Below are positions 1 through 64,000 of a stretch of 64,000 bases of DNA, piece by piece. The notes below the pieces were generated by a model that did no database searches, was not told the DNA's origin, and saw only the letters and a program-made list of their open reading frames with translations. Made by a program: the position numbers and the translations under genes. Each line of letters opens with the position of its first letter. Position 1 is the first letter of the stretch. Location: NCBI GenBank assembly GCA_902583265.1, contig CACHVD010000005.1, positions 1 through 64,000 on the forward strand, written 5' to 3'. The DNA is from an uncultured Prochlorococcus sp. Its GTDB lineage: Bacteria > Cyanobacteriota > Cyanobacteriia > PCC-6307 > Cyanobiaceae.

Positions 1-385
1 ACTTTCTTAAATTTTTAATAAAAGGTAGGGGCAATTTTGGAGTTTCAGAAAATTGATTTATTTTATTAGAATTTTGATTTTTGCTAGAAATTTCATTTCT
101 TCTAGCGGTTTCCAGGCCATTTGATTCCATCTTTGTTTCTTCAATGTTTTCAAAAGTTTTTGATAATTCAAGCTTAATTTGTTCTTGATTTTCTTCATGC
201 ACTTCATCAATTAAAGATATATGTTCTTGATTTTCTTTTTGTAGTGAACTATAGATTAATAAATCATTTAATGAATCAATCCCAAATCTATGGACCCACT
301 TAAGAACAACATTTTCTTTAAGCAAAAAATTATTTTCTAAAGAGGCTTGTTTAAAAACTTCTATTAAATGATTTTTTAAAAGCAT
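1..385 (-). CDS. Hypothetical protein, partial (C-terminus beyond window)
   Basis: An open minus-strand frame runs from an ATG at 385 to the window edge without a stop, so it is absent from the ORF track. The visible 128 residues start MLLKNHLIEVFKQASLENN. A predicted helical N-terminus is followed by a low-complexity stretch rich in Glu, Gln, Asn and Ser, with two copies of a HEENQEQ/KENQEH-like segment. I recognise no domain. It follows the ABC permease by 7 bases on the same strand, so it is probably the distal gene of the heme A/ABC transporter operon. Its composition fits a lineage-specific protein with a disordered tail. Confidence 0.7.
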   Translation of the reverse strand, partial: MLLKNHLIEVFKQASLENNFLLKENVVLKWVHRFGIDSLNDLLIYSSLQKENQEHISLIDEVHEENQEQIKLELSKTFENIEETKMESNGLETARRNEISSKNQNSNKINQFSETPKLPLPFIKNLRK

Positions 386-392
386 AAAATTT

Positions 393-1217
393 CTAATTTA
401 ACTTTCTATTTAACAGAGGTCTTATAATAATCAAGGAAAAAACTGTTAAAGAAAATAAAATTGAGATACAACTCTTACAAGTTAAATCACCATATGGGGC
501 ATGTAAAGCCACTAATTCTAAATCCATAGTTTGTGTATAGGCAGTCCTAATAGGCTCAATAGCAAAAGTTAATGGATTTAATGAAGCCAACCAGCCTAGC
601 CAATTTGGCATAAAAGAGATTGGAGCTAAAGCAGTACTCGCAAATAGAAGAGGTAAATTTATTACGAATATAAGAGCGATTAATTCAATATGCCCCGGCA
701 AAACAAACGCTAAACATAAACTTATTGATGTCACAAAAAGAACTAATAAAATTAGTGTTGTAAATACAATTCCTAAACCATATAAGTTGGGCCATCCATA
801 ACCCAAAATGTATGAAACAATCATTATTACAATACTCTGAACAAAGCTCAAGATTGTTATGTAAAAAAAAGAAGATAAAACTATGGATAATCTACTGGTT
901 AAAGGAGCCACAAGTAATCTATTAAGAAATCCAAACTCTCTATCAAACATTAAAGGAAGACCGGAGTTTAGGGCTCCGCTAAAAGCAGTAAAAACAATAA
1001 GTCCTGCTCCTAAAAAATTCCCATAAGAATCAACACCTGGCAAAAAACCTTCAGGAGCTCTAGAGAATAATGCCCCAAATAAAAAAAGCCAAATTATTGG
1101 TTGTAATATTCCTGCTAAAAGAGTTGATGGTCTTCTTTTTAATTGAATAAATAATCTCTTTGTTAAGGCAAATGTTTCTTGATATAAAAAAAATAAATTA
1201 TACTGTTGTAATTCCAT
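393..1217 (-). CDS. ABC-2 type transporter permease
   Basis: This 274-aa membrane protein has about six hydrophobic segments, including IIWLFLFGALF near residue 45 and a pair around residues 115-165. It matches the ABC-2 (DrrB/NodJ-like) exporter permease fold. Typical features are an amphipathic N-terminus followed by the first helix and a conserved DREFGFLNRLLVAP segment near residue 92, the cytoplasmic coupling region. It probably pairs with the ATPase immediately upstream, 47 bases away on the same strand, to form a half-transporter that assembles as two permeases plus two ATPases in the inner membrane. The substrate cannot be told from sequence. Its position next to ctaA/ctaB is a positional hint only. 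Confidence 0.9.
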   Translation of the reverse strand: MELQQYNLFFLYQETFALTKRLFIQLKRRPSTLLAGILQPIIWLFLFGALFSRAPEGFLPGVDSYGNFLGAGLIVFTAFSGALNSGLPLMFDREFGFLNRLLVAPLTSRLSIVLSSFFYITILSFVQSIVIMIVSYILGYGWPNLYGLGIVFTTLILLVLFVTSISLCLAFVLPGHIELIALIFVINLPLLFASTALAPISFMPNWLGWLASLNPLTFAIEPIRTAYTQTMDLELVALHAPYGDLTCKSCISILFSLTVFSLIIIRPLLNRKLN

Positions 1218-1264
1218 AATTAGCGGTAATTAGTCTTCATTATAGTTAGTTAACCAAAAGTTTT

Positions 1265-2284
1265 TTATCGCATGGATTGCTTTGATTCTTTTTTTAGGTC
1301 CCTTTTCCCTGCCATAGAAATTTCAGCATCCAATAATGTTTTTCCAGTTGCCTGAAGATATACATCATCCAAGCTTGGCTGACTTTGGGTAAGAGAAAAA
1401 ATTTCAAACTTTGAGAAAGCCAATTCCACTTTTAGCTTCGTAAGTAAATCTTTTTGCTTATCTGCTACGAAATTTATCGAGAAACCTTGAGCTTCATTTA
1501 TGATAATTTGACTAACTCCATCTATTGAAGATAAAATTTTAGAGATATTATTTGCTTCTTCCTGATTACTAAATTCTCTTACTTTCAAAGTTACTCTATC
1601 TCCTCCTAATTTATTTTTGAGCTCTGCAGGAGTCCCTTTTGCTATAACTCTTCCATCATCAATTATCACTAATCTATCTGCCAATTTATCTATTTCATCA
1701 AGATAGTGACTACTTAAAATAATGGTCATTCCATTATTTCTCAAATCTTTCAAAAGTTGCCATATAATATTTCTACTTTCAATATCTAAACCAACTGTAG
1801 GTTCATCCAAAATTAAAACTTGGGGCAAATGTAAAAGTCCAGCTGCCAGATCTATTCTTCTTTTCATTCCCCCTGAATAAGTTCCGCACTTACGATCAAT
1901 CCAATCATTCATTTCTAATTGATCTATTAATTTATTTATCCTTTCAAATTTTTTATTTTTATTGATGTGATATAAATCTGATTGAAAATCCAAAAGCTCT
2001 CGTCCAGTTAATATTTTATCAAGTGCAATGTCTTGGGCAACATAACCAATTAATTCTCTAATTTTCCTTGAATTTTTTATCAGATTAATATTATTTATAA
2101 AAACTTCTCCACTATCAGGCTCTATTAAAGTAGCAAGTATTTTTATTAGTGTTGATTTGCCAGCACCATTCGGGCCTAGTATTCCGAATAATGTGCCAGC
2201 TTCAATTTCTATCGATAAATTTTTTAATGCCTTGATATCTGAATAAGATTTTGAAAGCCCTTTTACTTTTATATAATCCATCAA
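1265..2284 (-). CDS. ABC transporter ATP-binding protein (CcmA/DrrA type)
   Basis: The 339-aa ATPase has Walker A GPNGAGKST (about residues 37-45), signature YSGGMKRR (136-143), Walker B VLILDEPT (156-163) and an H-loop in SSHYLDE. The roughly 110-residue C-terminal extension after the nucleotide-binding domain, with a THTL/SQPSLDDVYLQATG-like end, is the DrrA/multidrug-exporter arrangement rather than an importer. It drives the ABC-2 permease encoded just downstream. It lies 36 bases below ctaB on the same strand, so co-transcription with the heme A genes is likely. The transported substrate is unknown. Confidence 0.93.
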   Translation of the reverse strand: MMDYIKVKGLSKSYSDIKALKNLSIEIEAGTLFGILGPNGAGKSTLIKILATLIEPDSGEVFINNINLIKNSRKIRELIGYVAQDIALDKILTGRELLDFQSDLYHINKNKKFERINKLIDQLEMNDWIDRKCGTYSGGMKRRIDLAAGLLHLPQVLILDEPTVGLDIESRNIIWQLLKDLRNNGMTIILSSHYLDEIDKLADRLVIIDDGRVIAKGTPAELKNKLGGDRVTLKVREFSNQEEANNISKILSSIDGVSQIIINEAQGFSINFVADKQKDLLTKLKVELAFSKFEIFSLTQSQPSLDDVYLQATGKTLLDAEISMAGKRDLKKESKQSMR

Positions 2285-2320
2285 ACTTACAATTTACTTA
2301 AAAAACATTTTACATCTAAT

Positions 2321-3322
2321 TTAATTACTAAGCAGGGATACTATAGATAAAAATATTTGCATAGATTGCTGCTCAAATTCTACAGATAGTTGGGTTCTGG
2401 AAATTAACAACAAAAGACAAATACCAAACATATAAAGAATAGACCATCTAAAGAGAGACTTTGCTCTTGAAAGATCATCAGGAGATTTCTTTAATTCGTT
2501 TATTAATTGCAAAAGCCTTCCATTAAATGGCAATAACATAATTCCGTATAAAAGACCTCCTTCAGGTAAGGCAAAAACTCCCATAATACTCATTAAAATT
2601 GTTGCCCATCCATAACGAGAAATCGCTTTAGCAGTAAAAACAGATCCTTTAACAGAAGGGAGCATAGGAATACCAACAGATGCGTAATCATCCTTCAACA
2701 AAATTGCAAGTGCCCAAAAATGAGCTGGGGTCCATAACATTACTAAACCAAACAACCACCAACCACTAAGACCTACATGCCCTGTAGCAGCAGATGCTCC
2801 AACTAAAGGTGGTATCGCACCAGCAACTCCTCCGAAGACAATATTTTTTGTTGTACGAGGTTTCAAAATAACTGTATATAAAATTACGTAACTAAATAAA
2901 CCAAGAAGAGTTAATCCCGCAGCCAAATAATTTACACCACTTACTAATAGCATCGAAGCTGCCAAAGTACATGATACGGCAGCTAAAAATACAGTCTTAG
3001 ATGACAACTTTCCAGCTGGCAAAGCTCTTTTGCTAGTTCTTGTCATCCTTTTATCTAATTCCATTTCCCACAAGCAATTAAGAGCTCCTGCTGCTGCTGC
3101 TGCCAAAGCTCCGCCTCCTAAAGTACAGATAAGTTTCGGTGAAGACAAAGGCCATTCTTCAGTTAAAGCCATTCCTCCCAAAGTTGTTGCCAGTAAAAGT
3201 GGGATTAATCTGGGTTTTGCTACTTCAAGCCAAGGCGGCAAAGTTATTTTTTTTCTTGAAGGTACAACTTCATCCCTAATTGAAGATTTATAGTTCAAGT
3301 TTTCTAAGTTACTACTGTTCAT
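2321..3322 (-). CDS. ctaB: Protoheme IX farnesyltransferase (heme O synthase)
   Basis: A UbiA-superfamily prenyltransferase of 333 aa that adds farnesyl from FPP to heme b, giving heme O for the terminal oxidase. The first Asp-rich motif region appears as [20 protein letters not shown] (near residues 82-101), with the RTxxRxLPxG tail typical of CtaB/CyoE. Seven to nine hydrophobic helices follow. The N-terminal 30 residues are polar and a little longer than in many homologues. It overlaps ctaA by 4 bp (ATGA), which implies translational coupling, and it sits divergently next to the cytochrome c oxidase operon that consumes its product. Confidence 0.96.
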
Positions 3323-4293
3323 GAATTGATACCAACCATTTGTGAATTTAGGGAGTGGTTTAGGCCTTTTTTGTTAAAAGGATTTCTAAAAATTAATGTT
3401 GTTAATATCGCAATAAATAAAGAGGCGTTAAGTTGATGACCAATAATAAAAATAGGTTCATTCAAATTTGTTTTAAGACTTAAAACACCCAAAGCAATTT
3501 GGGAAAACAATAGAAAAATAAGTGCTGAGAGATATTTCCAATTTTCATTTAGCAAACTTCTCTTATAAATTGCAGTCGCAATAATCAATAGAATAGAAAA
3601 AGCTATTGGAAAAGCAAATAATTTATGAGTATTTAGAATTAGACATTGTTTATTAAAAGATAAACAAATATGTGCTGACCAGGTTGATGAAAGCCTTACG
3701 CCAATAAAAGATTGAATAAGAGTAAGTAAAAGAGGAAAAAACAATAAAAATCTCCACCAAAGTAATGGCTCTTCTCTATTGTCATTTTCTAAATTTTGAT
3801 TTATTGAAATTGTTGTGATGAGCAGTAGAAAAGCTATTAAAAGATGGCCAGTAACAGTGTATGAATCAAGTAAGTTTATTACTGTTAAAGCTCCAAAAGA
3901 TCCTTGGACAATAACGAGAAAAAGTAATAGTGAATAAGTTTTAGGTAACCAATTTGGAATTTCATTTTTCCAAATAATTGAAAGGGCAAATTTAAAAAGA
4001 ATTAATATTCCAACCAGAAAAGCATCTAGACGATGAAACCATTCTAGAAATACTCTTAGGTTCATATGATTAAAAGGCAAAAAAGATCCATAACATAATG
4101 GCCAATCTGGACAGGCAAGTCCAGCCTCCATGACTCTAGTAGCACCTCCAATTACGATTAGTGCAATAAGTGCGAGTACACTATGACTTCCCAACCTTTT
4201 AAAAATTGTCAGATATTTGGATTTATATAATTGGTTATTAATCAAATGGATAAAACCTATTATTTTGCATAATAAATTAGATTTAAAAACCAA
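3319..4293 (-). CDS. ctaA: Heme A synthase (CtaA/COX15 family)
   Basis: This 324-aa integral membrane protein converts heme O to heme A. About eight hydrophobic segments are visible. Family hallmarks are [19 protein letters not shown] near residue 48 (the GxxTRLTxSGLScpdWP-type motif with paired cysteines), EWFHRLDAF around residue 84 (heme-ligand His) and later GHLLIAF and GHQLNASLF with further His ligands. It is the first gene of the minus-strand heme A operon and faces ctaC across a 215-bp divergent intergenic region, so the assembly-factor and oxidase genes may share regulation. The start gives a slightly long polar N-terminus, so a downstream start is possible. Confidence 0.95.
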
Positions 4294-4508
4294 ACATTAA
4301 TTAAAAATTAATATGTTTAATTCATAAAATAATTTACTAATTTAATCTTTTTTCCCTGACAATTAACTCTAAAAAGTTATTAATAATACGCCTTTTATTT
4401 CATAAATCTTAAGAAGTTGTGAATTTAAATGTTTTTCTTTTAACAAAGGATGCAGGATTAAAAAAATTGAATATCTTGAGGATATAAATACAAATTTTTA
4501 GAGATCAA

Positions 4509-5312
4509 TTGTTAAATAAAAACTTTTATTTAATACTAATTATTACCCTCGTTTTTGCTGTATCTTTTTGGATTGGTTTTAATGTAAATTTGCTCCCTGC
4601 GGAAGCAAGTATTAATGCACCAATTTACGATGAACTTTTTAAAATTCTTTTCATCATTGGATTAATTATTTTTATAGGAATGACAATAGCTGTTATTTAT
4701 AGCTTATTTAAGTTTAGGAAAAGGAATGATCAGATAGGAGATGGTATAGCTTTAGAGGGAAATTTAAGCTTAGAAATTGTATGGACAATTATTCCTTCAA
4801 TAATTGTTTTGTTAATAGGTTTATATAGCTACAACATCTACGATCGAATGGGAGGGATGAAAGAACTAAATCATAACCACGAAATGATGAGTTCTAATTC
4901 TGAAAAAATATGGGCTGGAATAAGTCAAACTTCTGATAATGAAATAGCAATAAATAATTTATCAATTGAAGTTTCAGCTATGCAATTTGCATTTCTATTC
5001 AATTATCCCAAGGGCAATTTCATATCAGGAGAACTGCACGTACCTGTTGATCAAAAAGTATCAATGAAGATGGAATCCAAAGATGTCATTCATGCTTTTT
5101 GGGTGCCAGAGTTCAGAATTAAACAGGATATTATTCCTGGGCAACCTACTATTCTAAATTTCACTCCTACAAAAGTAGGAAAATATCCGATAATTTGCGC
5201 AGAATTATGTGGACCATATCATGGAGGGATGAGAGCCTCCATAATTGTTGAAGAAGAATCTGATTACAACGAATGGTTTAACAAAAATAAAAAACCAGAG
5301 GTAAATTTATGA
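4509..5312 (+). CDS. ctaC: Cytochrome c oxidase subunit II
   Basis: The 267-aa subunit carries the CuA electron-entry centre of the aa3-type oxidase. An N-terminal signal/TM segment and a second TM around residues 42-66 are followed by a periplasmic or lumenal cupredoxin domain. CuA ligands are visible as DVIHAFW (His), CAELCGPYHGGM (two Cys, His, Met) and the bridging Glu between the cysteines. The only good start in frame is TTG at 4509; no ATG occurs before the first hydrophobic segment. It overlaps ctaD by 4 bp (ATGA) and begins the three-gene oxidase operon. Confidence 0.96.
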   Translation: MLNKNFYLILIITLVFAVSFWIGFNVNLLPAEASINAPIYDELFKILFIIGLIIFIGMTIAVIYSLFKFRKRNDQIGDGIALEGNLSLEIVWTIIPSIIVLLIGLYSYNIYDRMGGMKELNHNHEMMSSNSEKIWAGISQTSDNEIAINNLSIEVSAMQFAFLFNYPKGNFISGELHVPVDQKVSMKMESKDVIHAFWVPEFRIKQDIIPGQPTILNFTPTKVGKYPIICAELCGPYHGGMRASIIVEEESDYNEWFNKNKKPEVNL

Positions 5313-6934
5313 CAATATCAATTGATCCACAAAAAACTAATAATGAAAGCCTTCAACCTAAAGGCTGGCTTAGATACTTTAGTTTTAGCCTTGATCATAA
5401 AGTAATTGGGATACAATACTTGGTTTGTGGTTTTCTTTTCTATTTAATAGGAGGAACATTAGCGAGCGCTATAAGAATTGAACTAGCCAGTCCAATGTCC
5501 GATTTTATGCCAAGAGATGTTTATAACCAAGTTTTAACTTTACACGGAACAATAATGATATTCCTTTGGATCGTGCCTGTAGTTAATGGTGCTTTTGGAA
5601 ATTATTTAATTCCATTTTATGTAGGCGCGAGAGATATGGCATTCCCAAGATTAAATGCCGTTGCTTTTTGGTTAATTCCTCCTTCAGGTTTGATGTTGGT
5701 AGCAAGCTATTTTGTTGAGGGTGCTGCTCAGGCTGGATGGACGGCTTATCCACCTTTAAGCATAACTACTCCTCAATCTGGACAAATTATTTGGATTCTG
5801 AGCGTTCTATTACTTGGAGGCAGTTCTATATTTGGTGGAATAAACTTTATAGCCACCATTATCAAATTAAGAAGGCCAGGATTAAAACTAATGCAATTGC
5901 CAATGTATTGTTGGGCAATGCTTGGAACAAGTCTATTAGTAGTTTTGTCAACTCCTGTTTTAGCAGGCACTTTAATTCTTCTTAGCTTCGATATCATTGC
6001 TAATACAGGGTTTTTCAATCCTGTTTTAGGAGGCAATGTCGTAGTTTATCAGCATTTATTTTGGTTTTATTCTCATCCCGCTGTATACATTATGGTCCTT
6101 CCAGCCTTTGGTTTAGTTAGTGAAATACTTCCTGTACATGCGAGAAAACCACTTTTCGGATATACAACAATGGTTTTTTCAATAATGGGTATAGTAGTTT
6201 TAGGTTTAGTTGTTTGGGCCCATCACATGTTTACAAGTGGAACGCCCCCTTGGATGAGATTGTTCTTTACAATTGCTACAGCATTTATTGCTGTTCCAAC
6301 AGGTATAAAATTTTTTAATTGGGTTGCAACATTATGGGGCGGTAAAATTTCCATAAATAGTGCAATGTTATTCTCTTGTGGATTTATTATAAATTTCGTT
6401 TTTGGAGGTATTACTGGAGTTGCTTTGGCACAGGTACCTTTCGATATTCACGTACATGATACCTATTTCGTTGTTGCCCATTTTCATTACATAGTTTATG
6501 GAGGGACTGTTTTTATTATTTTCTCTTCAATTTATCATTGGTTTCCCAAAGTAACTGGAAAAATGCTCAATGAAAAATTAGGAATTTTACATTTTATCAT
6601 TACCTTTATTGGATTTAACTTGTGCTTTGCGCCTCAACATTGGCTTGGTTTAAATGGAATGCCAAGAAGAGTTGCAGAATATGATCCTCAATTCCAGTTC
6701 GTTAATCAAATTAGTAGCCTTGGGGCTCTTTTGATGGCTATAAGTACAATTCCTTTTTTAATTAATGTACTCCTTAGTGTGAGAAATGGAAAAGATTCTG
6801 GAGATAACCCTTGGAATGCTCTTACACCTGAGTGGTTAACATCTTCTCCACCTCCAGTTGAAAATTGGGAAGGAGAACCTCCATTAGTTGAAGAACCCTA
6901 TGGTTATGGTAAAGAAATTTCTGAACGAAAATAA
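5309..6934 (+). CDS. ctaD: Cytochrome c oxidase subunit I
   Basis: This 541-aa catalytic subunit has about twelve TM helices. It binds heme a, heme a3 and CuB, and reduces O2 to water while pumping protons. Visible ligands are LHGTIMIF (heme a His), FWFYSHPAVYI with the CuB His/Tyr pair region, WAHHMFT (CuB His-His), and HDTYFVVAHFHYI (heme a3 and heme a His). The Glu of the D-channel motif is not obvious in the FSHPAVYIM stretch, which reads SHPAVY rather than GHPEVY. That is usual for some heme-copper subfamilies but is worth noting. Coupled to ctaC by ATGA overlap and 6 bp from ctaE. Confidence 0.97.
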   Translation: MTISIDPQKTNNESLQPKGWLRYFSFSLDHKVIGIQYLVCGFLFYLIGGTLASAIRIELASPMSDFMPRDVYNQVLTLHGTIMIFLWIVPVVNGAFGNYLIPFYVGARDMAFPRLNAVAFWLIPPSGLMLVASYFVEGAAQAGWTAYPPLSITTPQSGQIIWILSVLLLGGSSIFGGINFIATIIKLRRPGLKLMQLPMYCWAMLGTSLLVVLSTPVLAGTLILLSFDIIANTGFFNPVLGGNVVVYQHLFWFYSHPAVYIMVLPAFGLVSEILPVHARKPLFGYTTMVFSIMGIVVLGLVVWAHHMFTSGTPPWMRLFFTIATAFIAVPTGIKFFNWVATLWGGKISINSAMLFSCGFIINFVFGGITGVALAQVPFDIHVHDTYFVVAHFHYIVYGGTVFIIFSSIYHWFPKVTGKMLNEKLGILHFIITFIGFNLCFAPQHWLGLNGMPRRVAEYDPQFQFVNQISSLGALLMAISTIPFLINVLLSVRNGKDSGDNPWNALTPEWLTSSPPPVENWEGEPPLVEEPYGYGKEISERK

Positions 6935-6940
6935 AAACAT

Positions 6941-7543
6941 ATGACAACTCTTGATAGCTCAAAAGAAATTCAAAAAAATAATTCTGAAGTCAATGAAACA
7001 CATGAAGACTTCAGAATGTTTGGTCTTATAACTTTCCTAATTGCGGACGGAATGACTTTTGCTGGATTCTTTGCTGCTTATTTAACATACAAAGCAGTAA
7101 ATCCATTACCTGATGGTGCTATTTATGAATTAGAACTCCCAATACCTACACTCAATACAATTTTGTTACTTGTTAGTAGTGCAACTTTCCATAAAGCAGG
7201 CAAAGCACTTTTAAAAGATAAAAACTCTGAATCCCAAAAATGGTTATTTTTTACTGCTTTTCTTGGAATTATATTTTTAATATGTCAATTATTTGAATAT
7301 TTTCATTTACCTTTTGGATTAACCGATAATTTATTTGCAAGTACTTTTTATGCTCTTACTGGTTTTCATGGATTACATGTCACTTTAGGAACTTTAATGA
7401 TTTTAATTATTGCTTGGCAATCGCGAATCAAGGGCGGAAGATTAACTAGTCAAAATATTTTCCCTTTGGAAGCTGTTGAATTGTACTGGCATTTTGTAGA
7501 TGGAATATGGGTTATTTTATTTATTATTTTGTATCTTTTATAA
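6941..7543 (+). CDS. ctaE: Cytochrome c oxidase subunit III
   Basis: A 200-aa, five-TM subunit III of the respiratory oxidase. It lacks the first two helices found in long versions, which is the normal bacterial short form. Characteristic motifs are FGLITFLIADGMTFAGFFAAY near residue 30, TGFHGLHVTLG near residue 142 and ELYWHFVDGIWVILF at the C-terminus. It stabilises subunit I and the oxygen channel. It is the last gene of ctaCDE, followed by an AT-only hairpin. Confidence 0.96.
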   Translation: MTTLDSSKEIQKNNSEVNETHEDFRMFGLITFLIADGMTFAGFFAAYLTYKAVNPLPDGAIYELELPIPTLNTILLLVSSATFHKAGKALLKDKNSESQKWLFFTAFLGIIFLICQLFEYFHLPFGLTDNLFASTFYALTGFHGLHVTLGTLMILIIAWQSRIKGGRLTSQNIFPLEAVELYWHFVDGIWVILFIILYLL

Positions 7544-7577
7544 AAAAAATATATTTTAAAAATTAAATATATTTTTT
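7544..7577 (+). terminator. Possible terminator of the ctaCDE operon
   Basis: A 13-bp perfect inverted repeat, AAAAAATATATTT / AAATATATTTTTT, with an 8-base loop sits directly after the ctaE stop and ends in a T run. The stem has no G-C pairs, so its strength as an intrinsic terminator is doubtful, but the location fits. Confidence 0.4.
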
Positions 7578-7618
7578 ATTAATTTATATTGCCACAGTTC
7601 TCCTTTTTAGTAAGAATA

Positions 7619-7624
7619 TATAAT
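7619..7624 (+). promoter_or_regulatory. -10 element of the cyAbrB gene
   Basis: A perfect TATAAT lies 18 bases upstream of the ATG at 7642, so transcription would start about 10 bases before the gene and the leader would be very short. No convincing -35 hexamer sits at 16-18 bp spacing. Confidence 0.45.
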
Positions 7625-7641
7625 TAGAAATTTGTCAGATA

Positions 7642-7995
7642 ATGCTAGAAGGAAAAGAACTTCTTGAAAAAGCAAAATTATTAAGTAAAAAATCTGAAGA
7701 TGAGATAGCCAGAGGTTGTGGGTACGTAGGTCCTAGTGGAAGAATCTTAAGAAAAAGTTTTTATAGGGCGCTTATTGAAGCTAAGGGTTACAAAATAGGA
7801 AATGGTCGTCAGGGTAAAAATGGTAATAGAGCTTCAAGAGGCAGGCAGACAGAATTCAAAACTAAAGTTCATGGCAATGGGAATCTATTAATTGGTCATG
7901 CCTACACCAAAAAATTAGGTCTAGAACCTGGTCAGGAATTTAAAATCGATCTTAAAAAAGAATCAAAAACAATTTATCTGATTCCATTAAATTAA
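7642..7995 (+). CDS. cyAbrB-type transcriptional regulator
   Basis: This 117-aa protein matches the cyanobacterial AbrB-like (cyAbrB) family: a conserved N-terminal region with ELLEKAKLLSKKSEDEIARG and CGYVGPSGRILRKSFYRAL, a basic glycine-rich linker GRQGKNGNRASRGRQ, and a C-terminal AbrB-like swapped-hairpin segment HGNGNLLIGHAYTKKLGLEPG. In other cyanobacteria the family acts as abundant DNA-binding regulators of carbon/nitrogen balance and redox genes. Whether it does so here is inference. It stands alone between the oxidase operon and the convergent ribE. Confidence 0.85.
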   Translation: MLEGKELLEKAKLLSKKSEDEIARGCGYVGPSGRILRKSFYRALIEAKGYKIGNGRQGKNGNRASRGRQTEFKTKVHGNGNLLIGHAYTKKLGLEPGQEFKIDLKKESKTIYLIPLN

Positions 7996-8005
7996 AAAAT
8001 ATATT

Positions 8006-8659
8006 TTACCAACCGTTTTCTTTAAGCCACTCGGAAGAAATATTATTTGAAGATAAATCTTGATTACTATTTTTATTAAATAAAAGTAATTTCTCTACAT
8101 ATTTAATTAGTGCATCTGCCTCAAGGTTTACGCTGTCACCGATATTTAATTTATTCAGATTTGTTTTATGCCAAGTGTGAGGAATTATCGCAATAGTAAA
8201 TATTGCTCCTTCCTTCTCATATTTTGCAATCGTAAGACTTATACCATTTACACAAATACTGCCTTTATTAACTACATATTTTGAAAAATTATTATTTTTC
8301 CACTTTATTGATAAGAGCCAAGATTTCTCTAATTTTTCTATATTCTCAACTATTCCAAGGCCATCAACATGTCCGCTGACTATATGCCCTCCTAGACGGT
8401 CAGACACCCTGAGAGCGGGCTCCAAATTAACAATCTGATTCAGGTTCGACTTTACTCCTAAAGTTGTTTTTTTTAATGTCTCCTCACTAACATCAACAGT
8501 AAATTTATTTTGAAAAATCTCTTTAACTGTCAAACATATTCCATCAACAGCTATGCTGTCACCAATTGCCATATCAAATAAATTATCTAGAATTTCAATT
8601 TCTAAAATATTTTTTTCTTGTCTTAGTTTTCCAACTGATTGAATTATTCCTGTAAACAT
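8006..8659 (-). CDS. ribE: Riboflavin synthase, alpha subunit
   Basis: The 217-aa enzyme dismutates two 6,7-dimethyl-8-ribityllumazine molecules to riboflavin. It starts with the invariant MFTGIIQ and contains two homologous lumazine-binding domains: GDSIAVDGICLTV (first repeat, near residue 32), LGGHIVSGHVDG near residue 89, and GSICVNGISLTI (second repeat, near residue 132). Length is typical. It converges with the cyAbrB gene across 10 bases and diverges from the aldo/keto reductase gene across 110 bases. Confidence 0.95.
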   Translation of the reverse strand: MFTGIIQSVGKLRQEKNILEIEILDNLFDMAIGDSIAVDGICLTVKEIFQNKFTVDVSEETLKKTTLGVKSNLNQIVNLEPALRVSDRLGGHIVSGHVDGLGIVENIEKLEKSWLLSIKWKNNNFSKYVVNKGSICVNGISLTIAKYEKEGAIFTIAIIPHTWHKTNLNKLNIGDSVNLEADALIKYVEKLLLFNKNSNQDLSSNNISSEWLKENGW

Positions 8660-8769
8660 AGTTTAAAAAAATATTTTTGCAAAATTTTGTATTTACTTTA
8701 ATTTACTTTAAATCATTTTCAACTATAAATAAATTAAAGAGTAAATAAAAAGAAATTGATCATATTTAG

Positions 8770-9912
8770 ATGATTATTAATTCACAAAAAAGATCATTTG
8801 GTAGAGGGGCGAAAGTGAGCTTATTCACTTTGGGGACAATGCGAGCAACTGAAAGTCTCGAAAAAATGTATAGCATAATAAAAAATGCATATTATGTAGG
8901 AATTAACCACATAGAAACAGCACCCTCTTATGGTGATGCTGAATCACTTATTGGAAATTCAATAAAAAAATTAGCAATAGAAGGGAATATAAAAGAAAAA
9001 AATTGGGTGATTACTTCCAAAGTTTTACCAAAGGGTGATTTTGACTTTTTAAAAAATAATTTTAAAAAGTCTCTTAAAAATTTAAATCGCGAGAAAATTA
9101 ATAATCTTGCAATTCACGGACTCAACTTAAAACAACATCTAGATTGGGCTCTTTCTGGAGAGGGTAAGAAATTCATTTCTTGGATACTTGAGAAGGAACT
9201 AGTTGATCAAGTCGGTTTTAGTTCTCACGGAAGTTATTCACTAATTCAAGATGCAATTAACTGTGAAGTTTTTACTTTTTGTAGTCTTCATTTACATTAT
9301 TTAGATCAATCTAAGATTGCTTTAGCAGAGGAAGCTATAAAAAAAGGTATGGGAGTTTTAGCAATATCACCTGCAGATAAAGGCGGTAGATTGTATTCTC
9401 CAAGTGATATTTTGATAGAGGCCTCTAAGCCTTTTCATCCATTAGAATTAGCGTATCGATTTCTTCTCGCAAAAGGCATTACAACTTTATCCTTGGGGGC
9501 TACAAACAAAAAAGATTTTGAATTTGCGCATAAACTTAGAAACTCATTTGAGAAGCTTACAAAACTTGAAAAAAGCGCCCTTAATAAAATTGAGGAAGTT
9601 TCTAATGAAAGATTAAACTCAACCAAATGTGAACAATGTAGATCTTGTCTTCCATGTCCAAATGAAGTGCCTATTCCAGAAATACTTCGTTTAAGAAATA
9701 TATCTGTTGGTTATGGCCAATTAGAATTTGCAAAAGAAAGATACAATTTAATAGGAAAAGCTGGCCACTGGTGGGAAGAAAAAAATTCCTCATTTTGTCA
9801 AGAATGTAATAAATGTGTTCCTAAATGTCCTAGTAAATTAGATATACCAAATTTATTAAAGGAAACTCATAACTTATTAATTGAAAATCCTACAAAAAGA
9901 TTATGGGGATAA
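8770..9912 (+). CDS. Aldo/keto reductase with C-terminal 4Fe-4S domain
   Basis: The 380-aa protein has an N-terminal AKR TIM barrel (TLGTMRATES near residue 17, HIETAPSYGDAE near residue 47 with the catalytic Asp/Tyr region, GFSSHG mid-domain). A C-terminal ferredoxin-like part has two cysteine clusters, CEQCRSCLPCP near residue 286 and CQECNKCVPKCP near residue 343. This is the COG1453-type oxidoreductase. Such proteins probably couple a flavin-free AKR fold to Fe-S electron transfer, but no substrate is established. The 3' end overlaps the convergent lipoprotein gene by 12 bp. Confidence 0.9.
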   Translation: MIINSQKRSFGRGAKVSLFTLGTMRATESLEKMYSIIKNAYYVGINHIETAPSYGDAESLIGNSIKKLAIEGNIKEKNWVITSKVLPKGDFDFLKNNFKKSLKNLNREKINNLAIHGLNLKQHLDWALSGEGKKFISWILEKELVDQVGFSSHGSYSLIQDAINCEVFTFCSLHLHYLDQSKIALAEEAIKKGMGVLAISPADKGGRLYSPSDILIEASKPFHPLELAYRFLLAKGITTLSLGATNKKDFEFAHKLRNSFEKLTKLEKSALNKIEEVSNERLNSTKCEQCRSCLPCPNEVPIPEILRLRNISVGYGQLEFAKERYNLIGKAGHWWEEKNSSFCQECNKCVPKCPSKLDIPNLLKETHNLLIENPTKRLWG

Positions 9913-10899
9913 GGACTCATTCCAGATATTTTTAAGATTAATTTTTTGTTCATTTGTTAAGACAGGGAAAGACCAACTATTTTCCCAACATTTCTCAGAA
10001 GGTCCTGAGATGGAGAGTATTTCAGTTTTATATTTACTTTGCAAATAATCACTATTGAATGGAAGATACCAACCCTGGCTAACTAATCTATCTACTTTTG
10101 ATTTATTTTCTAAAGATTTAATCCATTTCATTAATATTGCATTATTTAGATTTGATCGACTAAGTATAAAATGCCACATCAAAGGTACACCTTGGCTAGG
10201 GAAAACTAAAGAAAGCCTTGGATCTATTTTTAAATATTTTGAACTAAGACTATAAGGAACTATTGCGACAATAGCATCAGAATTAATCAACCAATTGAGC
10301 ATATTTTTATCATCAAATAACATAGCTTGGCTTTTGAGTTTTTTTAAAGAATTAGATGAATTAATTTTTTGAGCAATTGACAATATTATTCTGGGACTTT
10401 GAGGAAAAATAATTTTCCCAGTTAATTTTTCAGAAAGAAGAAAATCCCAAGATGTTCTTGCTGAAGTTATTAATTCTTTATTATTTTTAATGATGATTGT
10501 ATAGGGTACTACGCCAATAGGAAATAATTTACTCCTCTGATTTTGATTAAAGCTTCCCAAAAAATCTATCGATCTCTTATCCAAATTTTCGAACAGTGCA
10601 TATTCATTTATTTTTTCAAATTCTGAAAAATCTATACTAGAAATCCATCCATCATTTATTAAAGTAAAGTCAGAATTCAAAATTGTGTTTCTATTTTTTT
10701 GTAGCTGAATATTTTCAAAATTAATTTTTTCCTGCTTCCAATCTTTTGGAATCGTATCTTTAAAAGATTCTGGATAAAAAGAATTTTGTAATGCAATTTT
10801 TACTTTATTAGGTAGATTACTGCAAGAGTTTAAGAAAAATAAAAGCGAAAGCTTACCACAATTTAAAAATTCTCTTCTGGTTGCAAATTTTGAAAACAT
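9901..10899 (-). CDS. Putative polyamine-type ABC substrate-binding lipoprotein
   Basis: This 332-aa exported protein starts with TRREFLNCGKLSLLFFLNSC, combining a twin-arginine-like RRxF motif with a lipobox (LNSC). The mature part resembles PotD/PotF-type spermidine/putrescine-binding proteins (type II periplasmic fold): FPIGVVPYTIIIKN near residue 125, SWDFLLSEKLTGKIIFPQSPR near residue 148, and SDAIVAIVPYS near residue 207. No permease or ATPase lies beside it, so it is either an orphan solute-binding protein or serves a transporter encoded elsewhere. It follows the CobT-like gene with no gap (10900/10899), so both are likely co-transcribed. Confidence 0.65.
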   Translation of the reverse strand: MFSKFATRREFLNCGKLSLLFFLNSCSNLPNKVKIALQNSFYPESFKDTIPKDWKQEKINFENIQLQKNRNTILNSDFTLINDGWISSIDFSEFEKINEYALFENLDKRSIDFLGSFNQNQRSKLFPIGVVPYTIIIKNNKELITSARTSWDFLLSEKLTGKIIFPQSPRIILSIAQKINSSNSLKKLKSQAMLFDDKNMLNWLINSDAIVAIVPYSLSSKYLKIDPRLSLVFPSQGVPLMWHFILSRSNLNNAILMKWIKSLENKSKVDRLVSQGWYLPFNSDYLQSKYKTEILSISGPSEKCWENSWSFPVLTNEQKINLKNIWNESLSP

Positions 10900-12057
10900 T
10901 CAGCAATCCTTCTCTAAAGAAATTTGACCTAGGCCCTTCATCATTTCCAGATTTTGTTGACACAATGAAACTATTTCTTCATTTTTAAATCCATCTAAGA
11001 AAGCAAGCAATGATATTCCACCAGCACCTACACCTTCCTTTACATGACCTAATTCATAATCCTTCAATTCTTTGTATTTTGAAGATTTAAAATTTAAAGG
11101 ACTGGCTAAACCTAATAATTTGACATCATATTTTTCATTAATTAGATTTACTAAATCATTTAGAGAATTATCTTTCACAAGCCACCCAGTTGTCGCAATA
11201 AAAACATCTTCAATAAACTCATCTTTATTTTTTTCACCTAAAAATTCTAATACAAGCAAAATGACTGCTAACATCTGACTTCCTCCAGACAATATTACAG
11301 GTTGTTTTGCTAACCTGGCACCAATTAATAGACCCATTGAAAAGGCTTGGAAAGGATCACCTACTGCCGCGACAACATCAAAAGAGTCAGAATCAGCCTT
11401 GAAATTCGCATTTAAAAGTCCCCTTTTAATGACCTGCCTTCTTAGTTCTCTTGGAGTTTTAAATAAACTACTCCCTACTAAATTAGATACCTGCAAGCCA
11501 AAAGCTTCCATTACTGCCTGAGCAGTTGTGGTGCCCCCCGGTACAGATTCAGAAATTAAAACTGATTGTTTTAAGGATTTTCCTATCGCAAGACCTTTCT
11601 CATAGAGATTTAAAACTCTCTCTTTAGTCATCGATTTACCAGTAGTAAGACAATTTGATGGGCCCAAATTTCTATCTTCTACAACCAAATGATTAAAATA
11701 AGGCTTTGATCCTATTCCCAGAGGAACAATAACTGGATAAGTATTTATCAGCTTTGAACAAACATGACTGATTAGGGCAGGAGTTACTCCTGCATTGAGA
11801 AGAGGCAATTTATATTTATGATCTTTTGAAGCACCCTCAAGTAAAAATTCAGCATCAGCGAGAGCAGTTGTTCTCCTCGATTTTGGATTAATACCTGCTG
11901 CGGAAATCCCTGGAATTTGTGATGTGTTAGTGCCAGCAATTATAAGAAATATTTTTAAATTTTTAATATTCTTTTTCAGTATTGCTATCTTATTGAGTTG
12001 TCTTTTTTTATTGGATTCATTTCCAAAAAAATTTATCCCTAATTCTGTACTGTACAT
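10900..12057 (-). CDS. CobT-like phosphoribosyltransferase (TIGR00303 family)
   Basis: A protein of 385 aa from the preferred start. Family knowledge places TIGR00303 proteins as cyanobacterial/archaeal relatives of nicotinate-nucleotide:dimethylbenzimidazole phosphoribosyltransferase, which activates the lower ligand of cobamides. Visible features are ISAAGINPKSRRTTALADAE near residue 52, VPGGTTTAQAVMEAFG near residue 180 and SGGSQMLAVILL near residue 260. The ORF track extends to 12084, but that start overlaps the DUF2232 gene. The ATG at 12057 (MYSTELGINFFG) leaves a 10-base gap and looks correct. Prochlorococcus makes pseudocobalamin with adenine, so the true substrate base may not be dimethylbenzimidazole. 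Confidence 0.8.
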   Translation of the reverse strand: MYSTELGINFFGNESNKKRQLNKIAILKKNIKNLKIFLIIAGTNTSQIPGISAAGINPKSRRTTALADAEFLLEGASKDHKYKLPLLNAGVTPALISHVCSKLINTYPVIVPLGIGSKPYFNHLVVEDRNLGPSNCLTTGKSMTKERVLNLYEKGLAIGKSLKQSVLISESVPGGTTTAQAVMEAFGLQVSNLVGSSLFKTPRELRRQVIKRGLLNANFKADSDSFDVVAAVGDPFQAFSMGLLIGARLAKQPVILSGGSQMLAVILLVLEFLGEKNKDEFIEDVFIATTGWLVKDNSLNDLVNLINEKYDVKLLGLASPLNFKSSKYKELKDYELGHVKEGVGAGGISLLAFLDGFKNEEIVSLCQQNLEMMKGLGQISLEKDC

Positions 12058-12067
12058 TCTTACTTTT

Positions 12068-12706
12068 TTAATTATTAAAATCAACTAAGCTAATTAACAA
12101 TTTTGGAGGATCTGGGATGGTTAATTTAAATCTAGGAAACAGAGAATAGGCAACTACATGTACAGTTAAAACATAAACTATTTCTTGAAAAATTATTAAT
12201 AAAATTGCACCTAGTTGTATACTCAAAATTGAGGGATATAAAGGTAAATTAAATAATCCAATTAACTTTTCTATTAGACCATAACTCGCTCTAGTAATTA
12301 ACACCCAAAGATTATCTCCAACCAAAGTAGATAATGCTATTACTCTTATTAAAAAGCCAAGGGTTCCAATAACAACACCCACAGTTAAACTAAGTTTCCA
12401 ACTCTTTTCTTTAAACCAACACCAACCTAGCCAAAAAGCCAAAATCCCATAAGGAAATAAAAATAAAGTTCCTCTGACAGGACCCATAATTATGAATAAA
12501 AGTAGAAATTGTATTAAAAGTCCTTCCAATGCAATTTTACTTCCCCTTCTCAAGTGCAACAAGATCATTGGGAGGGGTAAAATCAACCTTAATAAAGCTC
12601 CTCCAATTGGCAGATAATATAATGCAACCCATAATAAAGACGAAAGAGATGCTAAATAAGAGGTCTCGACAATATTCAATGCTTCAGTTTTTGTTTTTAT
12701 TTTCAT
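12068..12706 (-). CDS. DUF2232 family membrane protein
   Basis: The 212-aa protein has five to six hydrophobic segments spread over its whole length and a short charged N-terminus, MKIKTKTEALNIVETSYLAS. The pattern, with PIGGALLRLILPLPMILLHLRRG near residue 32 and PVRGTLFLFPYGILAFWLGW near residue 75, is that of the DUF2232/YybS-like family, related to ECF S-component folds. No function is established. It sits directly upstream of the CobT-like gene on the same strand with 10 bp between them, so a link to cobamide precursor uptake can be proposed but is not shown. Confidence 0.75.
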   Translation of the reverse strand: MKIKTKTEALNIVETSYLASLSSLLWVALYYLPIGGALLRLILPLPMILLHLRRGSKIALEGLLIQFLLLFIIMGPVRGTLFLFPYGILAFWLGWCWFKEKSWKLSLTVGVVIGTLGFLIRVIALSTLVGDNLWVLITRASYGLIEKLIGLFNLPLYPSILSIQLGAILLIIFQEIVYVLTVHVVAYSLFPRFKLTIPDPPKLLISLVDFNN

Positions 12707-12726
12707 TTTTTGTTGAATATTTTTAA

Positions 12727-13230
12727 TTAATTTTTATCCATACTTTTATTTTTTGAATCTAAGATACGTTCAATCTTTTCTATTTCAAAATTTACCTCAG
12801 AATTACTCAATATGGAACTCAACTCTTCAGTGGGATCTTTTGGATCTACATCTTTTAAAATGAATATTATTTTGTAAGATTGAAGCTCAATTTTTCTTTT
12901 TTTTGAAAGATTCTTAATTTTTTTATTTTTTTTATCATCAAATTTTTTGTTTTCTTTTTCTAAATTTATATCTTTTTTATTTTCTGGTACATTTTTTGGC
13001 TTCACTACTTTTTTAATTTTTTTATTTTTTTTATCATCTAATTTTTTGTTTTCTTTTTCTAAATTTATATCTTTTTTATTTAATAAGTTATTTTGTAAAT
13101 TTTCATTTATGCTTGTTTTTTCTAAATCATTAAAACTACTTTCAAGAAAATTTCCAATCCACCCTCCAGAGCATGATTGCAAGAAAATTAAAAAAATTAA
13201 TAAAAAAAATTCTTTTTTTTTAAAAATCAT
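12727..13230 (-). CDS. Lysine-rich lipoprotein with internal duplication
   Basis: This 167-aa protein begins MIFKKKEFFLLIFLIFLQSC, a lipoprotein signal with lipobox LQSC, so Cys20 should be lipidated. The middle third is two near-identical 23-residue units (NKKDINLEKENKKLDDKKNK and NKKDINLEKENKKFDDKKNK) separated by a KKVVKPKNVPE linker. They are encoded by a DNA repeat with 99-bp period. A short non-repetitive C-terminal part contains YKIIFILKDVDPKDPTEELS. The centre is predicted disordered or coiled and highly charged. I recognise no family. It lies 7 bases below topA on the same strand. Confidence 0.7.
   Translation of the reverse strand: MIFKKKEFFLLIFLIFLQSCSGGWIGNFLESSFNDLEKTSINENLQNNLLNKKDINLEKENKKLDDKKNKKIKKVVKPKNVPENKKDINLEKENKKFDDKKNKKIKNLSKKRKIELQSYKIIFILKDVDPKDPTEELSSILSNSEVNFEIEKIERILDSKNKSMDKN
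12914..13081. repeat. 99-bp-period direct repeat inside the lipoprotein gene
   Basis: Bases 12914-12982 and 13013-13081 match over 69 bases with one mismatch, an offset of 99 (33 codons), so the duplication keeps reading frame. The single difference changes Leu to Phe between the two protein units. Confidence 0.9.
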
Positions 13231-13237
13231 ATTTTTT

Positions 13238-15844
13238 CTAACTTTTCTTTTTCCTTGTAGTTTTTTTATTACTAATCTTTGTTTTTTTTAAAATTGCGCC
13301 TTTTTTATCTTTTAGTTTTTCTTCTAAAAGAGATACTGCTTCATCTATGGTAAATTTTTCTATGTCAGTATCTTTGGCAATCGAAACATTAGTTTTGCCA
13401 CATTTTAAATAGACACCATATCTTCCATTTAATATTTGAATTTTTTCTTTAAAATCTTTCGGTTTTCCAAAGTCTTTAAGTACCTCTTGACCACCTCTAC
13501 CCATTTTTGGCATAGCAAGAATTTCTAATGCTCGTTTTATATCAACAGTAAAAACATCATCCTCTTTCTTTAAGGATCTATTTTCAGATTCAGATTCATT
13601 TTTAATCCATTTGATGTAAGGGCCAAATCTTCCTCTATCAGCTTCAACAACTCCTCCTTCAGGATGAACTCCTAACAATCTTGGTAAACTTAAAAGTACA
13701 AGCGCCTCATCTAGAGTTAGATCATCAGTTTTCAACTCTTTGGGTAATGAAGCTCTTCTTGGTTTAGCTTTATCTTGATCATTATTTCCCAATTGTACGT
13801 AAGGTCCATAAGGGCCAAATCTTAAAAAGACTTTTTCCCCAGTTTTCGGGTCAGTTCCAAGATCTGATGGGCCACTTAAAATTTGATCAACTTGCTTTAT
13901 ATCTAAATCTCCAGGAGTAATATCCATTGGAAGATTACCTTTAGCCTGAATTTCATTACCAGATTCATCAATTTTTGTACCCTCTAGCCAAGGTCCGTTA
14001 GAGCCTATTCTGACTACGCAAGGAAGGTCTTCGAAATCAACTTGTCTATAAGCTTTACCATCAATATCACCCTCTGTTTTCTGAACTTTTACCTCCAAAC
14101 CATTTTTACCTTTATAGAAAGTTTCTAGGTATGGTAGCCACTCAAGATTACCAGAAGATATTTCATCCAATGAAGATTCCATTTTTGCAGTAAAAGTAGT
14201 ATCAACCAGATCAGGAAAATGTTCTTCTAATAGAGCAGTAACAGCAAAAGCTGTAAACGTTGGAGCCAAAGTATTTGAAGATATATTCGCATAACCTCTA
14301 TCAACTATGGTCCCAATAATGCTGGCATAGGTAGAAGGTCTCCCAATCCCTTCTTTTTCAAGAACTTTAACTAATGCAGCCTCTGTATATCTTGCAGGAG
14401 GTTTAGTTTCATGAAAAGTAGATTCCTTATTAGCAACTTCAAGACATGTTCCAGTTGTTAAGTTTGGGAGAATAATTTCTTGTTGTTCAAGGGATGAACT
14501 TGGGTCATCACTTCCCTCGACATAAGCTCTGAAGAATCCTGCGAAATCAATACTTTTCCCGCTCGATTTAAATAATCCATCCCCTACGCTAATTTCAGCA
14601 TTAATCATTGTTAACCTAGCTTCCGCCATTTGACTAGCTACAGTTCTTTTCCAAATTAAATCGTAAAGTGATAAGTCTCTACCAGTTAGATTAGTTTCCT
14701 TTGGTGTTTTAAATACCTCTCCTGCCGGCCTAATAGCTTCGTGTGCTTCTTGAGCATTTCTTGCAGTTGAATTAAATTGTCTTGGTGAGTTAGATAAATA
14801 TTCTTTTCCATACATAGAACTGACACATTCTCTAGCAGCTCTTGTGGCTTGTTCGGAGAGATGAACTGAATCAGTTCTCATATATGTTATGAAACCTCTC
14901 TCATATAGACCTTGTGCACATCTCATAGTTTCTCTTGCAGACAAACGGAGCTTCCTATTTGCTTCTTGTTGTAATGTGCTAGTTGTAAATGGAGGAACTG
15001 GCTTACGAGTGGATGGCTTTTTTTCGATTTTTGAGACTAACCAATCCTCTGAGGAAAAAGTCTTCAATAAATCATTTACTTGTTCTTCTCCAATTATTAA
15101 AGATTTGTTTCCTTCTTTTAATTTACCGGTTTGTTCGTCGAAATCGGAACCGTTAGAAATTCTTTGACCGTTTAAACTGAATAATTTAGTTTCGAAAGTA
15201 ATATTATCTTTTACTAGGGAAGCTTTAATCCCCCAGTAACTAGCTTTTTTAAAGGATCTTCTTTCTCTCTCTCGCCTAACAAGAAGTCTTACAGAAACTG
15301 ATTGGACACGACCAGCAGATAGTCGGGGGGCTACCTTCTTCCACAGTAAAGGAGATAATTCATATCCAAAAAGCCTGTCCAAGATTCTTCTTGTTTCTTG
15401 AGCCTGAACAAGTTCCATATCAATTTCTCTTGTTTGGTCTAAAGCTTTATTAATTGCCTTTTTTGTGATTTCATGAAAAACCATTCTCTTAGTTGGTATT
15501 TTAGGCTTAAGTATTTGCAAGAGATGCCAGCTAATACTCTCTCCCTCTCTATCTTCATCAGTTGCCAGTAATAGCTGGTTCGCACTTTTCAATGCATCTT
15601 TTAACTCTTTAACAACCTTTTTCTTATCTTTTGGAACTATATAAAGTGGTTCAAAATCTTCTGTTGTATTAACTCCTATCCTTGACCATTTTTCCTTTTT
15701 AACCGCAGCAGGTATTTCAGCAGCTCCTTTTGGAAGATCTCTTACATGTCCCATTGAAGCGAGAACTTCATAATTAGGAGGCAAAAACTTTCTTATAGTT
15801 TTTGCTTTGGTGGGACTTTCAACAATAACAAGTGTGTGATCCAA
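13238..15844 (-). CDS. topA: DNA topoisomerase I
   Basis: The 868-aa type IA topoisomerase relaxes negative supercoils. The N-terminal Toprim domain starts VIVESPTKAKTIRKFL and includes ATDEDREGESISWH. The active-site tyrosine is in FITYMRTDSVHLS near residue 320. LEKEGIGRPSTYASIIGTI is seen near residue 495. The C-terminus has repeated FGPYGPYVQLG/GRFGPYIKW/GRYGVYLKCG modules, the topoisomerase C-terminal repeats, and a very basic tail KKTTRKKKS. No zinc-finger cysteines are apparent, consistent with cyanobacterial forms. It diverges from ndhB across a 175-bp region. Confidence 0.97.
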   Translation of the reverse strand: MDHTLVIVESPTKAKTIRKFLPPNYEVLASMGHVRDLPKGAAEIPAAVKKEKWSRIGVNTTEDFEPLYIVPKDKKKVVKELKDALKSANQLLLATDEDREGESISWHLLQILKPKIPTKRMVFHEITKKAINKALDQTREIDMELVQAQETRRILDRLFGYELSPLLWKKVAPRLSAGRVQSVSVRLLVRRERERRSFKKASYWGIKASLVKDNITFETKLFSLNGQRISNGSDFDEQTGKLKEGNKSLIIGEEQVNDLLKTFSSEDWLVSKIEKKPSTRKPVPPFTTSTLQQEANRKLRLSARETMRCAQGLYERGFITYMRTDSVHLSEQATRAARECVSSMYGKEYLSNSPRQFNSTARNAQEAHEAIRPAGEVFKTPKETNLTGRDLSLYDLIWKRTVASQMAEARLTMINAEISVGDGLFKSSGKSIDFAGFFRAYVEGSDDPSSSLEQQEIILPNLTTGTCLEVANKESTFHETKPPARYTEAALVKVLEKEGIGRPSTYASIIGTIVDRGYANISSNTLAPTFTAFAVTALLEEHFPDLVDTTFTAKMESSLDEISSGNLEWLPYLETFYKGKNGLEVKVQKTEGDIDGKAYRQVDFEDLPCVVRIGSNGPWLEGTKIDESGNEIQAKGNLPMDITPGDLDIKQVDQILSGPSDLGTDPKTGEKVFLRFGPYGPYVQLGNNDQDKAKPRRASLPKELKTDDLTLDEALVLLSLPRLLGVHPEGGVVEADRGRFGPYIKWIKNESESENRSLKKEDDVFTVDIKRALEILAMPKMGRGGQEVLKDFGKPKDFKEKIQILNGRYGVYLKCGKTNVSIAKDTDIEKFTIDEAVSLLEEKLKDKKGAILKKTKISNKKTTRKKKS

Positions 15845-16019
15845 GGTTTATTTCAAAAATTGGTGTTTTTGTTCTGTTAGGGCATATTATGATTATTTGA
15901 AGCTTTTTCAAGTATTTTCTTCTGAAAATTTCAAAAATCATACCCACAAATTATAATCAAGTTAAGATTAACTCTTAGACCCTTACAATCAAACATCTAA
16001 TTTAATCCAATTTAATAAA

Positions 16020-17540
16020 GTGCCCAACGAAATCTTTACAATTAATTTAAATGCTCAAGCCATTATTCCAGAGGCTTTTATTTTACTAGGTATTGTTGGA
16101 ACACTTCTTGTAGATTTAGCTGGAGAAAAAACTGCATCAAAATGGGCACCAATAATTTGCTATTTATCAATTGGCAGCTCTCTCGTTAGTTTGGCATTGC
16201 AATGGAGTAATCCTGTAGAAAGCGCATTCCTTGGGTCCTTTAATTCAGATAATTTGGCAATCGCATTTAGAGCAATTATATCTTTGTCAACTTTAGTTTC
16301 CTTACTTATAAGTTGGCGTTATACAGAACAAAGTGGTAGCCCTATTGGTGAATTTGCAGCAATAGTTCTTTCGGCAACTCTTGGAGCAATGCTTTTGTGT
16401 GGATCCACTGACCTAATCAGTGTATTTATTTCTCTCGAGACTTTATCAGTGGCAAGCTATTTACTTTCTGGTTATTTAAAAAGAGATCCAAGAAGTTCAG
16501 AGGCCGCATTAAAATACCTCCTTGTTGGGTCAGCTGCTGCTGCTGTCTATTTGTATGGCTCCTCTTTCCTTTATGGTTTAAGCGGTTCAACAAACTTAGC
16601 AACAATTGGTTTAGAGATTATCAACAAGCCATCTTTTATTACTTCTCTAGCGCTTGTATTCGTATTATCAACCGTTGCATTTAAAATAGCTGCTGTTCCA
16701 TTTCATCAATGGACTCCTGATGTATATGAAGGCTCACCTACACCTGTAGTAGCTTTTTTATCTGTTGGTTCAAAGACAGCGGGGTTTGCATTTGCAATAA
16801 GAATATTGAGTACTACCTTCTCCTCATTCGATGAAGAATGGAAACTTTTATTTACCATACTTGCCATATTGAGCATGGCTCTGGGAAATGTTGTAGCCCT
16901 TGCTCAAACCTCAATGAAAAGAATGTTAGCTTACAGTTCTATTGGACAAGCTGGATTTGTAATGATTGGAATAGTATCTGGGACTCAAGATGGCTTGTCA
17001 GCTTCTGTTTTATATTTAGCTTCATATTTATTTATGAATTTAGGTGCATTTGCTTGTGTGATACTTTTCTCTCTAAGAACTGGATCTGACAAAATTCTTG
17101 ATTACTCAGGACTTTATCAAAAAGATCCTCTCATTACATTAGGCCTAAGCCTCTGTCTTCTTTCTCTTGGTGGTTTACCTCCAATGTTGGGATTTTTTGG
17201 AAAGATATATTTATTCTTCGCAGGTTGGGCTAATCATCAATATCTATTGGTAATCATTGGACTTGTAACTTCTGTTATCTCAATTTATTACTACATTTCA
17301 GTGATAAAAATGATGGTTGTCAAAGAGCCGCAGGAAGCTTCTGAAATAGTCAAATCATATCCTGAGATTAATTGGGGAATAGTAGGATTGCCTCCCTTAA
17401 GATTTGCACTTTATACTTGCGTAGCTGTAACAGCTCTTGGAGGAATCCTTTCTAACCCTCTTTTCAGATTAGCTAACACAGCAGTTTCAGAAACTCCTTT
17501 TTTAAAAGATATTATTGCAATAACAAACAATATTTCCTAG
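16020..17540 (+). CDS. ndhB: NAD(P)H-quinone oxidoreductase subunit 2 (NDH-1)
   Basis: This 506-aa antiporter-like membrane subunit of the cyanobacterial NDH-1 complex takes part in respiration and cyclic electron flow around photosystem I in the thylakoid membrane. About fourteen TM helices are present. Typical stretches are [15 protein letters not shown] near residue 140 with the key Glu, [20 protein letters not shown] near residue 222 with the conserved Lys/His, and [14 protein letters not shown] near residue 304. GTG at 16020 is the start; no in-frame ATG precedes the conserved [11 protein letters not shown] region. Confidence 0.97.
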
Positions 17541-17556
17541 AAAATTTTCTCAATAA

Positions 17557-18243
17557 ATGTCTAAGAAAGTCGCAACGCTAGAGGGAATATCAAAAACATA
17601 CGGGAAAGAGGACCTAACTGTAAAAGCCTTAGACAGCATAAATTTAGAAATTTATAAAGGTGATTATTTAGCTGTAATGGGTGCAAGTGGCTCAGGTAAA
17701 AGTACAGCAATGAATATTATTGGATGCCTTGATAGACCATCTGAAGGTATTTACAAATTAAATGGAATCCCAGTTGAGAATTTATCTGATGATGAGCTAG
17801 CGGAGATACGTAACCAAAAATTAGGCTTCGTTTTTCAACAATTTCATCTTCTTTCAGACGCAACAGCACTTGAGAACGTAATTTTACCTATGATTTACGC
17901 TGGTATTAAACCTGAACTAAGATTAGAGCGAGGTAAGAATGCCTTGAAAAGAGTTGGACTTTCTGAAAGAATTAATAATCGTCCTAACCAATTATCAGGA
18001 GGTCAACAACAACGAGTGGCAATTGCTAGGGCTATCATCAATAACCCAGCAATATTATTAGCAGACGAACCCACTGGAGCACTTGATTCAAAAACAACCG
18101 AAGATGTATTAGATCTTTTTGATAAACTTCATGAATCTGGAATAACTATAGTTTTAGTTACTCACGAAGATGAAGTTGCAAATCGCGCAAAAAAAATAGC
18201 CAAATTTAAGGATGGAAGAATAGTTGAATTAAAAGTTAATTAA
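17557..18243 (+). CDS. ABC transporter ATP-binding protein (MacB/LolD/DevA type)
   Basis: The 228-aa ATPase contains Walker A GASGSGKST (near residue 43), Q-loop FVFQQFHLL, signature LSGGQQQRVAIARA (near residue 145), Walker B LLADEPTGALDS and switch His in VTHEDE. The GALDSKT and NPAIL features place it in the MacB/LolD/DevA subgroup, which works with FtsX-like permeases to move lipoproteins, glycolipids or peptides. No permease is adjacent. It follows ndhB by 16 bp and converges tail to tail with birA (2-base gap). Confidence 0.9.
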   Translation: MSKKVATLEGISKTYGKEDLTVKALDSINLEIYKGDYLAVMGASGSGKSTAMNIIGCLDRPSEGIYKLNGIPVENLSDDELAEIRNQKLGFVFQQFHLLSDATALENVILPMIYAGIKPELRLERGKNALKRVGLSERINNRPNQLSGGQQQRVAIARAIINNPAILLADEPTGALDSKTTEDVLDLFDKLHESGITIVLVTHEDEVANRAKKIAKFKDGRIVELKVN

Positions 18244-18245
18244 AT

Positions 18246-18995
18246 TTAGAACCTTCTTATTACCTTAAGTTGAGTTTCATTTTCAATTCTTAAATTTCCA
18301 TTCCAATCAATATCTTTAATTTTCCATGTATTAAGACAAAAACCACTAGGCAAAAATGTTTTATTGAGGAACTTATTTGCAGAGTTGATCACATATTCTT
18401 TTTTGTTATTGCATTCAACTGAATCATGTAATGCTTTAAGAACTTTGGCTGTCCAATAATGTTGATTAATATTCTTAGTTTGAAGTACTTTTGATAATGA
18501 AATACCTTCTGATGGAGTGTAATTTAAAACATTCATGCCAAGACCTATTCTTACATAAATAATTTCCTTACCTCTAGTTATCACCCTCGGTAAAAATCCA
18601 ATCAACTTTTTTGAACCAAAAAAAATATCATTTGGCCATTTCAAACAAACATTTATATTCTCTTTTCTAAGCATTTCACATATCTTAATTCCTAAAGACA
18701 AATTAAATATTTGACTTGAAAATTCTTTCGAAAATATTGGGTAAGCTGCACTTAACCAAATCCCACCTTTTGGAGAAACCCAAGTTTTTGAGTTTTGGCC
18801 AACCCCTGCAAATTGTTCTCTTGCGATTATCGCTACTGGCTGGTTTTTCTTTATTTCAGAATATCCAAGCAAGTTTGTTAACTCATTTTCGGTACTTTTA
18901 CATTTTATTTTGTAAAAAAGTCTCCAGCTTGGATATTGACCCTGAATTTTTTTTAAATAAAAAACTGTCTTAGCTGCAGATCCAATAACTTTCAC
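18246..18995 (-). CDS. birA: Biotin-[acetyl-CoA-carboxylase] ligase, monofunctional
   Basis: This 249-aa BirA-family ligase joins biotin to the carboxyl carrier protein of acetyl-CoA carboxylase. Biotin/ATP-site motifs are weak but present: REQFAGVGQNSKTWVSPKGG near residue 59 (family GRGQxGRxW), CLKWPNDIFFGSKKLIG near residue 117 with the biotinyl-contact Lys, and RIGLGMNVLN near residue 148. There is no N-terminal helix-turn-helix, so it cannot be a biotin repressor. The start is GTG. The family's GRGRxGR loop reads GVGQNSKTW, a diverged form often seen in Prochlorococcus-type proteins. Confidence 0.85.
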   Translation of the reverse strand: MKVIGSAAKTVFYLKKIQGQYPSWRLFYKIKCKSTENELTNLLGYSEIKKNQPVAIIAREQFAGVGQNSKTWVSPKGGIWLSAAYPIFSKEFSSQIFNLSLGIKICEMLRKENINVCLKWPNDIFFGSKKLIGFLPRVITRGKEIIYVRIGLGMNVLNYTPSEGISLSKVLQTKNINQHYWTAKVLKALHDSVECNNKKEYVINSANKFLNKTFLPSGFCLNTWKIKDIDWNGNLRIENETQLKVIRRF

Positions 18996-19025
18996 AAATT
19001 CTTTATTAAAACAACGAGCATCTTT

Positions 19026-19556
19026 TTGAAGATTAGATTAACTTTAGTCTTAATAAGTAAATTTTACAAATTGGACAAAAAGTATTTGCCAATATTGAAT
19101 AGAAGGAACCCACATCCATTAAAAAATTGTCTTGATAATTTCAAAAAAACCTTTAGAGACTTAGATAAACTTTCTAAAATCAATGAAAACTGGAAGGACT
19201 TAATCGGTTTGGAACTATTTCAAGAATGCAAACCATTAAATATTGAAAAAAAAATACTTACTATTGCAGTAAATCATCCTCAGTGGCGCCAAGCTTTAAT
19301 TTATAACAAGCATAAATTAAAAGAGAGAATAGAGAAAATAGGAATAACTTTGAATGAAATAAAAATAATACAAAATTATGAAATTAAAAATAAAAATATT
19401 AAAGCTACTAATGCAAAGATATTGTGGGCTAAGCATCCAAGCAGAATCCATCAAAATAATATGTGCATTTGTACTCTCTGCAATTCCCCAACTCCTCAGG
19501 GCGAAATCAAAAGGTGGGGAAGGTGTTCTTTTTGTTGGAGAAAAATAAATAACTAA
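19026..19556 (+). CDS. DUF721 (DciA-like) protein with C-terminal zinc ribbon
   Basis: The central part, KINENWKDLIGLELFQECKPL followed by LTIAVNHPQWRQALIYNKHKL, is the DUF721/DciA fold, a KH-like domain that in other bacteria helps load the replicative helicase DnaB. The C-terminal 35 residues add CICTLCNSPTPQGEIKRWGRCSFC, two CxxC pairs suited to binding zinc, which I associate with cyanobacterial versions. 176 aa from a TTG start at 19026. The first 20 residues are not conserved-looking, so a later start is possible. It diverges from birA by 30 bp and converges with menG. Confidence 0.75.
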   Translation: MKIRLTLVLISKFYKLDKKYLPILNRRNPHPLKNCLDNFKKTFRDLDKLSKINENWKDLIGLELFQECKPLNIEKKILTIAVNHPQWRQALIYNKHKLKERIEKIGITLNEIKIIQNYEIKNKNIKATNAKILWAKHPSRIHQNNMCICTLCNSPTPQGEIKRWGRCSFCWRKINN

Positions 19557-19561
19557 ATTCT

Positions 19562-20263
19562 TTATTTAGCTAAAATTAGTATTCCCATTTGTCCCCAAAA
19601 AATAGTTCTATATTCAGCTTTTTTAAATCCAACTTTCTTAGCAATTTTTATAAGCTCATTTTTCTTTGGAAAATTTCTAATACTTTTTTCAATATATTCG
19701 TACTCTGGACTTAAATTAAAAAGTTGCGAAATGGGCACTACGATAAGTCTTAAATATAATTTCTGAAAAATATTAGATAAAGAATTTTTTGTTGAGTGAT
19801 TAAAATCCAGAACTCCTGCCCTTCCTTTATCCTTCAAAAGATAAAAAACTTTTTTTATTCCTTCTTCAATATTATTTAAGTTTCTTAGTCCATAGGACAT
19901 ACAAATCCCATCAAAATTTTTTGAATAACCATTCATTTCTAAAACATCTCTAATTTCCCACTTAATAAATTTATTTTTTTTTAGCTCTGATTTTTTCTTT
20001 GCAATATTTAGGATATCCTTGGCGCTGTCAATCCCAGTAATTGAACCCCTTGGACATACTCTCTCAGAAATTAGAAATGCTAAATCTCCAGTTCCACAGC
20101 ATAAATCAGCCCAATCTTCACCACTTAAAGGTTCCAATAAACTAACTAATTTTCTTTTCCATAATTTGTGCAGTCCAAAACTTAATAGATTATTTAGAAA
20201 ATCATATTTATAAGAAATTTTATTAAATATATTTCTGACTTCTATAGTTTTTTTAAATTTCAT
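19562..20263 (-). CDS. menG: Demethylphylloquinone methyltransferase (UbiE/MenG family)
   Basis: A 233-aa class I SAM methyltransferase carrying out the last step of phylloquinone (photosystem I cofactor) synthesis. Motif I is DLCCGTGDLAFLI near residue 54, motif Post-I is SITGIDSAKDIL near residue 74, and the UbiE signature is seen in YDFLNNLLSFGLHKLWKR near the N-terminus and GICMSYGLRNLNN near residue 119. The FNLSPEYEYIEKSIRNFP segment near residue 182 is a family hallmark. In a cyanobacterium the product is phylloquinone rather than ubiquinone, hence menG. Confidence 0.93.
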   Translation of the reverse strand: MKFKKTIEVRNIFNKISYKYDFLNNLLSFGLHKLWKRKLVSLLEPLSGEDWADLCCGTGDLAFLISERVCPRGSITGIDSAKDILNIAKKKSELKKNKFIKWEIRDVLEMNGYSKNFDGICMSYGLRNLNNIEEGIKKVFYLLKDKGRAGVLDFNHSTKNSLSNIFQKLYLRLIVVPISQLFNLSPEYEYIEKSIRNFPKKNELIKIAKKVGFKKAEYRTIFWGQMGILILAK

Positions 20264-20307
20264 TTTTAAATTTTAAAGTACTTTCTTTTTGAGATAAATT
20301 TAAATTT

Positions 20308-21078
20308 TTATTCATATGGTCTAATTGGAAGTTTTTTTTCAAGGAGGAAAGTTTTTATTTCTTGTAAAGAAAGCTTCTTATCATGAAGTAATGATGCTAA
20401 AAGTGCTGCTGATGCCCTGCCTTCTTTGAAAACATCATAGATGTCATCTAGAGAGCCTGCTCCTCCCGAAGCAATTACTGGGATGTTAACAATACTGGTA
20501 ACAGATTCTGTTAAATGCAAATCATATCCATTCTGAGTTCCATCACCATCCATTGAAGTTAGCAATATTTCCCCAGCGCCTAATTGCTCAACTTTTTTTG
20601 CCCAACTTAATACATCTATTCCAGTATTTTCTCGACCCCCTTTTACATATACCTCCCATTGATCAACTTCATTAACTTTTCTTCTAGCATCAATTGCTAT
20701 CACTATGCATTGAGAACCAAACTCTCTAGAACTTTTTGAAATCAAATCAGGATTTTTAACAGCAGAAGAATTCAAACTAACTTTATCCGCTCCTGCTCTT
20801 AAAAGATCATTAATAGAAGAAACAGAATCGATACCGCCACCGACTGTAAAAGGGATTTTTACTGATTTTGCCGTCCTAGAAACAAGATCAACTAATGTGT
20901 TTCTATTTTCCACGCTTGCTCTGATATCCAAAAATACTAATTCATCTGCACCTTCATCAGAATACCTACAAGCTAATTCCACAGGATCACCAGAGTCTCT
21001 CAAGTTAACAAAATTAATACCTTTCACTACTCTGCCATTGGCGACATCTAAACAAGGAATTAAACGAAGAGCAACCAT
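20308..21078 (-). CDS. hisF: Imidazole glycerol phosphate synthase subunit HisF
   Basis: The 256-aa TIM-barrel cyclase works with the glutaminase HisH in histidine and purine-precursor (AICAR) production. Catalytic Asp residues are in [16 protein letters not shown] near residue 11 and [10 protein letters not shown] near residue 130. Phosphate-binding segments are VGGGIDS near residue 81 and ASGGAG near residue 223. Length is normal. It diverges from the petP-like gene across 59 bp. Confidence 0.97.
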
Positions 21079-21137
21079 TTTGTTAAAAATTGTCCAAATA
21101 CTGTTAGTCTTGCATAATAGCTTCCATTTTACCTCTT

Positions 21138-21362
21138 ATGGCTGAAACAAAATTATTACCCAAAATTGGTAGTAAAATCAAAATTAATATCAACAAAGTA
21201 AAAGATAGACTACCAGCGAAATTAATTGATCAAATATCCTCAAATCCCAAAGCCGTAATAACAGGCTATAAAATGACAGACGGCAGGAGTATTGGAATCA
21301 CCGCAAAATTTCAGAATGGCGAGCAAAACTGGTTTTTCCCAGAAGAAATTGAGAAAGGTTAG
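21138..21362 (+). CDS. petP: PetP-like cytochrome b6f subunit (DUF2862)
   Basis: This 74-aa soluble protein has the SH3-like layout of DUF2862: IGSKIKININKVKDRLPAKL followed by GYKMTDGRSIGITAKF and a C-terminal NWFFPEEIE. It closely follows the pattern of the small cyanobacterial protein PetP, which binds the cytosolic face of cytochrome b6f and affects linear electron flow. It lies 8 bp upstream of chlG and is probably co-transcribed. The call rests on remembered family sequence rather than a search. Confidence 0.75.
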   Translation: MAETKLLPKIGSKIKININKVKDRLPAKLIDQISSNPKAVITGYKMTDGRSIGITAKFQNGEQNWFFPEEIEKG

Positions 21363-21370
21363 AGAGCAAA

Positions 21371-22318
21371 GTGAATGATCCAAAACAACTATTAGGAATT
21401 AAGGGTGCCTCTGAAACATCAAGTATATGGAAACTCCGTATACAGTTAATGAAACCCATAACATGGATCCCTTTGATATGGGGAGTTATTTGTGGAGCAG
21501 CTGCAAGTGGGAATTTTGAATGGACATTTAAAAATGTTCTAGCTTCATTAGCGTGTATGTTGATGAGTGGACCACTTCTGGCTGGTTATACCCAAACCAT
21601 AAATGATTTTTTTGATAAAGAAATTGATGCAATTAATGAACCAAATAGACCAATTCCTTCTGGCAAAATTTCAATAAAAGATGTAAAAATACAAATTTGG
21701 GTGTTACTTATAGCGGGTTTAATAGTTGCTTTTCTATTAGATTTATATGCTAAGCACAGCTTCCCCTCCGTCTTACTTTTGGCATTAGGGGGTTCCTTTG
21801 TTAGTTATATATATTCTGCTCCACCACTCAAATTAAAACAGAATGGTTGGCTTGGAAATTATGCTTTAGGAGCATCTTATATAGCTTTACCTTGGTGGGC
21901 AGGACAAGCCTTGTTTGGGAAATTAACTATTGTGACGGCGATACTAACACTTGCTTATAGTCTCTCAGGACTTGGAATTGCTGTTATTAATGATTTTAAA
22001 AGTGTTGAAGGAGACTCAAAGCTAGGCTTAAATTCTCTACCAGTAGTATTTGGGATTAAAAATGCAAGTAGAATAAGTGCAGGACTGATTGACATTTTTC
22101 AATTGGCAATGGTAGTAGTATTAGTCATTATTGGTCAACATTTAGCCTCTGTAATTTTGGTTTTATTGGTAATTCCACAAATTACATTTCAAGATATGTG
22201 GTTACTAAGAGATCCTCTAAAGTTTGATGTTAAATATCAAGCAAGTGCCCAACCATTTCTTATAACTGGAATGTTAGTTACAGCTTTAGCGATAGGACAT
22301 AGTTTTTTAGTTGCTTAA
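21371..22318 (+). CDS. chlG: Chlorophyll synthase
   Basis: A UbiA-type prenyltransferase of 315 aa that esterifies chlorophyllide with phytyl (or geranylgeranyl) diphosphate, the final step of chlorophyll synthesis in the thylakoid or plasma membrane. The Asp-rich sites are QTINDFFDKEIDAINEPNRP near residue 76 and AVINDFKSVEGDSKLGLNSL near residue 203, both matching ChlG. Eight to nine hydrophobic helices are present. The start is GTG at 21371. In Prochlorococcus the substrates are divinyl chlorophyllides. It overlaps the PBP gene by 8 bp. Confidence 0.96.
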   Translation: MNDPKQLLGIKGASETSSIWKLRIQLMKPITWIPLIWGVICGAAASGNFEWTFKNVLASLACMLMSGPLLAGYTQTINDFFDKEIDAINEPNRPIPSGKISIKDVKIQIWVLLIAGLIVAFLLDLYAKHSFPSVLLLALGGSFVSYIYSAPPLKLKQNGWLGNYALGASYIALPWWAGQALFGKLTIVTAILTLAYSLSGLGIAVINDFKSVEGDSKLGLNSLPVVFGIKNASRISAGLIDIFQLAMVVVLVIIGQHLASVILVLLVIPQITFQDMWLLRDPLKFDVKYQASAQPFLITGMLVTALAIGHSFLVA

Positions 22319-24089
22319 GGTGCAAAAGATTAAATTCAAATCTTTTGTTTTAATAATTCCAATATTAATTTTTTCTGGAATATCTTTTTATTTCTTTAGT
22401 CTAATAGTAAGTACGTTAAAATTTGACGTATCTAAAAATAAAAAGTTTTGGGAAACCAAATATTCTTATGTAATATCATCTTCTGATAATAAGATACTAA
22501 GCAAATTAAGTCGCAAATTTGAAATAGATAATAGTTATCATAAAATTCCATTTTTTCTTAAACATTCTTTTATATCTTCGGAGGATAAAAGATTTTATAA
22601 ACATTATGGAATAGATTTAAAAAGTATTTCTCGTGCTCTTATACAAAATATTAGAAGTGGTTATGTTAAAGAGGGAGGAAGTACGATTACACAACAAGTT
22701 GCTAGATTACTTTTTCTAAATAATGATTTAAATTTTCAAAGAAAAATCAACGAAATATTTATATCACTCATACTTGAATTTAGATATAACAAAAATCAAA
22801 TTTTAAAATTATATTTAAATAATATTTATTTAGGATCAGGAGCATATGGGGTAGACGAGGCTGCCCAAGTTTATTTTGGAAAATTTATAGAAGAATTGAC
22901 ACTATCAGAGATCGCATTAATTGCAGGATTAGCTCCAGCTCCATCAATTTATTCACCTTATCAAAATTTAGAACTAGCTATTAAAAATAGAAATAAAGTT
23001 CTTGAATCAATGTATGTTGATGGATATATTTCTCTTGCAAATAAGAATAAGGCTATTAAAGAAAAAATAAAATTAAATTATCAAACAGCTGATAATTTTT
23101 TAGATGATAAATTACTAATAAACTTTATTCTTCAGGAAACAGATAAAAAAATTGGAAGTAAAAATGATTATAAGTTTTTAAGAATTAAATCTTCCATCAA
23201 CAAAGATTGGCAAGAAAAAGGTCAAAAAATATCAAGATACGCAGGGCCTGAAGAACTTGAATTTGGTCTGTTATCTATTGAATCAAACACAGGACTAATC
23301 AGGACAATGATAACCAGCAAAAATCCATCAATTAATGAATACAATAGAGTTATTTCATCTGTAAGACCTTTAGGTTCTACTTTTAAAATAATCCCTTATG
23401 CTGCTGCATTAATAGAAGGAATAAAATTAAGCGATAAATTTGAAGACTTACCAATATGCTGGGAAAGTTATTGCCCAAAAAATTTTTCAGAAGACTATAA
23501 AGGTTCAATATCTTTGATTGAATCATTTAAGATTTCTTCAAATGTCGTTCCAATATCAATCACAAAAAAAATCGGCTTAAAAAATATTATTAATTTGGCG
23601 AATTCATTTGGACTAGGTTATAAGCAAGAGTTTGAGGAATTCCCATCATTAGCTATTGGCGCCTATGGAGATAATCTTTTAAACATCACAAATGCATATT
23701 CTGCAATAAACAATAATGGGAAGATTCAAAACCCTGAAATCATAGAAAAAATAGAATCATATAAAAAACAACCTATTTGGGAACATAAATCTATTTCCAA
23801 GAAAATATTAGATTTAAAAATAAACAACAAAATAAATAAACTTCTTGAAAAATCTGTAAAAGAAGGGACTTCAAAAGCAGCCTCTATAAAAGGAAAGAAA
23901 ATTTATGGGAAAACAGGAACATCTGATGGAAATAAAGATCTCTGGTTTATTGGTTCTATTGATAACCTTACAACAGGGATCTGGATAGGTTACGACGATA
24001 ACAAGGAATCTGAATTGTCTAGTGGGAATGCAGCTTATTTATGGAAGAAGTTCATATCTGAAATTTATAAAATTCCAATTAAAAAATAA
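22311..24089 (+). CDS. Class A penicillin-binding protein
   Basis: The 592-aa bifunctional peptidoglycan synthase has an N-terminal signal anchor (about residues 13-33) and a GT51 glycosyltransferase domain with SSEDKRFYKHYGID (catalytic Glu, near residue 91) and EGGSTITQQVARLLFL. The transpeptidase domain shows SxxK in SVRPLGSTFK, SxN in SSNVVP and KTGTS (near residue 543). A TTG at 22311 inside the end of chlG or a GTG at 22320 could be the start. It is somewhat short for a PBP1 and lacks an extended C-terminal tail. Confidence 0.92.
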   Translation: MLKVQKIKFKSFVLIIPILIFSGISFYFFSLIVSTLKFDVSKNKKFWETKYSYVISSSDNKILSKLSRKFEIDNSYHKIPFFLKHSFISSEDKRFYKHYGIDLKSISRALIQNIRSGYVKEGGSTITQQVARLLFLNNDLNFQRKINEIFISLILEFRYNKNQILKLYLNNIYLGSGAYGVDEAAQVYFGKFIEELTLSEIALIAGLAPAPSIYSPYQNLELAIKNRNKVLESMYVDGYISLANKNKAIKEKIKLNYQTADNFLDDKLLINFILQETDKKIGSKNDYKFLRIKSSINKDWQEKGQKISRYAGPEELEFGLLSIESNTGLIRTMITSKNPSINEYNRVISSVRPLGSTFKIIPYAAALIEGIKLSDKFEDLPICWESYCPKNFSEDYKGSISLIESFKISSNVVPISITKKIGLKNIINLANSFGLGYKQEFEEFPSLAIGAYGDNLLNITNAYSAINNNGKIQNPEIIEKIESYKKQPIWEHKSISKKILDLKINNKINKLLEKSVKEGTSKAASIKGKKIYGKTGTSDGNKDLWFIGSIDNLTTGIWIGYDDNKESELSSGNAAYLWKKFISEIYKIPIKK

Positions 24090-24098
24090 ATTATATTT

Positions 24099-25415
24099 TT
24101 AAGATTTATAAGAAATTATTGCAGAATAAAATCCATCACCAGGATAATCCAAGCTAGGTAAAATTTGCTTTTGGCTAACCAATTTTAAAGTTTTGTTTTT
24201 TTCAATAAATCGTTCAATTAATAGATTATTTTCATCGGGACAAATAGTACAAGTTGAATAAACTAAAGTGCCATCTTTTTTCAAAAGAGGGAAAATACTC
24301 TCCAAAAGTTTTTCCTGTAATAAAGTTAATGATTTTATTTTTTCTTTACTTAAAGACCATCTAGAATCTGGATTCCTGGAAAGAGTTCCAATTCCTGAAC
24401 ATGGAGCATCTATTAAAATCTTATCAAAATAAGATATAAACTTAGGATTTAATTCAATCAAACTCGTAGCATCAGCCTTAAGGGTATTAACAGATTTCAA
24501 ATTTAATCTTTCTAAATTTGATTGCAGTATTTTCAATCTTTTTGCTGATCTATCTACGGCAATGATTTCAGCACTATCATTTGTTAATTCTGCAAGGTGG
24601 GTAGACTTACTTCCTGGAGCTGCACAAGCATCTAAAATCTTTTCACCTTCTTTTGGATTTAAGAGAGGTGCTATCCACTGAGAAGATCTATCTTGAATTG
24701 TCCAAAGTCCATCACTATATCCTGGTAAATTTTTTATGGATCTTGTATTAGATTTTAAAGTAATTCCATTATGTAAATCATTAATAATTTCAGCATCAAT
24801 ATTATTTTCATAAAGTACTTTCAAAAAGTTATCTAAATTAGTTTTTAATTGGTTAATTCTCAAATCAATTGATGGTTTTTTATTAAATGCCTTAATGATA
24901 TTTTCACCCTCGCTATTGCCTACCCATTTATAAAGATCCTTCACAAGCCATAATGGGAATGATTCAAGATATGAAATTCTTTCTTTTCTATTAGAAGATA
25001 CTTCAGGAAAGATTTTTTGTTCTAATTTTCTTGATGCATTTCTCAATATCGCATTTACAGTTCCCGCTAAACCATTTAAATCTGTTTTTTTAGCAACTTC
25101 TACAGTGGTAGAAATAGCGGCAGGAAATGGGATTTTATCCATTTTCAATAGTTGATACAAACCGATATGTAGAAGCCATCTTAACTTTGGAGGCTGCTTT
25201 TTATGAGTAATTTTTGATATATGATCCATCCAAAGATCAAGAAATTTTCTATACCTTATGCATCCAAAAGATAATTCCGTAATAAAAGCTATATCAAGAG
25301 AATTAAATTGATAATTTTTTAAAACCTTTTCAAGAGCATGATCAGAAAAATCACCAGAACTAACTTTTAATAAAATTTCCCAAGCTGCCTTTCTTTGTAA
25401 ATATCCTAAGCTCAA
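24099..25415 (-). CDS. rsmB: 16S rRNA (cytosine-967-C5)-methyltransferase
   Basis: This 438-aa protein has an N-terminal NusB-like RNA-binding domain (residues about 1-145, with ISTTVEVAKK and GTVNAILRNASRK) and a C-terminal Rossmann methyltransferase. Motif I is DACAAPGSKSTHLAEL, the catalytic-cysteine motif IV is DAPCSGIGTLSRNPD and motif VI YSTCTICPDEN carries the release cysteine, both as required for m5C chemistry. Length is standard for RsmB/Sun. It converges with the PBP gene across 9 bp. Confidence 0.95.
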   Translation of the reverse strand: MSLGYLQRKAAWEILLKVSSGDFSDHALEKVLKNYQFNSLDIAFITELSFGCIRYRKFLDLWMDHISKITHKKQPPKLRWLLHIGLYQLLKMDKIPFPAAISTTVEVAKKTDLNGLAGTVNAILRNASRKLEQKIFPEVSSNRKERISYLESFPLWLVKDLYKWVGNSEGENIIKAFNKKPSIDLRINQLKTNLDNFLKVLYENNIDAEIINDLHNGITLKSNTRSIKNLPGYSDGLWTIQDRSSQWIAPLLNPKEGEKILDACAAPGSKSTHLAELTNDSAEIIAVDRSAKRLKILQSNLERLNLKSVNTLKADATSLIELNPKFISYFDKILIDAPCSGIGTLSRNPDSRWSLSKEKIKSLTLLQEKLLESIFPLLKKDGTLVYSTCTICPDENNLLIERFIEKNKTLKLVSQKQILPSLDYPGDGFYSAIISYKS

Positions 25416-25467
25416 AATATAATTAAATTTTTAAAGATAACTTTAATATACAAAAAAATTCAAAAAT

Positions 25468-25611
25468 TTAAACTACTTTTTCAGTTGCAGAATTAAACCA
25501 AATAAAACCTAAAATAGAAATAAGTGAAAGATTAAATCCTAAAAAAAGAAAGATATTTAAAGAATGGATTCTTTCCCGAAAAAATATTTTTTTTTCTTTG
25601 TGATACTTCAT
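25468..25611 (-). CDS. Small single-TM protein, unannotated ORF (47 aa)
   Basis: This ORF is missing from the track because of its size. It runs from ATG at 25611 to TAA and reads MKYHKEKKIFFRERIHSL followed by one strong TM helix (about residues 19-39, NIFLFLGFNLSLISILGFIWF) and a short NSATEKVV tail. The basic N-terminus suggests an N-in orientation. I recognise no family. It occupies part of the 499-bp gap between rsmB and the photolyase. Coding status rests on the clean start, TM pattern and fit to the gap. Confidence 0.5.
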   Translation of the reverse strand: MKYHKEKKIFFRERIHSLNIFLFLGFNLSLISILGFIWFNSATEKVV

Positions 25612-25630
25612 TATTAAAATAAAATGTTAT

Positions 25631-25810
25631 TCAGGATTTCAAACGGCAACCAATATTGATAGATCCTGCATCAAGCATTCTGCCTAATTTAATTGCTATG
25701 GATTCCTCCAACCTAGTGAAATTAGATTGATGGGTAGTTATCCAATCTAATTCAGAAAAGGTAATAATTCCCGTCGAATTACTTTTTAAAAAAAGTGTTC
25801 CAATTTCCAT
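25631..25810 (-). CDS. Small conserved-looking protein, unannotated ORF (59 aa)
   Basis: A 60-codon frame from ATG at 25810 to TGA reads MEIGTLFLKSNSTGIITFSE, then LDWITTHQSNFTRLEESIAI and KLGRMLDAGSINIGCRL. The mix of hydrophobic and charged residues and the amphipathic segment around residues 30-45 look like real coding sequence. It resembles short picocyanobacterial hypothetical proteins I have seen, but I cannot name a domain. It lies 19 bp upstream of the 47-aa TM ORF on the same strand, so the two may form a small operon. Confidence 0.55.
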   Translation of the reverse strand: MEIGTLFLKSNSTGIITFSELDWITTHQSNFTRLEESIAIKLGRMLDAGSINIGCRLKS

Positions 25811-25914
25811 TAGAAAATTTTACTTTACCCAAATTAACATCCGTACTTAATAATTCTTTATAACATAATATTCTTTTAATTTTTCAAAGACAACTGTGGG
25901 TTATTACTCTTGAT

Positions 25915-27405
25915 TTATTGAATATCTCTTAAAAATTTATCGGCCGTTTTTAAGTGATTATTTAATTTTTCCTCTGACATTTTATCGAGATTTCTCGTTA
26001 ACATTGCCAGACGATATTGCTTTCTAAAAAAGCTTTCATTATCTTTAATAAATTTCCAAAATAAGCCATCCCATATTTCACACCATTGGCCACTTTTAAA
26101 ATTAGACATTTTTTTTACATAATTAGAGCTTGATATATATGGCTTTGTTGAAAAGATACCACCATCACTAAACTGACTCATTCCGTAAACATTTGGAACC
26201 ATAACCCAATCATAGGAATCAATAAACATTTCCATAAACCATTTATAAACTTGGTTGGGGTGAATTCTACATAGAAGCATAAAGTTGCCAACAATCATTA
26301 GCCGCTCAATATGATGACAATAACCAAATTTAATAATATTTTTTATAACAACGTCTACTGGTTCAATTCCTGTATTTCCTCGATAAAAAGATTTTGGAAT
26401 TGGTTTATCTTCAAAATTCCAAAAATTACTATTTCGCATCTTTGTTCCGTACTTTTTATAGACGAGGCAAATAAATTCTCTCCATCCAATAATTTGACGA
26501 ATAAAGCCCTCTAAAGAGTTAATAGGAACATTATTATTTTTTGCAAAAATTAATGCTTTATTTACTACTACATCTGGGGTTAATAAGCCGCTATTTAAAA
26601 GAGGAGAAAGTAAACTGTGCCATAAAAAAGAATTTTCTTTAGCAATTGCATCCTCATAATCTCCAAATAAGAAAAATCTATTTTTAAAAAAATCATTTAA
26701 CCATTCATCTGCCTCTTCAAAATTAGTTGGATATAAAAAGTTATTACTTTCTCCAATAAACTCAATATCAAAATTGGCTAATGACCTTTCTGCATTAACT
26801 ACAAATTTATTTTTTTGTAATTTAGGTGTATCGGGTATATTTATTTGTTTTGGTAATTTTTTTCTGTTCATTTCATCGAAACTCCATTTACCACCTTCAG
26901 GTGTATCATCAGGATTAACTAATATCTTTTGGCTCTTTCTTTGATTCTCATAAAATCTCCCCATAAGCGGTTTTTTTGCATTTGATGCAAATAAATCTTT
27001 TAAATCTTTACTGCTCATAAACATAGGAGAAGGCAAAATATTTAAAGCTAAATTATTACTTTCAACAAAATTATTAATCCTCTTCATTATTAAAAAATCA
27101 TGAGGGTCAATGAGATTTATTTTCTGATATTTATCTTTAATAAATTCCGATAAGTAATCAACTGTAGAAACATTATTCTTGTTTTCGATATATAAAACTT
27201 TAAAGCCAGATATTTCTAAATAATTTTTATAAGCGAGCATAGATGCTCTATGAAAAACTAACTTATTTTTATGGTTAGTTAATTTATGAAATTTATCATT
27301 TCCAAAAAATAATGAGTCTTCCAAGATCAAAACTTCACAATTTATTTTTAAAATTGGGCTTTCTCTAAAAAGTTGATTCGGGAAAATAATTGATACTTGT
27401 TTCAT
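25915..27405 (-). CDS. FeS-BCP-type photolyase/cryptochrome lacking cluster cysteines
   Basis: The 496-aa protein belongs to the deoxyribodipyrimidine photolyase-related family (bacterial (6-4) photolyases such as Agrobacterium PhrB). The N-terminal antenna Rossmann domain starts [15 protein letters not shown]. The FAD/DNA-binding helical domain includes [27 protein letters not shown] with the active-site His pair and [16 protein letters not shown]. The cluster positions are unusual: the Cys normally about 15 residues before HHxxRLM is Pro (TGIEPVDVV), and the CxxC...CPF segment after SGNY..xMS is [14 protein letters not shown], with no CxxC. It overlaps the DUF2256 gene by 4 bp (ATGA). Confidence 0.9.
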
Positions 27406-27533
27406 CTTTGCGACTTCCTGTTACTGCATCTTTTTGAACAGTAGATAACATCATCCCAACAGTTTTTCCATTTTTTACGCCACCCAAACGGCCTATTGCA
27501 AACAGGACAAGTTTTAGTAGAAAGATTTTTCAA
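27402..27533 (-). CDS. DUF2256 small zinc-ribbon protein
   Basis: A 43-aa ORF not in the track starts at TTG 27533 and ends in a TGA that overlaps the photolyase ATG by 4 bp. The sequence [20 protein letters not shown] followed by [14 protein letters not shown] has the CPxCxRPFxWRKKW and YCSxRC pattern of DUF2256, a tiny protein with two cysteine pairs suited to zinc binding. The family is repeatedly found beside photolyase/cryptochrome genes. Its role is unknown. Overlap coupling suggests that its synthesis is linked to that of the photolyase. Confidence 0.85.
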
Positions 27534-27536
27534 AAT

Positions 27537-27773
27537 TTATAATTTTCTTTTATGAGTAGATTTAAATCTAGTTGAATCTTTAAGGGCCATATGTTTTGTA
27601 TTTCTTCCCGAAACTCTCTTTCTCCAGACTTTGAAAGATTTGGGTTTAAGATTTTGACGCATAATTTTTATCGCATCTTCCTCTTTTAAACCAAATTGAT
27701 ACTCGATAGCTTCAAAGGGTGTTCTATCTTCCCAACACATTTCTATTATTCTGTCTATATCGATACTTTCCAT
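27537..27773 (-). CDS. TIGR03643 (DUF2805) family protein
   Basis: This 78-aa basic protein matches the TIGR03643/DUF2805 pattern: DRIIEMCWEDRTPFEAIEYQ, then FGLKEEDAIKIMR and LKPKSFKVWRKRVSGRNTKH. The first half looks like a helix-turn-helix-type helical unit, the second is basic and could touch nucleic acid. The family commonly accompanies photolyase-related genes, as here (DUF2256 begins 4 bp downstream). No biochemical role is known to me. Confidence 0.8.
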   Translation of the reverse strand: MESIDIDRIIEMCWEDRTPFEAIEYQFGLKEEDAIKIMRQNLKPKSFKVWRKRVSGRNTKHMALKDSTRFKSTHKRKL

Positions 27774-27775
27774 AT

Positions 27776-28180
27776 TTATTGCTCACATTGTGAGGTACAA
27801 AGTTTTTCAATATCGGATCTACCTGTAATTTGAAGTCTATATTTTGCCCAATATCTGTAAACCAATCTCAATAATGGAGATAAGAGCTTAATCTTCAAGG
27901 GAAAATAAACCCAACCTAAACCAATTAATTCATAAGAATATGCAAGTACATCTAGTCCCCTAATAATTACACCATTTTCAAGAATCCCATGCAGGTTTGA
28001 CATAGCTTCTGAATATGAGATGTCATTAAAAAGACTTTTATCATAATCCTTTCTATTAATATCTATAAATGCAATTTGATTTAACGTATCTCTTTTTTTA
28101 AGAAAATTTGTTTCTCTCAAACAAAGTGGACACCCACCATCGAATAAAAATGTTAATTTATTTTTCATATTTTTATTCAA
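27776..28180 (-). CDS. DCC-family thiol-disulfide oxidoreductase (DUF393)
   Basis: The 134-aa thioredoxin-like protein has the signature FLFDGGCPLCLRE (DxxCxxC, near residue 11) and a second conserved region LHGILENGVIIRGLDVL near residue 66. The DCC family is predicted to act as thiol-disulfide oxidoreductases, with little direct evidence. A start at Met5 (MKNKLTF) is equally plausible. It heads the minus-strand run DCC - TIGR03643 - DUF2256 - photolyase, separated from TIGR03643 by 2 bp, so all four are probably one transcript. Confidence 0.82.
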   Translation of the reverse strand: MNKNMKNKLTFLFDGGCPLCLRETNFLKKRDTLNQIAFIDINRKDYDKSLFNDISYSEAMSNLHGILENGVIIRGLDVLAYSYELIGLGWVYFPLKIKLLSPLLRLVYRYWAKYRLQITGRSDIEKLCTSQCEQ

Positions 28181-28286
28181 ATATAGAAATTAAATAACTT
28201 TTTTGTGGAATAAAAAATTTTTTTTAGAATACAAACTTTATAAAGCCTTAATAATTGCCAGTTCTAATTTAGTGAAATTACATTAT

Positions 28287-28328
28287 CTTATTAATTAATA
28301 AGCCATTGATTAAGGGATACATCAATGG
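28287..28328. other. Two adjacent inverted repeats in an intergenic gap
   Basis: The perfect 16-bp palindrome CTTATTAATTAATAAG (28287-28302) abuts a hairpin CCATTGAT / ATCAATGG (28303-28310 and 28321-28328, 10-base loop). They lie at the 3' end of the 67-aa gene and may act as a weak terminator or transcript-stability element. There is no long U run. Confidence 0.35.
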
Positions 28329-28345
28329 TTTAAAACTATTTATGA

Positions 28346-28549
28346 TCAGTCATCTAGAAGATGAACTCCTTCTCCTACGTCAGGGGTAAAATTACAATAT
28401 TTTTCAAAAATAAGTCCAACACCTCTCATTTTTTCTCCTAATTCATCGTTAAATTTATTCCATTCTTCCGATTCACGATCAGGTAAATCCCACCCTTGTT
28501 TTTCTACCATACTTGTTATTACTGTATAGTCCCATTCTATGTATGCCAT
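28346..28549 (-). CDS. Small conserved cyanobacterial protein of unknown function
   Basis: This 67-aa acidic protein reads MAYIEWDYTVITSMVEKQGW, then EWNKFNDELGEKMRGVGLIFE and ends DVGEGVHLLDD. It has no signal or TM segment and a good ATG start. I do not recognise a named domain. The WDY...W...F aromatic spacing suggests a small folded protein. It is flanked by a palindrome-rich stretch downstream (28287-28328) and diverges from the TrmH-type gene. Confidence 0.65.
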   Translation of the reverse strand: MAYIEWDYTVITSMVEKQGWDLPDRESEEWNKFNDELGEKMRGVGLIFEKYCNFTPDVGEGVHLLDD

Positions 28550-28644
28550 TGAGTTAATTTAAACTACCAAAATATTATAAACCAAGAGATTTAATAGGTA
28601 ATCAATATTTTTTGAATATAATTTAAAAGTGTGAAAAATTATAA

Positions 28645-29316
28645 ATGTCAATTTTGCCAAGAAGATTTGAACGAATCAAAAGTGTTTTAGATTGCAGAAT
28701 GAAAAACTTGACTGTTTTAGTTGAGGATGTCAATAAACCACATAATTTATCTGCGATATTAAGGACATGTGATGCGGCAGGAGTTTTCGAAGCAAATTTT
28801 ATTAGCAAAACGAATGCCGTTAAGACTTTTAATAGTACTGCTCAAGGAAGTCAAAAATGGGTAAAACTGAATAATCATGAAAACACTATCACGGCAATAT
28901 CAGATTTAAAGAATAAGGGTTTTAAATTATATGGAACGACTCTTAATAGTGAATCAGTAGATTATAGAAATTTTGATTATTCTCAAAATACATGTTTTGT
29001 TTTAGGAGCAGAAAAATGGGGACTAAGTAATGAACTTATATCAATGGTTGATCAATCGATTTTCATACCCATGAGAGGTATGGTTCAATCTTTGAATGTT
29101 TCAGTTGCTGCTTCTATATTATTATTTGAAGCTGTTCGCCAAAGAAAAAATAAGGGTATATTGCCCGCTAATGGAGAAGGGTTAAATATGGATGAATATC
29201 AAAAAACACTTTTTGAATGGTGTTACCCGGAATTAGCTGCGGTATATCAAAAATCAGCTAAAGAATATCCAAAGTTGAATGATCAAGGAGAACTTTATCC
29301 TATTACAGACAACTAA
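28645..29316 (+). CDS. trmH: tRNA (guanosine-18-2'-O)-methyltransferase
   Basis: The 223-aa SPOUT methyltransferase likely makes Gm18 in the tRNA D-loop. The N-terminal PRRFERIKSVLDCRMKNLTVL and VNKPHNLSAILRTCDAAG (conserved Asn/Arg) match TrmH. The trefoil-knot motifs are FVLGAEKWGLSNE near residue 130 and IPMRGMVQSLNVSVAASILL near residue 150. Its C-terminal extension fits TrmH rather than the shorter TrmL. It converges with the OppC-type gene. Confidence 0.9.
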   Translation: MSILPRRFERIKSVLDCRMKNLTVLVEDVNKPHNLSAILRTCDAAGVFEANFISKTNAVKTFNSTAQGSQKWVKLNNHENTITAISDLKNKGFKLYGTTLNSESVDYRNFDYSQNTCFVLGAEKWGLSNELISMVDQSIFIPMRGMVQSLNVSVAASILLFEAVRQRKNKGILPANGEGLNMDEYQKTLFEWCYPELAAVYQKSAKEYPKLNDQGELYPITDN

Positions 29317-29321
29317 ATTTA

Positions 29322-30164
29322 TTATGAATTTTGACTATCAAAAATTTCTTCAAGGTCCTCTCCTATAAAAGAAAGACCTAAAACTAAAAAAAACATTGCC
29401 AAACCTGGGAACAAAGCCGTCCACCAGATACCTGTAGGTAAAGCGGCAAGAGCCAGATTTAAATCACTTCCCCATTCTGGGACATCTGCAGGAACACCAA
29501 GGCCTAAAAATCCTAAACTTCCTAATACCAAAACAGCATCTGCAGCATTTAGGGTAAGCAGAATAGGTAATGGTGTTATAACATTTGGGAGAATATATTT
29601 AAAAATAATTTTTCTAACATCAGCTCCTGCAACTTGAGCTGCCTCCACATAAGTTTCGGATTTAACCAATATTGTCTGATTTCTGATTAATCTAAAATAT
29701 TGAGGAGAGTAAACAATGCACAATGCCAAAGCCGCGTTAAGGATACCCTTACCCAATACAAAAGCCACAACAACTGAAAGCAAAATTACAGGTATTGAAA
29801 AAATAGTATCCATTATTAGTGATAAGCATTTATCAAAAAAACCACCAAAATATCCACTTAATAACCCCAATGGCAAACCCAAACTTAATGAAAAAAGAAT
29901 AGCTAAGAATACAACTTCTATCGCTAATGATGATCCTTGCAAAGTTCTTAAGCAAACATCTCTTCCTAATCTATCTGTGCCACAAAAATGATTAAGAGAA
30001 GGAGGGGCAAAGATATCATTGCTTAACATTGAAAATGAATAGCCAAAAAAATTATTGGCCTCTAAAAATTTCATTATTAAAACAACAATAAGATAAAAAA
30101 GTACAATTAAAAATCCAGCTTTTCTGATATTTGCGCCGACACGATTAAGTGAGTTAAGATCCAA
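29322..30164 (-). CDS. Dipeptide/oligopeptide ABC transporter permease (DppC/OppC type)
   Basis: This 280-aa inner-membrane permease has the OppC-type N-terminal extension with LNHFCGTDRLGRDVCLRTL near residue 57 (the GTDxxGRDV signature) and an EAA loop EAAQVAGADVRKIIFKYILP near residue 172. Five to six TM helices are seen. No partner permease (DppB), ATPase or binding protein lies next to it, so the transporter must be assembled from dispersed genes. In picocyanobacteria peptide or related transport is likely, but the substrate is not determined. Confidence 0.88.
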   Translation of the reverse strand: MDLNSLNRVGANIRKAGFLIVLFYLIVVLIMKFLEANNFFGYSFSMLSNDIFAPPSLNHFCGTDRLGRDVCLRTLQGSSLAIEVVFLAILFSLSLGLPLGLLSGYFGGFFDKCLSLIMDTIFSIPVILLSVVVAFVLGKGILNAALALCIVYSPQYFRLIRNQTILVKSETYVEAAQVAGADVRKIIFKYILPNVITPLPILLTLNAADAVLVLGSLGFLGLGVPADVPEWGSDLNLALAALPTGIWWTALFPGLAMFFLVLGLSFIGEDLEEIFDSQNS

Positions 30165-30242
30165 GATCTTTTTTAAAGATATAAATGAAATATACCCAAT
30201 TATTTTAAAAATAAATAGCTATAAATTTTAAATTAAAATAAA

Positions 30243-32051
30243 TTACTGATTTAATTTCAAGACTGCCATAAAAGCTTCTTGAGGAACTTCAACTTTACCC
30301 ATTGCCTTCATCCTCTTTTTACCTTTGGCTTGTTTCTTTAAAAGTTTCTTTTTCCTAGAAATATCCCCTCCATAACATTTAGATAAAACATCTTTTCGCA
30401 AAGCACTTATGCTTTCACTTGCAATAATCCTGCTACCGATTGAGGCTTGAATAGGTATTTTAAATTGTTGTTTTGGAATAAGTTCTTTTAATTTCTCAAC
30501 TAAATTTCTCCCAATTCCATAAGCCTTATCTTTATGAACAATAGAAGTTAATGGATCTGCTCTTTCTGAATTTATTAAAACATCTAATCTAACAAGGTCA
30601 TTTTTTCTATAGCCAATCAAATGATATTCCATTGATGCATAACCTTGGGTTCTACTTTTCATTTGATCAAAGAAATCTGTAACAACTTCTGCTAATGGAA
30701 TTTCATAAATCAAGGTAACTCGATCTGTTGTTATGTATTTCATATCTATAAATACTCCCCTTCTTTCCTGACATAAACCCATTAATGTTCCATTAAATTC
30801 ATTGGGAGCATAAATTTCCATTTTCACATAAGGCTCTTCTATTGATTCCCTGAGTTGCGGATCAGGAATTGTAGAGGGATTATCAATAAAGATATGTTCC
30901 TGCTGATTTAAATTAACTTTATAAATAACTGATGGTGCCGTTACGATTAGATCCAAGTCATATTCTCTTTCTAATCTTTCTTGAACAATCTCCATATGAA
31001 GAAGTCCTAGGAATCCGCATCTAAATCCGAAGCCCATTGCGCTACTGGTTTCGGGCTCATATTTTAAAGCTGCATCAGATAATTGTAATTTTTCTAGTGA
31101 TACTCTTAAATCTGGGAATTGATCAGCATCAGTAGGGAATAAGCCACAAAAAACCATAGGATTTGCTGTCTTATATCCAGGCAAAGGATCATTGGCAGGT
31201 GAATTTAAAAGAGTAATTGTATCTCCCACTCTCGCATCAGCAACTGATTTTATAGAAGCAGCTAAATAACCAACTTCTCCTGCATGTAATTCATCAACTT
31301 GCTGCTGATCAGGCGCCATTATTCCTATCTCATCTAGTTCATAATTTTTCTTACTTGCCATTAATAATATTTTTTCTCTCTTATTTAGAGATCCAGATAT
31401 CACCCTGAAATAAACAATAACTCCCCTGTAAGGATCATAATAAGAATCAAAAATCAGTGCCTTTGTAGGTAGTTTAATTTCATCTTGAGGAGGAGGTACT
31501 CTTCTTACGATTGCTTCCAAAATATCTTTAATACCAACTCCAGTTTTTGCTGAACAATTTATTGCATTAGATGTATCAAGTCCAATAATTTCCTCTATTT
31601 CTTGTTTTATTTTTTCAGCATCAGCCCCTGGTAAATCAACTTTATTTAAGACAGGAATTATTTCAAGATTATTTTCTAAGGCAAGATAAACATTAGCTAA
31701 GGTTTGAGCTTCTACTCCTTGACTTGCATCAACAACAAGTAAGGCGCCTTCACAAGCTTGAAGGGATCTACTAACCTCATAAGAGAAATCAACATGCCCT
31801 GGAGTATCTATTAAGTTCAAAACATATTCTTGGGAATCTTCAGCTCTATATTTCATCCTAGCAGCCTGTAACTTGATAGTAATTCCTCTCTCTCTTTCAA
31901 GATCCATACTGTCCAAAAATTGTTCTTGCATATCCCTTTGCTGCACAGTACCAGTATCTTGAAGTAACCTATCTGCAAGGGTAGATTTACCATGATCAAT
32001 ATGAGCGATTATGCAGAAATTTCTAATTTTTGAAACCGATATATCAGTCAT
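30243..32051 (-). CDS. lepA: Elongation factor 4 (back-translocating GTPase)
   Basis: The 602-aa translational GTPase has G1 [15 protein letters not shown] near residue 16, switch region [11 protein letters not shown]3 DTPGHVDF and G4 NKVDLPGAD, then domains II, III and V. The LepA-specific C-terminal domain ends [32 protein letters not shown]. It catalyses back-translocation or ribosome rescue under ionic stress. Length is as expected. The start ATG gives the standard [23 protein letters not shown]. Confidence 0.98.
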
Positions 32052-32106
32052 ATAGAAAGAAAAATTCTCCTCTTATTACATCTTGATTAATATTAGCTAA
32101 TTAGGA

Positions 32107-33603
32107 TTATGGATGGAAACCAAAAATGGAATTATTTCTTTTTTTAATTTCTTTTATGAAGGTACTGTAATTTTCAGAGACTGATATTTCTGGATGAATT
32201 AAGTCATTTATTTTTTTCTGAAGATTGTGCTTATCGTTTAAAAATAAAACAGATTTTTCTAGAACCTCAACCATAATTGAAACCGCAGTACTTGCTCCCG
32301 GAGAGGCACCCAACAAAGCAGATATTGATCCATCAGATGAATTTACAATCTCAGTTCCAAATTTCAAAGAACCACCACCTTCAGTTTTTTTAATTATTTG
32401 AACTCTTTGACCAGCACTCTTTAAATACCAATCAGAAGGATTAGCTGATGGCATCATATTCTTTAAATTCTCAACTCTTGAGTTATGGTTCTTTAATGAT
32501 TGTGATATTAGGTAATGAATTAAATCGTTGTTCTTGAAACCAACGTCTAACATAGAAAAAATATTATTCTTTTTAATTGAACTAAATAAATCAAAGTATG
32601 AACTTTGTTTTAGAAATTTCGTTGTAAATCCAGCAAAAGGTCCATATAAAAGAAGTTTTTTATTATCAATCCATCTGGTGTCTAAATGAGGCACAGACAT
32701 CGGGGGCGATCCAATATCAGCTTTACCATAAACTTTTGAGTTATGTTTTTCCGTTAGATCTTTTTTCTCGCAAATAAGCCATTTCCCACTAACAGGAAAT
32801 CCACCATAACTTTTTGCTTCTGGAATTTTTGATTTTTGTAAATAATTAATTGTTTTTCCACCAGCACCAAGAAAAACATAGCCAGTTCTAATTGAAGTTT
32901 TTCTACCTTCAGAACTGATTTCTAGTTCCCATTCTTTTTTATCAATTTTCTTTAAATCTACTAATTCTGTTTTGTATCTAATTTCAACATTTTTGTTTAA
33001 GGAAACTAATGACAAATACTCTTTAGTTAAAGCCTCAAAATTAATATCAGTTCCTCTACCTATTTTGGTAGCAGCAATTTGATTAGATGGATTTCTATCT
33101 TTTGTTATTAGAGGAGCCCATGATGAAATTTCATCAAAAGATGTAGAAAATTCCATATCGATAAATTCAGGATTTTCGGTCATTTTCTGAAATCTTTTTT
33201 TTAAAAAAGAAATATTATCCTGACCAGAAACAAAGCTAATATGAGGAATAAATTTTAGAAACTTCTTAATATCAATTTTCCCTGCTTCATACAATGTGGC
33301 CCATAAAGACATGGATGTTTCAAAAGAACGATTTATTGAGAGCGCTTTATCTATTTTTAGATTTCCTTTTTCATCTAAAGGGGTATAGTTTAATTCGCAA
33401 TTAGCCGCATGTCCTGTACCTGCATTATTAAAAGCGCCAGTACTTTCACTTCCTGGAGCATTTAATTTTTCTATAATAAGCAATTTTATATCTGGTAAAA
33501 CTTCTGAAATCAGGAGGGCTAAAGTACTACTCATTATCCCTGCTCCTACTAAGACTGCATCAAAGTAGCTATTATCATTAGTGGGATTTTTAGATGAAGT
33601 CAC
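32107..33603 (-). CDS. mqo: Malate:quinone oxidoreductase
   Basis: This 498-aa FAD-dependent membrane-associated enzyme oxidises malate to oxaloacetate and passes electrons to the quinone pool. The Rossmann dinucleotide motif is [17 protein letters not shown] near residue 16. Mqo hallmarks are [14 protein letters not shown] near residue 62, [19 protein letters not shown] near residue 295 and [15 protein letters not shown] near residue 435. It supplies an NAD-independent malate oxidation step in an organism whose TCA cycle is incomplete. It stands as a single gene, diverging from the Nfu gene. Confidence 0.95.
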
Positions 33604-33673
33604 AACAGAAAATTATCTTTTTTGCAATTAATCAGATTTCTTTCTAGGCTTATTATAAAGTTAATCCAAAATT

Positions 33674-33919
33674 ATGAGTACTGAAACACTCTCGCTGACA
33701 AACGAAAATGTAGAAAAAGTCCTTGACGAGCTAAGACCTTTTTTAATTTCTGATGGAGGTAATGTAGAGATTGCAGAAATAGATGGTCCAATTGTCAAAG
33801 TCAGACTTCAAGGAGCATGTGGTAGTTGCCCGAGTAGCACTATGACTCTCAAAATGGGTATTGAAAGAAAGTTAAAAGAAATGATTCCTGAAATAAGCGA
33901 AGTTGTTCAGGTTTTATAA
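33674..33919 (+). CDS. NifU C-terminal-type Fe-S scaffold (Nfu)
   Basis: The 81-aa protein is a stand-alone Nfu domain: [20 protein letters not shown] at the N-terminus and the cluster-binding [12 protein letters not shown] (CxxC) near residue 52, followed by EISEVVQV. In cyanobacteria such NfuA-type proteins assemble and deliver 4Fe-4S clusters to photosystem I. That role is inferred from family members. Normal length, own start ATG at 33674, convergent with the 85-aa membrane protein. Confidence 0.93.
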
Positions 33920-33942
33920 AAAACTTTTAACTGAAATATATA

Positions 33943-34200
33943 TTATTTAGTTTTTAATTCCTTCAACAAAGATGATTCCATATCAAGGCAATCAATTGGA
34001 AGTCCTTGACCAATAGCGATTAAAAGAGGTGCAAGAATTCCTAAAGTAAAAACTAAATTTGATTGGCTTACATCATATTTACTCAAAGTAAAAGTTATCA
34101 AATAAATAATTGAAAAATAAGCATGTAGTGAAAAAAATTCTTTTGGCTTTAAAACTGGCCACCTTAAAGTATTTCCCAAGAAATATAAAAAACCTGTCAT
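33943..34200 (-). CDS. Small membrane protein of unknown function
   Basis: This 85-aa protein has two to three hydrophobic stretches (FFSLHAYFSIIYLITFTL near residue 22 and LVFTLGILAPLLIAIGQGLP near residue 48). A C-terminal soluble tail reads DCLDMESSLLKELKTK. The N-terminal MTGFLYFLGNTLRWPVLKPK is amphipathic. I recognise no domain. It is a plausible lineage-specific membrane protein. Confidence 0.6.
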   Translation of the reverse strand: MTGFLYFLGNTLRWPVLKPKEFFSLHAYFSIIYLITFTLSKYDVSQSNLVFTLGILAPLLIAIGQGLPIDCLDMESSLLKELKTK

Positions 34201-34326
34201 AAATAAATAGTTACATGAAGATTAAACCAAATATAAACATAAACCTTTTTAGAGACTATTTATAAAAAAATTTACCTAAGATAATAATTAAAAAAACATT
34301 AAATCTTCGTTTCTATTTGTAAAAGC

Positions 34327-34356
34327 TAGACATCCAAATCAAAATACGCTTATAAT
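34327..34356 (+). promoter_or_regulatory. Promoter of the riboswitch-DUF4278 unit
   Basis: TAGACA (34327-34332) and a perfect TATAAT (34351-34356) are separated by 18 bp, close to the sigma-70 consensus. Transcription would begin near 34363, giving a leader of about 93 nt before the preferred ATG that contains the whole structured element below. Confidence 0.65.
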
Positions 34357-34381
34357 AATTTGGTAGCAATCGCTACTTTTT

Positions 34382-34437
34382 CGTTCACCCTCATTTGAGG
34401 GCGCAGTTCGAGTCATACCATGGAACGGGGGATGGCC
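34382..34437 (+). promoter_or_regulatory. Glutamine-II-like (downstream-peptide motif) riboswitch
   Basis: This GC-rich leader contrasts with the AT-rich surroundings. The outer helix is CGTTC (34382-34386) with GAACG (34423-34427). Inside lies hairpin CCCTC / GAGGG (34388-34392, 34397-34401, loop ATTT), then CGCAGTT and TACCATGGAACGGGG. This order matches my memory of the downstream-peptide RNA, shown to bind L-glutamine and common upstream of short ORFs in Prochlorococcus and Synechococcus. The GGGG after the outer helix lies where pairing could affect ribosome access. Identification rests on pattern, not a covariance search. Confidence 0.72.
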
Positions 34438-34455
34438 GTGTTGTCACATCGAAAC

Positions 34456-34629
34456 ATGACTACTTTAACTTACAGAGGTAAAAACTACGTTCAAAACAAA
34501 GAAGCTGCTGAAAAGCAACTTGTTGAACTTACCTACAGAAGAAACGTATACACCAATAGAATGGATGACGCTTCTTCAAGTAATGAAAAAGCAGAATTAA
34601 ATTACAGAGGTGTTAATTACACTAAATAA
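34456..34629 (+). CDS. Small DUF4278 protein (three YRG-type repeats)
   Basis: The 57-aa protein starts MTTLTYRGKNYVQ. It contains three related units, LTYRGKNYV, LTYRRNVYT and LNYRGVNYT, the DUF4278 signature. The ORF track begins at 34420, but that ATG lies inside the structured leader and adds non-family residues. The ATG at 34456 gives the family's usual N-terminus, though no clear Shine-Dalgarno precedes it. It is bracketed by its own promoter, leader and terminator. Function is unknown. Control by glutamine would tie it to nitrogen status. Confidence 0.8.
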   Translation: MTTLTYRGKNYVQNKEAAEKQLVELTYRRNVYTNRMDDASSSNEKAELNYRGVNYTK

Positions 34630-34645
34630 TTTAATTAAACAAATT

Positions 34646-34674
34646 AAAAGCCCCTTTTCAGGGGCTTTTTTTTT
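34646..34674 (+). terminator. Intrinsic terminator after the DUF4278 gene
   Basis: AAAAGCCCC / GGGGCTTTT stem with loop TTTTCA followed by a run of nine T. This is the clearest rho-independent terminator in the window, and it closes the riboswitch-controlled unit. Confidence 0.92.
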
Positions 34675-34706
34675 GGGCTATATTTATCGAGAGTTCTTTA
34701 AAAAAT

Positions 34707-35501
34707 ATGTCTGAAAGTTGCTGTAATACAAACACATCGAATAAAGCACCTAATCAATTCGATCATAAAGATGCTATTCAAGAAAGATATGGTTCAGCCG
34801 CACTAGAAAAAGAAAGTTGTCTTTGTACACCAGTTGGGTTTAATCCCGTTTTACTGGAAGCAATTCCTCAAGAGGTTATAGAAAGAGACTATGGATGTGG
34901 GGATCCAACAAAATATGTTCAAAAAAATGATATAGTCTTAGATCTTGGAAGTGGTAGCGGCAAAAATGCTTTTATTTGTGCCCAAATTGTTGGGAAAGAA
35001 GGGAAAGTTATTGGAGTTGATCAGAATCCTGACATGCTTTCTTTATCTAGATCAGCCTCTAAAGAAGTTACAAAAAATATAGGTTTCAACAATACAGAAT
35101 TTCTAGAAGGTTCAATCGAAAAACTTGATGAATTAGATGAAGATTTAAGTCCATTAATCGCAGATAAATCAGTTGATATTATTTTAAGTAATTGCGTTTT
35201 AAACTTGGTAAGTCCAGAATCTAGAAATAACCTTCTAAGAAATATAAAAAGAGTTTTAAACGATAATGGAAGAATTGCAATTAGCGATATTGTCTCTAAC
35301 AAAAAAGTTCCTTTAAGATTGCAAAATGATCATGATCTATGGACAGGATGTATTAGTGGAGCATGGTATGAACCAGACTTTATAAGTGACTTTAAAGAAC
35401 TAGGATTTAAAAATTTAGAATTTGCAGAAAGGAGTGCTGAACCTTGGAAAGTAATTGAGGATATAGAATTTAGAACAGTAACTTTAGTAGGCAATATTTA
35501 A
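34707..35501 (+). CDS. ArsM-like arsenite methyltransferase
   Basis: This 264-aa SAM methyltransferase has motif I VLDLGSGSGKNAFICAQIV near residue 75. Features shared with ArsM are an N-terminal Cys pair (SESCCN), RDYGCGDP near residue 60, LSNCVLNLVSPESRNN near residue 157 and LWTGCISGAWYEPDF near residue 211, whose cysteines correspond to the arsenic-binding residues of the family. It probably methylates As(III), or it may be a close paralogue with another substrate. No ars operon genes are adjacent. Confidence 0.75.
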   Translation: MSESCCNTNTSNKAPNQFDHKDAIQERYGSAALEKESCLCTPVGFNPVLLEAIPQEVIERDYGCGDPTKYVQKNDIVLDLGSGSGKNAFICAQIVGKEGKVIGVDQNPDMLSLSRSASKEVTKNIGFNNTEFLEGSIEKLDELDEDLSPLIADKSVDIILSNCVLNLVSPESRNNLLRNIKRVLNDNGRIAISDIVSNKKVPLRLQNDHDLWTGCISGAWYEPDFISDFKELGFKNLEFAERSAEPWKVIEDIEFRTVTLVGNI

Positions 35502-35537
35502 AAAATTCAAGAGTTTAAAAATATAACTTAAATTTCC

Positions 35538-36761
35538 ATGAGAAATAATCTAAGAGATCAAATACCAGCATTAAAAAATAAGTATTATTTCAACTATGGA
35601 GGCCAAGGACCATTACCAAAATCTTCTTTAGAAGCAATAGTTAAAACGTGGGAAATTATCCAAGATTTAGGACCATTTACTAATAATATGTGGCCTTTTA
35701 TTTACAAAGAAATATTGAACACAAAAAGGATCATTTCACAAAAATTAGGTGTAAATTCAAAGAATGTAGCTTTAACCGAGAATATCTCTTCCGGTATGAT
35801 TTTGCCCTTTTGGGGAATAAAAGTAGAAGAGGGAGAAGAGCTGTTAATAAGTGACTGTGAACATCCTGGAGTAGTGGCTGCAAGTCGAGAATTTTGTAGA
35901 AGAAATAAATTAATATTCAAAATTTTGCCGATCCAAAAACTTAAAAATCTAAACGACGAAAATATAATTTTAGAGATTTTGAAAAATCTAAATAGTAAGA
36001 CTAAGATGCTAATTATTTCTCATATCTTATGGAACTTTGGATATAAAATTCCTTTAAAACAAATTTCTATCGAATTAAAAAATAATCGAGCAGATTCTTA
36101 TTTACTTGTTGATGGTGCTCAAACCTTTGGACACATAAACATTGAAAAAGAAGTTTTTTATTCTGATTTATATTCAATAACTTCTCATAAATGGGCATGT
36201 GGACCAGAAGGACTTGGAGCCATTTATGTCTCAGATAGATTTATTCATGAAACAGATCCAACAATAATTGGTTGGAAATCATTAAAAAAAGAACAAGGCA
36301 TTTATGAGCCTTCAGATAATCTTTTTCATGATGATGCAAGGAAGTTTGAAGTAGCTACATCTTGCATTCCTTTACTTGCAGGGCTTCGTAATTCTATAGA
36401 TCTTTTGGATAAAGACTGCCATGAAAAAGAAAAAAGCGAGCATATCAAAAGATTAAGTAAGAAACTTTGGGATGAATTAAATCAATTAAAGGGTGTTGAA
36501 TTAGTTTTAGAAAAAAAGTACCTAAATGGGATAGTTAGTTTTAATATCGAAAATATTGAAGATAAGGATAAATTTGTAAATAAACTTGGAGAAAAGAAAA
36601 TTTGGATTAGAGTTTTAGAAGATCCAAAATGGTTTAGAGCATGTATACATCAAATGACTACAGAAGCTGAGATTAATTTACTTTCTGAAGAAATTAAAAA
36701 TTACCAGGGTATTTCTGAGCTATCCCAAGCAATAAATTTTCCAGTAGATTCTGGGGATTGA
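35538..36761 (+). CDS. Class V PLP-dependent aminotransferase/cysteine desulfurase-like enzyme
   Basis: The 407-aa fold-type I enzyme has the PLP Schiff-base lysine in YSITSHKWACGPEGLGAIYV near residue 222, the cofactor Asp in VDGAQTFGHINIE near residue 195 and an N-terminal YFNYGGQGPLP. It resembles cysteine desulfurases and isopenicillin N epimerase-like proteins of cyanobacteria (COG0520). The SufS-type catalytic Cys loop is not evident, so another C-S lyase or transaminase reaction is possible. Its last 61 bp overlap the convergent SDR gene. Confidence 0.82.
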   Translation: MRNNLRDQIPALKNKYYFNYGGQGPLPKSSLEAIVKTWEIIQDLGPFTNNMWPFIYKEILNTKRIISQKLGVNSKNVALTENISSGMILPFWGIKVEEGEELLISDCEHPGVVAASREFCRRNKLIFKILPIQKLKNLNDENIILEILKNLNSKTKMLIISHILWNFGYKIPLKQISIELKNNRADSYLLVDGAQTFGHINIEKEVFYSDLYSITSHKWACGPEGLGAIYVSDRFIHETDPTIIGWKSLKKEQGIYEPSDNLFHDDARKFEVATSCIPLLAGLRNSIDLLDKDCHEKEKSEHIKRLSKKLWDELNQLKGVELVLEKKYLNGIVSFNIENIEDKDKFVNKLGEKKIWIRVLEDPKWFRACIHQMTTEAEINLLSEEIKNYQGISELSQAINFPVDSGD

Positions 36762-37405
36762 TTTTTAATAATATTGATCAAAAATTGGGAGGATTTTTCT
36801 TTACTAAATAATTTATGTTCTGGAACAAATTTATGAAAAGGTCTAGATAAATCAGTATCTACTGTTCCTGGATGAAGCAATGTGATAGTCGCCTTTGGGA
36901 AACGTCTAGCCCATTCAATACTTAAAGATTTAAAAAACTGATTTTGTGCAGATTTTGCAGCTCTATATGAATACCACCCTCCAGTTTGATTATCTCCAAT
37001 GCTTCCAACTCTTGCACTTATACTTGCAAAATTAAAATCTAAATCTTTTGGTATAAATTCTTCAATCGCTTTAGCTAATAAAATAGGAGAAAAGGCGTTT
37101 ATTGAAAAACTTTCTATCATATTTTTTTTATCAAGATGTTGTAATCTTTTTTCTGGCTGAAGAGAATCACTATGAAGTCTACCTGTAGCATTAACAACTA
37201 GCCTTAATTTTGAAGGCTGATTTGATATTTTATTTTTCAAATGCAAAAGGGATTGAGAATCCTCTATATCTAATTCCCAAAAAGAATTAAATTCACTTTT
37301 TCTTCCACACAAAACAACTTCTAAATCTTTTTCACTTTCACTCAGATCTTTAGCTATTTGGGTTCCAATTCCACCTGCGCCTACAACTAAGGCTAAGCCT
37401 TTCAT
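36701..37405 (-). CDS. Short-chain dehydrogenase/reductase
   Basis: This 234-aa SDR has an N-terminal nucleotide-binding motif ALVVGAGGIGTQIAKDL and catalytic Tyr/Lys in GGWYSYRAAKSAQNQFFKSL near residue 145, followed by LHPGTVDTDLSRPF. The C-terminus TGKFIAWDSSEIPW is typical of the CsgA-like subgroup, which argues that the coding region truly continues to 36701 and overlaps the aminotransferase 3' end. Substrate unknown. Confidence 0.88.
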   Translation of the reverse strand: MKGLALVVGAGGIGTQIAKDLSESEKDLEVVLCGRKSEFNSFWELDIEDSQSLLHLKNKISNQPSKLRLVVNATGRLHSDSLQPEKRLQHLDKKNMIESFSINAFSPILLAKAIEEFIPKDLDFNFASISARVGSIGDNQTGGWYSYRAAKSAQNQFFKSLSIEWARRFPKATITLLHPGTVDTDLSRPFHKFVPEHKLFSKEKSSQFLINIIKNQSPESTGKFIAWDSSEIPW

Positions 37406-37476
37406 TTTATTAAAAATAACTCAATCAATTCTAAGAAACTTTTCTTGTGATTTGCGTAAAGATCTTTCTTATTTGA

Positions 37477-39021
37477 TTAGGAAATTTTATTGAGATTTTC
37501 TTTTTCTTTTAATAATTTATAAGCTATTTTTCTATCATCAAAATTAATAACTTTATCATTGAGAATTTGGTAGTCTTCATGTCCTTTTCCTGCAATTAAA
37601 ACAATATCTTCATTATTGGCAAATTTAATAGATTTATTTATTGCTTTAAATCTATCAATCTCAATTGTTATTTTTTCTCTTTTTTTTATACCCATCAAAA
37701 TATCATTTACTATCTTTTGGGGTTCTTCTGATCTTGGATTATCTGAAGTTATAAAAAGTTGATCAGAAAACTCTTCAGCTATTGATCCCATTAAAGGCCT
37801 TTTACCAAGATCTCGATCTCCTCCACAGCCAAAAACAGTAATGAGTTTTCCCTTACAAAGTTTTTTAATTGATTGCAAAACTTTTTTCAATCCATCAGGC
37901 GTGTGGGCATAATCAACAATTACTGTTGGAAGTGATCTTGAAACGTCATCATTATCAATTTCTATTTTCTCCATTCGCCCAGGAGCGCCAGGGAAAGATC
38001 GTATTAACTTTGATAGATCTTTTAAAGAAAAATTAAGTTTATACAAAATTGTTATTGCTTGAATCGCATTCATTAAATTAAATTCTCCAACAAGTGGAAC
38101 AAAAAGTTGAATTTTTTCCTTGGGTGTATGAAAAATGCAGGTTGAGCCATTTTCAGTAAATTTTTTATCTGTTACGAAAAAAAAATCATGATTTTTAAAT
38201 TCACTTTCAGTAATCTTTGTAGACACTAATGAAGATCTTTTTTCAAGATCAGACGATAATTTAGATATCCAAGGGTCATCGTGATTTAATACAGAAATTC
38301 CATCCTTTTCTATTAAATAAGGTGGGAAAAACAATTTTCTTTTTGTTTGAAAATAAGATTCCATATCTAAGTGATAATCAAGATGATCTTGAGTTAAATT
38401 AGTAAAAATAGCCGCTTCAAATTCGCATCCTGATATCCTCTTTTGAGCAATAGAATGAGAACTTACCTCTAATATCGCGAATTCAGATTCTGCCTCAACA
38501 GCAGCATTTAATTTCTTTTGAAGTTTATCAGCGAAATCAGTTGTATGAGAAGCCACTTCTGAAAAGCCAGGCCATCTATTGAACAAGGTCCCAAATAATG
38601 CAGTCTTTTTCCCTAATTTTTTTAAAAGATATTCCAATAAAAAAGTAATTGTCGTTTTCCCATTTGTACCCGTAACACCAATTAGTTTAAGTTTTCTTGA
38701 AGGCCTATTCCAAAACTCAGCGACTATTTGACCAAAAATATAATCTAAATTATCCTCTATAACCAAAATCCTTTCTCGATCAATAGATCCAATTTCCTCT
38801 TTTGCGGCAGACCCAATAATGGCAGCCTCCGCGCCGTTTTCAATTGCCTCAATACAATATTTTCCTCCATCAACATTTAAACCAGGCATCCCTAAAAATA
38901 AAGTTCCTTTTTGTACTTCTTTAGAGTTAAAAGAAATATTATTGATTTCATGATCGATTAAATCTAATGAAGGAATAATTCCTACCAAATCTAAAAGTTT
39001 ATGTAATTTTATAGATCTCAT
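37477..39021 (-). CDS. murE: UDP-MurNAc-tripeptide synthetase (meso-DAP adding)
   Basis: The 514-aa cytoplasmic Mur ligase adds the third stem-peptide residue. The ATP loop is GVTGTNGKTTITFLLEYLL near residue 115, UDP-MurNAc-dipeptide contacts lie around ASHTTDFADKL and LEVSSHSIAQKRI, and the amino-acid specificity motif DNPRSEEP near residue 412 is the form that selects meso-diaminopimelate. Carbamylated Lys region TKRKLFFPPYL. It heads a minus-strand group with the glutaredoxin-like gene 9 bp upstream. Confidence 0.97.
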   Translation of the reverse strand: MRSIKLHKLLDLVGIIPSLDLIDHEINNISFNSKEVQKGTLFLGMPGLNVDGGKYCIEAIENGAEAAIIGSAAKEEIGSIDRERILVIEDNLDYIFGQIVAEFWNRPSRKLKLIGVTGTNGKTTITFLLEYLLKKLGKKTALFGTLFNRWPGFSEVASHTTDFADKLQKKLNAAVEAESEFAILEVSSHSIAQKRISGCEFEAAIFTNLTQDHLDYHLDMESYFQTKRKLFFPPYLIEKDGISVLNHDDPWISKLSSDLEKRSSLVSTKITESEFKNHDFFFVTDKKFTENGSTCIFHTPKEKIQLFVPLVGEFNLMNAIQAITILYKLNFSLKDLSKLIRSFPGAPGRMEKIEIDNDDVSRSLPTVIVDYAHTPDGLKKVLQSIKKLCKGKLITVFGCGGDRDLGKRPLMGSIAEEFSDQLFITSDNPRSEEPQKIVNDILMGIKKREKITIEIDRFKAINKSIKFANNEDIVLIAGKGHEDYQILNDKVINFDDRKIAYKLLKEKENLNKIS

Positions 39022-39030
39022 ATGAAAAAA

Positions 39031-39333
39031 TTATTTCTCCAGAATGGTACTAATATTTTTTTGAAACCAATTCTTAAATTGATCATCTTTTAATCTTGGA
39101 GAAATGCGAGGCAATTCTATAATCTCCTCGGACCTAATTCCTTCAATAGCAATAACAGGTACTTCATAATCATATTTTTTATATTTATCTTTATATAAAT
39201 CGACCCTATCAATATCAATTTCTTTAAGCTCTTCTAGATTAGGGAATAACTCATTAAGATTTATTTTTGCCAGTTTGTTTTTTAATGAATCACAAAGGCA
39301 ACATCCCTGCCTAACAAAAATAAATATTTTCAT
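39031..39333 (-). CDS. Glutaredoxin-like protein
   Basis: This 100-aa thioredoxin-fold protein begins MKIFIFVRQGCCLCDSLKNKL with a CCLC (CxxC) active site at residues 11-14 and a cis-Pro in DYEVPVIAIEG near residue 58. It matches the DUF836/glutaredoxin family. It probably reduces disulfides or glutathionylated proteins. It lies between murE (9 bp) and yidD (4 bp) and is likely co-transcribed. Confidence 0.83.
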   Translation of the reverse strand: MKIFIFVRQGCCLCDSLKNKLAKINLNELFPNLEELKEIDIDRVDLYKDKYKKYDYEVPVIAIEGIRSEEIIELPRISPRLKDDQFKNWFQKNISTILEK

Positions 39334-39337
39334 TCAT

Positions 39338-39574
39338 TTAGTCAGGCACAGGGTCACATCCACACGGAGTTAAAGGATGACATCTGCTTAATCTTTTTAA
39401 AGTTAACCACCCTCCCTTCCAAGGACCATGTCTAGTAATTGCCTCATATCCATAAGAGCTGCAACTTGGAATAAATCTGCATCTTGGGCCAAAAAAAGGA
39501 GAAAACCACTTTTGATAAAACGAAATCATAAAAAGAAGTATAGAAGTAATTGATTTATTAATAGTTTTGAACAC
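39338..39574 (-). CDS. yidD: Membrane protein insertion efficiency factor YidD
   Basis: The 78-aa protein has the YidD signature: [38 protein letters not shown] and [22 protein letters not shown]. The four conserved cysteines are present. It is a small membrane-associated factor assisting YidC-dependent insertion. The C-terminal Cys-rich tail is normal. Start ATG at 39574 faces the divergent rpsD gene. Confidence 0.95.
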
Positions 39575-39669
39575 TTTAATGATGTAAAATAATATTTCCA
39601 GTAGTAATTAGTTTAATTGAATTTAATCAATTATCCAATTTATTGCAATTTTCTACTTAATTTAAAATT

Positions 39670-40278
39670 ATGTCAAGATACCGCGGCCCCAGATTAAGGG
39701 TTACGCGTCGCTTGGGAGAACTACCAGGTCTCACCAGGAAAGCTTCAAAGAAGTCTAATCCTCCAGGTCAGCACGGCCAAGCCCGTCGCAAGCGATCAGA
39801 ATATGCAATTCGTCTAGAAGAAAAGCAGAAACTTAGGTTTAATTATGGAGTTTCTGAAAAACAACTAGTACGTTATGTAAAAAAAGCTAGAGCTCAAGAT
39901 GGATCTACAGGTACTAACCTACTAAGACTTTTAGAAAACAGACTTGATAATGTTTGTTTTAGATTAGGTTTTGGAGGTACCATTCCAGGCTCAAGACAAT
40001 TAGTAAATCATGGCCATGTAACCGTTAATGGGAAGGTTCTTGATATTGCTGGTTATCAATGCAAATCAGGCGATGTAATCGGAATTAAAGAAAACAAAGC
40101 AAGCAAAAAACTTGTAGAAGGTAATATAGAATTCCCTGGCTTAGCAAATGTCCCACCTCATCTTGATTTAGACAAGCCTAAATTAACGGGAAAAATAAAT
40201 GGGAAATGCGATAGAGAGTGGGTGGCTCTTGAAATAAACGAACTACTAGTTGTTGAATATTATTCAAGAAAAGTTTAA
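39670..40278 (+). CDS. rpsD: 30S ribosomal protein S4
   Basis: This 202-aa protein has an N-terminal basic region ([20 protein letters not shown]), lacking the zinc-binding cysteines as in other cyanobacterial S4, and an S4 RNA-binding domain near residues 92-155 ([19 protein letters not shown] and [15 protein letters not shown]). It nucleates 30S assembly on 16S rRNA. A strong terminator hairpin follows. Confidence 0.98.
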
Positions 40279-40298
40279 TACTACTTTTCTTTGGATTA

Positions 40299-40331
40299 TT
40301 AAATCTCTCATTTTTTAAAAGAGAGATTTAA
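40299..40331 (+). terminator. Terminator after rpsD
   Basis: An 11-bp perfect stem TTAAATCTCTC / GAGAGATTTAA with loop ATTTTTTAAAA is followed by TTTAATTCTTATTTTT. It separates rpsD from the methionine/cysteine cluster. Confidence 0.7.
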
Positions 40332-40354
40332 TTTAATTCTTATTTTTAAAAATA

Positions 40355-41518
40355 ATGGGAAATAAGGAAAATAATATAAAAAAGCCAGGTTTTAAGACCT
40401 TATCTATTCATCATGGGGAAACATTTGCTGAAGAAACTGGATGCGTTATGCCTCCTATTTTTTCTTCATCTACTTTCAAACATGGAAATAAAGATAATTT
40501 TGACTACACCAGATCAGGTAATCCAAACTTTAGAATTCTAGAAAACATCCTTAAATCAATAGAAGATTCTAAATACTGTACAGTTTTTGGATCTGGAATT
40601 AGCGCGATAACTGCAATTTCATCAACTCTAAAATCAGGTGACAAGATACTCTGCGAGTCAAATCTCTATGGTTGTACAGTGAGGATGTTCGAAAAAGTTT
40701 TCAAGAAATTTGGACTAGAAGTTTTATACACAGATTTTACAAACGAAAATAATATCAAAAAGATTTCAAACTTCGAGCCAACCTTGATATGGCTAGAAAG
40801 TCCAACTAATCCACTTTTGAAGGTACTCGATATTAAGGCAATTTGTGATGAAGCGAATAAACTCGAAATACCAGTAGTTGTAGACAACACATTTTCTACA
40901 GCGCTTATTCAAAAACCATTGGACCTTGGGGCAACACTATCGGTTGTAAGCACCACAAAATTCATTAATGGACATAGTGACGCACTTGGCGGAGCAGTAC
41001 TGACAAATAATGAGGAATGGAATAGTAAGATGCTTTTCTCTCAAAAAGCTCTCGGGCTTCAACCATCTCCTTTTGATAGTTGGCTCATTACGAGAGGAGT
41101 AAAAACTCTTCCTTTAAGAATCGAACAACAAACTAAAAGTGCAGAATTTATTTCTGAAGAATTAGGTAATCATAAAATTATTAATAAAGTAATTTACCCT
41201 TTCAATCAAGAACATCCGCAATTTAATTTAGCAAAATCGCAAATGAAATCTGGAGGTTCAATGATCACCCTAAAATTAAATTTAAACAAAGAGGATACTT
41301 TTAAATTTTGCAAATCTCTCAAATATTTCTCTCTAGCAGAAAGCCTTGGAGGAGTTGAAAGTTTAATTTGTCACCCTGCAACGATGACTCATGCTTCTGT
41401 TGATGACAAAACAAAAAATCTACTAGGGATAGATGATACTCTTGTCAGATTATCAATTGGATGTGAAGATACAAACGATTTAATCTCGGACATTTTATTT
41501 GCTTTAAATAAATTCTGA
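40355..41518 (+). CDS. Trans-sulfuration PLP enzyme (Cys/Met metabolism family)
   Basis: The 387-aa fold-type I enzyme has PLP lysine in SVVSTTKFINGHSDALGGAV near residue 205, cofactor contacts in VFGSGISAITAI near residue 77, VDNTFSTAL near residue 175 and the C-terminal GGVESLICHPATMTHASV. This is the MetB/MetC/MetZ family: cystathionine gamma-synthase, cystathionine lyase or O-acylhomoserine sulfhydrylase cannot be separated by eye. It lies 3 bp upstream of a second, longer family member, so the pair may provide successive steps. Confidence 0.85.
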   Translation: MGNKENNIKKPGFKTLSIHHGETFAEETGCVMPPIFSSSTFKHGNKDNFDYTRSGNPNFRILENILKSIEDSKYCTVFGSGISAITAISSTLKSGDKILCESNLYGCTVRMFEKVFKKFGLEVLYTDFTNENNIKKISNFEPTLIWLESPTNPLLKVLDIKAICDEANKLEIPVVVDNTFSTALIQKPLDLGATLSVVSTTKFINGHSDALGGAVLTNNEEWNSKMLFSQKALGLQPSPFDSWLITRGVKTLPLRIEQQTKSAEFISEELGNHKIINKVIYPFNQEHPQFNLAKSQMKSGGSMITLKLNLNKEDTFKFCKSLKYFSLAESLGGVESLICHPATMTHASVDDKTKNLLGIDDTLVRLSIGCEDTNDLISDILFALNKF

Positions 41519-41521
41519 AAA

Positions 41522-42991
41522 TTGAGAGATTTACTTAAAAAACCTATATGGAAAAATTTAGAGTTGGGATATGCAATTCCTGATAGTATTCATGCCGTTT
41601 CTGTAGCATTACCAACTTGGAATGATGTAATAAATTACGAGGAAAAAGATCAAGAATGCATGAATTTATTGAAGTCCATTTACCCACGATTCGGGCTAAA
41701 TCCCATAGTGAAAAGATTATGCGAAAAAGTAAAAAAGCAAAATTACTACAACAATAAAAGTATCTGGCCATATCCGAATGAAAGCATAGCTTTTAAAGCT
41801 AAAAAATACATTGATAGAAATACTTCTGAACAATTCTCATTAATAGAAAAAAGAGGTAATTTAGCTTTCTTAATAACTGAAAAAGAAGGAAGTATTTATG
41901 CAAAATATTTTTGGCAACATACTGGTCTTGGTCTATCTTCAAGAGCTGCCGCTATAGAACTAGGTCTTGAAGATTGCCCGTCAAAATCTTACGTGAATGA
42001 ATGTTCTCAAAAAATAAAAAAAAGAATTTCTAAATCTACAAAAATTAACTCTAATGATATTCACTTAACTTCATCTGGAATGTCTGCATTGCATACATCA
42101 TTAGAAATCATATATAAATTATTTCCAGCTAAACCAACACTCCAAGTTGGTTTTCCATATGTAGATGTACTTAAATTACCAATGAAAATCTTTCACGGAG
42201 CAAAGTTAATTACAGAAGAAAATTGCGCAGATATTGAATTAGAAATTAAAAGAATAAATCCATCAGCATTAATTATTGAACTTCCAAGTAATCCAATGCT
42301 CAAATGTGTAAACATTAAAAAAATTTCAAAAATAGCAAAAAAGTTAAATATTCCCCTAATTGTTGACGATACAATTGGTTCAAATTTAAATATAAATTCC
42401 CTAGAACATGCAGATATAGTTTTTACTTCACTTACAAAAATTTTTTCAGGTAGTGGTGATATTCTTGCCGGATCATTAATACTAAATCCAAAAAGCAAAT
42501 GGATTGATCAATTTAGAAATGCATTAAACGAGATTAATCTTCCAATACTTTCCGATGGAGATACAGTTTATCTAGAGAAAGCTAGTAGAGATGTAAATCA
42601 AAGAGTTTTTGAACAAAATAAAGCATGTTTAGAATTAAAAAAAAGATTAGAGACCCATAGCGAGATTAAAAATATTTTCCATCCTGAAAATTGTCCAAAT
42701 TTTAATTCTTTACTTACTTCTGATGGAGGATACGGCTGCTTATTATCATTTGAATTAAAGGGAGGATTGAACAAAGCTAAGAAATTTTATGATTCTCTAC
42801 AAGTATCTAAAGGACCTAGTTTAGGTACAAAATTTACTCTGGTTTGTCCTTATGTTTTACTAGCTCATTATGACGAGCTGGATTGGGCTGAAAGTTTTGG
42901 TATACCATCGCACCTTATTAGAGTATCAGTTGGATTAGAAGACCAAGATCAATTATGGAAAACCTTTTCTGAAGCACTAAATAATTTCTAA
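41522..42991 (+). CDS. Long cystathionine gamma-synthase-like PLP enzyme
   Basis: At 489 aa this is about 100 residues longer than the usual family members because of an N-terminal extension (residues 1-120, with LELGYAIPDSIHAVSVALPTW). The catalytic core has HLTSSGMSALHTSLE near residue 180, VDDTIGSNLNI near residue 281 and the PLP lysine in FTSLTKIFSGSGDILAGSLI near residue 300. The layout recalls the long fungal STR2-type cystathionine gamma-synthases. TTG at 41522 is the start. Co-transcribed with the preceding homologue. Confidence 0.82.
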   Translation: MRDLLKKPIWKNLELGYAIPDSIHAVSVALPTWNDVINYEEKDQECMNLLKSIYPRFGLNPIVKRLCEKVKKQNYYNNKSIWPYPNESIAFKAKKYIDRNTSEQFSLIEKRGNLAFLITEKEGSIYAKYFWQHTGLGLSSRAAAIELGLEDCPSKSYVNECSQKIKKRISKSTKINSNDIHLTSSGMSALHTSLEIIYKLFPAKPTLQVGFPYVDVLKLPMKIFHGAKLITEENCADIELEIKRINPSALIIELPSNPMLKCVNIKKISKIAKKLNIPLIVDDTIGSNLNINSLEHADIVFTSLTKIFSGSGDILAGSLILNPKSKWIDQFRNALNEINLPILSDGDTVYLEKASRDVNQRVFEQNKACLELKKRLETHSEIKNIFHPENCPNFNSLLTSDGGYGCLLSFELKGGLNKAKKFYDSLQVSKGPSLGTKFTLVCPYVLLAHYDELDWAESFGIPSHLIRVSVGLEDQDQLWKTFSEALNNF

Positions 42992-43075
42992 ATTCCTAGT
43001 ATTTACCGTATAGAAACTTATATACTCTTTTTCTGAATAATAGTTAGTATTAATATATATTTTCTCAATATATAA

Positions 43076-44062
43076 ATGGCAAAAATTTATGAGGACAACA
43101 GTTTTGCTATTGGAAACACTCCATTAGTAAAATTAAAATCAGTTACTAAAAACGCGAAAGCTACAGTACTTGCAAAAATTGAAGGTAGAAACCCCGCTTA
43201 TAGTGTCAAATGTAGGATCGGCGCAAACATGATCTGGGATGCCGAGAAAAGCGGGAAACTTACAAAAGACAAAACTATTGTTGAGCCAACTTCTGGAAAT
43301 ACAGGAATTGCTCTAGCTTTTACTGCTTCAGCAAGAGGTTATAAACTGATCCTTACAATGCCAGAATCCATGTCAATTGAAAGAAGAAGGGTTATGGCAG
43401 TATTGGGTGCTGAAATTGTTTTAACAGAAGCATCTAAAGGTATGCCTGGAGCAATAGCTAAAGCTAAAGAAATTGCAGAAAGTAATCCATCTCAATACTT
43501 CATGCCAGGTCAATTTGATAACCCAGCAAACCCTGAAATTCATTTCAAAACTACTGGACCAGAAATCTGGGATGATTGCGATGGTGAAATTGATGTCCTA
43601 GTTGCAGGGGTAGGAACTGGCGGCACAATTACAGGAGTTTCAAGATACATTAAGCAAGAGAAGGGCAAGAATATCACTTCTGTAGCTGTTGAACCATCAC
43701 ATAGTCCTGTTATTACACAGACAATGAATGGAGAAGAGGTTAAATCCGGACCACACAAAATTCAAGGAATTGGAGCAGGATTTATTCCTAAGAACCTTGA
43801 CTTATCAATTGTTGACAAGGTTGAACAAGTAACAAATGAAGAATCAATAGAGATGGCTCTTAGATTAGCCAAAGAGGAAGGTCTTTTAGTAGGAATATCT
43901 TGTGGAGCTGCTGCTGCAGCTGCGGTTAGATTAGCTGAACAAGATGAATATGCTGGAAAGACAATTGTAGTTGTTCTACCTGATTTAGCAGAGAGGTATT
44001 TATCATCAATTATGTTTACTGAAGTTCCAAGCGGAATCATTCAAGAACCAGTCAAAGCCTAA
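43076..44062 (+). CDS. cysM: Cysteine synthase (O-acetylserine sulfhydrylase)
   Basis: This 328-aa fold-type II PLP enzyme makes cysteine from O-acetylserine and sulfide. The Schiff-base lysine is in [20 protein letters not shown] near residue 44, substrate loop [12 protein letters not shown] near residue 72, phosphate-binding [15 protein letters not shown] near residue 178 and [14 protein letters not shown] near residue 276. CysK versus CysM naming cannot be settled by eye. Its location beside two transsulfuration enzymes makes a sulfur amino-acid cluster. The 3' end overlaps queA by 4 bp. Confidence 0.93.
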
Positions 44063-45189
44063 TTCAATTTTTTCTCCAGTAGTGAGTCTGGTGAAATATA
44101 CATCGCATCGCCATAAGAGAAGAATCTAAATTTTTCTTTTATGGCTTTTTTATATAGATCTAATAATCTTTCTCTACCAATCATTGCACTTACTAAAAGT
44201 AATAATGAACTTTTAGGGAGATGAAAATTAGTTAATAATCCATCAACTACCTTAAATTTATAACCTGGCTTAATTACTAAATCTACGTATTTAGCTATGG
44301 GAATAAAGTCATTAATTTCGTGAGAATAACAACTTTCAAGAGCTCTTACGCTAGTTGTACCAATAGCAATTATTTTTCTATCTGTTTTCTTTATTCTTTT
44401 TATTTCCTCCACTACTTCCTTATTAACACTTACCCATTCTTTGTGAAGTTTTAAGTTACTTAAATCTTCTTGATCAATTGGTTTGAATGTTCCATAACCC
44501 ACGTGCAAAGTTATCGGTAAGATTATTACGCCTTTTTTTTTTAGATTGGAAATAAGACTTTTGCTTAAGTGTAAACCAGCTGTTGGTGCAGCAACTGCCC
44601 CCGGATTTGTTGCATACTCAGTTTGATAACTTTTCTCATGAAAAGATTCTTCTTCGGAATTTTTTATATAAGGAGGAAGAGGGATTTCCCCGTATTTATC
44701 AAGAAGTTCATTCATTGAATTGAGACAAGTTATATTTTCCGGAAATTTAATAAATCTCCCTCCAGTTTCTTCATCAACTCCATCAACAATCAAATTAATA
44801 TCTTGTGCTAATGGAGATTTTATTTTTAATTTTCTATTTATTTTTAACTTTTTTGCTGGCTTTGCCAAACATAACCAAACACATTCATGGGATCTTTCTA
44901 AAACTAATAATTCTACTAATGTCTTATTTTCTAATTCAACCTTTAACCTAGCTTTCATAACTTTAGTATTATTTACAATTACAAGATCCCCTTCTCTAAA
45001 TTCATCTAAAAGATTCTTGGTAAATTTATTAGTTAAACAGTCTTCTTCTAAAAAACTATTTCTAACTATCATCAATCTTGATTCATGCCTAATTGCAGAA
45101 GGTTTACTAGCAATTAATGAAGGATCAAGTAAATAATCATAAGCTTCAAGCTTATAATCTCTTTCTTCATTATTAATTTGAGAAATCAA
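44059..45189 (-). CDS. queA: S-adenosylmethionine:tRNA ribosyltransferase-isomerase
   Basis: The 376-aa enzyme transfers and isomerises the ribosyl of SAM onto preQ1 at tRNA position 34, making epoxyqueuosine. Family features: [24 protein letters not shown] near the N-terminus, [21 protein letters not shown] near residue 195, [11 protein letters not shown] near residue 233, [12 protein letters not shown] near residue 284 and [17 protein letters not shown] near residue 327. Length is a little above the typical 340-350. Confidence 0.96.
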
Positions 45190-45195
45190 TTAAAT

Positions 45196-46563
45196 TTAGG
45201 AGACAAGAGTCTCTGGCTCATCTTCAACTAGGGAAGCCAAGTCTTTTAAGAATGAAGCTCCATCAGCTCCGTAGATCACTCTATGATCAGCTGTTAGATT
45301 TACTTGCATTATTTTTTTAACAGATATTGAACCATCACTATTAGCAACAACGGTTGGTTTCGATGATGCTATGGCTAAAATAGCACCGGTACCTGGAGGA
45401 AGAATTGCGTCAAATCTATCAACGCCAAACATCCCAAGGTTAGATAAAGTGAATGTTCCTGTTGAGTATTCATCAGGTTCTAATTGTTTTGATCTTGATC
45501 TTTTTACGAGATCTTTCCATTCCCTAGACAATTCAAATAAATCAGTATTGCATGGTTCTTTTAAAACTGGAGTTATTAGTCCACCATCTTCCATCGCAAC
45601 AGCAACAGCAATATTTATATTTTCTGGATAAGAAATTCCATTTTCTGAAAAACTTGAGTTAACTTGAGGATGTTTCTTTAGTGTCTTTGCAACTGCCTTT
45701 ACTAGTAAAGCAGTCATAGTAACTCCGTTCTGTTTTACTTTTTTGTAGAAATTATCTAATTTATCTGTGTTAATGGAATAACCCACCCTAAAACATGGCA
45801 CATCTAAACTAGATTCCATATTTTTATTTACCGCTTTTTGAAGAGTATTAAATTGAACTGTTTCTCCGGGATTACCAAAACTATTTCCTGAAGTTTCTGG
45901 TTTACTTTCAACTCCCAAATTTGCACCAGGAATACTTGCAGGAGAACCACCTTCACCTATCCATGGTATAGAGACTGGTTGGCCATTAGCTTTTAAAATA
46001 TCATCGGCTTGAATCCTTCCGTGAGGCCCAGATCCATGAACCTTTGCTAAATCAACACCCATTTGAGAGGCAAGTTTTTTAGCTCTTGGAGATGCAATTA
46101 TCCTCGAAGAAACATTACTTGTAGCAGCATTTATTTGATCGCTACTGAAAGATGGGGCTGCCTTTTCACTCATTAATACAACTTCTTTTTCTTTTTTTTC
46201 AAAAATTTCACTTTGAACTTCAGGTTTTTCTTCCGTTTTATTGCTTACCAATTCAAGTTGATCTGAACTAGAAACTTCGGGTTGTTTTCCTTTATTTTGT
46301 TCTTGAACAGAAGCTATCTCATCCTCATTTTCTACAATAAGACCGATAGTCTCTCCTACTGGTGCAGTGCTGCCAGCGGGCATTAAAACAGCTGCAAGAT
46401 ATCCATCTTGAAAAGATTCAACATCCATATCTGCCTTGTCAGATTCAACAACCAAGACAGATTCACCTCTTTCAACTTTATCTCCTGGATTTTTCAACCA
46501 TTCCACAATCTTGCCCTCCGTCATAGTAGAACTCAAGGCAGGCATGAATATTTCGTGAGACAT
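45196..46563 (-). CDS. pdhC: Dihydrolipoamide acetyltransferase (PDH E2)
   Basis: This 455-aa E2 core of pyruvate dehydrogenase has one N-terminal lipoyl domain with the modified lysine in VVESDKADMDVESFQDG near residue 43 and an acidic, Glu-rich linker (about residues 85-150). A peripheral-subunit-binding domain (ASPRAKKLASQMGVDLAKVH near residue 162) and the catalytic acetyltransferase domain with the active-site His in LTADHRVIYGADGASFLKDL near residue 424 follow. A matching promoter lies upstream on the minus strand. Confidence 0.96.
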   Translation of the reverse strand: MSHEIFMPALSSTMTEGKIVEWLKNPGDKVERGESVLVVESDKADMDVESFQDGYLAAVLMPAGSTAPVGETIGLIVENEDEIASVQEQNKGKQPEVSSSDQLELVSNKTEEKPEVQSEIFEKKEKEVVLMSEKAAPSFSSDQINAATSNVSSRIIASPRAKKLASQMGVDLAKVHGSGPHGRIQADDILKANGQPVSIPWIGEGGSPASIPGANLGVESKPETSGNSFGNPGETVQFNTLQKAVNKNMESSLDVPCFRVGYSINTDKLDNFYKKVKQNGVTMTALLVKAVAKTLKKHPQVNSSFSENGISYPENINIAVAVAMEDGGLITPVLKEPCNTDLFELSREWKDLVKRSRSKQLEPDEYSTGTFTLSNLGMFGVDRFDAILPPGTGAILAIASSKPTVVANSDGSISVKKIMQVNLTADHRVIYGADGASFLKDLASLVEDEPETLVS

Positions 46564-46652
46564 AAGAAAATTGTTATTGCATAAGTTTCAAGGGATTTCT
46601 ACCAAACTTCCTAAAGTTTTTATGGTTAAGAACCCTTTAAACTCTTGTTTTA

Positions 46653-46681
46653 ATTATACGAAATCATGTTCACAGTGGGAA
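46653..46681 (-). promoter_or_regulatory. Probable pdhC promoter
   Basis: On the minus strand TTCCCA (46681-46676) and TATAAT (46658-46653) are separated by 17 bp, placing a start about 80 nt upstream of the pdhC ATG. The rest of the 218-bp gap shows no ORF I can support. Confidence 0.5.
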
Positions 46682-46781
46682 CTCTTAAAACTTAAGAAAG
46701 TAATAATTTAGATCGATTAGAATTTAAAACTTTTCGAAATTAAGATTTACTTATATTTATCAAAAATACTAAATCTTCTCT

Positions 46782-47225
46782 TTAATTATTATCTATAGAT
46801 TGAATAACTCCATCTTTAACCGTAATCGATACTTGCATTTTTTCAATTAGATTGTCTCCCAAAGTGACATCACAGAAACTATCCACTTGCCCTTGATCAA
46901 CAATTTCGTCCATTTTTAATTCGCGAACTTGACTCTGTTGTTGAAGAAGATTTCTTTTTTGTTCTTCAATTTCATTTCGTTTTGCTGCAACTTGTTGTTG
47001 CACCTGACTAACCTGTTCTTGAACTCTTGGATCTAGGGGATTAACCGATTGGGATCTAATATTATTTACTATTTGCTGCCCCTCTTGCTCCAGTTGCGAT
47101 AATTGCTGATCAATGTTTGAAATTGCTTTACTTAATTCTTTTTCAGCATCTTCCTTCCAAGTTGGTGTAACTACAGCTTTAATAGCTATTGAGCGCTTTA
47201 TAGATATTGAGTTTTTTGTTTCCAT
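46782..47225 (-). CDS. YlqD family coiled-coil protein
   Basis: The 147-aa protein has a short N-terminal beta region (ISIKRSIAIKAVVTPTWKED), a long Gln/Glu-rich coiled coil (about residues 28-100, with QQLSQLEQEGQQIVNNIRSQ and QVQQQVAAKRNEIEEQKRN), and a C-terminal beta segment VDSFCDVTLGDNLIEKMQVS. This matches YlqD, a family with no defined function. It sits 38 bp downstream of the acyl-activating enzyme gene on the same strand. Confidence 0.78.
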   Translation of the reverse strand: METKNSISIKRSIAIKAVVTPTWKEDAEKELSKAISNIDQQLSQLEQEGQQIVNNIRSQSVNPLDPRVQEQVSQVQQQVAAKRNEIEEQKRNLLQQQSQVRELKMDEIVDQGQVDSFCDVTLGDNLIEKMQVSITVKDGVIQSIDNN

Positions 47226-47263
47226 AAAAAATTAAATTGCCTTTTCAATATAGATAGAACAAA

Positions 47264-49207
47264 TCAAATTTTCTTACTAAATTTGTTTTCATACATATTT
47301 TCTATTTGTAATGAATACTTTTTTTCTATTTCTTTTCTTTTTTGTTTAAGAGTTTGTGTTAATAACCCATTTTCTAGAGTAAAGGCATCAACAAAATAAC
47401 AATCTAATATTTGTTCTTCTGATCTTGCTCCTAATCGACTTTTAAGCAAATTATTAATTTGTGATTTGAAAAATGTACCAATTTTCTTATTCAGGTTTAA
47501 TTTTGAAAGGTCTTCTTCCAAAAACTTGCTTTTAACCAATTCGACATTAGGAACTACGAGAGCTGTTAAACATTTCTTATCTTGTCCTACTAATTGAATC
47601 TGATTAATAAATTCTGAACTAAGAATTTCAGTCTCCAGGGGATTCGGTTCTATATTTTCACCACTTGATAGCACTATTGTATCCTTGGCTCTTCCGGTTA
47701 TAAAGAGAGAACCATTTGGTATTAGAAAACCTAAATCACCAGTATCAAACCAACCATCCTTGGATAAAACATCATTTGTAGCTATTTCATTATTAAGATA
47801 ACCTTTCATTACTTGCGGCCCCCTTACAAGAATTTTCCCGATTTCTCTGAACTTAAGAATCTTTTTTTTATCATCATTCACTATTTTGATTTCAGTAAAT
47901 GAAAGAGGCTGCCCAGATGATCCTCTAACATTTAATTCTCTTCTCCTACAAGTTAATACTGGACTAGTTTCTGTGAGTCCATATCCCACCAAAACATCTA
48001 CACCTAAAGATTCAAAAAAAAGATCTACATGTTCTGGCAATGCACCTCCACCATTAATAGGAAATTTCAGTTTTTCTCCGCATAGTTGTCTAAGAATATT
48101 CGGCCATAAAAAAATAGTAGACAATTTATGTAAAGGGTATCGGCTAATAACAGAACCCAGTAAGGGGATTTTTGATTTAAAAGTTATTTGATTTATATCT
48201 ATATTTCTTATCTTTCTAAGACTTCTTTTAAAAACCGAACTATTACTTATCAAAAACTTAATAAGTTTTTGCTTTTTGGAAGGCATTTTTTTCAAAGCCT
48301 GAAAAAAACCATCATGTATTGCTTCCCATAGTCTCGGTACAGTGGCCATGACAACAGGTTTTATTTGTGTAATATCATCTTTAAGAAATTTTGGAATTGT
48401 GTAGTATTGAGAACAACCGCATGAAAAAAAGAAGTATTCAGCACTTCTCTCATAAGAATGCCAGATAGGCAAAACGCTTAATACAGAGGTACCTGGCTCT
48501 GGATCAGCGATATAGGCTAAATTGATTATTTGATGTAAAAAATTTGCATGAGTCAAAGGCACACCTTTAGGTTTTCCGGTCGTCCCAGAAGTGTAAAGAA
48601 TGGTAGCGATGTCATCAATTTCTGGATTAAATTTTTCAAGATTATTATTTTGTGAATTTTCTTTTTCTACTGAACTTATGAATGTACTCCAACTTATTAA
48701 ACTTTCAAATTGTTCATCTTCTAAATTGATTATAAATTTCAGTCTTTTTTTTAATTCTTCTTTGTTGTTTAACTTTAGCCAAATTTCCTTAGATTGAACT
48801 ATTAGTCCTACTGAATTAGAGTGCCCAATAATATAGTCTAATTCTACTGAAGGAGAATTAATACCTCTCACTGCATTTATAGCTCCTAAACGCATTAAGC
48901 CTTGATCCACTGCTAGCCATCTTGGAGAATTTTCAGATATTACAGTAACTACATCCCCCTTTGCTAAACCATAATTTTTAAAAGAAAAAGAGACTTTTGT
49001 TATTAAATCAGCCAGCTCAGAATAAGAAAATTTTTCTTTGTATTTCCCTCTTAAATCGCAAACAGCTAAAGTATCACCACATTTAAATTTTAATTTTTCC
49101 CAAATTTGATCTATGTGATCAAGGTTCTTAATAAAATCTCTATTTTTGGCAAATGTATTTTTTTTAGAAAGAGGTTTGGCTGCAGGCCAATACGCTAAAT
49201 CACCCAT
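47264..49207 (-). CDS. Long-chain acyl-CoA/acyl-ACP synthetase (AMP-binding)
   Basis: This 647-aa ANL-superfamily enzyme has the P-loop ILYTSGTTGKPKGVPLTHAN near residue 200, LIPNG...DTGDLGFL near residue 495 and ITGRAKDTIVLSSGENIEPNPLE near residue 515. Cyanobacteria have a single such enzyme (Aas) that reactivates free fatty acids with ATP to acyl-ACP, and this is the likely role. CoA-dependent activity cannot be excluded from sequence. lipB lies 27 bp upstream. Confidence 0.9.
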   Translation of the reverse strand: MGDLAYWPAAKPLSKKNTFAKNRDFIKNLDHIDQIWEKLKFKCGDTLAVCDLRGKYKEKFSYSELADLITKVSFSFKNYGLAKGDVVTVISENSPRWLAVDQGLMRLGAINAVRGINSPSVELDYIIGHSNSVGLIVQSKEIWLKLNNKEELKKRLKFIINLEDEQFESLISWSTFISSVEKENSQNNNLEKFNPEIDDIATILYTSGTTGKPKGVPLTHANFLHQIINLAYIADPEPGTSVLSVLPIWHSYERSAEYFFFSCGCSQYYTIPKFLKDDITQIKPVVMATVPRLWEAIHDGFFQALKKMPSKKQKLIKFLISNSSVFKRSLRKIRNIDINQITFKSKIPLLGSVISRYPLHKLSTIFLWPNILRQLCGEKLKFPINGGGALPEHVDLFFESLGVDVLVGYGLTETSPVLTCRRRELNVRGSSGQPLSFTEIKIVNDDKKKILKFREIGKILVRGPQVMKGYLNNEIATNDVLSKDGWFDTGDLGFLIPNGSLFITGRAKDTIVLSSGENIEPNPLETEILSSEFINQIQLVGQDKKCLTALVVPNVELVKSKFLEEDLSKLNLNKKIGTFFKSQINNLLKSRLGARSEEQILDCYFVDAFTLENGLLTQTLKQKRKEIEKKYSLQIENMYENKFSKKI

Positions 49208-49234
49208 ATTAAATTGATTTTGAAATTTTAATTT

Positions 49235-49885
49235 CTATTTTGATATAAAATCAAAATTAAATTCTTCCTCGATGGTTTTTTTAACAATTCTCTTGACTTC
49301 TTGAATATTTAAATTTTTGTTGTAATCAATCATATTTGCCATAAGACAATTTTCTATTCCGCAAGGAACAATCTTATTAAAGTTTTCTAATTCGCAGTCA
49401 ATATTGATTGAAAATCCATTTATCGTAATCCATCTTTTACAACCAATTCCAATTGATGCGATTTTCTTATTTCCTATCCAAACACCAGTAAACCCTTTTC
49501 TAGAGTGACATTTTATATTAAAAGCACCAAGGATTTTTATAATAATTTCTTCAATTTTTCTTAAGTACCAATTTAAATCTTTATTAAAATTTTTCAAATC
49601 TAAAACCAAATACGTTACTAATTGTCCTGGCATATGACAAGTTACCTCACCACCTCTATCAATCTTAAAAACATCATATTTAGCATCATTTAGAGAAAAT
49701 AATAAATTATCGTAATTAGATCCTCTCCCCAATGTATAACAGAGTTGATGCTCTCCGATCCAAATAAAATCAGGGTTAGAATTATCTAAAATCAATGCCT
49801 CCTGATATTCTTTTTGTAATTTATAAACATCATTAAAAGAAGAAATATTATCAGGTTGTTTAATTATTGCTGTTCTATTATCCAT
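49235..49885 (-). CDS. lipB: Octanoyl-[ACP]:protein N-octanoyltransferase
   Basis: The 216-aa enzyme moves octanoyl from ACP to lipoyl domains such as that of PdhC encoded nearby. Motifs: [20 protein letters not shown] near residue 77, catalytic Lys in [18 protein letters not shown] near residue 135 and catalytic Cys in [18 protein letters not shown] near residue 175. Length is standard. It diverges from the hpf gene across 44 bp. Confidence 0.94.
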
Positions 49886-49929
49886 ATTTAAGTAGATTTA
49901 GAAAGTAAGTAAATATTTTTAGATTTGTT

Positions 49930-50514
49930 ATGAAAATTTTAATCCATGGAAAGAATCTTGAGCTCACTGGAGCATTAAAAGAATATACTGAGGCAAAGAT
50001 AGAAAAAGCAACACATCACTATAAGGATATCGTTAAAGAAGCTGACATACACCTTTCAATTGAAAAGAATCCAAGAGTCTCGTTCCAAACTGCAGAAGTT
50101 ACTATTTTTGCAAATGGTACCGTAATTAGAGCTGAAGAAAAAACTGAAAATCTATACTCAAGCATTGATTTAGTTTCAAATAAACTTTGTAGAAAATTAC
50201 GCAAATACAAAGAAAGAAACAATAAAACAATTCATAATAAACAATTTAAAAATAAAGATTCTTTACCAATTGAAAGTATGGAATCAAATTTTTTAAATAA
50301 AGCTTTTTTTAAAGAAGGAACTGAAGCAAGTCTGCCTGAGCCATCTATAAAAAATAAATACTTTGAAATGACTCCAATTTCATCAGACGAAGCAAGAAAA
50401 CAATTAGATCTAATTGATCATGATTTTTATGTTTTTCGAAACAAGAAAAATAATGAACTTCAAGTTATATATAAAAGGAATCATGGAGGTTATGGATTGA
50501 TTCAATCTAAATAA
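49930..50514 (+). CDS. hpf: Ribosome hibernation promoting factor, long form
   Basis: This 194-aa protein has the N-terminal S30AE/HPF domain (ILIHGKNLELTGALKEYTEA and KNPRVSFQTAEVTIFANGTV) and a C-terminal ribosome-dimerisation domain (EMTPISSDEARKQLDLIDHD and NNELQVIYKRNHGGYGLIQ), joined by a variable linker (residues 95-140). It is the long type that forms 100S ribosomes and in cyanobacteria is known as light-repressed LrtA. Start of the hpf-deoC-recO run. Confidence 0.93.
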   Translation: MKILIHGKNLELTGALKEYTEAKIEKATHHYKDIVKEADIHLSIEKNPRVSFQTAEVTIFANGTVIRAEEKTENLYSSIDLVSNKLCRKLRKYKERNNKTIHNKQFKNKDSLPIESMESNFLNKAFFKEGTEASLPEPSIKNKYFEMTPISSDEARKQLDLIDHDFYVFRNKKNNELQVIYKRNHGGYGLIQSK

Positions 50515-50521
50515 GTTTTAA

Positions 50522-51178
50522 ATGCCCAATATTGAATATGAATTAAACGAGAAAATTCATGCGATTATTATTAACCCCTACTTATCATGGGAAGATTTCT
50601 GTGTGAATTGCGATTTAATAAGAAAATACAATATCAAAAATATTTCTACTTCACTAAATTATTTAACTGATCTTAAAAACTGTTTGGGTAATTACAGTGC
50701 GGATATAAACGCACTTATTTCTTACCCTTTGGCAGATTTACCAGTTTCATTTATTGAAGAATTAGTTTGTTATGCAAAAGATAAGGGTGCAAAAGGAATC
50801 GAATATATCCCAAACTTTATCAATTTATCCAAAAGAAATTTAGAAACTTTCGCCGCTGAAATTGAGCAAGTTAAATTATCTGGATTACCAGTTTCAATAA
50901 TCATAAATAAATCAAAACTACAAGAAGAAGTTTTTATTAATGCGATAGAAATATGTTTGGAATTAGGAATAAAAAATTTTCAATTCGGGGACGGGATTGG
51001 ATCTCCTCTTACATCTAATGATGTCCCCGAAATACTAAAAATAACAGGCTCTCAAAATCAAATAAAAGTTGTAGGTGGTATAAAAAAACTGACACAAGTT
51101 ATTGATTTGTTTGATAATGGAATTAGTTGCGTTGGAACTTCTAATTTTTGTGAGATTTTCCAAGAAGTAAATTTTTAA
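50522..51178 (+). CDS. deoC: Deoxyribose-phosphate aldolase family protein
   Basis: The 218-aa class I aldolase-type TIM barrel has catalytic-type lysines in IKVVGGIKKLTQ near residue 180 and FQFGDGIGSPLTS near residue 155. The usual TGF...G(G/A)AT segment reads FQFGDGIGS, and the first catalytic region is diverged (IEYIPNFINLSKRN), so the enzyme could act on a related substrate. Expected reaction: acetaldehyde plus glyceraldehyde-3-phosphate to or from 2-deoxyribose-5-phosphate. recO starts on the base after its stop codon. Confidence 0.8.
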   Translation: MPNIEYELNEKIHAIIINPYLSWEDFCVNCDLIRKYNIKNISTSLNYLTDLKNCLGNYSADINALISYPLADLPVSFIEELVCYAKDKGAKGIEYIPNFINLSKRNLETFAAEIEQVKLSGLPVSIIINKSKLQEEVFINAIEICLELGIKNFQFGDGIGSPLTSNDVPEILKITGSQNQIKVVGGIKKLTQVIDLFDNGISCVGTSNFCEIFQEVNF

Positions 51179-51964
51179 ATGTCTGGTTCTGGTGAGTGCA
51201 GACTAGAGGGTCTCTGTATTAAAGCTTCTCCATTAGGCGAGAATGATAGATTAATAACTATTCTTACTGATGAGCAGGGGATTGTTCGATTAGCGGTACC
51301 TGGTGCTAGGCGTCCTAAAAGTAGTCTTGCCGCAGCTACTCCATTAACATATTTAAGTCTGCAAATTTTTGGGAAAAGAAATCTTAAATCTGTACGTCAA
51401 ATTAAAATATTAAAAAGCTATTCTGGTCTAGGGAAAAATATTGAATGTCTTGCAGCCGCGCAAGCAATAACTGAATTAACATTTTTATTAGTAGGCAATA
51501 ATGACAAGCAACAAAACTATTTAACTTGTGTTCTTGCACATCTAGATAGGATTTATTTGTATGAAGAATCTAAAGAAGAAGATATTAAAATGCTCTCAAT
51601 GAGTATTCAATCTTTAATCCATCTATTAGCCATCGGTGGTATTAATTTACCAATTCATCATTGTTGTAAAACTGGAGAACCTATTATTCCACCTATAGGA
51701 AATTGGGAATGGAGTTGTTATTTTTTACCAAATGAAGGGTTTTCATCCATAGAAGATTCTCAAAGTAATCTAAAAATAAATGCATCTGAAGTTGCTCTAT
51801 TACAGAGACTTCTTTTCCCAGAATTACCAATAAAATCTAATGGAGAGTTGTTGGGTCCCAAAAAAGTCTGGCTTAAAATATTATTCATTATTGAGACATG
51901 GATCTCTACTCAATTAGAGAAAGAGCTATCTTCACTAAAAATGTTGAGAGAAATATATAGTTAG
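51179..51964 (+). CDS. recO: DNA repair protein RecO
   Basis: This 261-aa protein has an N-terminal OB-fold (CIKASPLGENDRLITILTDE, VRLAVPGARRPKSSL) and a helical domain with a Cys/His segment HHCCKTGEPII near residue 161, reminiscent of RecO zinc-finger sites although reduced. RecO loads RecA onto SSB-coated DNA with RecR. It begins immediately after deoC with zero spacing, implying coupled translation. Confidence 0.93.
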   Translation: MSGSGECRLEGLCIKASPLGENDRLITILTDEQGIVRLAVPGARRPKSSLAAATPLTYLSLQIFGKRNLKSVRQIKILKSYSGLGKNIECLAAAQAITELTFLLVGNNDKQQNYLTCVLAHLDRIYLYEESKEEDIKMLSMSIQSLIHLLAIGGINLPIHHCCKTGEPIIPPIGNWEWSCYFLPNEGFSSIEDSQSNLKINASEVALLQRLLFPELPIKSNGELLGPKKVWLKILFIIETWISTQLEKELSSLKMLREIYS

Positions 51965-52049
51965 CATTTTCATTAAGCATTTCAAAATTTAAAAAATATG
52001 ATCATGACGCCTTTGCCTGTTAACTTAATAAATAGTTAATTCAATTAAT

Positions 52050-53207
52050 GTGGTTCATATTGCATGGTTGGGAAAAAAATCCCCTTTTTGTGGAAATGTA
52101 ACTTACGGTAATTTAACTACTCAGGAATTAAAGGCCAGAGGGCATAAAATTAGTTTTATTCATTTCGACAATCCCTCTAGTTCAAATACATCAAACCCAT
52201 TATTTCTCGCAAATGATCCTGATGTAAGTCTCCCATATTTAATTAAATCTCAAGTTTATACAATCCCCTCGCCAAGGGCAGAAAAAGAGCTAAGGCTATC
52301 ATTGGAAAGATTAAAACCTGACATAGTACATGCAAGCCTAACTTTATCTCCTTTAGACTTTAGACTTCCAGAGCTTTGTAATGAAATTAATGTTCCTCTT
52401 ATAGGAACATTTCATCCACCATTTGATGCAAAAAATAGAAATCTAACTGCGAGCACTCAACAATTAACATACCAGCTTTATGCTCCCTCTTTAGCAAAGT
52501 TCGATAAAATAATTATTTTTTCTGAACTTCAAAAAAATGTTCTTGAGAAATTAGGAGTACCTAAGGAAAAACAAATAATTATTCCAAACGGCGTTGATGA
52601 AAATATTTGGAGACCTTTTTGCAAAAAAAGTAAAAAATATGATCAGGTAAAAAACAAACTTGGAAATGAAAGAATCTTTTTATATATGGGAAGGATTGCA
52701 AATGAGAAAAATATCGAGGCACTTTTACGTTCTTGGCGCCAAACAAAAACTCAAAATTGCAAATTAGTTATTGTTGGGGATGGGCCAATGAAGCCAACAC
52801 TTGAAAATAGTTTTTCTAACCTTGGTAATGAGAAATTAATTTGGTGGGGTGCCGAATTAGATTTAGAAACTAGGATAGCAATCATGCAAATAGCAGAAGT
52901 ATTTTTCTTACCAAGCTTAGTAGAAGGGTTATCATTATCACTTTTAGAGGCAATGTCTGCTGGTACAGCTTGTGTAGCTACAGATGCCGGAGCTGATGGT
53001 GAAGTTTTAGAGCACGGAGCAGGAATAGTAATTTCAACTGATAATGTGGCTGCACAACTAAAAACCATAATCCCAATTCTTGTAGAACACCCTTCATTTA
53101 CAAAAGATCTTGGAGAAAAAGCTAGAGAACGTATACTTGAGAGATATACAATTGCTAAAAATATAAATTCACTTGAGAAAGTTTATATTAACTTAAAAGA
53201 TAATTGA
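52050..53207 (+). CDS. Group 1 (GT4) glycosyltransferase
   Basis: The 385-aa GT-B enzyme has a conserved C-terminal domain: YMGRIANEKNIEALLRSW near residue 211, KLVIVGDGPMKPTLEN near residue 237, and the donor-binding ExxxxxxxE motif FFLPSLVEGLSLSLLEAMSA near residue 290. The N-terminal half (IAWLGKKSPFCGNVTYGNLT) shows the acceptor domain with a GNVTYG glycine loop. A membrane glycolipid or cell-surface target is likely, but the acceptor is unknown. GTG start at 52050; monocistronic. Confidence 0.88.
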   Translation: MVHIAWLGKKSPFCGNVTYGNLTTQELKARGHKISFIHFDNPSSSNTSNPLFLANDPDVSLPYLIKSQVYTIPSPRAEKELRLSLERLKPDIVHASLTLSPLDFRLPELCNEINVPLIGTFHPPFDAKNRNLTASTQQLTYQLYAPSLAKFDKIIIFSELQKNVLEKLGVPKEKQIIIPNGVDENIWRPFCKKSKKYDQVKNKLGNERIFLYMGRIANEKNIEALLRSWRQTKTQNCKLVIVGDGPMKPTLENSFSNLGNEKLIWWGAELDLETRIAIMQIAEVFFLPSLVEGLSLSLLEAMSAGTACVATDAGADGEVLEHGAGIVISTDNVAAQLKTIIPILVEHPSFTKDLGEKARERILERYTIAKNINSLEKVYINLKDN

Positions 53208-53212
53208 AAAAT

Positions 53213-54025
53213 CTAACGAAACTCTTTACTTCGATTACTAGCTGAAACTATTGATTCAATTAATGCTGACCTTACACTCTTTTTTTCTAAAACCCTTAAA
53301 GCAGAAATAGTTGTTCCACCTGGAGAGGTTACTAAATTTTTAAGCTCAGAAGTAGTAAGTTTATTTTCCTTTATTAGACAAATAGTTCCTAGGATCATTT
53401 CCATAACGAGTTCCTCTGAAATTATTTTTGGTAATCCCCCGCTTAATCCTCCATCACTTAATGCTTCTATAATTAAAGCAATAATAGCAGGGCCTGATGA
53501 AGTTAAAGCTAAAAATATATCAAGGTAATCTTCAGTAAATTCATAAATTTTACTGGTTTTTTCAAATAATTTTTTTGTAAATTGTTTCTGATCTTCCGTA
53601 ATTTCTTCTCCCCAAGAAATCCCTGTTAAACCTTTTCCAATAGTTATTGGAATATTTGTAACCACCCTCACACATTTATGATTAGGGAACTTTTGAGTAA
53701 GTCTATTTATTGACACACCCGCAAGAATTGAGACTAACAAATTGTCCTTACTTGATATGTTATCGGCCTCGGTTATATTTCTAAGATGCTGAGGTTTTAC
53801 CGAGAGAAGTTTTACTTGACAATCCCAAATTTTTTTTGAATCTTGAGAACTTGATTTATAGACATTTATATTATGTTTATAATTTTTTTTTATATTTTCT
53901 AAACTTTTTTCAGAATTTACAACACAATAAACATTCTCTGGTTGAATTAAATTTTTATCTAATAGAGGAGTTATTATAGCTTTTGCAATATTTCCAAAAC
54001 CAATAATCGCAATTTTTTCAGTCAC
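53213..54025 (-). CDS. proC: Pyrroline-5-carboxylate reductase
   Basis: This 270-aa enzyme completes proline synthesis. The N-terminal Rossmann motif is IAIIGFGNIAKAIITPLL, with SVKPQHLRNI near residue 75, RVVTNIPITIGKGLTGI near residue 120 and the ProC signature LKNLVTSPGGTTISALRVLE near residue 226. It terminates the minus-strand run der-ecfT-pipX-yggS-sepF-proC, a commonly conserved cyanobacterial neighbourhood. Confidence 0.96.
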   Translation of the reverse strand: MTEKIAIIGFGNIAKAIITPLLDKNLIQPENVYCVVNSEKSLENIKKNYKHNINVYKSSSQDSKKIWDCQVKLLSVKPQHLRNITEADNISSKDNLLVSILAGVSINRLTQKFPNHKCVRVVTNIPITIGKGLTGISWGEEITEDQKQFTKKLFEKTSKIYEFTEDYLDIFLALTSSGPAIIALIIEALSDGGLSGGLPKIISEELVMEMILGTICLIKENKLTTSELKNLVTSPGGTTISALRVLEKKSVRSALIESIVSASNRSKEFR

Positions 54026-54032
54026 AGATTAA

Positions 54033-54599
54033 TCATGAATAAGCACTTAATTTAGAATTACCCCATGCAGGTTCGGGAGCAGTGTTATTTTCAAACTTAT
54101 ATTCTGGAGTGTTTTTAGAAGGCACATTTGAAGGAGAAGCTTCTTCAGGCGAAGAACTCGTTACATTTACACAACTTGGAGCAAAAAGGAAAATACTTTC
54201 GCCCACTCTCTCTTGATGTCCATCAATTGCATATGTTCCTCCAGCAATAAAATCAACCGCTCTTTGAGCCTGATCAGGATCCATCATAGTTAAATTAAGA
54301 ATTACAGTTTTTCTCTCTCTTAGTGCTTGAATAGCTTGAGGCATTTCATCGAAACTTCTCGGTTCCATTAAGCTTACTTCTGAGGATGAATTTGAGATCC
54401 CAGGCATTCCAACAACTTTAGATGATCTATTATTATTCATAAATTCGAAAGGATTTGAATTCGCAAGAGCATTTGGATTTCTTTGATTTTGTTTGAAATC
54501 AGTTAATTCATCTTCTGATGGATAATCCAACTCATCAAAATCATCATCGAGATACTCATCCCCTGCAACAACTGCCTTTAATTTAGAAATAAGTGACAC
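54033..54599 (-). CDS. sepF: Cell division protein SepF
   Basis: The 188-aa protein has an acidic, low-complexity N-terminal half ([18 protein letters not shown]) preceded by a short amphipathic helix [11 protein letters not shown]. The SepF domain in the C-terminal half contains [40 protein letters not shown] and [19 protein letters not shown]. It anchors FtsZ at the division site. The gap upstream holds two hairpins. Confidence 0.96.
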
Positions 54600-54620
54600 C
54601 TTTTAAATCCTCATAAAATA

Positions 54621-54669
54621 ATTACTAAGGTTTAAGAACCTTAAGTAATAGATTCATTTTTAAATGAAT
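54621..54669 (-). other. Two hairpins between yggS and sepF
   Basis: ATTACTAAGGTT / AACCTTAAGTAAT (54621-54649, one bulged base) and ATTCATTT / AAATGAAT (54652-54669) fall in the only sizable gap of this operon, 22 to 70 bases upstream of sepF. They might end transcription from yggS partly or shape the sepF leader. Confidence 0.4.
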
Positions 54670-54747
54670 AAACTACCTATACCTAGATAACGTTACTTGT
54701 TCTTTACTGCAAGTTTATAGATAAGATTTTTATAAATAAATAAATAA

Positions 54748-55383
54748 TTAGGATCTATCTCCAAAAATTAATGAGCCCAATCTTAACCAGGTTGATCCAG
54801 AATCAATAGCCTCTTCCCAATCCCCTGACATTCCCATTGAACAATCTTGAAGTTGAAGTGAATCAGCTAAAGAACGACATTTTTTAAACAATTCTGAATT
54901 TTCCTTGGAGCTAAGTCCTCTGGGATTAATAGTCATCAAACCCTTTAGTGTAATATTTTTCAATTCTTGTATTTGGCTCCACTTCGATACTAAAAGTTCA
55001 GGCCTAAAACCACCTTTAGAAGGATCATCACTTAACTTGACCTGCAACATAATAAATGGATTTTTCTTCTCTTCACATGAAATCCTAGAAATTTTTTGCA
55101 ACTTCTCGAATGAATCTACTGAGTGAATATATTTAAAATTTTGAACAATCTTTCTTACTTTATTACTTTGTATTCGTCCAATAAAGTGCCATTTTATTTG
55201 TTTAAGATCTTTTAATTTCAATTGCTTCTCGAAAGCCTCTTGAAACTTACTCTCACCAAAATCATTCTGACCAATATTTTGAATAGTCTTGATTTCTTGA
55301 CTTTTAAACCCTTTACTTACAGCCAGTATATTTACATTTGATGGGATTTGATTTTTTATTTTTAAATAATTTGAAGGGTTCAC
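54748..55383 (-). CDS. yggS: PLP-homeostasis protein YggS/PipY
   Basis: This 211-aa single-domain fold-type III PLP-binding protein has the cofactor lysine in NILAVSKGFKSQEI near residue 24, then QNDFGESKFQEAF and WHFIGRIQSNKVRKI near residue 65, and a C-terminal CSMGMSGDWEEAIDSGSTWLRLG. In cyanobacteria it is PipY, typically encoded after pipX. Here pipX ends 3 bp upstream. It regulates PLP and amino/keto-acid balance rather than catalysing a known reaction. Confidence 0.94.
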   Translation of the reverse strand: MNPSNYLKIKNQIPSNVNILAVSKGFKSQEIKTIQNIGQNDFGESKFQEAFEKQLKLKDLKQIKWHFIGRIQSNKVRKIVQNFKYIHSVDSFEKLQKISRISCEEKKNPFIMLQVKLSDDPSKGGFRPELLVSKWSQIQELKNITLKGLMTINPRGLSSKENSELFKKCRSLADSLQLQDCSMGMSGDWEEAIDSGSTWLRLGSLIFGDRS

Positions 55384-55386
55384 CTT

Positions 55387-55653
55387 TTACAAGAAAGTTT
55401 GTGTGAATAAATTCTCCCACTTTGGAAGATCATCAGAGGCTTTTCGTCTAGCTCGTTGAAGGCTCAATTCGGCCTGATTACGGGCATCAAGATAAGGTAT
55501 AACTTCAAAAAAAACTTCTCTCTGCCTGATTTCTACCAAAAAAAACATTTTTTGTGCATATAAAGTCGCATAAATATCTCTCCCATCATTTCCAGGAGAG
55601 ACTTGATACAACATTCCAAATGTTGGATGGTTTAAATAACGCTCGGAACTCAA
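55387..55653 (-). CDS. pipX: PipX, PII- and NtcA-interacting coactivator
   Basis: The 88-aa protein reads RYLNHPTFGMLYQVSPGNDG with a Tudor-like beta domain, then REVFFEVIPYLDARNQAELS and a helical C-terminus with LQRARRKASDDLPKWENLF. PipX switches between the nitrogen regulator NtcA (with 2-oxoglutarate) and PII. The gene belongs to the same transcript as yggS/pipY. Family exclusive to cyanobacteria, supporting the organism assignment. Confidence 0.95.
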   Translation of the reverse strand: MSSERYLNHPTFGMLYQVSPGNDGRDIYATLYAQKMFFLVEIRQREVFFEVIPYLDARNQAELSLQRARRKASDDLPKWENLFTQTFL

Positions 55654-55671
55654 ACTTAAATATTGTGTTAT

Positions 55672-56586
55672 TCATAATGCACCATACAGTTTTCTCAGAA
55701 AAATTGCTATGCAAATAAAACATATCGACAATGTATTAACAATTACATGTAGAGATTTGGAAGGATAAAAGGTTCTGAATCTGTTAGTTTTTATAATAAT
55801 TTTTTTCTTAGAGAATAATGATTCTGCTCCTTGGTCAATTCTAAGAAATATATTTTGAAATAATCTTTCCACTAAAATTAATAAGACATTAAAGGATTTC
55901 TTAAATCCTAAATTTCGAAAATTTATTGATCTTACTGACACTGATTTAATTATATTTTGCAATTCTTCCTGCACTAATGGAATAAAACGCAACGCAATTA
56001 ATAACTGAAAAAGCCACTTATTAAGTGGCAATCCGATTTTTTTTAATGGGAAAAGAAACCAACTTATCGCCCATACAATATCTTCTTGTAATGTGGTTAA
56101 AAGCATCAAATTAACACTATGAATAACAGTAAAAATTAAGGTAGAAGTTTTTATTCCTAATTCAAAGGCATTTCTGGATAGGTTGTATGGACCAAAATTT
56201 ATAAACCATATCTTCTTTGAAGGAATTTGCAAAATGTTCCATTCCTTATAGTTTTCAACGACCACTTGTAACTCATTGGGATTTCTTAAATAACTATCAA
56301 GAGATTGAATATCAGAAGATGCAAGTATCGATAAAGATCCAACTAGCAATGATAAGCATAATAGAACAAACATGGATCGCCACCAAACTCTTGAGGGCAA
56401 TAAACTAATAAAAGTAACCAATAGTAAACAACCAACTAAACTCAATCTCCAAATAGGGCCTGCCCATATTGGAGTTATTAGAAATATCATTACTATGATT
56501 ATTTTTAATCTACTATCTATAATTCTTAGCCAACTTTTATTCCCATAAACGTATTGACCAACTGAAAATTTGGTGAGTATATTCAT
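55672..56586 (-). CDS. Energy-coupling factor transporter transmembrane protein (EcfT/CbiQ)
   Basis: This 304-aa membrane protein begins SVGQYVYGNKSWLRIIDSRL, the typical EcfT opening, followed by four to five TM helices. A cytosolic coupling region has SVSVRSINFRNLGFKKSFNV near residue 223, a diverged form of the ARG-type motifs. EcfT couples two ATPases to vitamin-specific S components. No EcfA or S component is adjacent. Its ATG overlaps the der stop codon by one base. Confidence 0.85.
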   Translation of the reverse strand: MNILTKFSVGQYVYGNKSWLRIIDSRLKIIIVMIFLITPIWAGPIWRLSLVGCLLLVTFISLLPSRVWWRSMFVLLCLSLLVGSLSILASSDIQSLDSYLRNPNELQVVVENYKEWNILQIPSKKIWFINFGPYNLSRNAFELGIKTSTLIFTVIHSVNLMLLTTLQEDIVWAISWFLFPLKKIGLPLNKWLFQLLIALRFIPLVQEELQNIIKSVSVRSINFRNLGFKKSFNVLLILVERLFQNIFLRIDQGAESLFSKKKIIIKTNRFRTFYPSKSLHVIVNTLSICFICIAIFLRKLYGAL

Positions 56587-57959
56587 TAATCTTTTTGAAT
56601 TAATTCAATATTTTCCTTTTCTACTTCTTTATTTAAAGCTCTTTGCTGTTTACCCCTCCACAATAAAATGAGAGGTGTGCCTTCAAAACCTAAATTTAAT
56701 CTAATTTGTTTTTCAATATATCTTCTGTAAGTTATTCCAAATAATTTAGGGTCGTTTACAAAAAGAGTAAAAGTAGGAGGTTTATTCTTAACTTGAGTAC
56801 CGTAATAGAGCCTACCTTGCTTGCCGCTTCTTTTCGTTGGCGGACTTTTCCAACTAATAGAATCTTTTAGCACTTCATTAACAACTGAAGTTGTAACTCT
56901 TCTTCTATGTTGATTTACAGCATTAAAAGCATGCTCAAAAATATTCTCAACTCTTTTCCCCGTAAGGGCAGATATAAAAATCATTTTTGACCAGTGTAAA
57001 AAATAAAGTTTAGATCTAAGTTCTTTTTCTACTTGATAAATCGTTGAACTATTTTTTTCAACAAGATCCCATTTATTAACAACAATTATACAAGCTCTGC
57101 CTTGTTCCTCTATTCTCCCTGCCAACTTCTGGTCTTGATCAGTTACTCCATCTATAGCATCTATAACTAAGACACATATATCACTTCTATCTATAGATTT
57201 AAAAGCTCTATTAATTCCAAAGAATTCAGTACCATATTTAACATTCTTTTTTCTTCTAATTCCAGCAGTGTCAACAATTTTCCATTGGATATCACCTTTT
57301 TTAATAAGCATATCAATTGAATCTGTTGTAGTCCCACTAATATCACTAACTATTGCTCTTTTTTCACCTGAAATTGAATTTAACAAACTAGATTTACCAA
57401 CATTTGGCCTGCCAATAATCGACATCATTATCTTTTCTTCCTCATCCTGAATATTGTTCTCGGGAAGTTCTTCAATAACGAGATCTAAAAGATCTCCAGT
57501 ACCTGAACCATGAATAGCAGAAACAGGGTAAGGTTCGCCCAATCCTAATTTCCAGAACTCAGAGGCTAGAGAGATTCCCAGAGTAGTCGATTCACATTTA
57601 TTAACAGCAACAATTGTTTTACAGCTTGAGTTCCTTAACCATTTTGCTATTGATAAATCGCCATCAGTAACTCCTTGATTACCATCTACCACAAGTAAAG
57701 CGATTGAAGCCTCTTCTAGGGCCAAATAAACTTGTGTTCTTATCTCTGGCAAGAATTCACTATCATCATCAAAAACTAACCCTCCAGTGTCAACTATTTG
57801 GAATTCCTTGCCACCCCATGAAGCATTTTGATAAGTTCTATCTCTCGTAACACCAGGTTTATCAAAAACTATTGCATCATTACTTTCGCAAAGACGATTT
57901 ACCAAGGTAGATTTACCAACATTAGGTCTCCCGATTATTGCTATTTTTGGAAGAATCAA
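56586..57959 (-). CDS. der: Ribosome-associated GTPase Der (EngA)
   Basis: The 457-aa protein has two tandem G domains: first [14 protein letters not shown] near residue 10 with DTGGL and NKCE, second [14 protein letters not shown] near residue 186 with DTAGI and NKWD. A KH-like C-terminal domain follows ([20 protein letters not shown]). It acts in 50S subunit maturation. Its duplicated G domains are diagnostic. Confidence 0.98.
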
Positions 57960-58033
57960 TTCTTCACTCCAAAGAAAATATTGTCTATTACAACTATACC
58001 TTTAATAGAATCATTTACCTCGCTAAAAAATAT

Positions 58034-58519
58034 TTATTTGATTTCTGGATCTCCAAAATGTCCTTTCGCTGGATTAACAGGCGGTGTACTTGGTATTGGA
58101 ATAATATTTTTATCATTTAAAAAACATTTATTTTCAATAGCCCAATAAATTAACCAATTTACTGCGGTCGCTCTTCTAGTTCTTCTTGGATAAAGTTCGT
58201 TAATTTTGTAACCTTTAAAGTTAAGAAATTTCTTAAGTCCCTGTTTATGATCCCTTGGGATTGATCTAGTCAAATGGACTGATGCTATTCTCTCTGAGAT
58301 AATTTGAGGAGCTTCTAGAAATTTATCTGACCAATAAGTAGGAGTTAATAAACTAGGGTACCAGCAATTTATAGGTAATTCTTTTTTATAAAAAAGTCTT
58401 TCCCAAATCAATTCACAAACAAAAACATCACTAACTTTATCTTCAAGAATGAGAGATAATAGTTCCTTACAAATTGGCCATGTAAATTGGTTTGCTGATA
58501 AATCTACTTTTTTATTCAT
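58034..58519 (-). CDS. DUF1823 family protein
   Basis: This 161-aa soluble protein contains VSDVFVCELIWERLFYKK, a WYPSLLTPTYWSDKFLEAPQ region and HKQGLKKFLNFKGYKINELY PRRTRRATAVNWLIYW (quoted in two parts), the pattern of the cyanobacterial/plastid DUF1823 family with no known function. The many Trp and Arg residues are typical. Its ATG overlaps the stop of cobI by one base, so it is translationally coupled to that gene. Confidence 0.78.
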   Translation of the reverse strand: MNKKVDLSANQFTWPICKELLSLILEDKVSDVFVCELIWERLFYKKELPINCWYPSLLTPTYWSDKFLEAPQIISERIASVHLTRSIPRDHKQGLKKFLNFKGYKINELYPRRTRRATAVNWLIYWAIENKCFLNDKNIIPIPSTPPVNPAKGHFGDPEIK

Positions 58520-59274
58520 TAATCCAACCTTATCAAAATCAAGGAGAAATAAGGCATGATATCGTTCTTGTATTGAGATGCATATTGAATAATTTGGTCA
58601 GGCATACCAATACTTAAAGCTATTAATGATGTATTGATGATATCCTCTTTTTTTAAAGTTTCCCTTACTAGATTCCATCTTTTCCCAACCTTCATAATTG
58701 CCAAGACCGTTTTTTTACCTCTACTATCTCTGATTAAGGATGTTAATTCTGAATTTGAAGAAGGGCACTCTTTGATTATCAAGGTCTCACCTTTTTTAAC
58801 CAAATCAAAATTATTCAAGGCTGCAGCTGCTGAAAGAGAAGAAATACCAGGTATGGTATTCGTAATAATTTCGGGATAATTATTTTTTATTATCCTCAAA
58901 ATATTCGAAGAGCTTGCAAATAGTGAAGTATCTCCAAGACAAAGTAAAACTACTGATTCACCTTTTTGTATAAATCCTACAATTTTTTCTACTGCGTTAG
59001 ACCATATTCCATCAGGATCAAGATCCTTACTAGCCATCGGGAAAATAATAGGTATCTTTTTTTTTAATTTGGTATGTTTATTGACTATTTCCGCAGCGAA
59101 ACTCTTTTTATTATCATCTGATACCGGAAAAAATATAACGTTCGCTTTTTTGATTGCATTTACAGCAGCAATTGTTAAAAGTGATGGATCTCCAGGGCCA
59201 ACGCCAACTATGGTCAATGATGCAAAATTACCTCTTAAACTTTTAAACAAACTAAGAAATTTTTTTATTATCAT
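58519..59274 (-). CDS. cobI: Precorrin-2 C20-methyltransferase
   Basis: The 251-aa tetrapyrrole methylase has SLTIVGVGPGDPSLLTIAAV near residue 19 (GxGPGDP motif), VVLLCLGDTSLFASSSNILR near residue 107 and TIPGISSLSAAAALNN near residue 138. It matches CobI/CbiL, which adds the C20 methyl group in cobamide synthesis. It is slightly long at the N-terminus; a start near residue 17 would also give a full domain. Together with the CobT-like gene at 10.9 kb it supports de novo cobamide production. Confidence 0.92.
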   Translation of the reverse strand: MIIKKFLSLFKSLRGNFASLTIVGVGPGDPSLLTIAAVNAIKKANVIFFPVSDDNKKSFAAEIVNKHTKLKKKIPIIFPMASKDLDPDGIWSNAVEKIVGFIQKGESVVLLCLGDTSLFASSSNILRIIKNNYPEIITNTIPGISSLSAAAALNNFDLVKKGETLIIKECPSSNSELTSLIRDSRGKKTVLAIMKVGKRWNLVRETLKKEDIINTSLIALSIGMPDQIIQYASQYKNDIMPYFSLILIRLD

Positions 59275-59295
59275 TCGGAACTTATTAAATTATTT

Positions 59296-59904
59296 CTAAC
59301 TATGGACCCTTGGCATTAAGTAAGTCTCAGCAAGTATTTCTGATTCAATTTTAGACAATTCCTCCAACCTAATGAAAGTTTGATTCTTAGAGAATTTAGT
59401 TTGCGCTAATTTCCAATAAATCCCAAAGTGTCTTGCCTCACTCTCAAGCAAAGATTCATAAAGAACTCTAAAAGATTCTTTTTCAGAATTCAGAGCAAGC
59501 AAGCCTAACCTTTCATGACTTCTTGCTTCAATCAACCCTGCTATCAAGAAACTATCTAGCATCCTATTAGGTTCTTCTTTTCTAATATTCTTAGCCAATT
59601 CAGCACCATATGGAGGAGGCTTTAAAGCCTTCAGAGAATGTCCAAGATCCTTTAAAAAATATACTATTTTTTCAAAATGTTCCAATTCTTCTCTTGCTAT
59701 TGGGCTTAAAACTTCTGCCAAATTTGGTTCTGATGGATATCTAAACATCAATTGGACAGCAACTCCTGCAGCCTTTCTTTCGCAATGTGCATGATCAATA
59801 AGAAGATCTATTGGATTAGATAATGCCAGTCTGATCCAATCATCTGAGGTTGTTGAGGATAAATATTTAATATGAGATGAGGGCCTTTTAAAATCAACTA
59901 GCAT
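59296..59904 (-). CDS. miaE: tRNA-(ms2io6A)-hydroxylase
   Basis: This 202-aa ferritin-like diiron protein has carboxylate/histidine ligands typical of the family: HAHCERKAAGVAVQLMFRYP near residue 38, EELEHFEKIVYFL near residue 72, GLIEARSHERLGLLA near residue 124 and LLESEARHFGIYWKLA near residue 152. It hydroxylates the isopentenyl modification at tRNA position 37. It abuts aroQ with no gap and lies 21 bp upstream of cobI. Confidence 0.93.
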   Translation of the reverse strand: MLVDFKRPSSHIKYLSSTTSDDWIRLALSNPIDLLIDHAHCERKAAGVAVQLMFRYPSEPNLAEVLSPIAREELEHFEKIVYFLKDLGHSLKALKPPPYGAELAKNIRKEEPNRMLDSFLIAGLIEARSHERLGLLALNSEKESFRVLYESLLESEARHFGIYWKLAQTKFSKNQTFIRLEELSKIESEILAETYLMPRVHS

Positions 59905-60345
59905 TTAATCTTTACTACTTAAATATTCAATTATTCCTTCTAGAGCAAGGGAATAACCATTAATACCGAATCCACTAATAATTCCTATAGCTTTGTCTGT
60001 AAGAAAAGATTCTTTACGAAAGTCTTCTCTACTAAAAATATTTGAAATATGCAACTCTACAAATGGGATTTTTGATCCAATTAAAGCATCACGAATAGAA
60101 ATTGAGGTATGAGTAAAAGCGCCAGCGTTTATAAGAATGCCTTGAATCCTTTTAACAGAATCATGAATCTTATCAACTATTTCACCTTCATGATTACTTT
60201 GAAAACACTCAAGAAAAGTTTTTTTACTTTTTGCAGCTTCCATTAAATCTTGCTCAATATCTTTCAATGTTTTATATCCATATATTTCGGGTTCTCTAGT
60301 GCCTAGAAGATTAAGATTTGGTCCATTTATCAATAAAATATTCAT
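59905..60345 (-). CDS. aroQ: Type II 3-dehydroquinate dehydratase
   Basis: The 146-aa dodecameric shikimate-pathway enzyme starts [20 protein letters not shown]. The ORF track's longer start (60411) adds a hydrophobic stretch not found in the family, and the ATG at 60345 gives the standard length. Catalytic residues appear in [13 protein letters not shown] (Tyr), [20 protein letters not shown] near residue 43, and [17 protein letters not shown] (His). miaE starts at the next base after its stop. Confidence 0.95.
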
Positions 60346-60447
60346 CATCAATAAAGTCTTTTCTTTACAAATGCTATCTATAAAGAAACAAAAAAACCAA
60401 AACATTTTCACACAAAGTGTCCATTAACTGATAAGTTCAAATAGTGG

Positions 60448-60529
60448 GGGTCGGTGCCCGAGTGGTTAAAGGGGGCGGACTGTAAATCCGCTGGCTCTGC
60501 CTACGTTGGTTCAAATCCAACCCGGCCCA
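60448..60529 (+). tRNA. tRNA-Tyr (GTA)
   Basis: An 82-nt class II tRNA with acceptor GGGTCGG / CCGGCCC, anticodon stem-loop around CTGTAAATC giving GTA, a long variable arm, and T loop GGTTCAAATCC. No CCA is encoded. It is the first RNA gene before the accessory region. Confidence 0.97.
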
Positions 60530-60539
60530 CTTTAAAATT

Positions 60540-60611
<72 letters not shown>

Positions 60612-60702
60612 TGGCCAAAACGCCCTCCATTACTAAGCTCTCAAAGAATTTAGGAAAAGTAGTAAATAGCTGTATACATCAAGATATATCGACAATATAG
60701 CG

Positions 60703-60726
60703 ATTATGCACTAAATTATGCACTAA
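60703..60726 (+). repeat. Perfect 12-bp tandem repeat near the tRNA-Thr 3' end
   Basis: ATTATGCACTAA occurs twice in a row (60703-60714, 60715-60726), then TTGCAC. It lies 92 bp beyond tRNA-Thr and 14 bp before the integrase-like start, a location where arm-type recombinase binding sites commonly occur. Function is inferred from position only. Confidence 0.6.
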
Positions 60727-60739
60727 TTGCACTTTTAAG

Positions 60740-61182
60740 ATGGCCAGTAGTAGCAGGGATTCTTGGGAAAAAAATTAAAAGATTTAATACGCACTAATAT
60801 TGCGGCTGGTTGGCGTGTAAATGGCGAAGATAGCGGTAAGACTAAAATCTTATACGTTTACAACGAAGGACTAGGTATGAGCAACAGGAGAACCTCTCAG
60901 ACCTTACCCATCGAATGGAAGAAAAATAATAGTGGTGACATTTTCAAGGCTGTTGAATTTATACAAAAATTAGTTGTTAAAAAAGATATTCCATTTAAAG
61001 AAGCGGCCAGAAGATATAAAGCACAATTCATTGAAGAAGATACAAAAACACCTAATAAAGCATGGGAAGATTTTCTAATAATTCCACCAAAATTTACTTA
61101 CAACAAAAAAGAATTTCAAAAAGCTAATCAGGAATATAAGGCAAAATTAAAAGCAACAACTGTTGACCAATTTAATAATTGA
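60740..61182 (+). pseudogene. Truncated and frameshifted phage-type integrase
   Basis: The ORF track begins at a weak TTG (60763). An ATG at 60740 opens in another frame with MASSSRDSWEK, which resembles cyanobacterial integrase N-termini, and meets this ORF at a run of seven A (60768-60774). One extra A would join them as WEKKLKDLI. The rest, GWRVNGEDSGKTKILYVY and TLPIEWKKNNSGDIFKAVEF, fits the N-terminal arm-binding region. The frame stops after about 140 codons with no catalytic Arg/His/Tyr domain. Family assignment is by remembered pattern, but its site beside tRNA-Thr agrees. Confidence 0.55.
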
Positions 61183-61334
61183 CAATCTATTTACAATATA
61201 TGTGTGAGCACCTTCTTTTATTTATGGAAGAAAAAGGATTTAACGTAACTCAGGGAATGGCCTTGCTACTTTTGAAATTTACGCAGAATCAGAAGAATAA
61301 ATTACTCTATATGTAAGGAATAAGGTAAAAAAAA

Positions 61335-61679
61335 ATGTCTAGAAATATAATAAAAATTCTTGAAAAAAACTTTTCAGACTTAAAAGCTGGGCAGAAAATG
61401 CTTATTTCTTCCCCAGAAAAGATAGCTGAATACATTAAGAATATTCCAGAAGGCATACATAAGACTTCAAAAGAAATGAGATTAGATTTAGCAAAAGTAA
61501 TGGGCGCGGATAATTCTTGTCCAGTCTCAACAGGAATCTTCCTCAGGAAAGCAATTGAAGAACATGGGAAAGAGATTCCTTTTTGGAGATTGATTGATGA
61601 AAATCATCCATTAGTCAAAAAATTAAATTTAGACCCTAAAGAAATAAAATATATGAGAAATCTTGAGGGAATTGATTAA
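61335..61679 (+). CDS. Small MGMT-family-like protein
   Basis: This 114-aa protein contains QKMLISSPEKIAEYIKNIPE, then SKEMRLDLAKVMGADNSCP and VSTGIFLRKAIEEHGKEIPF-WRLI. The spacing of MLI-P, a winged-helix-like stretch, CPxTTGIFLR and PxWRxI matches proteins annotated as 'MGMT family', which share the DNA-binding fold of alkylguanine transferases without the PCHR site. A DNA-repair or DNA-binding role is therefore possible but unproven. The C-terminus is shorter than in homologues I recall. Confidence 0.5.
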   Translation: MSRNIIKILEKNFSDLKAGQKMLISSPEKIAEYIKNIPEGIHKTSKEMRLDLAKVMGADNSCPVSTGIFLRKAIEEHGKEIPFWRLIDENHPLVKKLNLDPKEIKYMRNLEGID

Positions 61680-61722
61680 TATTGAGTTGGAGTAATTTTT
61701 AATGAGTAGAGATCCTAAATAA

Positions 61723-61890
61723 ATGACCCTTGTAAATCCTTTAGCACTTGGAAAAGTCTTAAATAAATATAAGTTAACCCCTAAGAACAAACAGCAAGTA
61801 GTCCTATTATCTAAACGGAAAACCGCAACTTGGTCAGCCATACATAGACTTGCAAGAAAACTAGAATTTCAACAGACAGTAACCCAGTAA
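61723..61890 (+). CDS. Small basic protein, unknown (55 aa), unannotated ORF
   Basis: An ATG at 61723 opens a 56-codon frame: MTLVNPLALGKVLNKYKLTP, then SKRKTATWSAIHRLARKLEF and QQTVTQ. The protein is basic with a helical-looking middle, suggesting a small nucleic-acid-binding protein, but I recognise no family. The next ORF begins 21 bp after its stop. Confidence 0.5.
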   Translation: MTLVNPLALGKVLNKYKLTPKNKQQVVLLSKRKTATWSAIHRLARKLEFQQTVTQ

Positions 61891-61911
61891 GAGCAACAGC
61901 AAAAACAGTAA

Positions 61912-62025
61912 ATGGAGTATTTAACTGACCTTTGGAATAATCAACCAAATATATTTATCGGTGTAGGTGTAGCAACCGCAGTATTGTTGGGGATTTATAT
62001 TTTCTTACTCAATACATATCAGTAA
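61912..62025 (+). CDS. Single-TM mini-protein (37 aa), unannotated ORF
   Basis: Starting with ATG at 61912, MEYLTDLWNNQPNIFIGVGV is followed by ATAVLLGIYIFLLNTYQ. One TM helix (about residues 14-34) is flanked by a short acidic N-terminus and a polar end. Its stop TAA is directly followed by the GTG of the next ORF. Size and layout recall small photosystem or membrane-complex subunits, but no specific match is recognised. Confidence 0.5.
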   Translation: MEYLTDLWNNQPNIFIGVGVATAVLLGIYIFLLNTYQ

Positions 62026-62274
62026 GTGGAGAAATTTACTCTTATTAATAAGGACAGAAACAGAATAAAAGTCTTTGAACCATTTGAAGATGTATCGAAG
62101 CCTAGTTCTAGTATTGATGCAATGATGATTAGTTATGGATGTGTTTATAAGAGAAGTAGTAAACCAGTTATGAAAGGAAGCAGGGTAGAAACTGTTGAGG
62201 CTGCTAGAAAAGAATATAAAGAACTATTAGAGCAGGGTTGGAAAAAGACCTCAATATTTAATTCTTATTTTTAG
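62026..62274 (+). CDS. Small picocyanobacterial protein of unknown function
   Basis: This 82-aa protein from GTG at 62026 reads MEKFTLINKDRNRIKVFEPF, has a central IDAMMISYGCVYKRSSKPVM and ends with VEAARKEYKELLEQGWKKTS. The ARxxYxxLLxxGW ending recalls the DUF1651-type small proteins common in Prochlorococcus and Synechococcus, but the match is weak. It starts on the base after the stop of the TM mini-protein, so the two are translationally coupled. Confidence 0.5.
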   Translation: MEKFTLINKDRNRIKVFEPFEDVSKPSSSIDAMMISYGCVYKRSSKPVMKGSRVETVEAARKEYKELLEQGWKKTSIFNSYF

Positions 62275-62281
62275 TTATAGC

Positions 62282-62329
62282 GGGCGATGCACCATGCAAA
62301 GCTATGCAAGGTATAGCAAATGATCGCCC
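62282..62329. other. Nested GC-rich inverted repeats in the 358-bp gap
   Basis: Outer stem GGGCGAT / ATCGCCC (62282-62288, 62323-62329) encloses GCTAT / ATAGC (62301-62305, 62313-62317). It stands out in an AT-rich genome and could be a terminator for the small ORFs, a small RNA, or part of a mobile element end. The gap 62275-62632 holds this, the tRNA-Pro fragment and C-rich repeats. I see no protein gene in it. Confidence 0.45.
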
Positions 62330-62359
62330 AGAGGATAATTGAGAATCGTGAGAAGTCAA

Positions 62360-62407
62360 TCGGGGCGACAGGATTCGAACCTGCGACCTAGTGCTCCCAA
62401 AGCACTT
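62360..62407 (-). other. 48-bp 3' fragment of tRNA-Pro (TGG)
   Basis: Read on the minus strand, the 48 bases contain the anticodon arm AGTGC-TTTGGGA-GCACT, the variable bases AGGTC, T-arm GCAGG-TTCGAAT-CCTGT and the 3' acceptor strand CGCCCCG plus discriminator A. The D-arm and 5' acceptor are missing, so it cannot be a functional tRNA. Such a cut at the anticodon stem is what site-specific integration at a tRNA leaves behind (an att duplicate). Confidence 0.88.
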
Positions 62408-62529
62408 GTATGTAAAAATGAGAAAAACTTAAGAACGTAGATTATAACAAGTGTTATCTTTGTTGTTGGAACGTATTTGAGTCTCAAAATCATGCTTTAC
62501 GATCGCAAGAAGTAGCATGAGATCGTCCC

Positions 62530-62551
62530 CTAGCTCCCCCTCTAGCTCCCC
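62530..62551 (+). repeat. C-rich short tandem repeat
   Basis: CTAGCTCCCC occurs at 62530-62539 and 62542-62551 (12-bp period), within a C-rich island that also has flanking CCCC and CTAG. It is unlike the surrounding composition. Confidence 0.6.
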
Positions 62552-62632
62552 TAGTTGCACCCGAGTGCCTTCTTCTTCATTATTATTACAAATTGACAGT
62601 AGATTAAAATAAAGGAAATAAGCACTTGTATC

Positions 62633-63175
62633 GTGAAAAAATTTCTTTTACCTTTTTTATTAATATTTTTATCAAGTTGCACTTTTGAAAAAGATTATAA
62701 AAGTGAATTAAAAGAAGAACTTAAAAATGAACTTAAAAATGAACTTAGGTTAGAACTTAAAAATGAACTTCAAAAGGGTGGTAATAAGAATAATGAGTTC
62801 CATCTAGAAATAATAGATGAAACTATATTGGGAATTAGCGATTTCAAGACTGATAAACCATCCTATGGTGGTTGTAGTTTTTCTGGAAACTTTAAATTTA
62901 ATATAAAAGTTCCTGAAAACTTTACAGGGAGTATTTCAGATATAGCAGCAACTTATTTATACAAGGGAGTTGAACAAGTTGGAAGTTTTTATGATGATTT
63001 TATTGATGGAAAATCTATTGAAGGTTCGTATGTGAGTGGATATGTTTCATCAGATGAAATGCTCACTAAAGAAGGATCTTTAATATGTTCAATTAATTCT
63101 TCAGATGACATAAAATTAAAATCATTTAGTAAAAAAACTCTTGTTCTAGAGGGCATTAAACCTTCTTTAAAATGA
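62633..63175 (+). CDS. Lipoprotein with ELKN tetrapeptide repeats, unknown function
   Basis: This 180-aa protein has a lipoprotein signal MKKFLLPFLLIFLSSC (lipobox LSSC) and then a charged helical stalk of six four-residue units (ELKE, ELKN, ELKN, ELRL, ELKN, ELQK), encoded by 12-bp DNA units at 62705-62776. The C-terminal 120 residues look beta-rich (YGGCSFSGNFKFNIKVPENF) with two cysteines that could pair. GTG start. It overlaps the next exported protein gene by 4 bp (ATGA), so the two work together or at least are coupled. Confidence 0.65.
   Translation: MKKFLLPFLLIFLSSCTFEKDYKSELKEELKNELKNELRLELKNELQKGGNKNNEFHLEIIDETILGISDFKTDKPSYGGCSFSGNFKFNIKVPENFTGSISDIAATYLYKGVEQVGSFYDDFIDGKSIEGSYVSGYVSSDEMLTKEGSLICSINSSDDIKLKSFSKKTLVLEGIKPSLK
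62705..62776 (+). repeat. 12-bp tandem repeats encoding the ELKN stalk
   Basis: Units of GAACTTAAAAAT: exact at 62717-62728, 62729-62740 and 62753-62764, with variants at 62705-62716 (GAATTAAAAGAA), 62741-62752 and 62765-62776. Copy number could change by slippage while staying in frame. Confidence 0.85.
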
Positions 63176-64000
63176 AAAGATTACTATTTCCTCTATTAAT
63201 TGCAATCTCCTTCCCTAATTCTGTTAATGCAGAATTAGATACTGAAGTTCATAAGTTATGTTTGCAAGCTGCTGATTATGTAGGTTGCCTAAAAGCTCAA
63301 ACTAAGAATAAAAAAATTATTGCAGGTGAAATATCTGAAAATGGAGAATCCTTAATTGTTAATAGTTGCCCAGAGGGAAATGCTTATGTCGGGAATGGAT
63401 TATGTAAAAAAGTTGAATGTGAATATCCTATGGATCATTTCAAAGCTGCAAAGGGACATGATCAGATAGTTGCTGGTAAAAGTGATTGGAGTTGCAAGAA
63501 AAAATTTCTCAGAGGAGTTGGATTATTAACACTTGGAAGTGAGTTTACAAAGGCAAAAGTAAATAAAATATGTCCAAACTCTGAGCCTGAAATAGGATGG
63601 AAAAATAGCTGTGAAAAGGTAATATCTAAGCCCACTTTGATAACAAAAAAAAATATAAATTCCAGTATTGAGCCAAAAGAAAATTCAGATCTTAAATTAT
63701 CTATCCAAAACCAAAATCCTTCTTTAGTTGATATAAAAGTACCCTTACTTGAAGAAAAAGTGCCTTTAGGAAAAAAATTTGGATTAGGTAATTTCATATA
63801 TGACACTTATGAAGATACAGCAAGTGGTAAAACTGTTTTTACTAACTGGCTCATTAGTGTAAACGAGATTAATCTTTCATTCCCGTACAGTGGTTCACAA
63901 AATGGAATTTTAACAATTAGAAATCATCCAAGATTTGGGGAAGATATTATTTTTAGAATTGAAAAAGGTCAAATTCTATCTTTAGATGGAATTTCATTAG
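63172..64000 (+). CDS. Secreted protein of unknown function, partial (3' end beyond window)
   Basis: The frame is open from ATG 63172 to the window end (276 codons), so it is not in the ORF track. A cleavable signal peptide MKRLLFPLLIAISFPNSVNA is predicted, followed by a cysteine-containing region (KLCLQAADYVGCLKAQTKN, SCPEGNAYVGNGLCKKVECE) and a later part with TNWLISVNEINLSFPYSGS and ITRNHPRF-like beta segments. At least seven cysteines in the mature part suggest disulfides and an extracytoplasmic location. I recognise no family. It is coupled by ATGA to the lipoprotein upstream. Confidence 0.7.
   Translation, partial: MKRLLFPLLIAISFPNSVNAELDTEVHKLCLQAADYVGCLKAQTKNKKIIAGEISENGESLIVNSCPEGNAYVGNGLCKKVECEYPMDHFKAAKGHDQIVAGKSDWSCKKKFLRGVGLLTLGSEFTKAKVNKICPNSEPEIGWKNSCEKVISKPTLITKKNINSSIEPKENSDLKLSIQNQNPSLVDIKVPLLEEKVPLGKKFGLGNFIYDTYEDTASGKTVFTNWLISVNEINLSFPYSGSQNGILTIRNHPRFGEDIIFRIEKGQILSLDGISL

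Follow-up and report, generated by a model that had tools for sequence, protein, structure and literature searches.

A glutamine-II riboswitch cassette with a putative NtcA box at its transcription start and a DUF4278 mini-protein gene in Prochlorococcus

In a 64,000-nucleotide stretch (the window) of a 64% complete genome of an uncultured Prochlorococcus sp., a compact cassette at positions 34327-34674 comprises, in this order, a promoter, a palindrome, a riboswitch aptamer, a 57-codon open reading frame (ORF), and an intrinsic terminator (Table 1). The cassette has a nifU-like gene on one side and an arsM-like methyltransferase gene on the other, and its location is fixed, since the sequence from ~33.6 to 35.5-35.6 kb matches continuously in all but one of the 60 orthologous loci that were fetched (59 of 60), the remaining locus being truncated by a contig end. 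The near-consensus promoter described in the initial annotation proved to be the best site in the region; its TATAA core and GACA are retained in nearly all orthologues, with divergence in the spacer between them, and the strong terminator described there was likewise recovered. As for the downstream neighbors, the product of 34707-35501 resembles ArsM, with scores below the NCBIfam cut-offs, and 35538-36761 encodes a class-V aminotransferase/cysteine-desulfurase-like protein.

Table 1. Features of the cassette, in window coordinates.
Feature	Position	Strand	Description
Promoter	34327-34356	+	-35 TAGACA 34327-34332; -10 TATAAT 34351-34356; spacer 18; 11/12 consensus
GTAGCAATCGCTAC	34363-34376	+	Putative NtcA-type box GTAN8TAC; also 5'-terminal RNA hairpin, 5 bp, 4-nt loop, +1..+14 (by homology)
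Glutamine-II (downstream-peptide) riboswitch aptamer	34379-34436	+	RF01704, 67.5 bits, gathering 33, E 3.7e-14 (64-kb window)
Pseudoknot PK	CGTTC 34382-34386 with GAACG 34423-34427, plus C34404:G34428	+	Ligand site by homology to crystal structure (PMC6698751)
P1 hairpin CCCTC/GAGGG	34388-34392 with 34397-34401	+	4/5 pairs changed on both sides
P2 helix	GTCAT 34412-34416 with ATGGC 34432-34436	+	Contains non-start ATG 34432
Linker, aptamer to start codon	34437-34455	+	Conserved; without Shine-Dalgarno; 1-2 nt indels in several orthologues
ORF, 57 aa	34456-34629	+	DUF4278 (PF14105), three YRG/YRR repeats, 6.73 kDa, pI 9.35
Intrinsic terminator	34646-34674	+	AAAAGCCCC-TTTT-GGGGCTTTT type stem 34646-34669, 10 bp, then T-run

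The leader had initially been proposed to follow the glutamine-II pattern, and in the covariance searches it scored far above the gathering threshold of RF01704; the model of the Glutamine-I (glnA) riboswitch, RF01739, gave 22.9 bits against a cut-off of 35 and was rejected. To evaluate the structure, an unfitted alignment of 40 distinct orthologous leaders was scored against P1, P2, the pseudoknot, a long-range pair, and the 5' hairpin. Pairing was observed in 98.8% of cells and fell to 35-60% when the partners were slid; double-sided changes were found in 26 cells (4.4 in shuffles), and the covariation score was 0.137, versus 0.079 in the shuffles. All P2 cells are paired, with pair 54:74 changed on both sides in nine sequences. 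The pseudoknot is invariant in all 40 leaders, as expected for a ligand site, and complete in 135 of 135 parsed aptamers. When mapped on the crystal structure (PMC6698751), C1:G40, G2:C39, G18, and C19:G41 correspond to C34382:G34427, G34383:C34426, G34403, and C34404:G34428, such that the ligand-site nucleotides are all present, as well as invariant in the orthologous-leader alignment. A missing covariance-model match combined with missing structural conservation had been named as what would speak against a riboswitch here, and both the match and the conservation were found. The region is thereby confirmed as a genuine Glutamine-II riboswitch aptamer, for which selective glutamine binding and ON control would be expected by analogy to published members of the class (PMC6316151, PMC6698751).

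The palindrome between the promoter and the aptamer, a feature missed in the first reading, conforms to GTAN8TAC, the NtcA consensus (PMC3898017). Across many picocyanobacterial genomes, this box occurs within 40 nt upstream of the aptamer in 131 of 138 unique YRG-type leaders and in none of the 16 leaders of a second class, which precede peptides beginning MNNL/MNEL. The Yfr6 RNA of MED4 was published at complement(627729..627972), with its 5' end at 627972 (PMC1242208). One MED4 match to RF01704 lies inside these coordinates, the palindrome of that copy begins, with its first G, exactly at the mapped 5' end, and the ORF starts at nt 98 by our count (published, 97). The corresponding palindrome of the window would, by homology, form nucleotides +1 to +14 of its transcript. 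The box overlaps the start site, as in an NtcA-repressed promoter, and a putative NtcA box at +1 would suit a repressor, as for gifA and gifB, which are repressed by NtcA (PMC7760959); this likeness concerns regulation, rather than a comparison of box positions.

The initial description of the product as a three-repeat DUF4278 mini-protein was upheld: PF14105 matches with 44.2 bits (cut-off, 25.3) over positions 1-57 of the 57-position profile, with three Y-R-G/R repeats, and the search of relatives recovered the protein at 98-100% identity in named Prochlorococcus records. No match was found for the 57-aa protein in NCBIfam or among PDB sequences, and an AlphaFold model built on a 4-sequence alignment was too weak to interpret (mean pLDDT 66.6, pTM 0.33). 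With the glutamine synthetase (GS) inactivating factor IF17, the protein shares the N-terminal DUF4278 domain (relation from PMC6316151); the rest of the 149-aa IF17 has no counterpart, as the 57 residues lie wholly within DUF4278. According to reviews, this part of IF17 promotes its stability and is dispensable for its function (PMC6316151). Since the protein matches only this dispensable part, GS inhibition is only a candidate role, and it is weakened by the lack of the rest of IF17 and of NCBIfam and PDB matches.

ATG codons at 34420, 34432, and 34456 share one frame and, as had been pointed out, the first two lie within or next to the aptamer, raising the question of which start is used. 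Initiation at ATG 34420 or 34432 would yield a 69- or 65-aa protein, respectively. However, both codons consist of aptamer bases. ATG 34420 adjoins the pseudoknot strand, is replaced by AGG or AAG in many orthologues, and contributes an A that corresponds to A33 of the crystal structure, the partner of G42 in a nearly invariant pair (PMC6698751). ATG 34432, in the P2 strand, is ATA in a divergent group, and in several orthologues the linker indels shift both codons into another reading frame. All 40 distinct leaders retain ATG 34456. Because the upstream ATGs are lost or frame-shifted, ATG 34456 is, by orthologue comparison, the start codon; the longer proteins are refuted for the group by the same comparison and are very improbable here. 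Equally hard to credit is that the YRG ORF serves as a leader peptide or attenuator regulating something downstream, instead of being the riboswitch's own gene. The small size of the ORF, the strong terminator, and the arsM-like gene that follows shortly past its stop codon, from 34707, would fit such an arrangement, but the terminator closes the unit, the product belongs to a conserved protein family with its 57 codons open in all orthologues checked, and sister copies of the cassette precede other small YRG ORFs at unrelated loci.

A less distant alternative, although still an unlikely one, is that the palindrome acts mainly as RNA, i.e., as a stem-loop at the 5' end that shields the mRNA or aids aptamer folding, and not as an NtcA site. 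Four stem pairs of the hairpin are invariant among the 40 leaders, the fifth shows compensatory changes, and in the Yfr6 transcript, as mapped, the hairpin sits right at the 5' end. In seven divergent orthologues, N7 spacing breaks the NtcA consensus while a perfect 5-bp stem is kept, its fifth pair being C-G, U-A, or A-U; in one further leader (L132) the stem is retained with a G-U pair, and in two leaders from other genera (L129 and L133) an unrelated sequence stands in for the palindrome and folds into a 6-bp hairpin at that position. Since some leaders have lost the N8 spacing yet keep the hairpin, the palindrome may not act through NtcA only. Nevertheless, GTA/TAC identity together with N8 spacing, in the large majority of YRG-type leaders, is more than a plain hairpin requires, and within the N8 sites the fifth pair does not covary significantly (80% paired, versus 76% shuffled; p 0.15). 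Moreover, in two viral copies (L267 and L269) the start-site box is joined by a second GTAN8TAC (GTAGTAATCGCTAC) 8 nt before TATAAT, an arrangement that would be expected of a protein site. These patterns favor NtcA as the probable main reader of the palindrome, with the hairpin as a possible second role.

How ligand binding would reach the start codon is less clear from folding. A Shine-Dalgarno sequence is absent from 17 of 17 window-type leaders and present in 32 of 35 Yfr6-type leaders, as well as in 12 of 12 leaders of the L003 type (described below). In a single-sequence fold, the linker can pair with the AUG (CGUGUU/AACAUG); this AUG hairpin is not conserved as pairs. Folding of the window sequence without and with the aptamer gave unpaired values of 0.38 and 0.30 for the start region, and only the MNNL class opens clearly (0.51 to 0.74); hence, comparison of the two folds revealed no clear ON mechanism or expression platform for the window subtype.

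RF01704 was detected in 148 of 151 congeneric genomes and in 116 of 150 genomes of the order. The initial claim of a self-contained unit holds in that the unit is real, but it is not new, and its own incomplete genome contains four RF01704 copies, including this one. The other three copies precede a Yfr6-type 33-aa YRG peptide (L001), another 33-aa YRG peptide, MVNMYFNGK... (L003), and a non-YRG protein, MNELSQIREK... (L004). The L004 leader has no GTAN8TAC box, and its aptamer resembles the crystallized RS01 aptamer. Elsewhere, one genome (G306) has three copies of equal score at C1:994009, 1147127, and 1209516, and the two that were fetched (L209 and L210) hardly differ in leader or protein, which suggests a recent duplication. 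In two other genomes, an aptamer with a GTAN8TAC box precedes a longer non-YRG ORF (MKFSHITIMSNNVSTS...) with a hydrophobic stretch, possibly representing a different target class (L115 in G042; L151 and L152 in G050).

The system to which the cassette belongs is already known, since the class, its DUF4278 link, its ON behavior, and PMM1846 are published. The Glutamine-II/DP class (RF01704, type 2 glutamine riboswitch) is restricted to marine picocyanobacteria, where it occurs in multiple copies (PMC6316151, PMC2864571, PMC6698751). DP aptamers that precede DUF4278 genes, and that glutamine turns ON, are described in PMC6316151, and an ON switch has been published for a Prochlorococcus member. 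The window copy shares with this class P1, P2, the pseudoknot, the ligand-site nucleotides, a small downstream ORF, a marine picocyanobacterial host, and multicopy occurrence; its aptamer does not differ, whereas the Rfam model does not extend to its 5'-terminal palindrome and its subtype lacks a Shine-Dalgarno sequence. The Rfam and Pfam matches and these three publications support the earlier suggestion that the locus is tied to nitrogen status, with a riboswitch governing a DUF4278 peptide.

In MED4, the orthologous position (395.5 kb) holds a protein of 57 aa and 6.7 kDa with the same leader, with only strain-level substitutions. Because none of the other three MED4 copies encodes a YRG protein of this size, it is very probably PMM1846, an assignment made from size and identity rather than by lookup; PMC6316151 describes PMM1846 as a 7-kDa DUF4278 protein with a riboswitch and an NtcA motif. 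It is also most probably PMED4_04601, as the MED4 Yfr6 peptide is 67.7% identical to it over 31 residues and the published identity for PMED4_04601 is 67% (PMC2518516). Yfr6 of MED4 and SS120 has the same layout of hairpin, aptamer, YRG ORF, and terminator, with its 5' end at the palindrome, but differs in its separate locus within the same genome (L001 here), its 33-aa product, its GGAG Shine-Dalgarno sequence, and its normal synonymous divergence (0.254). Yfr6 falls on nitrogen depletion (PMC1242208). In Synechocystis, the DUF4278 protein IF17 (gifB) is likewise controlled by NtcA and by a riboswitch that glutamine turns ON, but the aptamer is of the Glutamine-I (RF01739) class and the protein is longer, with only its N-terminal domain matched here. 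To this body of work, the present analysis adds the start codon, the NtcA box at the transcription start, the freeze at silent sites described below, and the cassettes on viral contigs.

Taken together, the cassette can be regarded with good confidence as a nitrogen-surplus gene unit in which a DUF4278 protein would be NtcA-repressed and glutamine-switched. Transcription would start at the GTAN8TAC palindrome. Under nitrogen shortage, active NtcA would bind the box over the start site and block transcription; with plentiful nitrogen, the mRNA would be made, and glutamine would bind the glutamine-II pseudoknot and free the initiation region, allowing translation from ATG 34456 (an ON switch). 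The product, a small basic YRG protein akin to the N-terminal part of IF17, would most likely bind a partner in nitrogen assimilation. That this logic of NtcA-off in shortage and glutamine-on in surplus operates at the window locus is suggested by the conserved parts and by published relatives. The most likely role of the product would be that of a nitrogen-replete signal protein, possibly restraining GS. As the specific partner, GS itself is the leading candidate, albeit a doubtful one. Picocyanobacteria lack full-length GS inactivating factors, and the restraint of their nitrogen assimilation has been described as unclear (PMC6316151); glutamine-switched YRG proteins are the leading candidates for this function. 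Now that the start codon, the position of the putative NtcA box (+1), and the whole unit are fixed, the question becomes directly testable.

This mRNA poses a second, distinct question, which concerns the silent sites of its ORF, nearly frozen in the main Prochlorococcus group. Among the 48 orthologues of that group, MED4 included, the average four-fold-site difference is 0.031 for the ORF, versus 0.247 for nifU and 0.194 for the methyltransferase gene. Conservation at first and second positions is unremarkable (0.024, versus 0.012 and 0.037, respectively). Across the deepest split of this group, the ORF differs by 0.037 at four-fold sites where the flanks differ by 0.435, an effect whose size is approximate because four-fold codons number only 20 in the ORF and the pairs are not independent. 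Cassette-wide recent transfer was rejected, since the promoter spacer (0.40), P1 loop (0.42), and 3'UTR (0.26) diverge normally across the same split. High-expression codon bias was also rejected: in 15-18 main-group genomes, genes named by eye from their sequences as rplL (0.30), rplJ (0.28), rbcL (0.29), rbcS (0.23), and csoS1 (0.18) diverge at four-fold sites, compared with 0.056-0.069 for the ORF in the same genomes. An overlapping ORF was dismissed, as no other frame is open throughout. The freeze is not seen in the paralogues (L003-type, 0.171; MNNL, 0.428; Yfr6-type, as given above).

One explanation, possible but on balance doubtful, is a dual-function mRNA whose coding region, besides specifying the peptide, would work at the RNA level by base pairing, through its own structure, or by partnering an antisense RNA. 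Restriction of the freeze to the ORF and its independence of expression level are consistent with this, as is the extra stability of the ORF mRNA relative to synonymous randomizations (z -1.6 to -3.4, main group); in addition, levels of the antisense RNA asMED4_04601 go up in the early stage of phage infection (PMC2518516). On the other hand, the divergent group is not frozen (0.43), RNAalifold detected no covarying or conserved structure in the ORF, the four-fold codons are few, and ORF-restricted gene conversion could produce the same pattern. A fuller version, which we consider somewhat less probable still, would make the 57-codon frame itself a functional RNA in the main group, with silent sites selected like coding ones, in a regulatory or antisense-paired glutamine-switched mRNA of which cyanophages carry cassette versions.

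The aptamer motif was also found on seven IMG/VR contigs, mostly before small YRG-like ORFs and in several cases with a GTAN8TAC box. Complete cassettes are present on viral (cyanophage-type) contigs, suggesting that phages may use the host nitrogen switch; hairpin, aptamer, and small YRG ORF occur together in L265, L267, L269, L270, and L271. No relatives of the viral YRG proteins were found in named phage records, where the DNA search matched only a terminator-like stretch. The PHROG families matched by the viral proteins (phrog_5049 and phrog_545) have no assigned function. Cyanophages encode photosystem II D1, and the L269 cassette lies close to psbA on a contig that encodes this protein (phrog_182).
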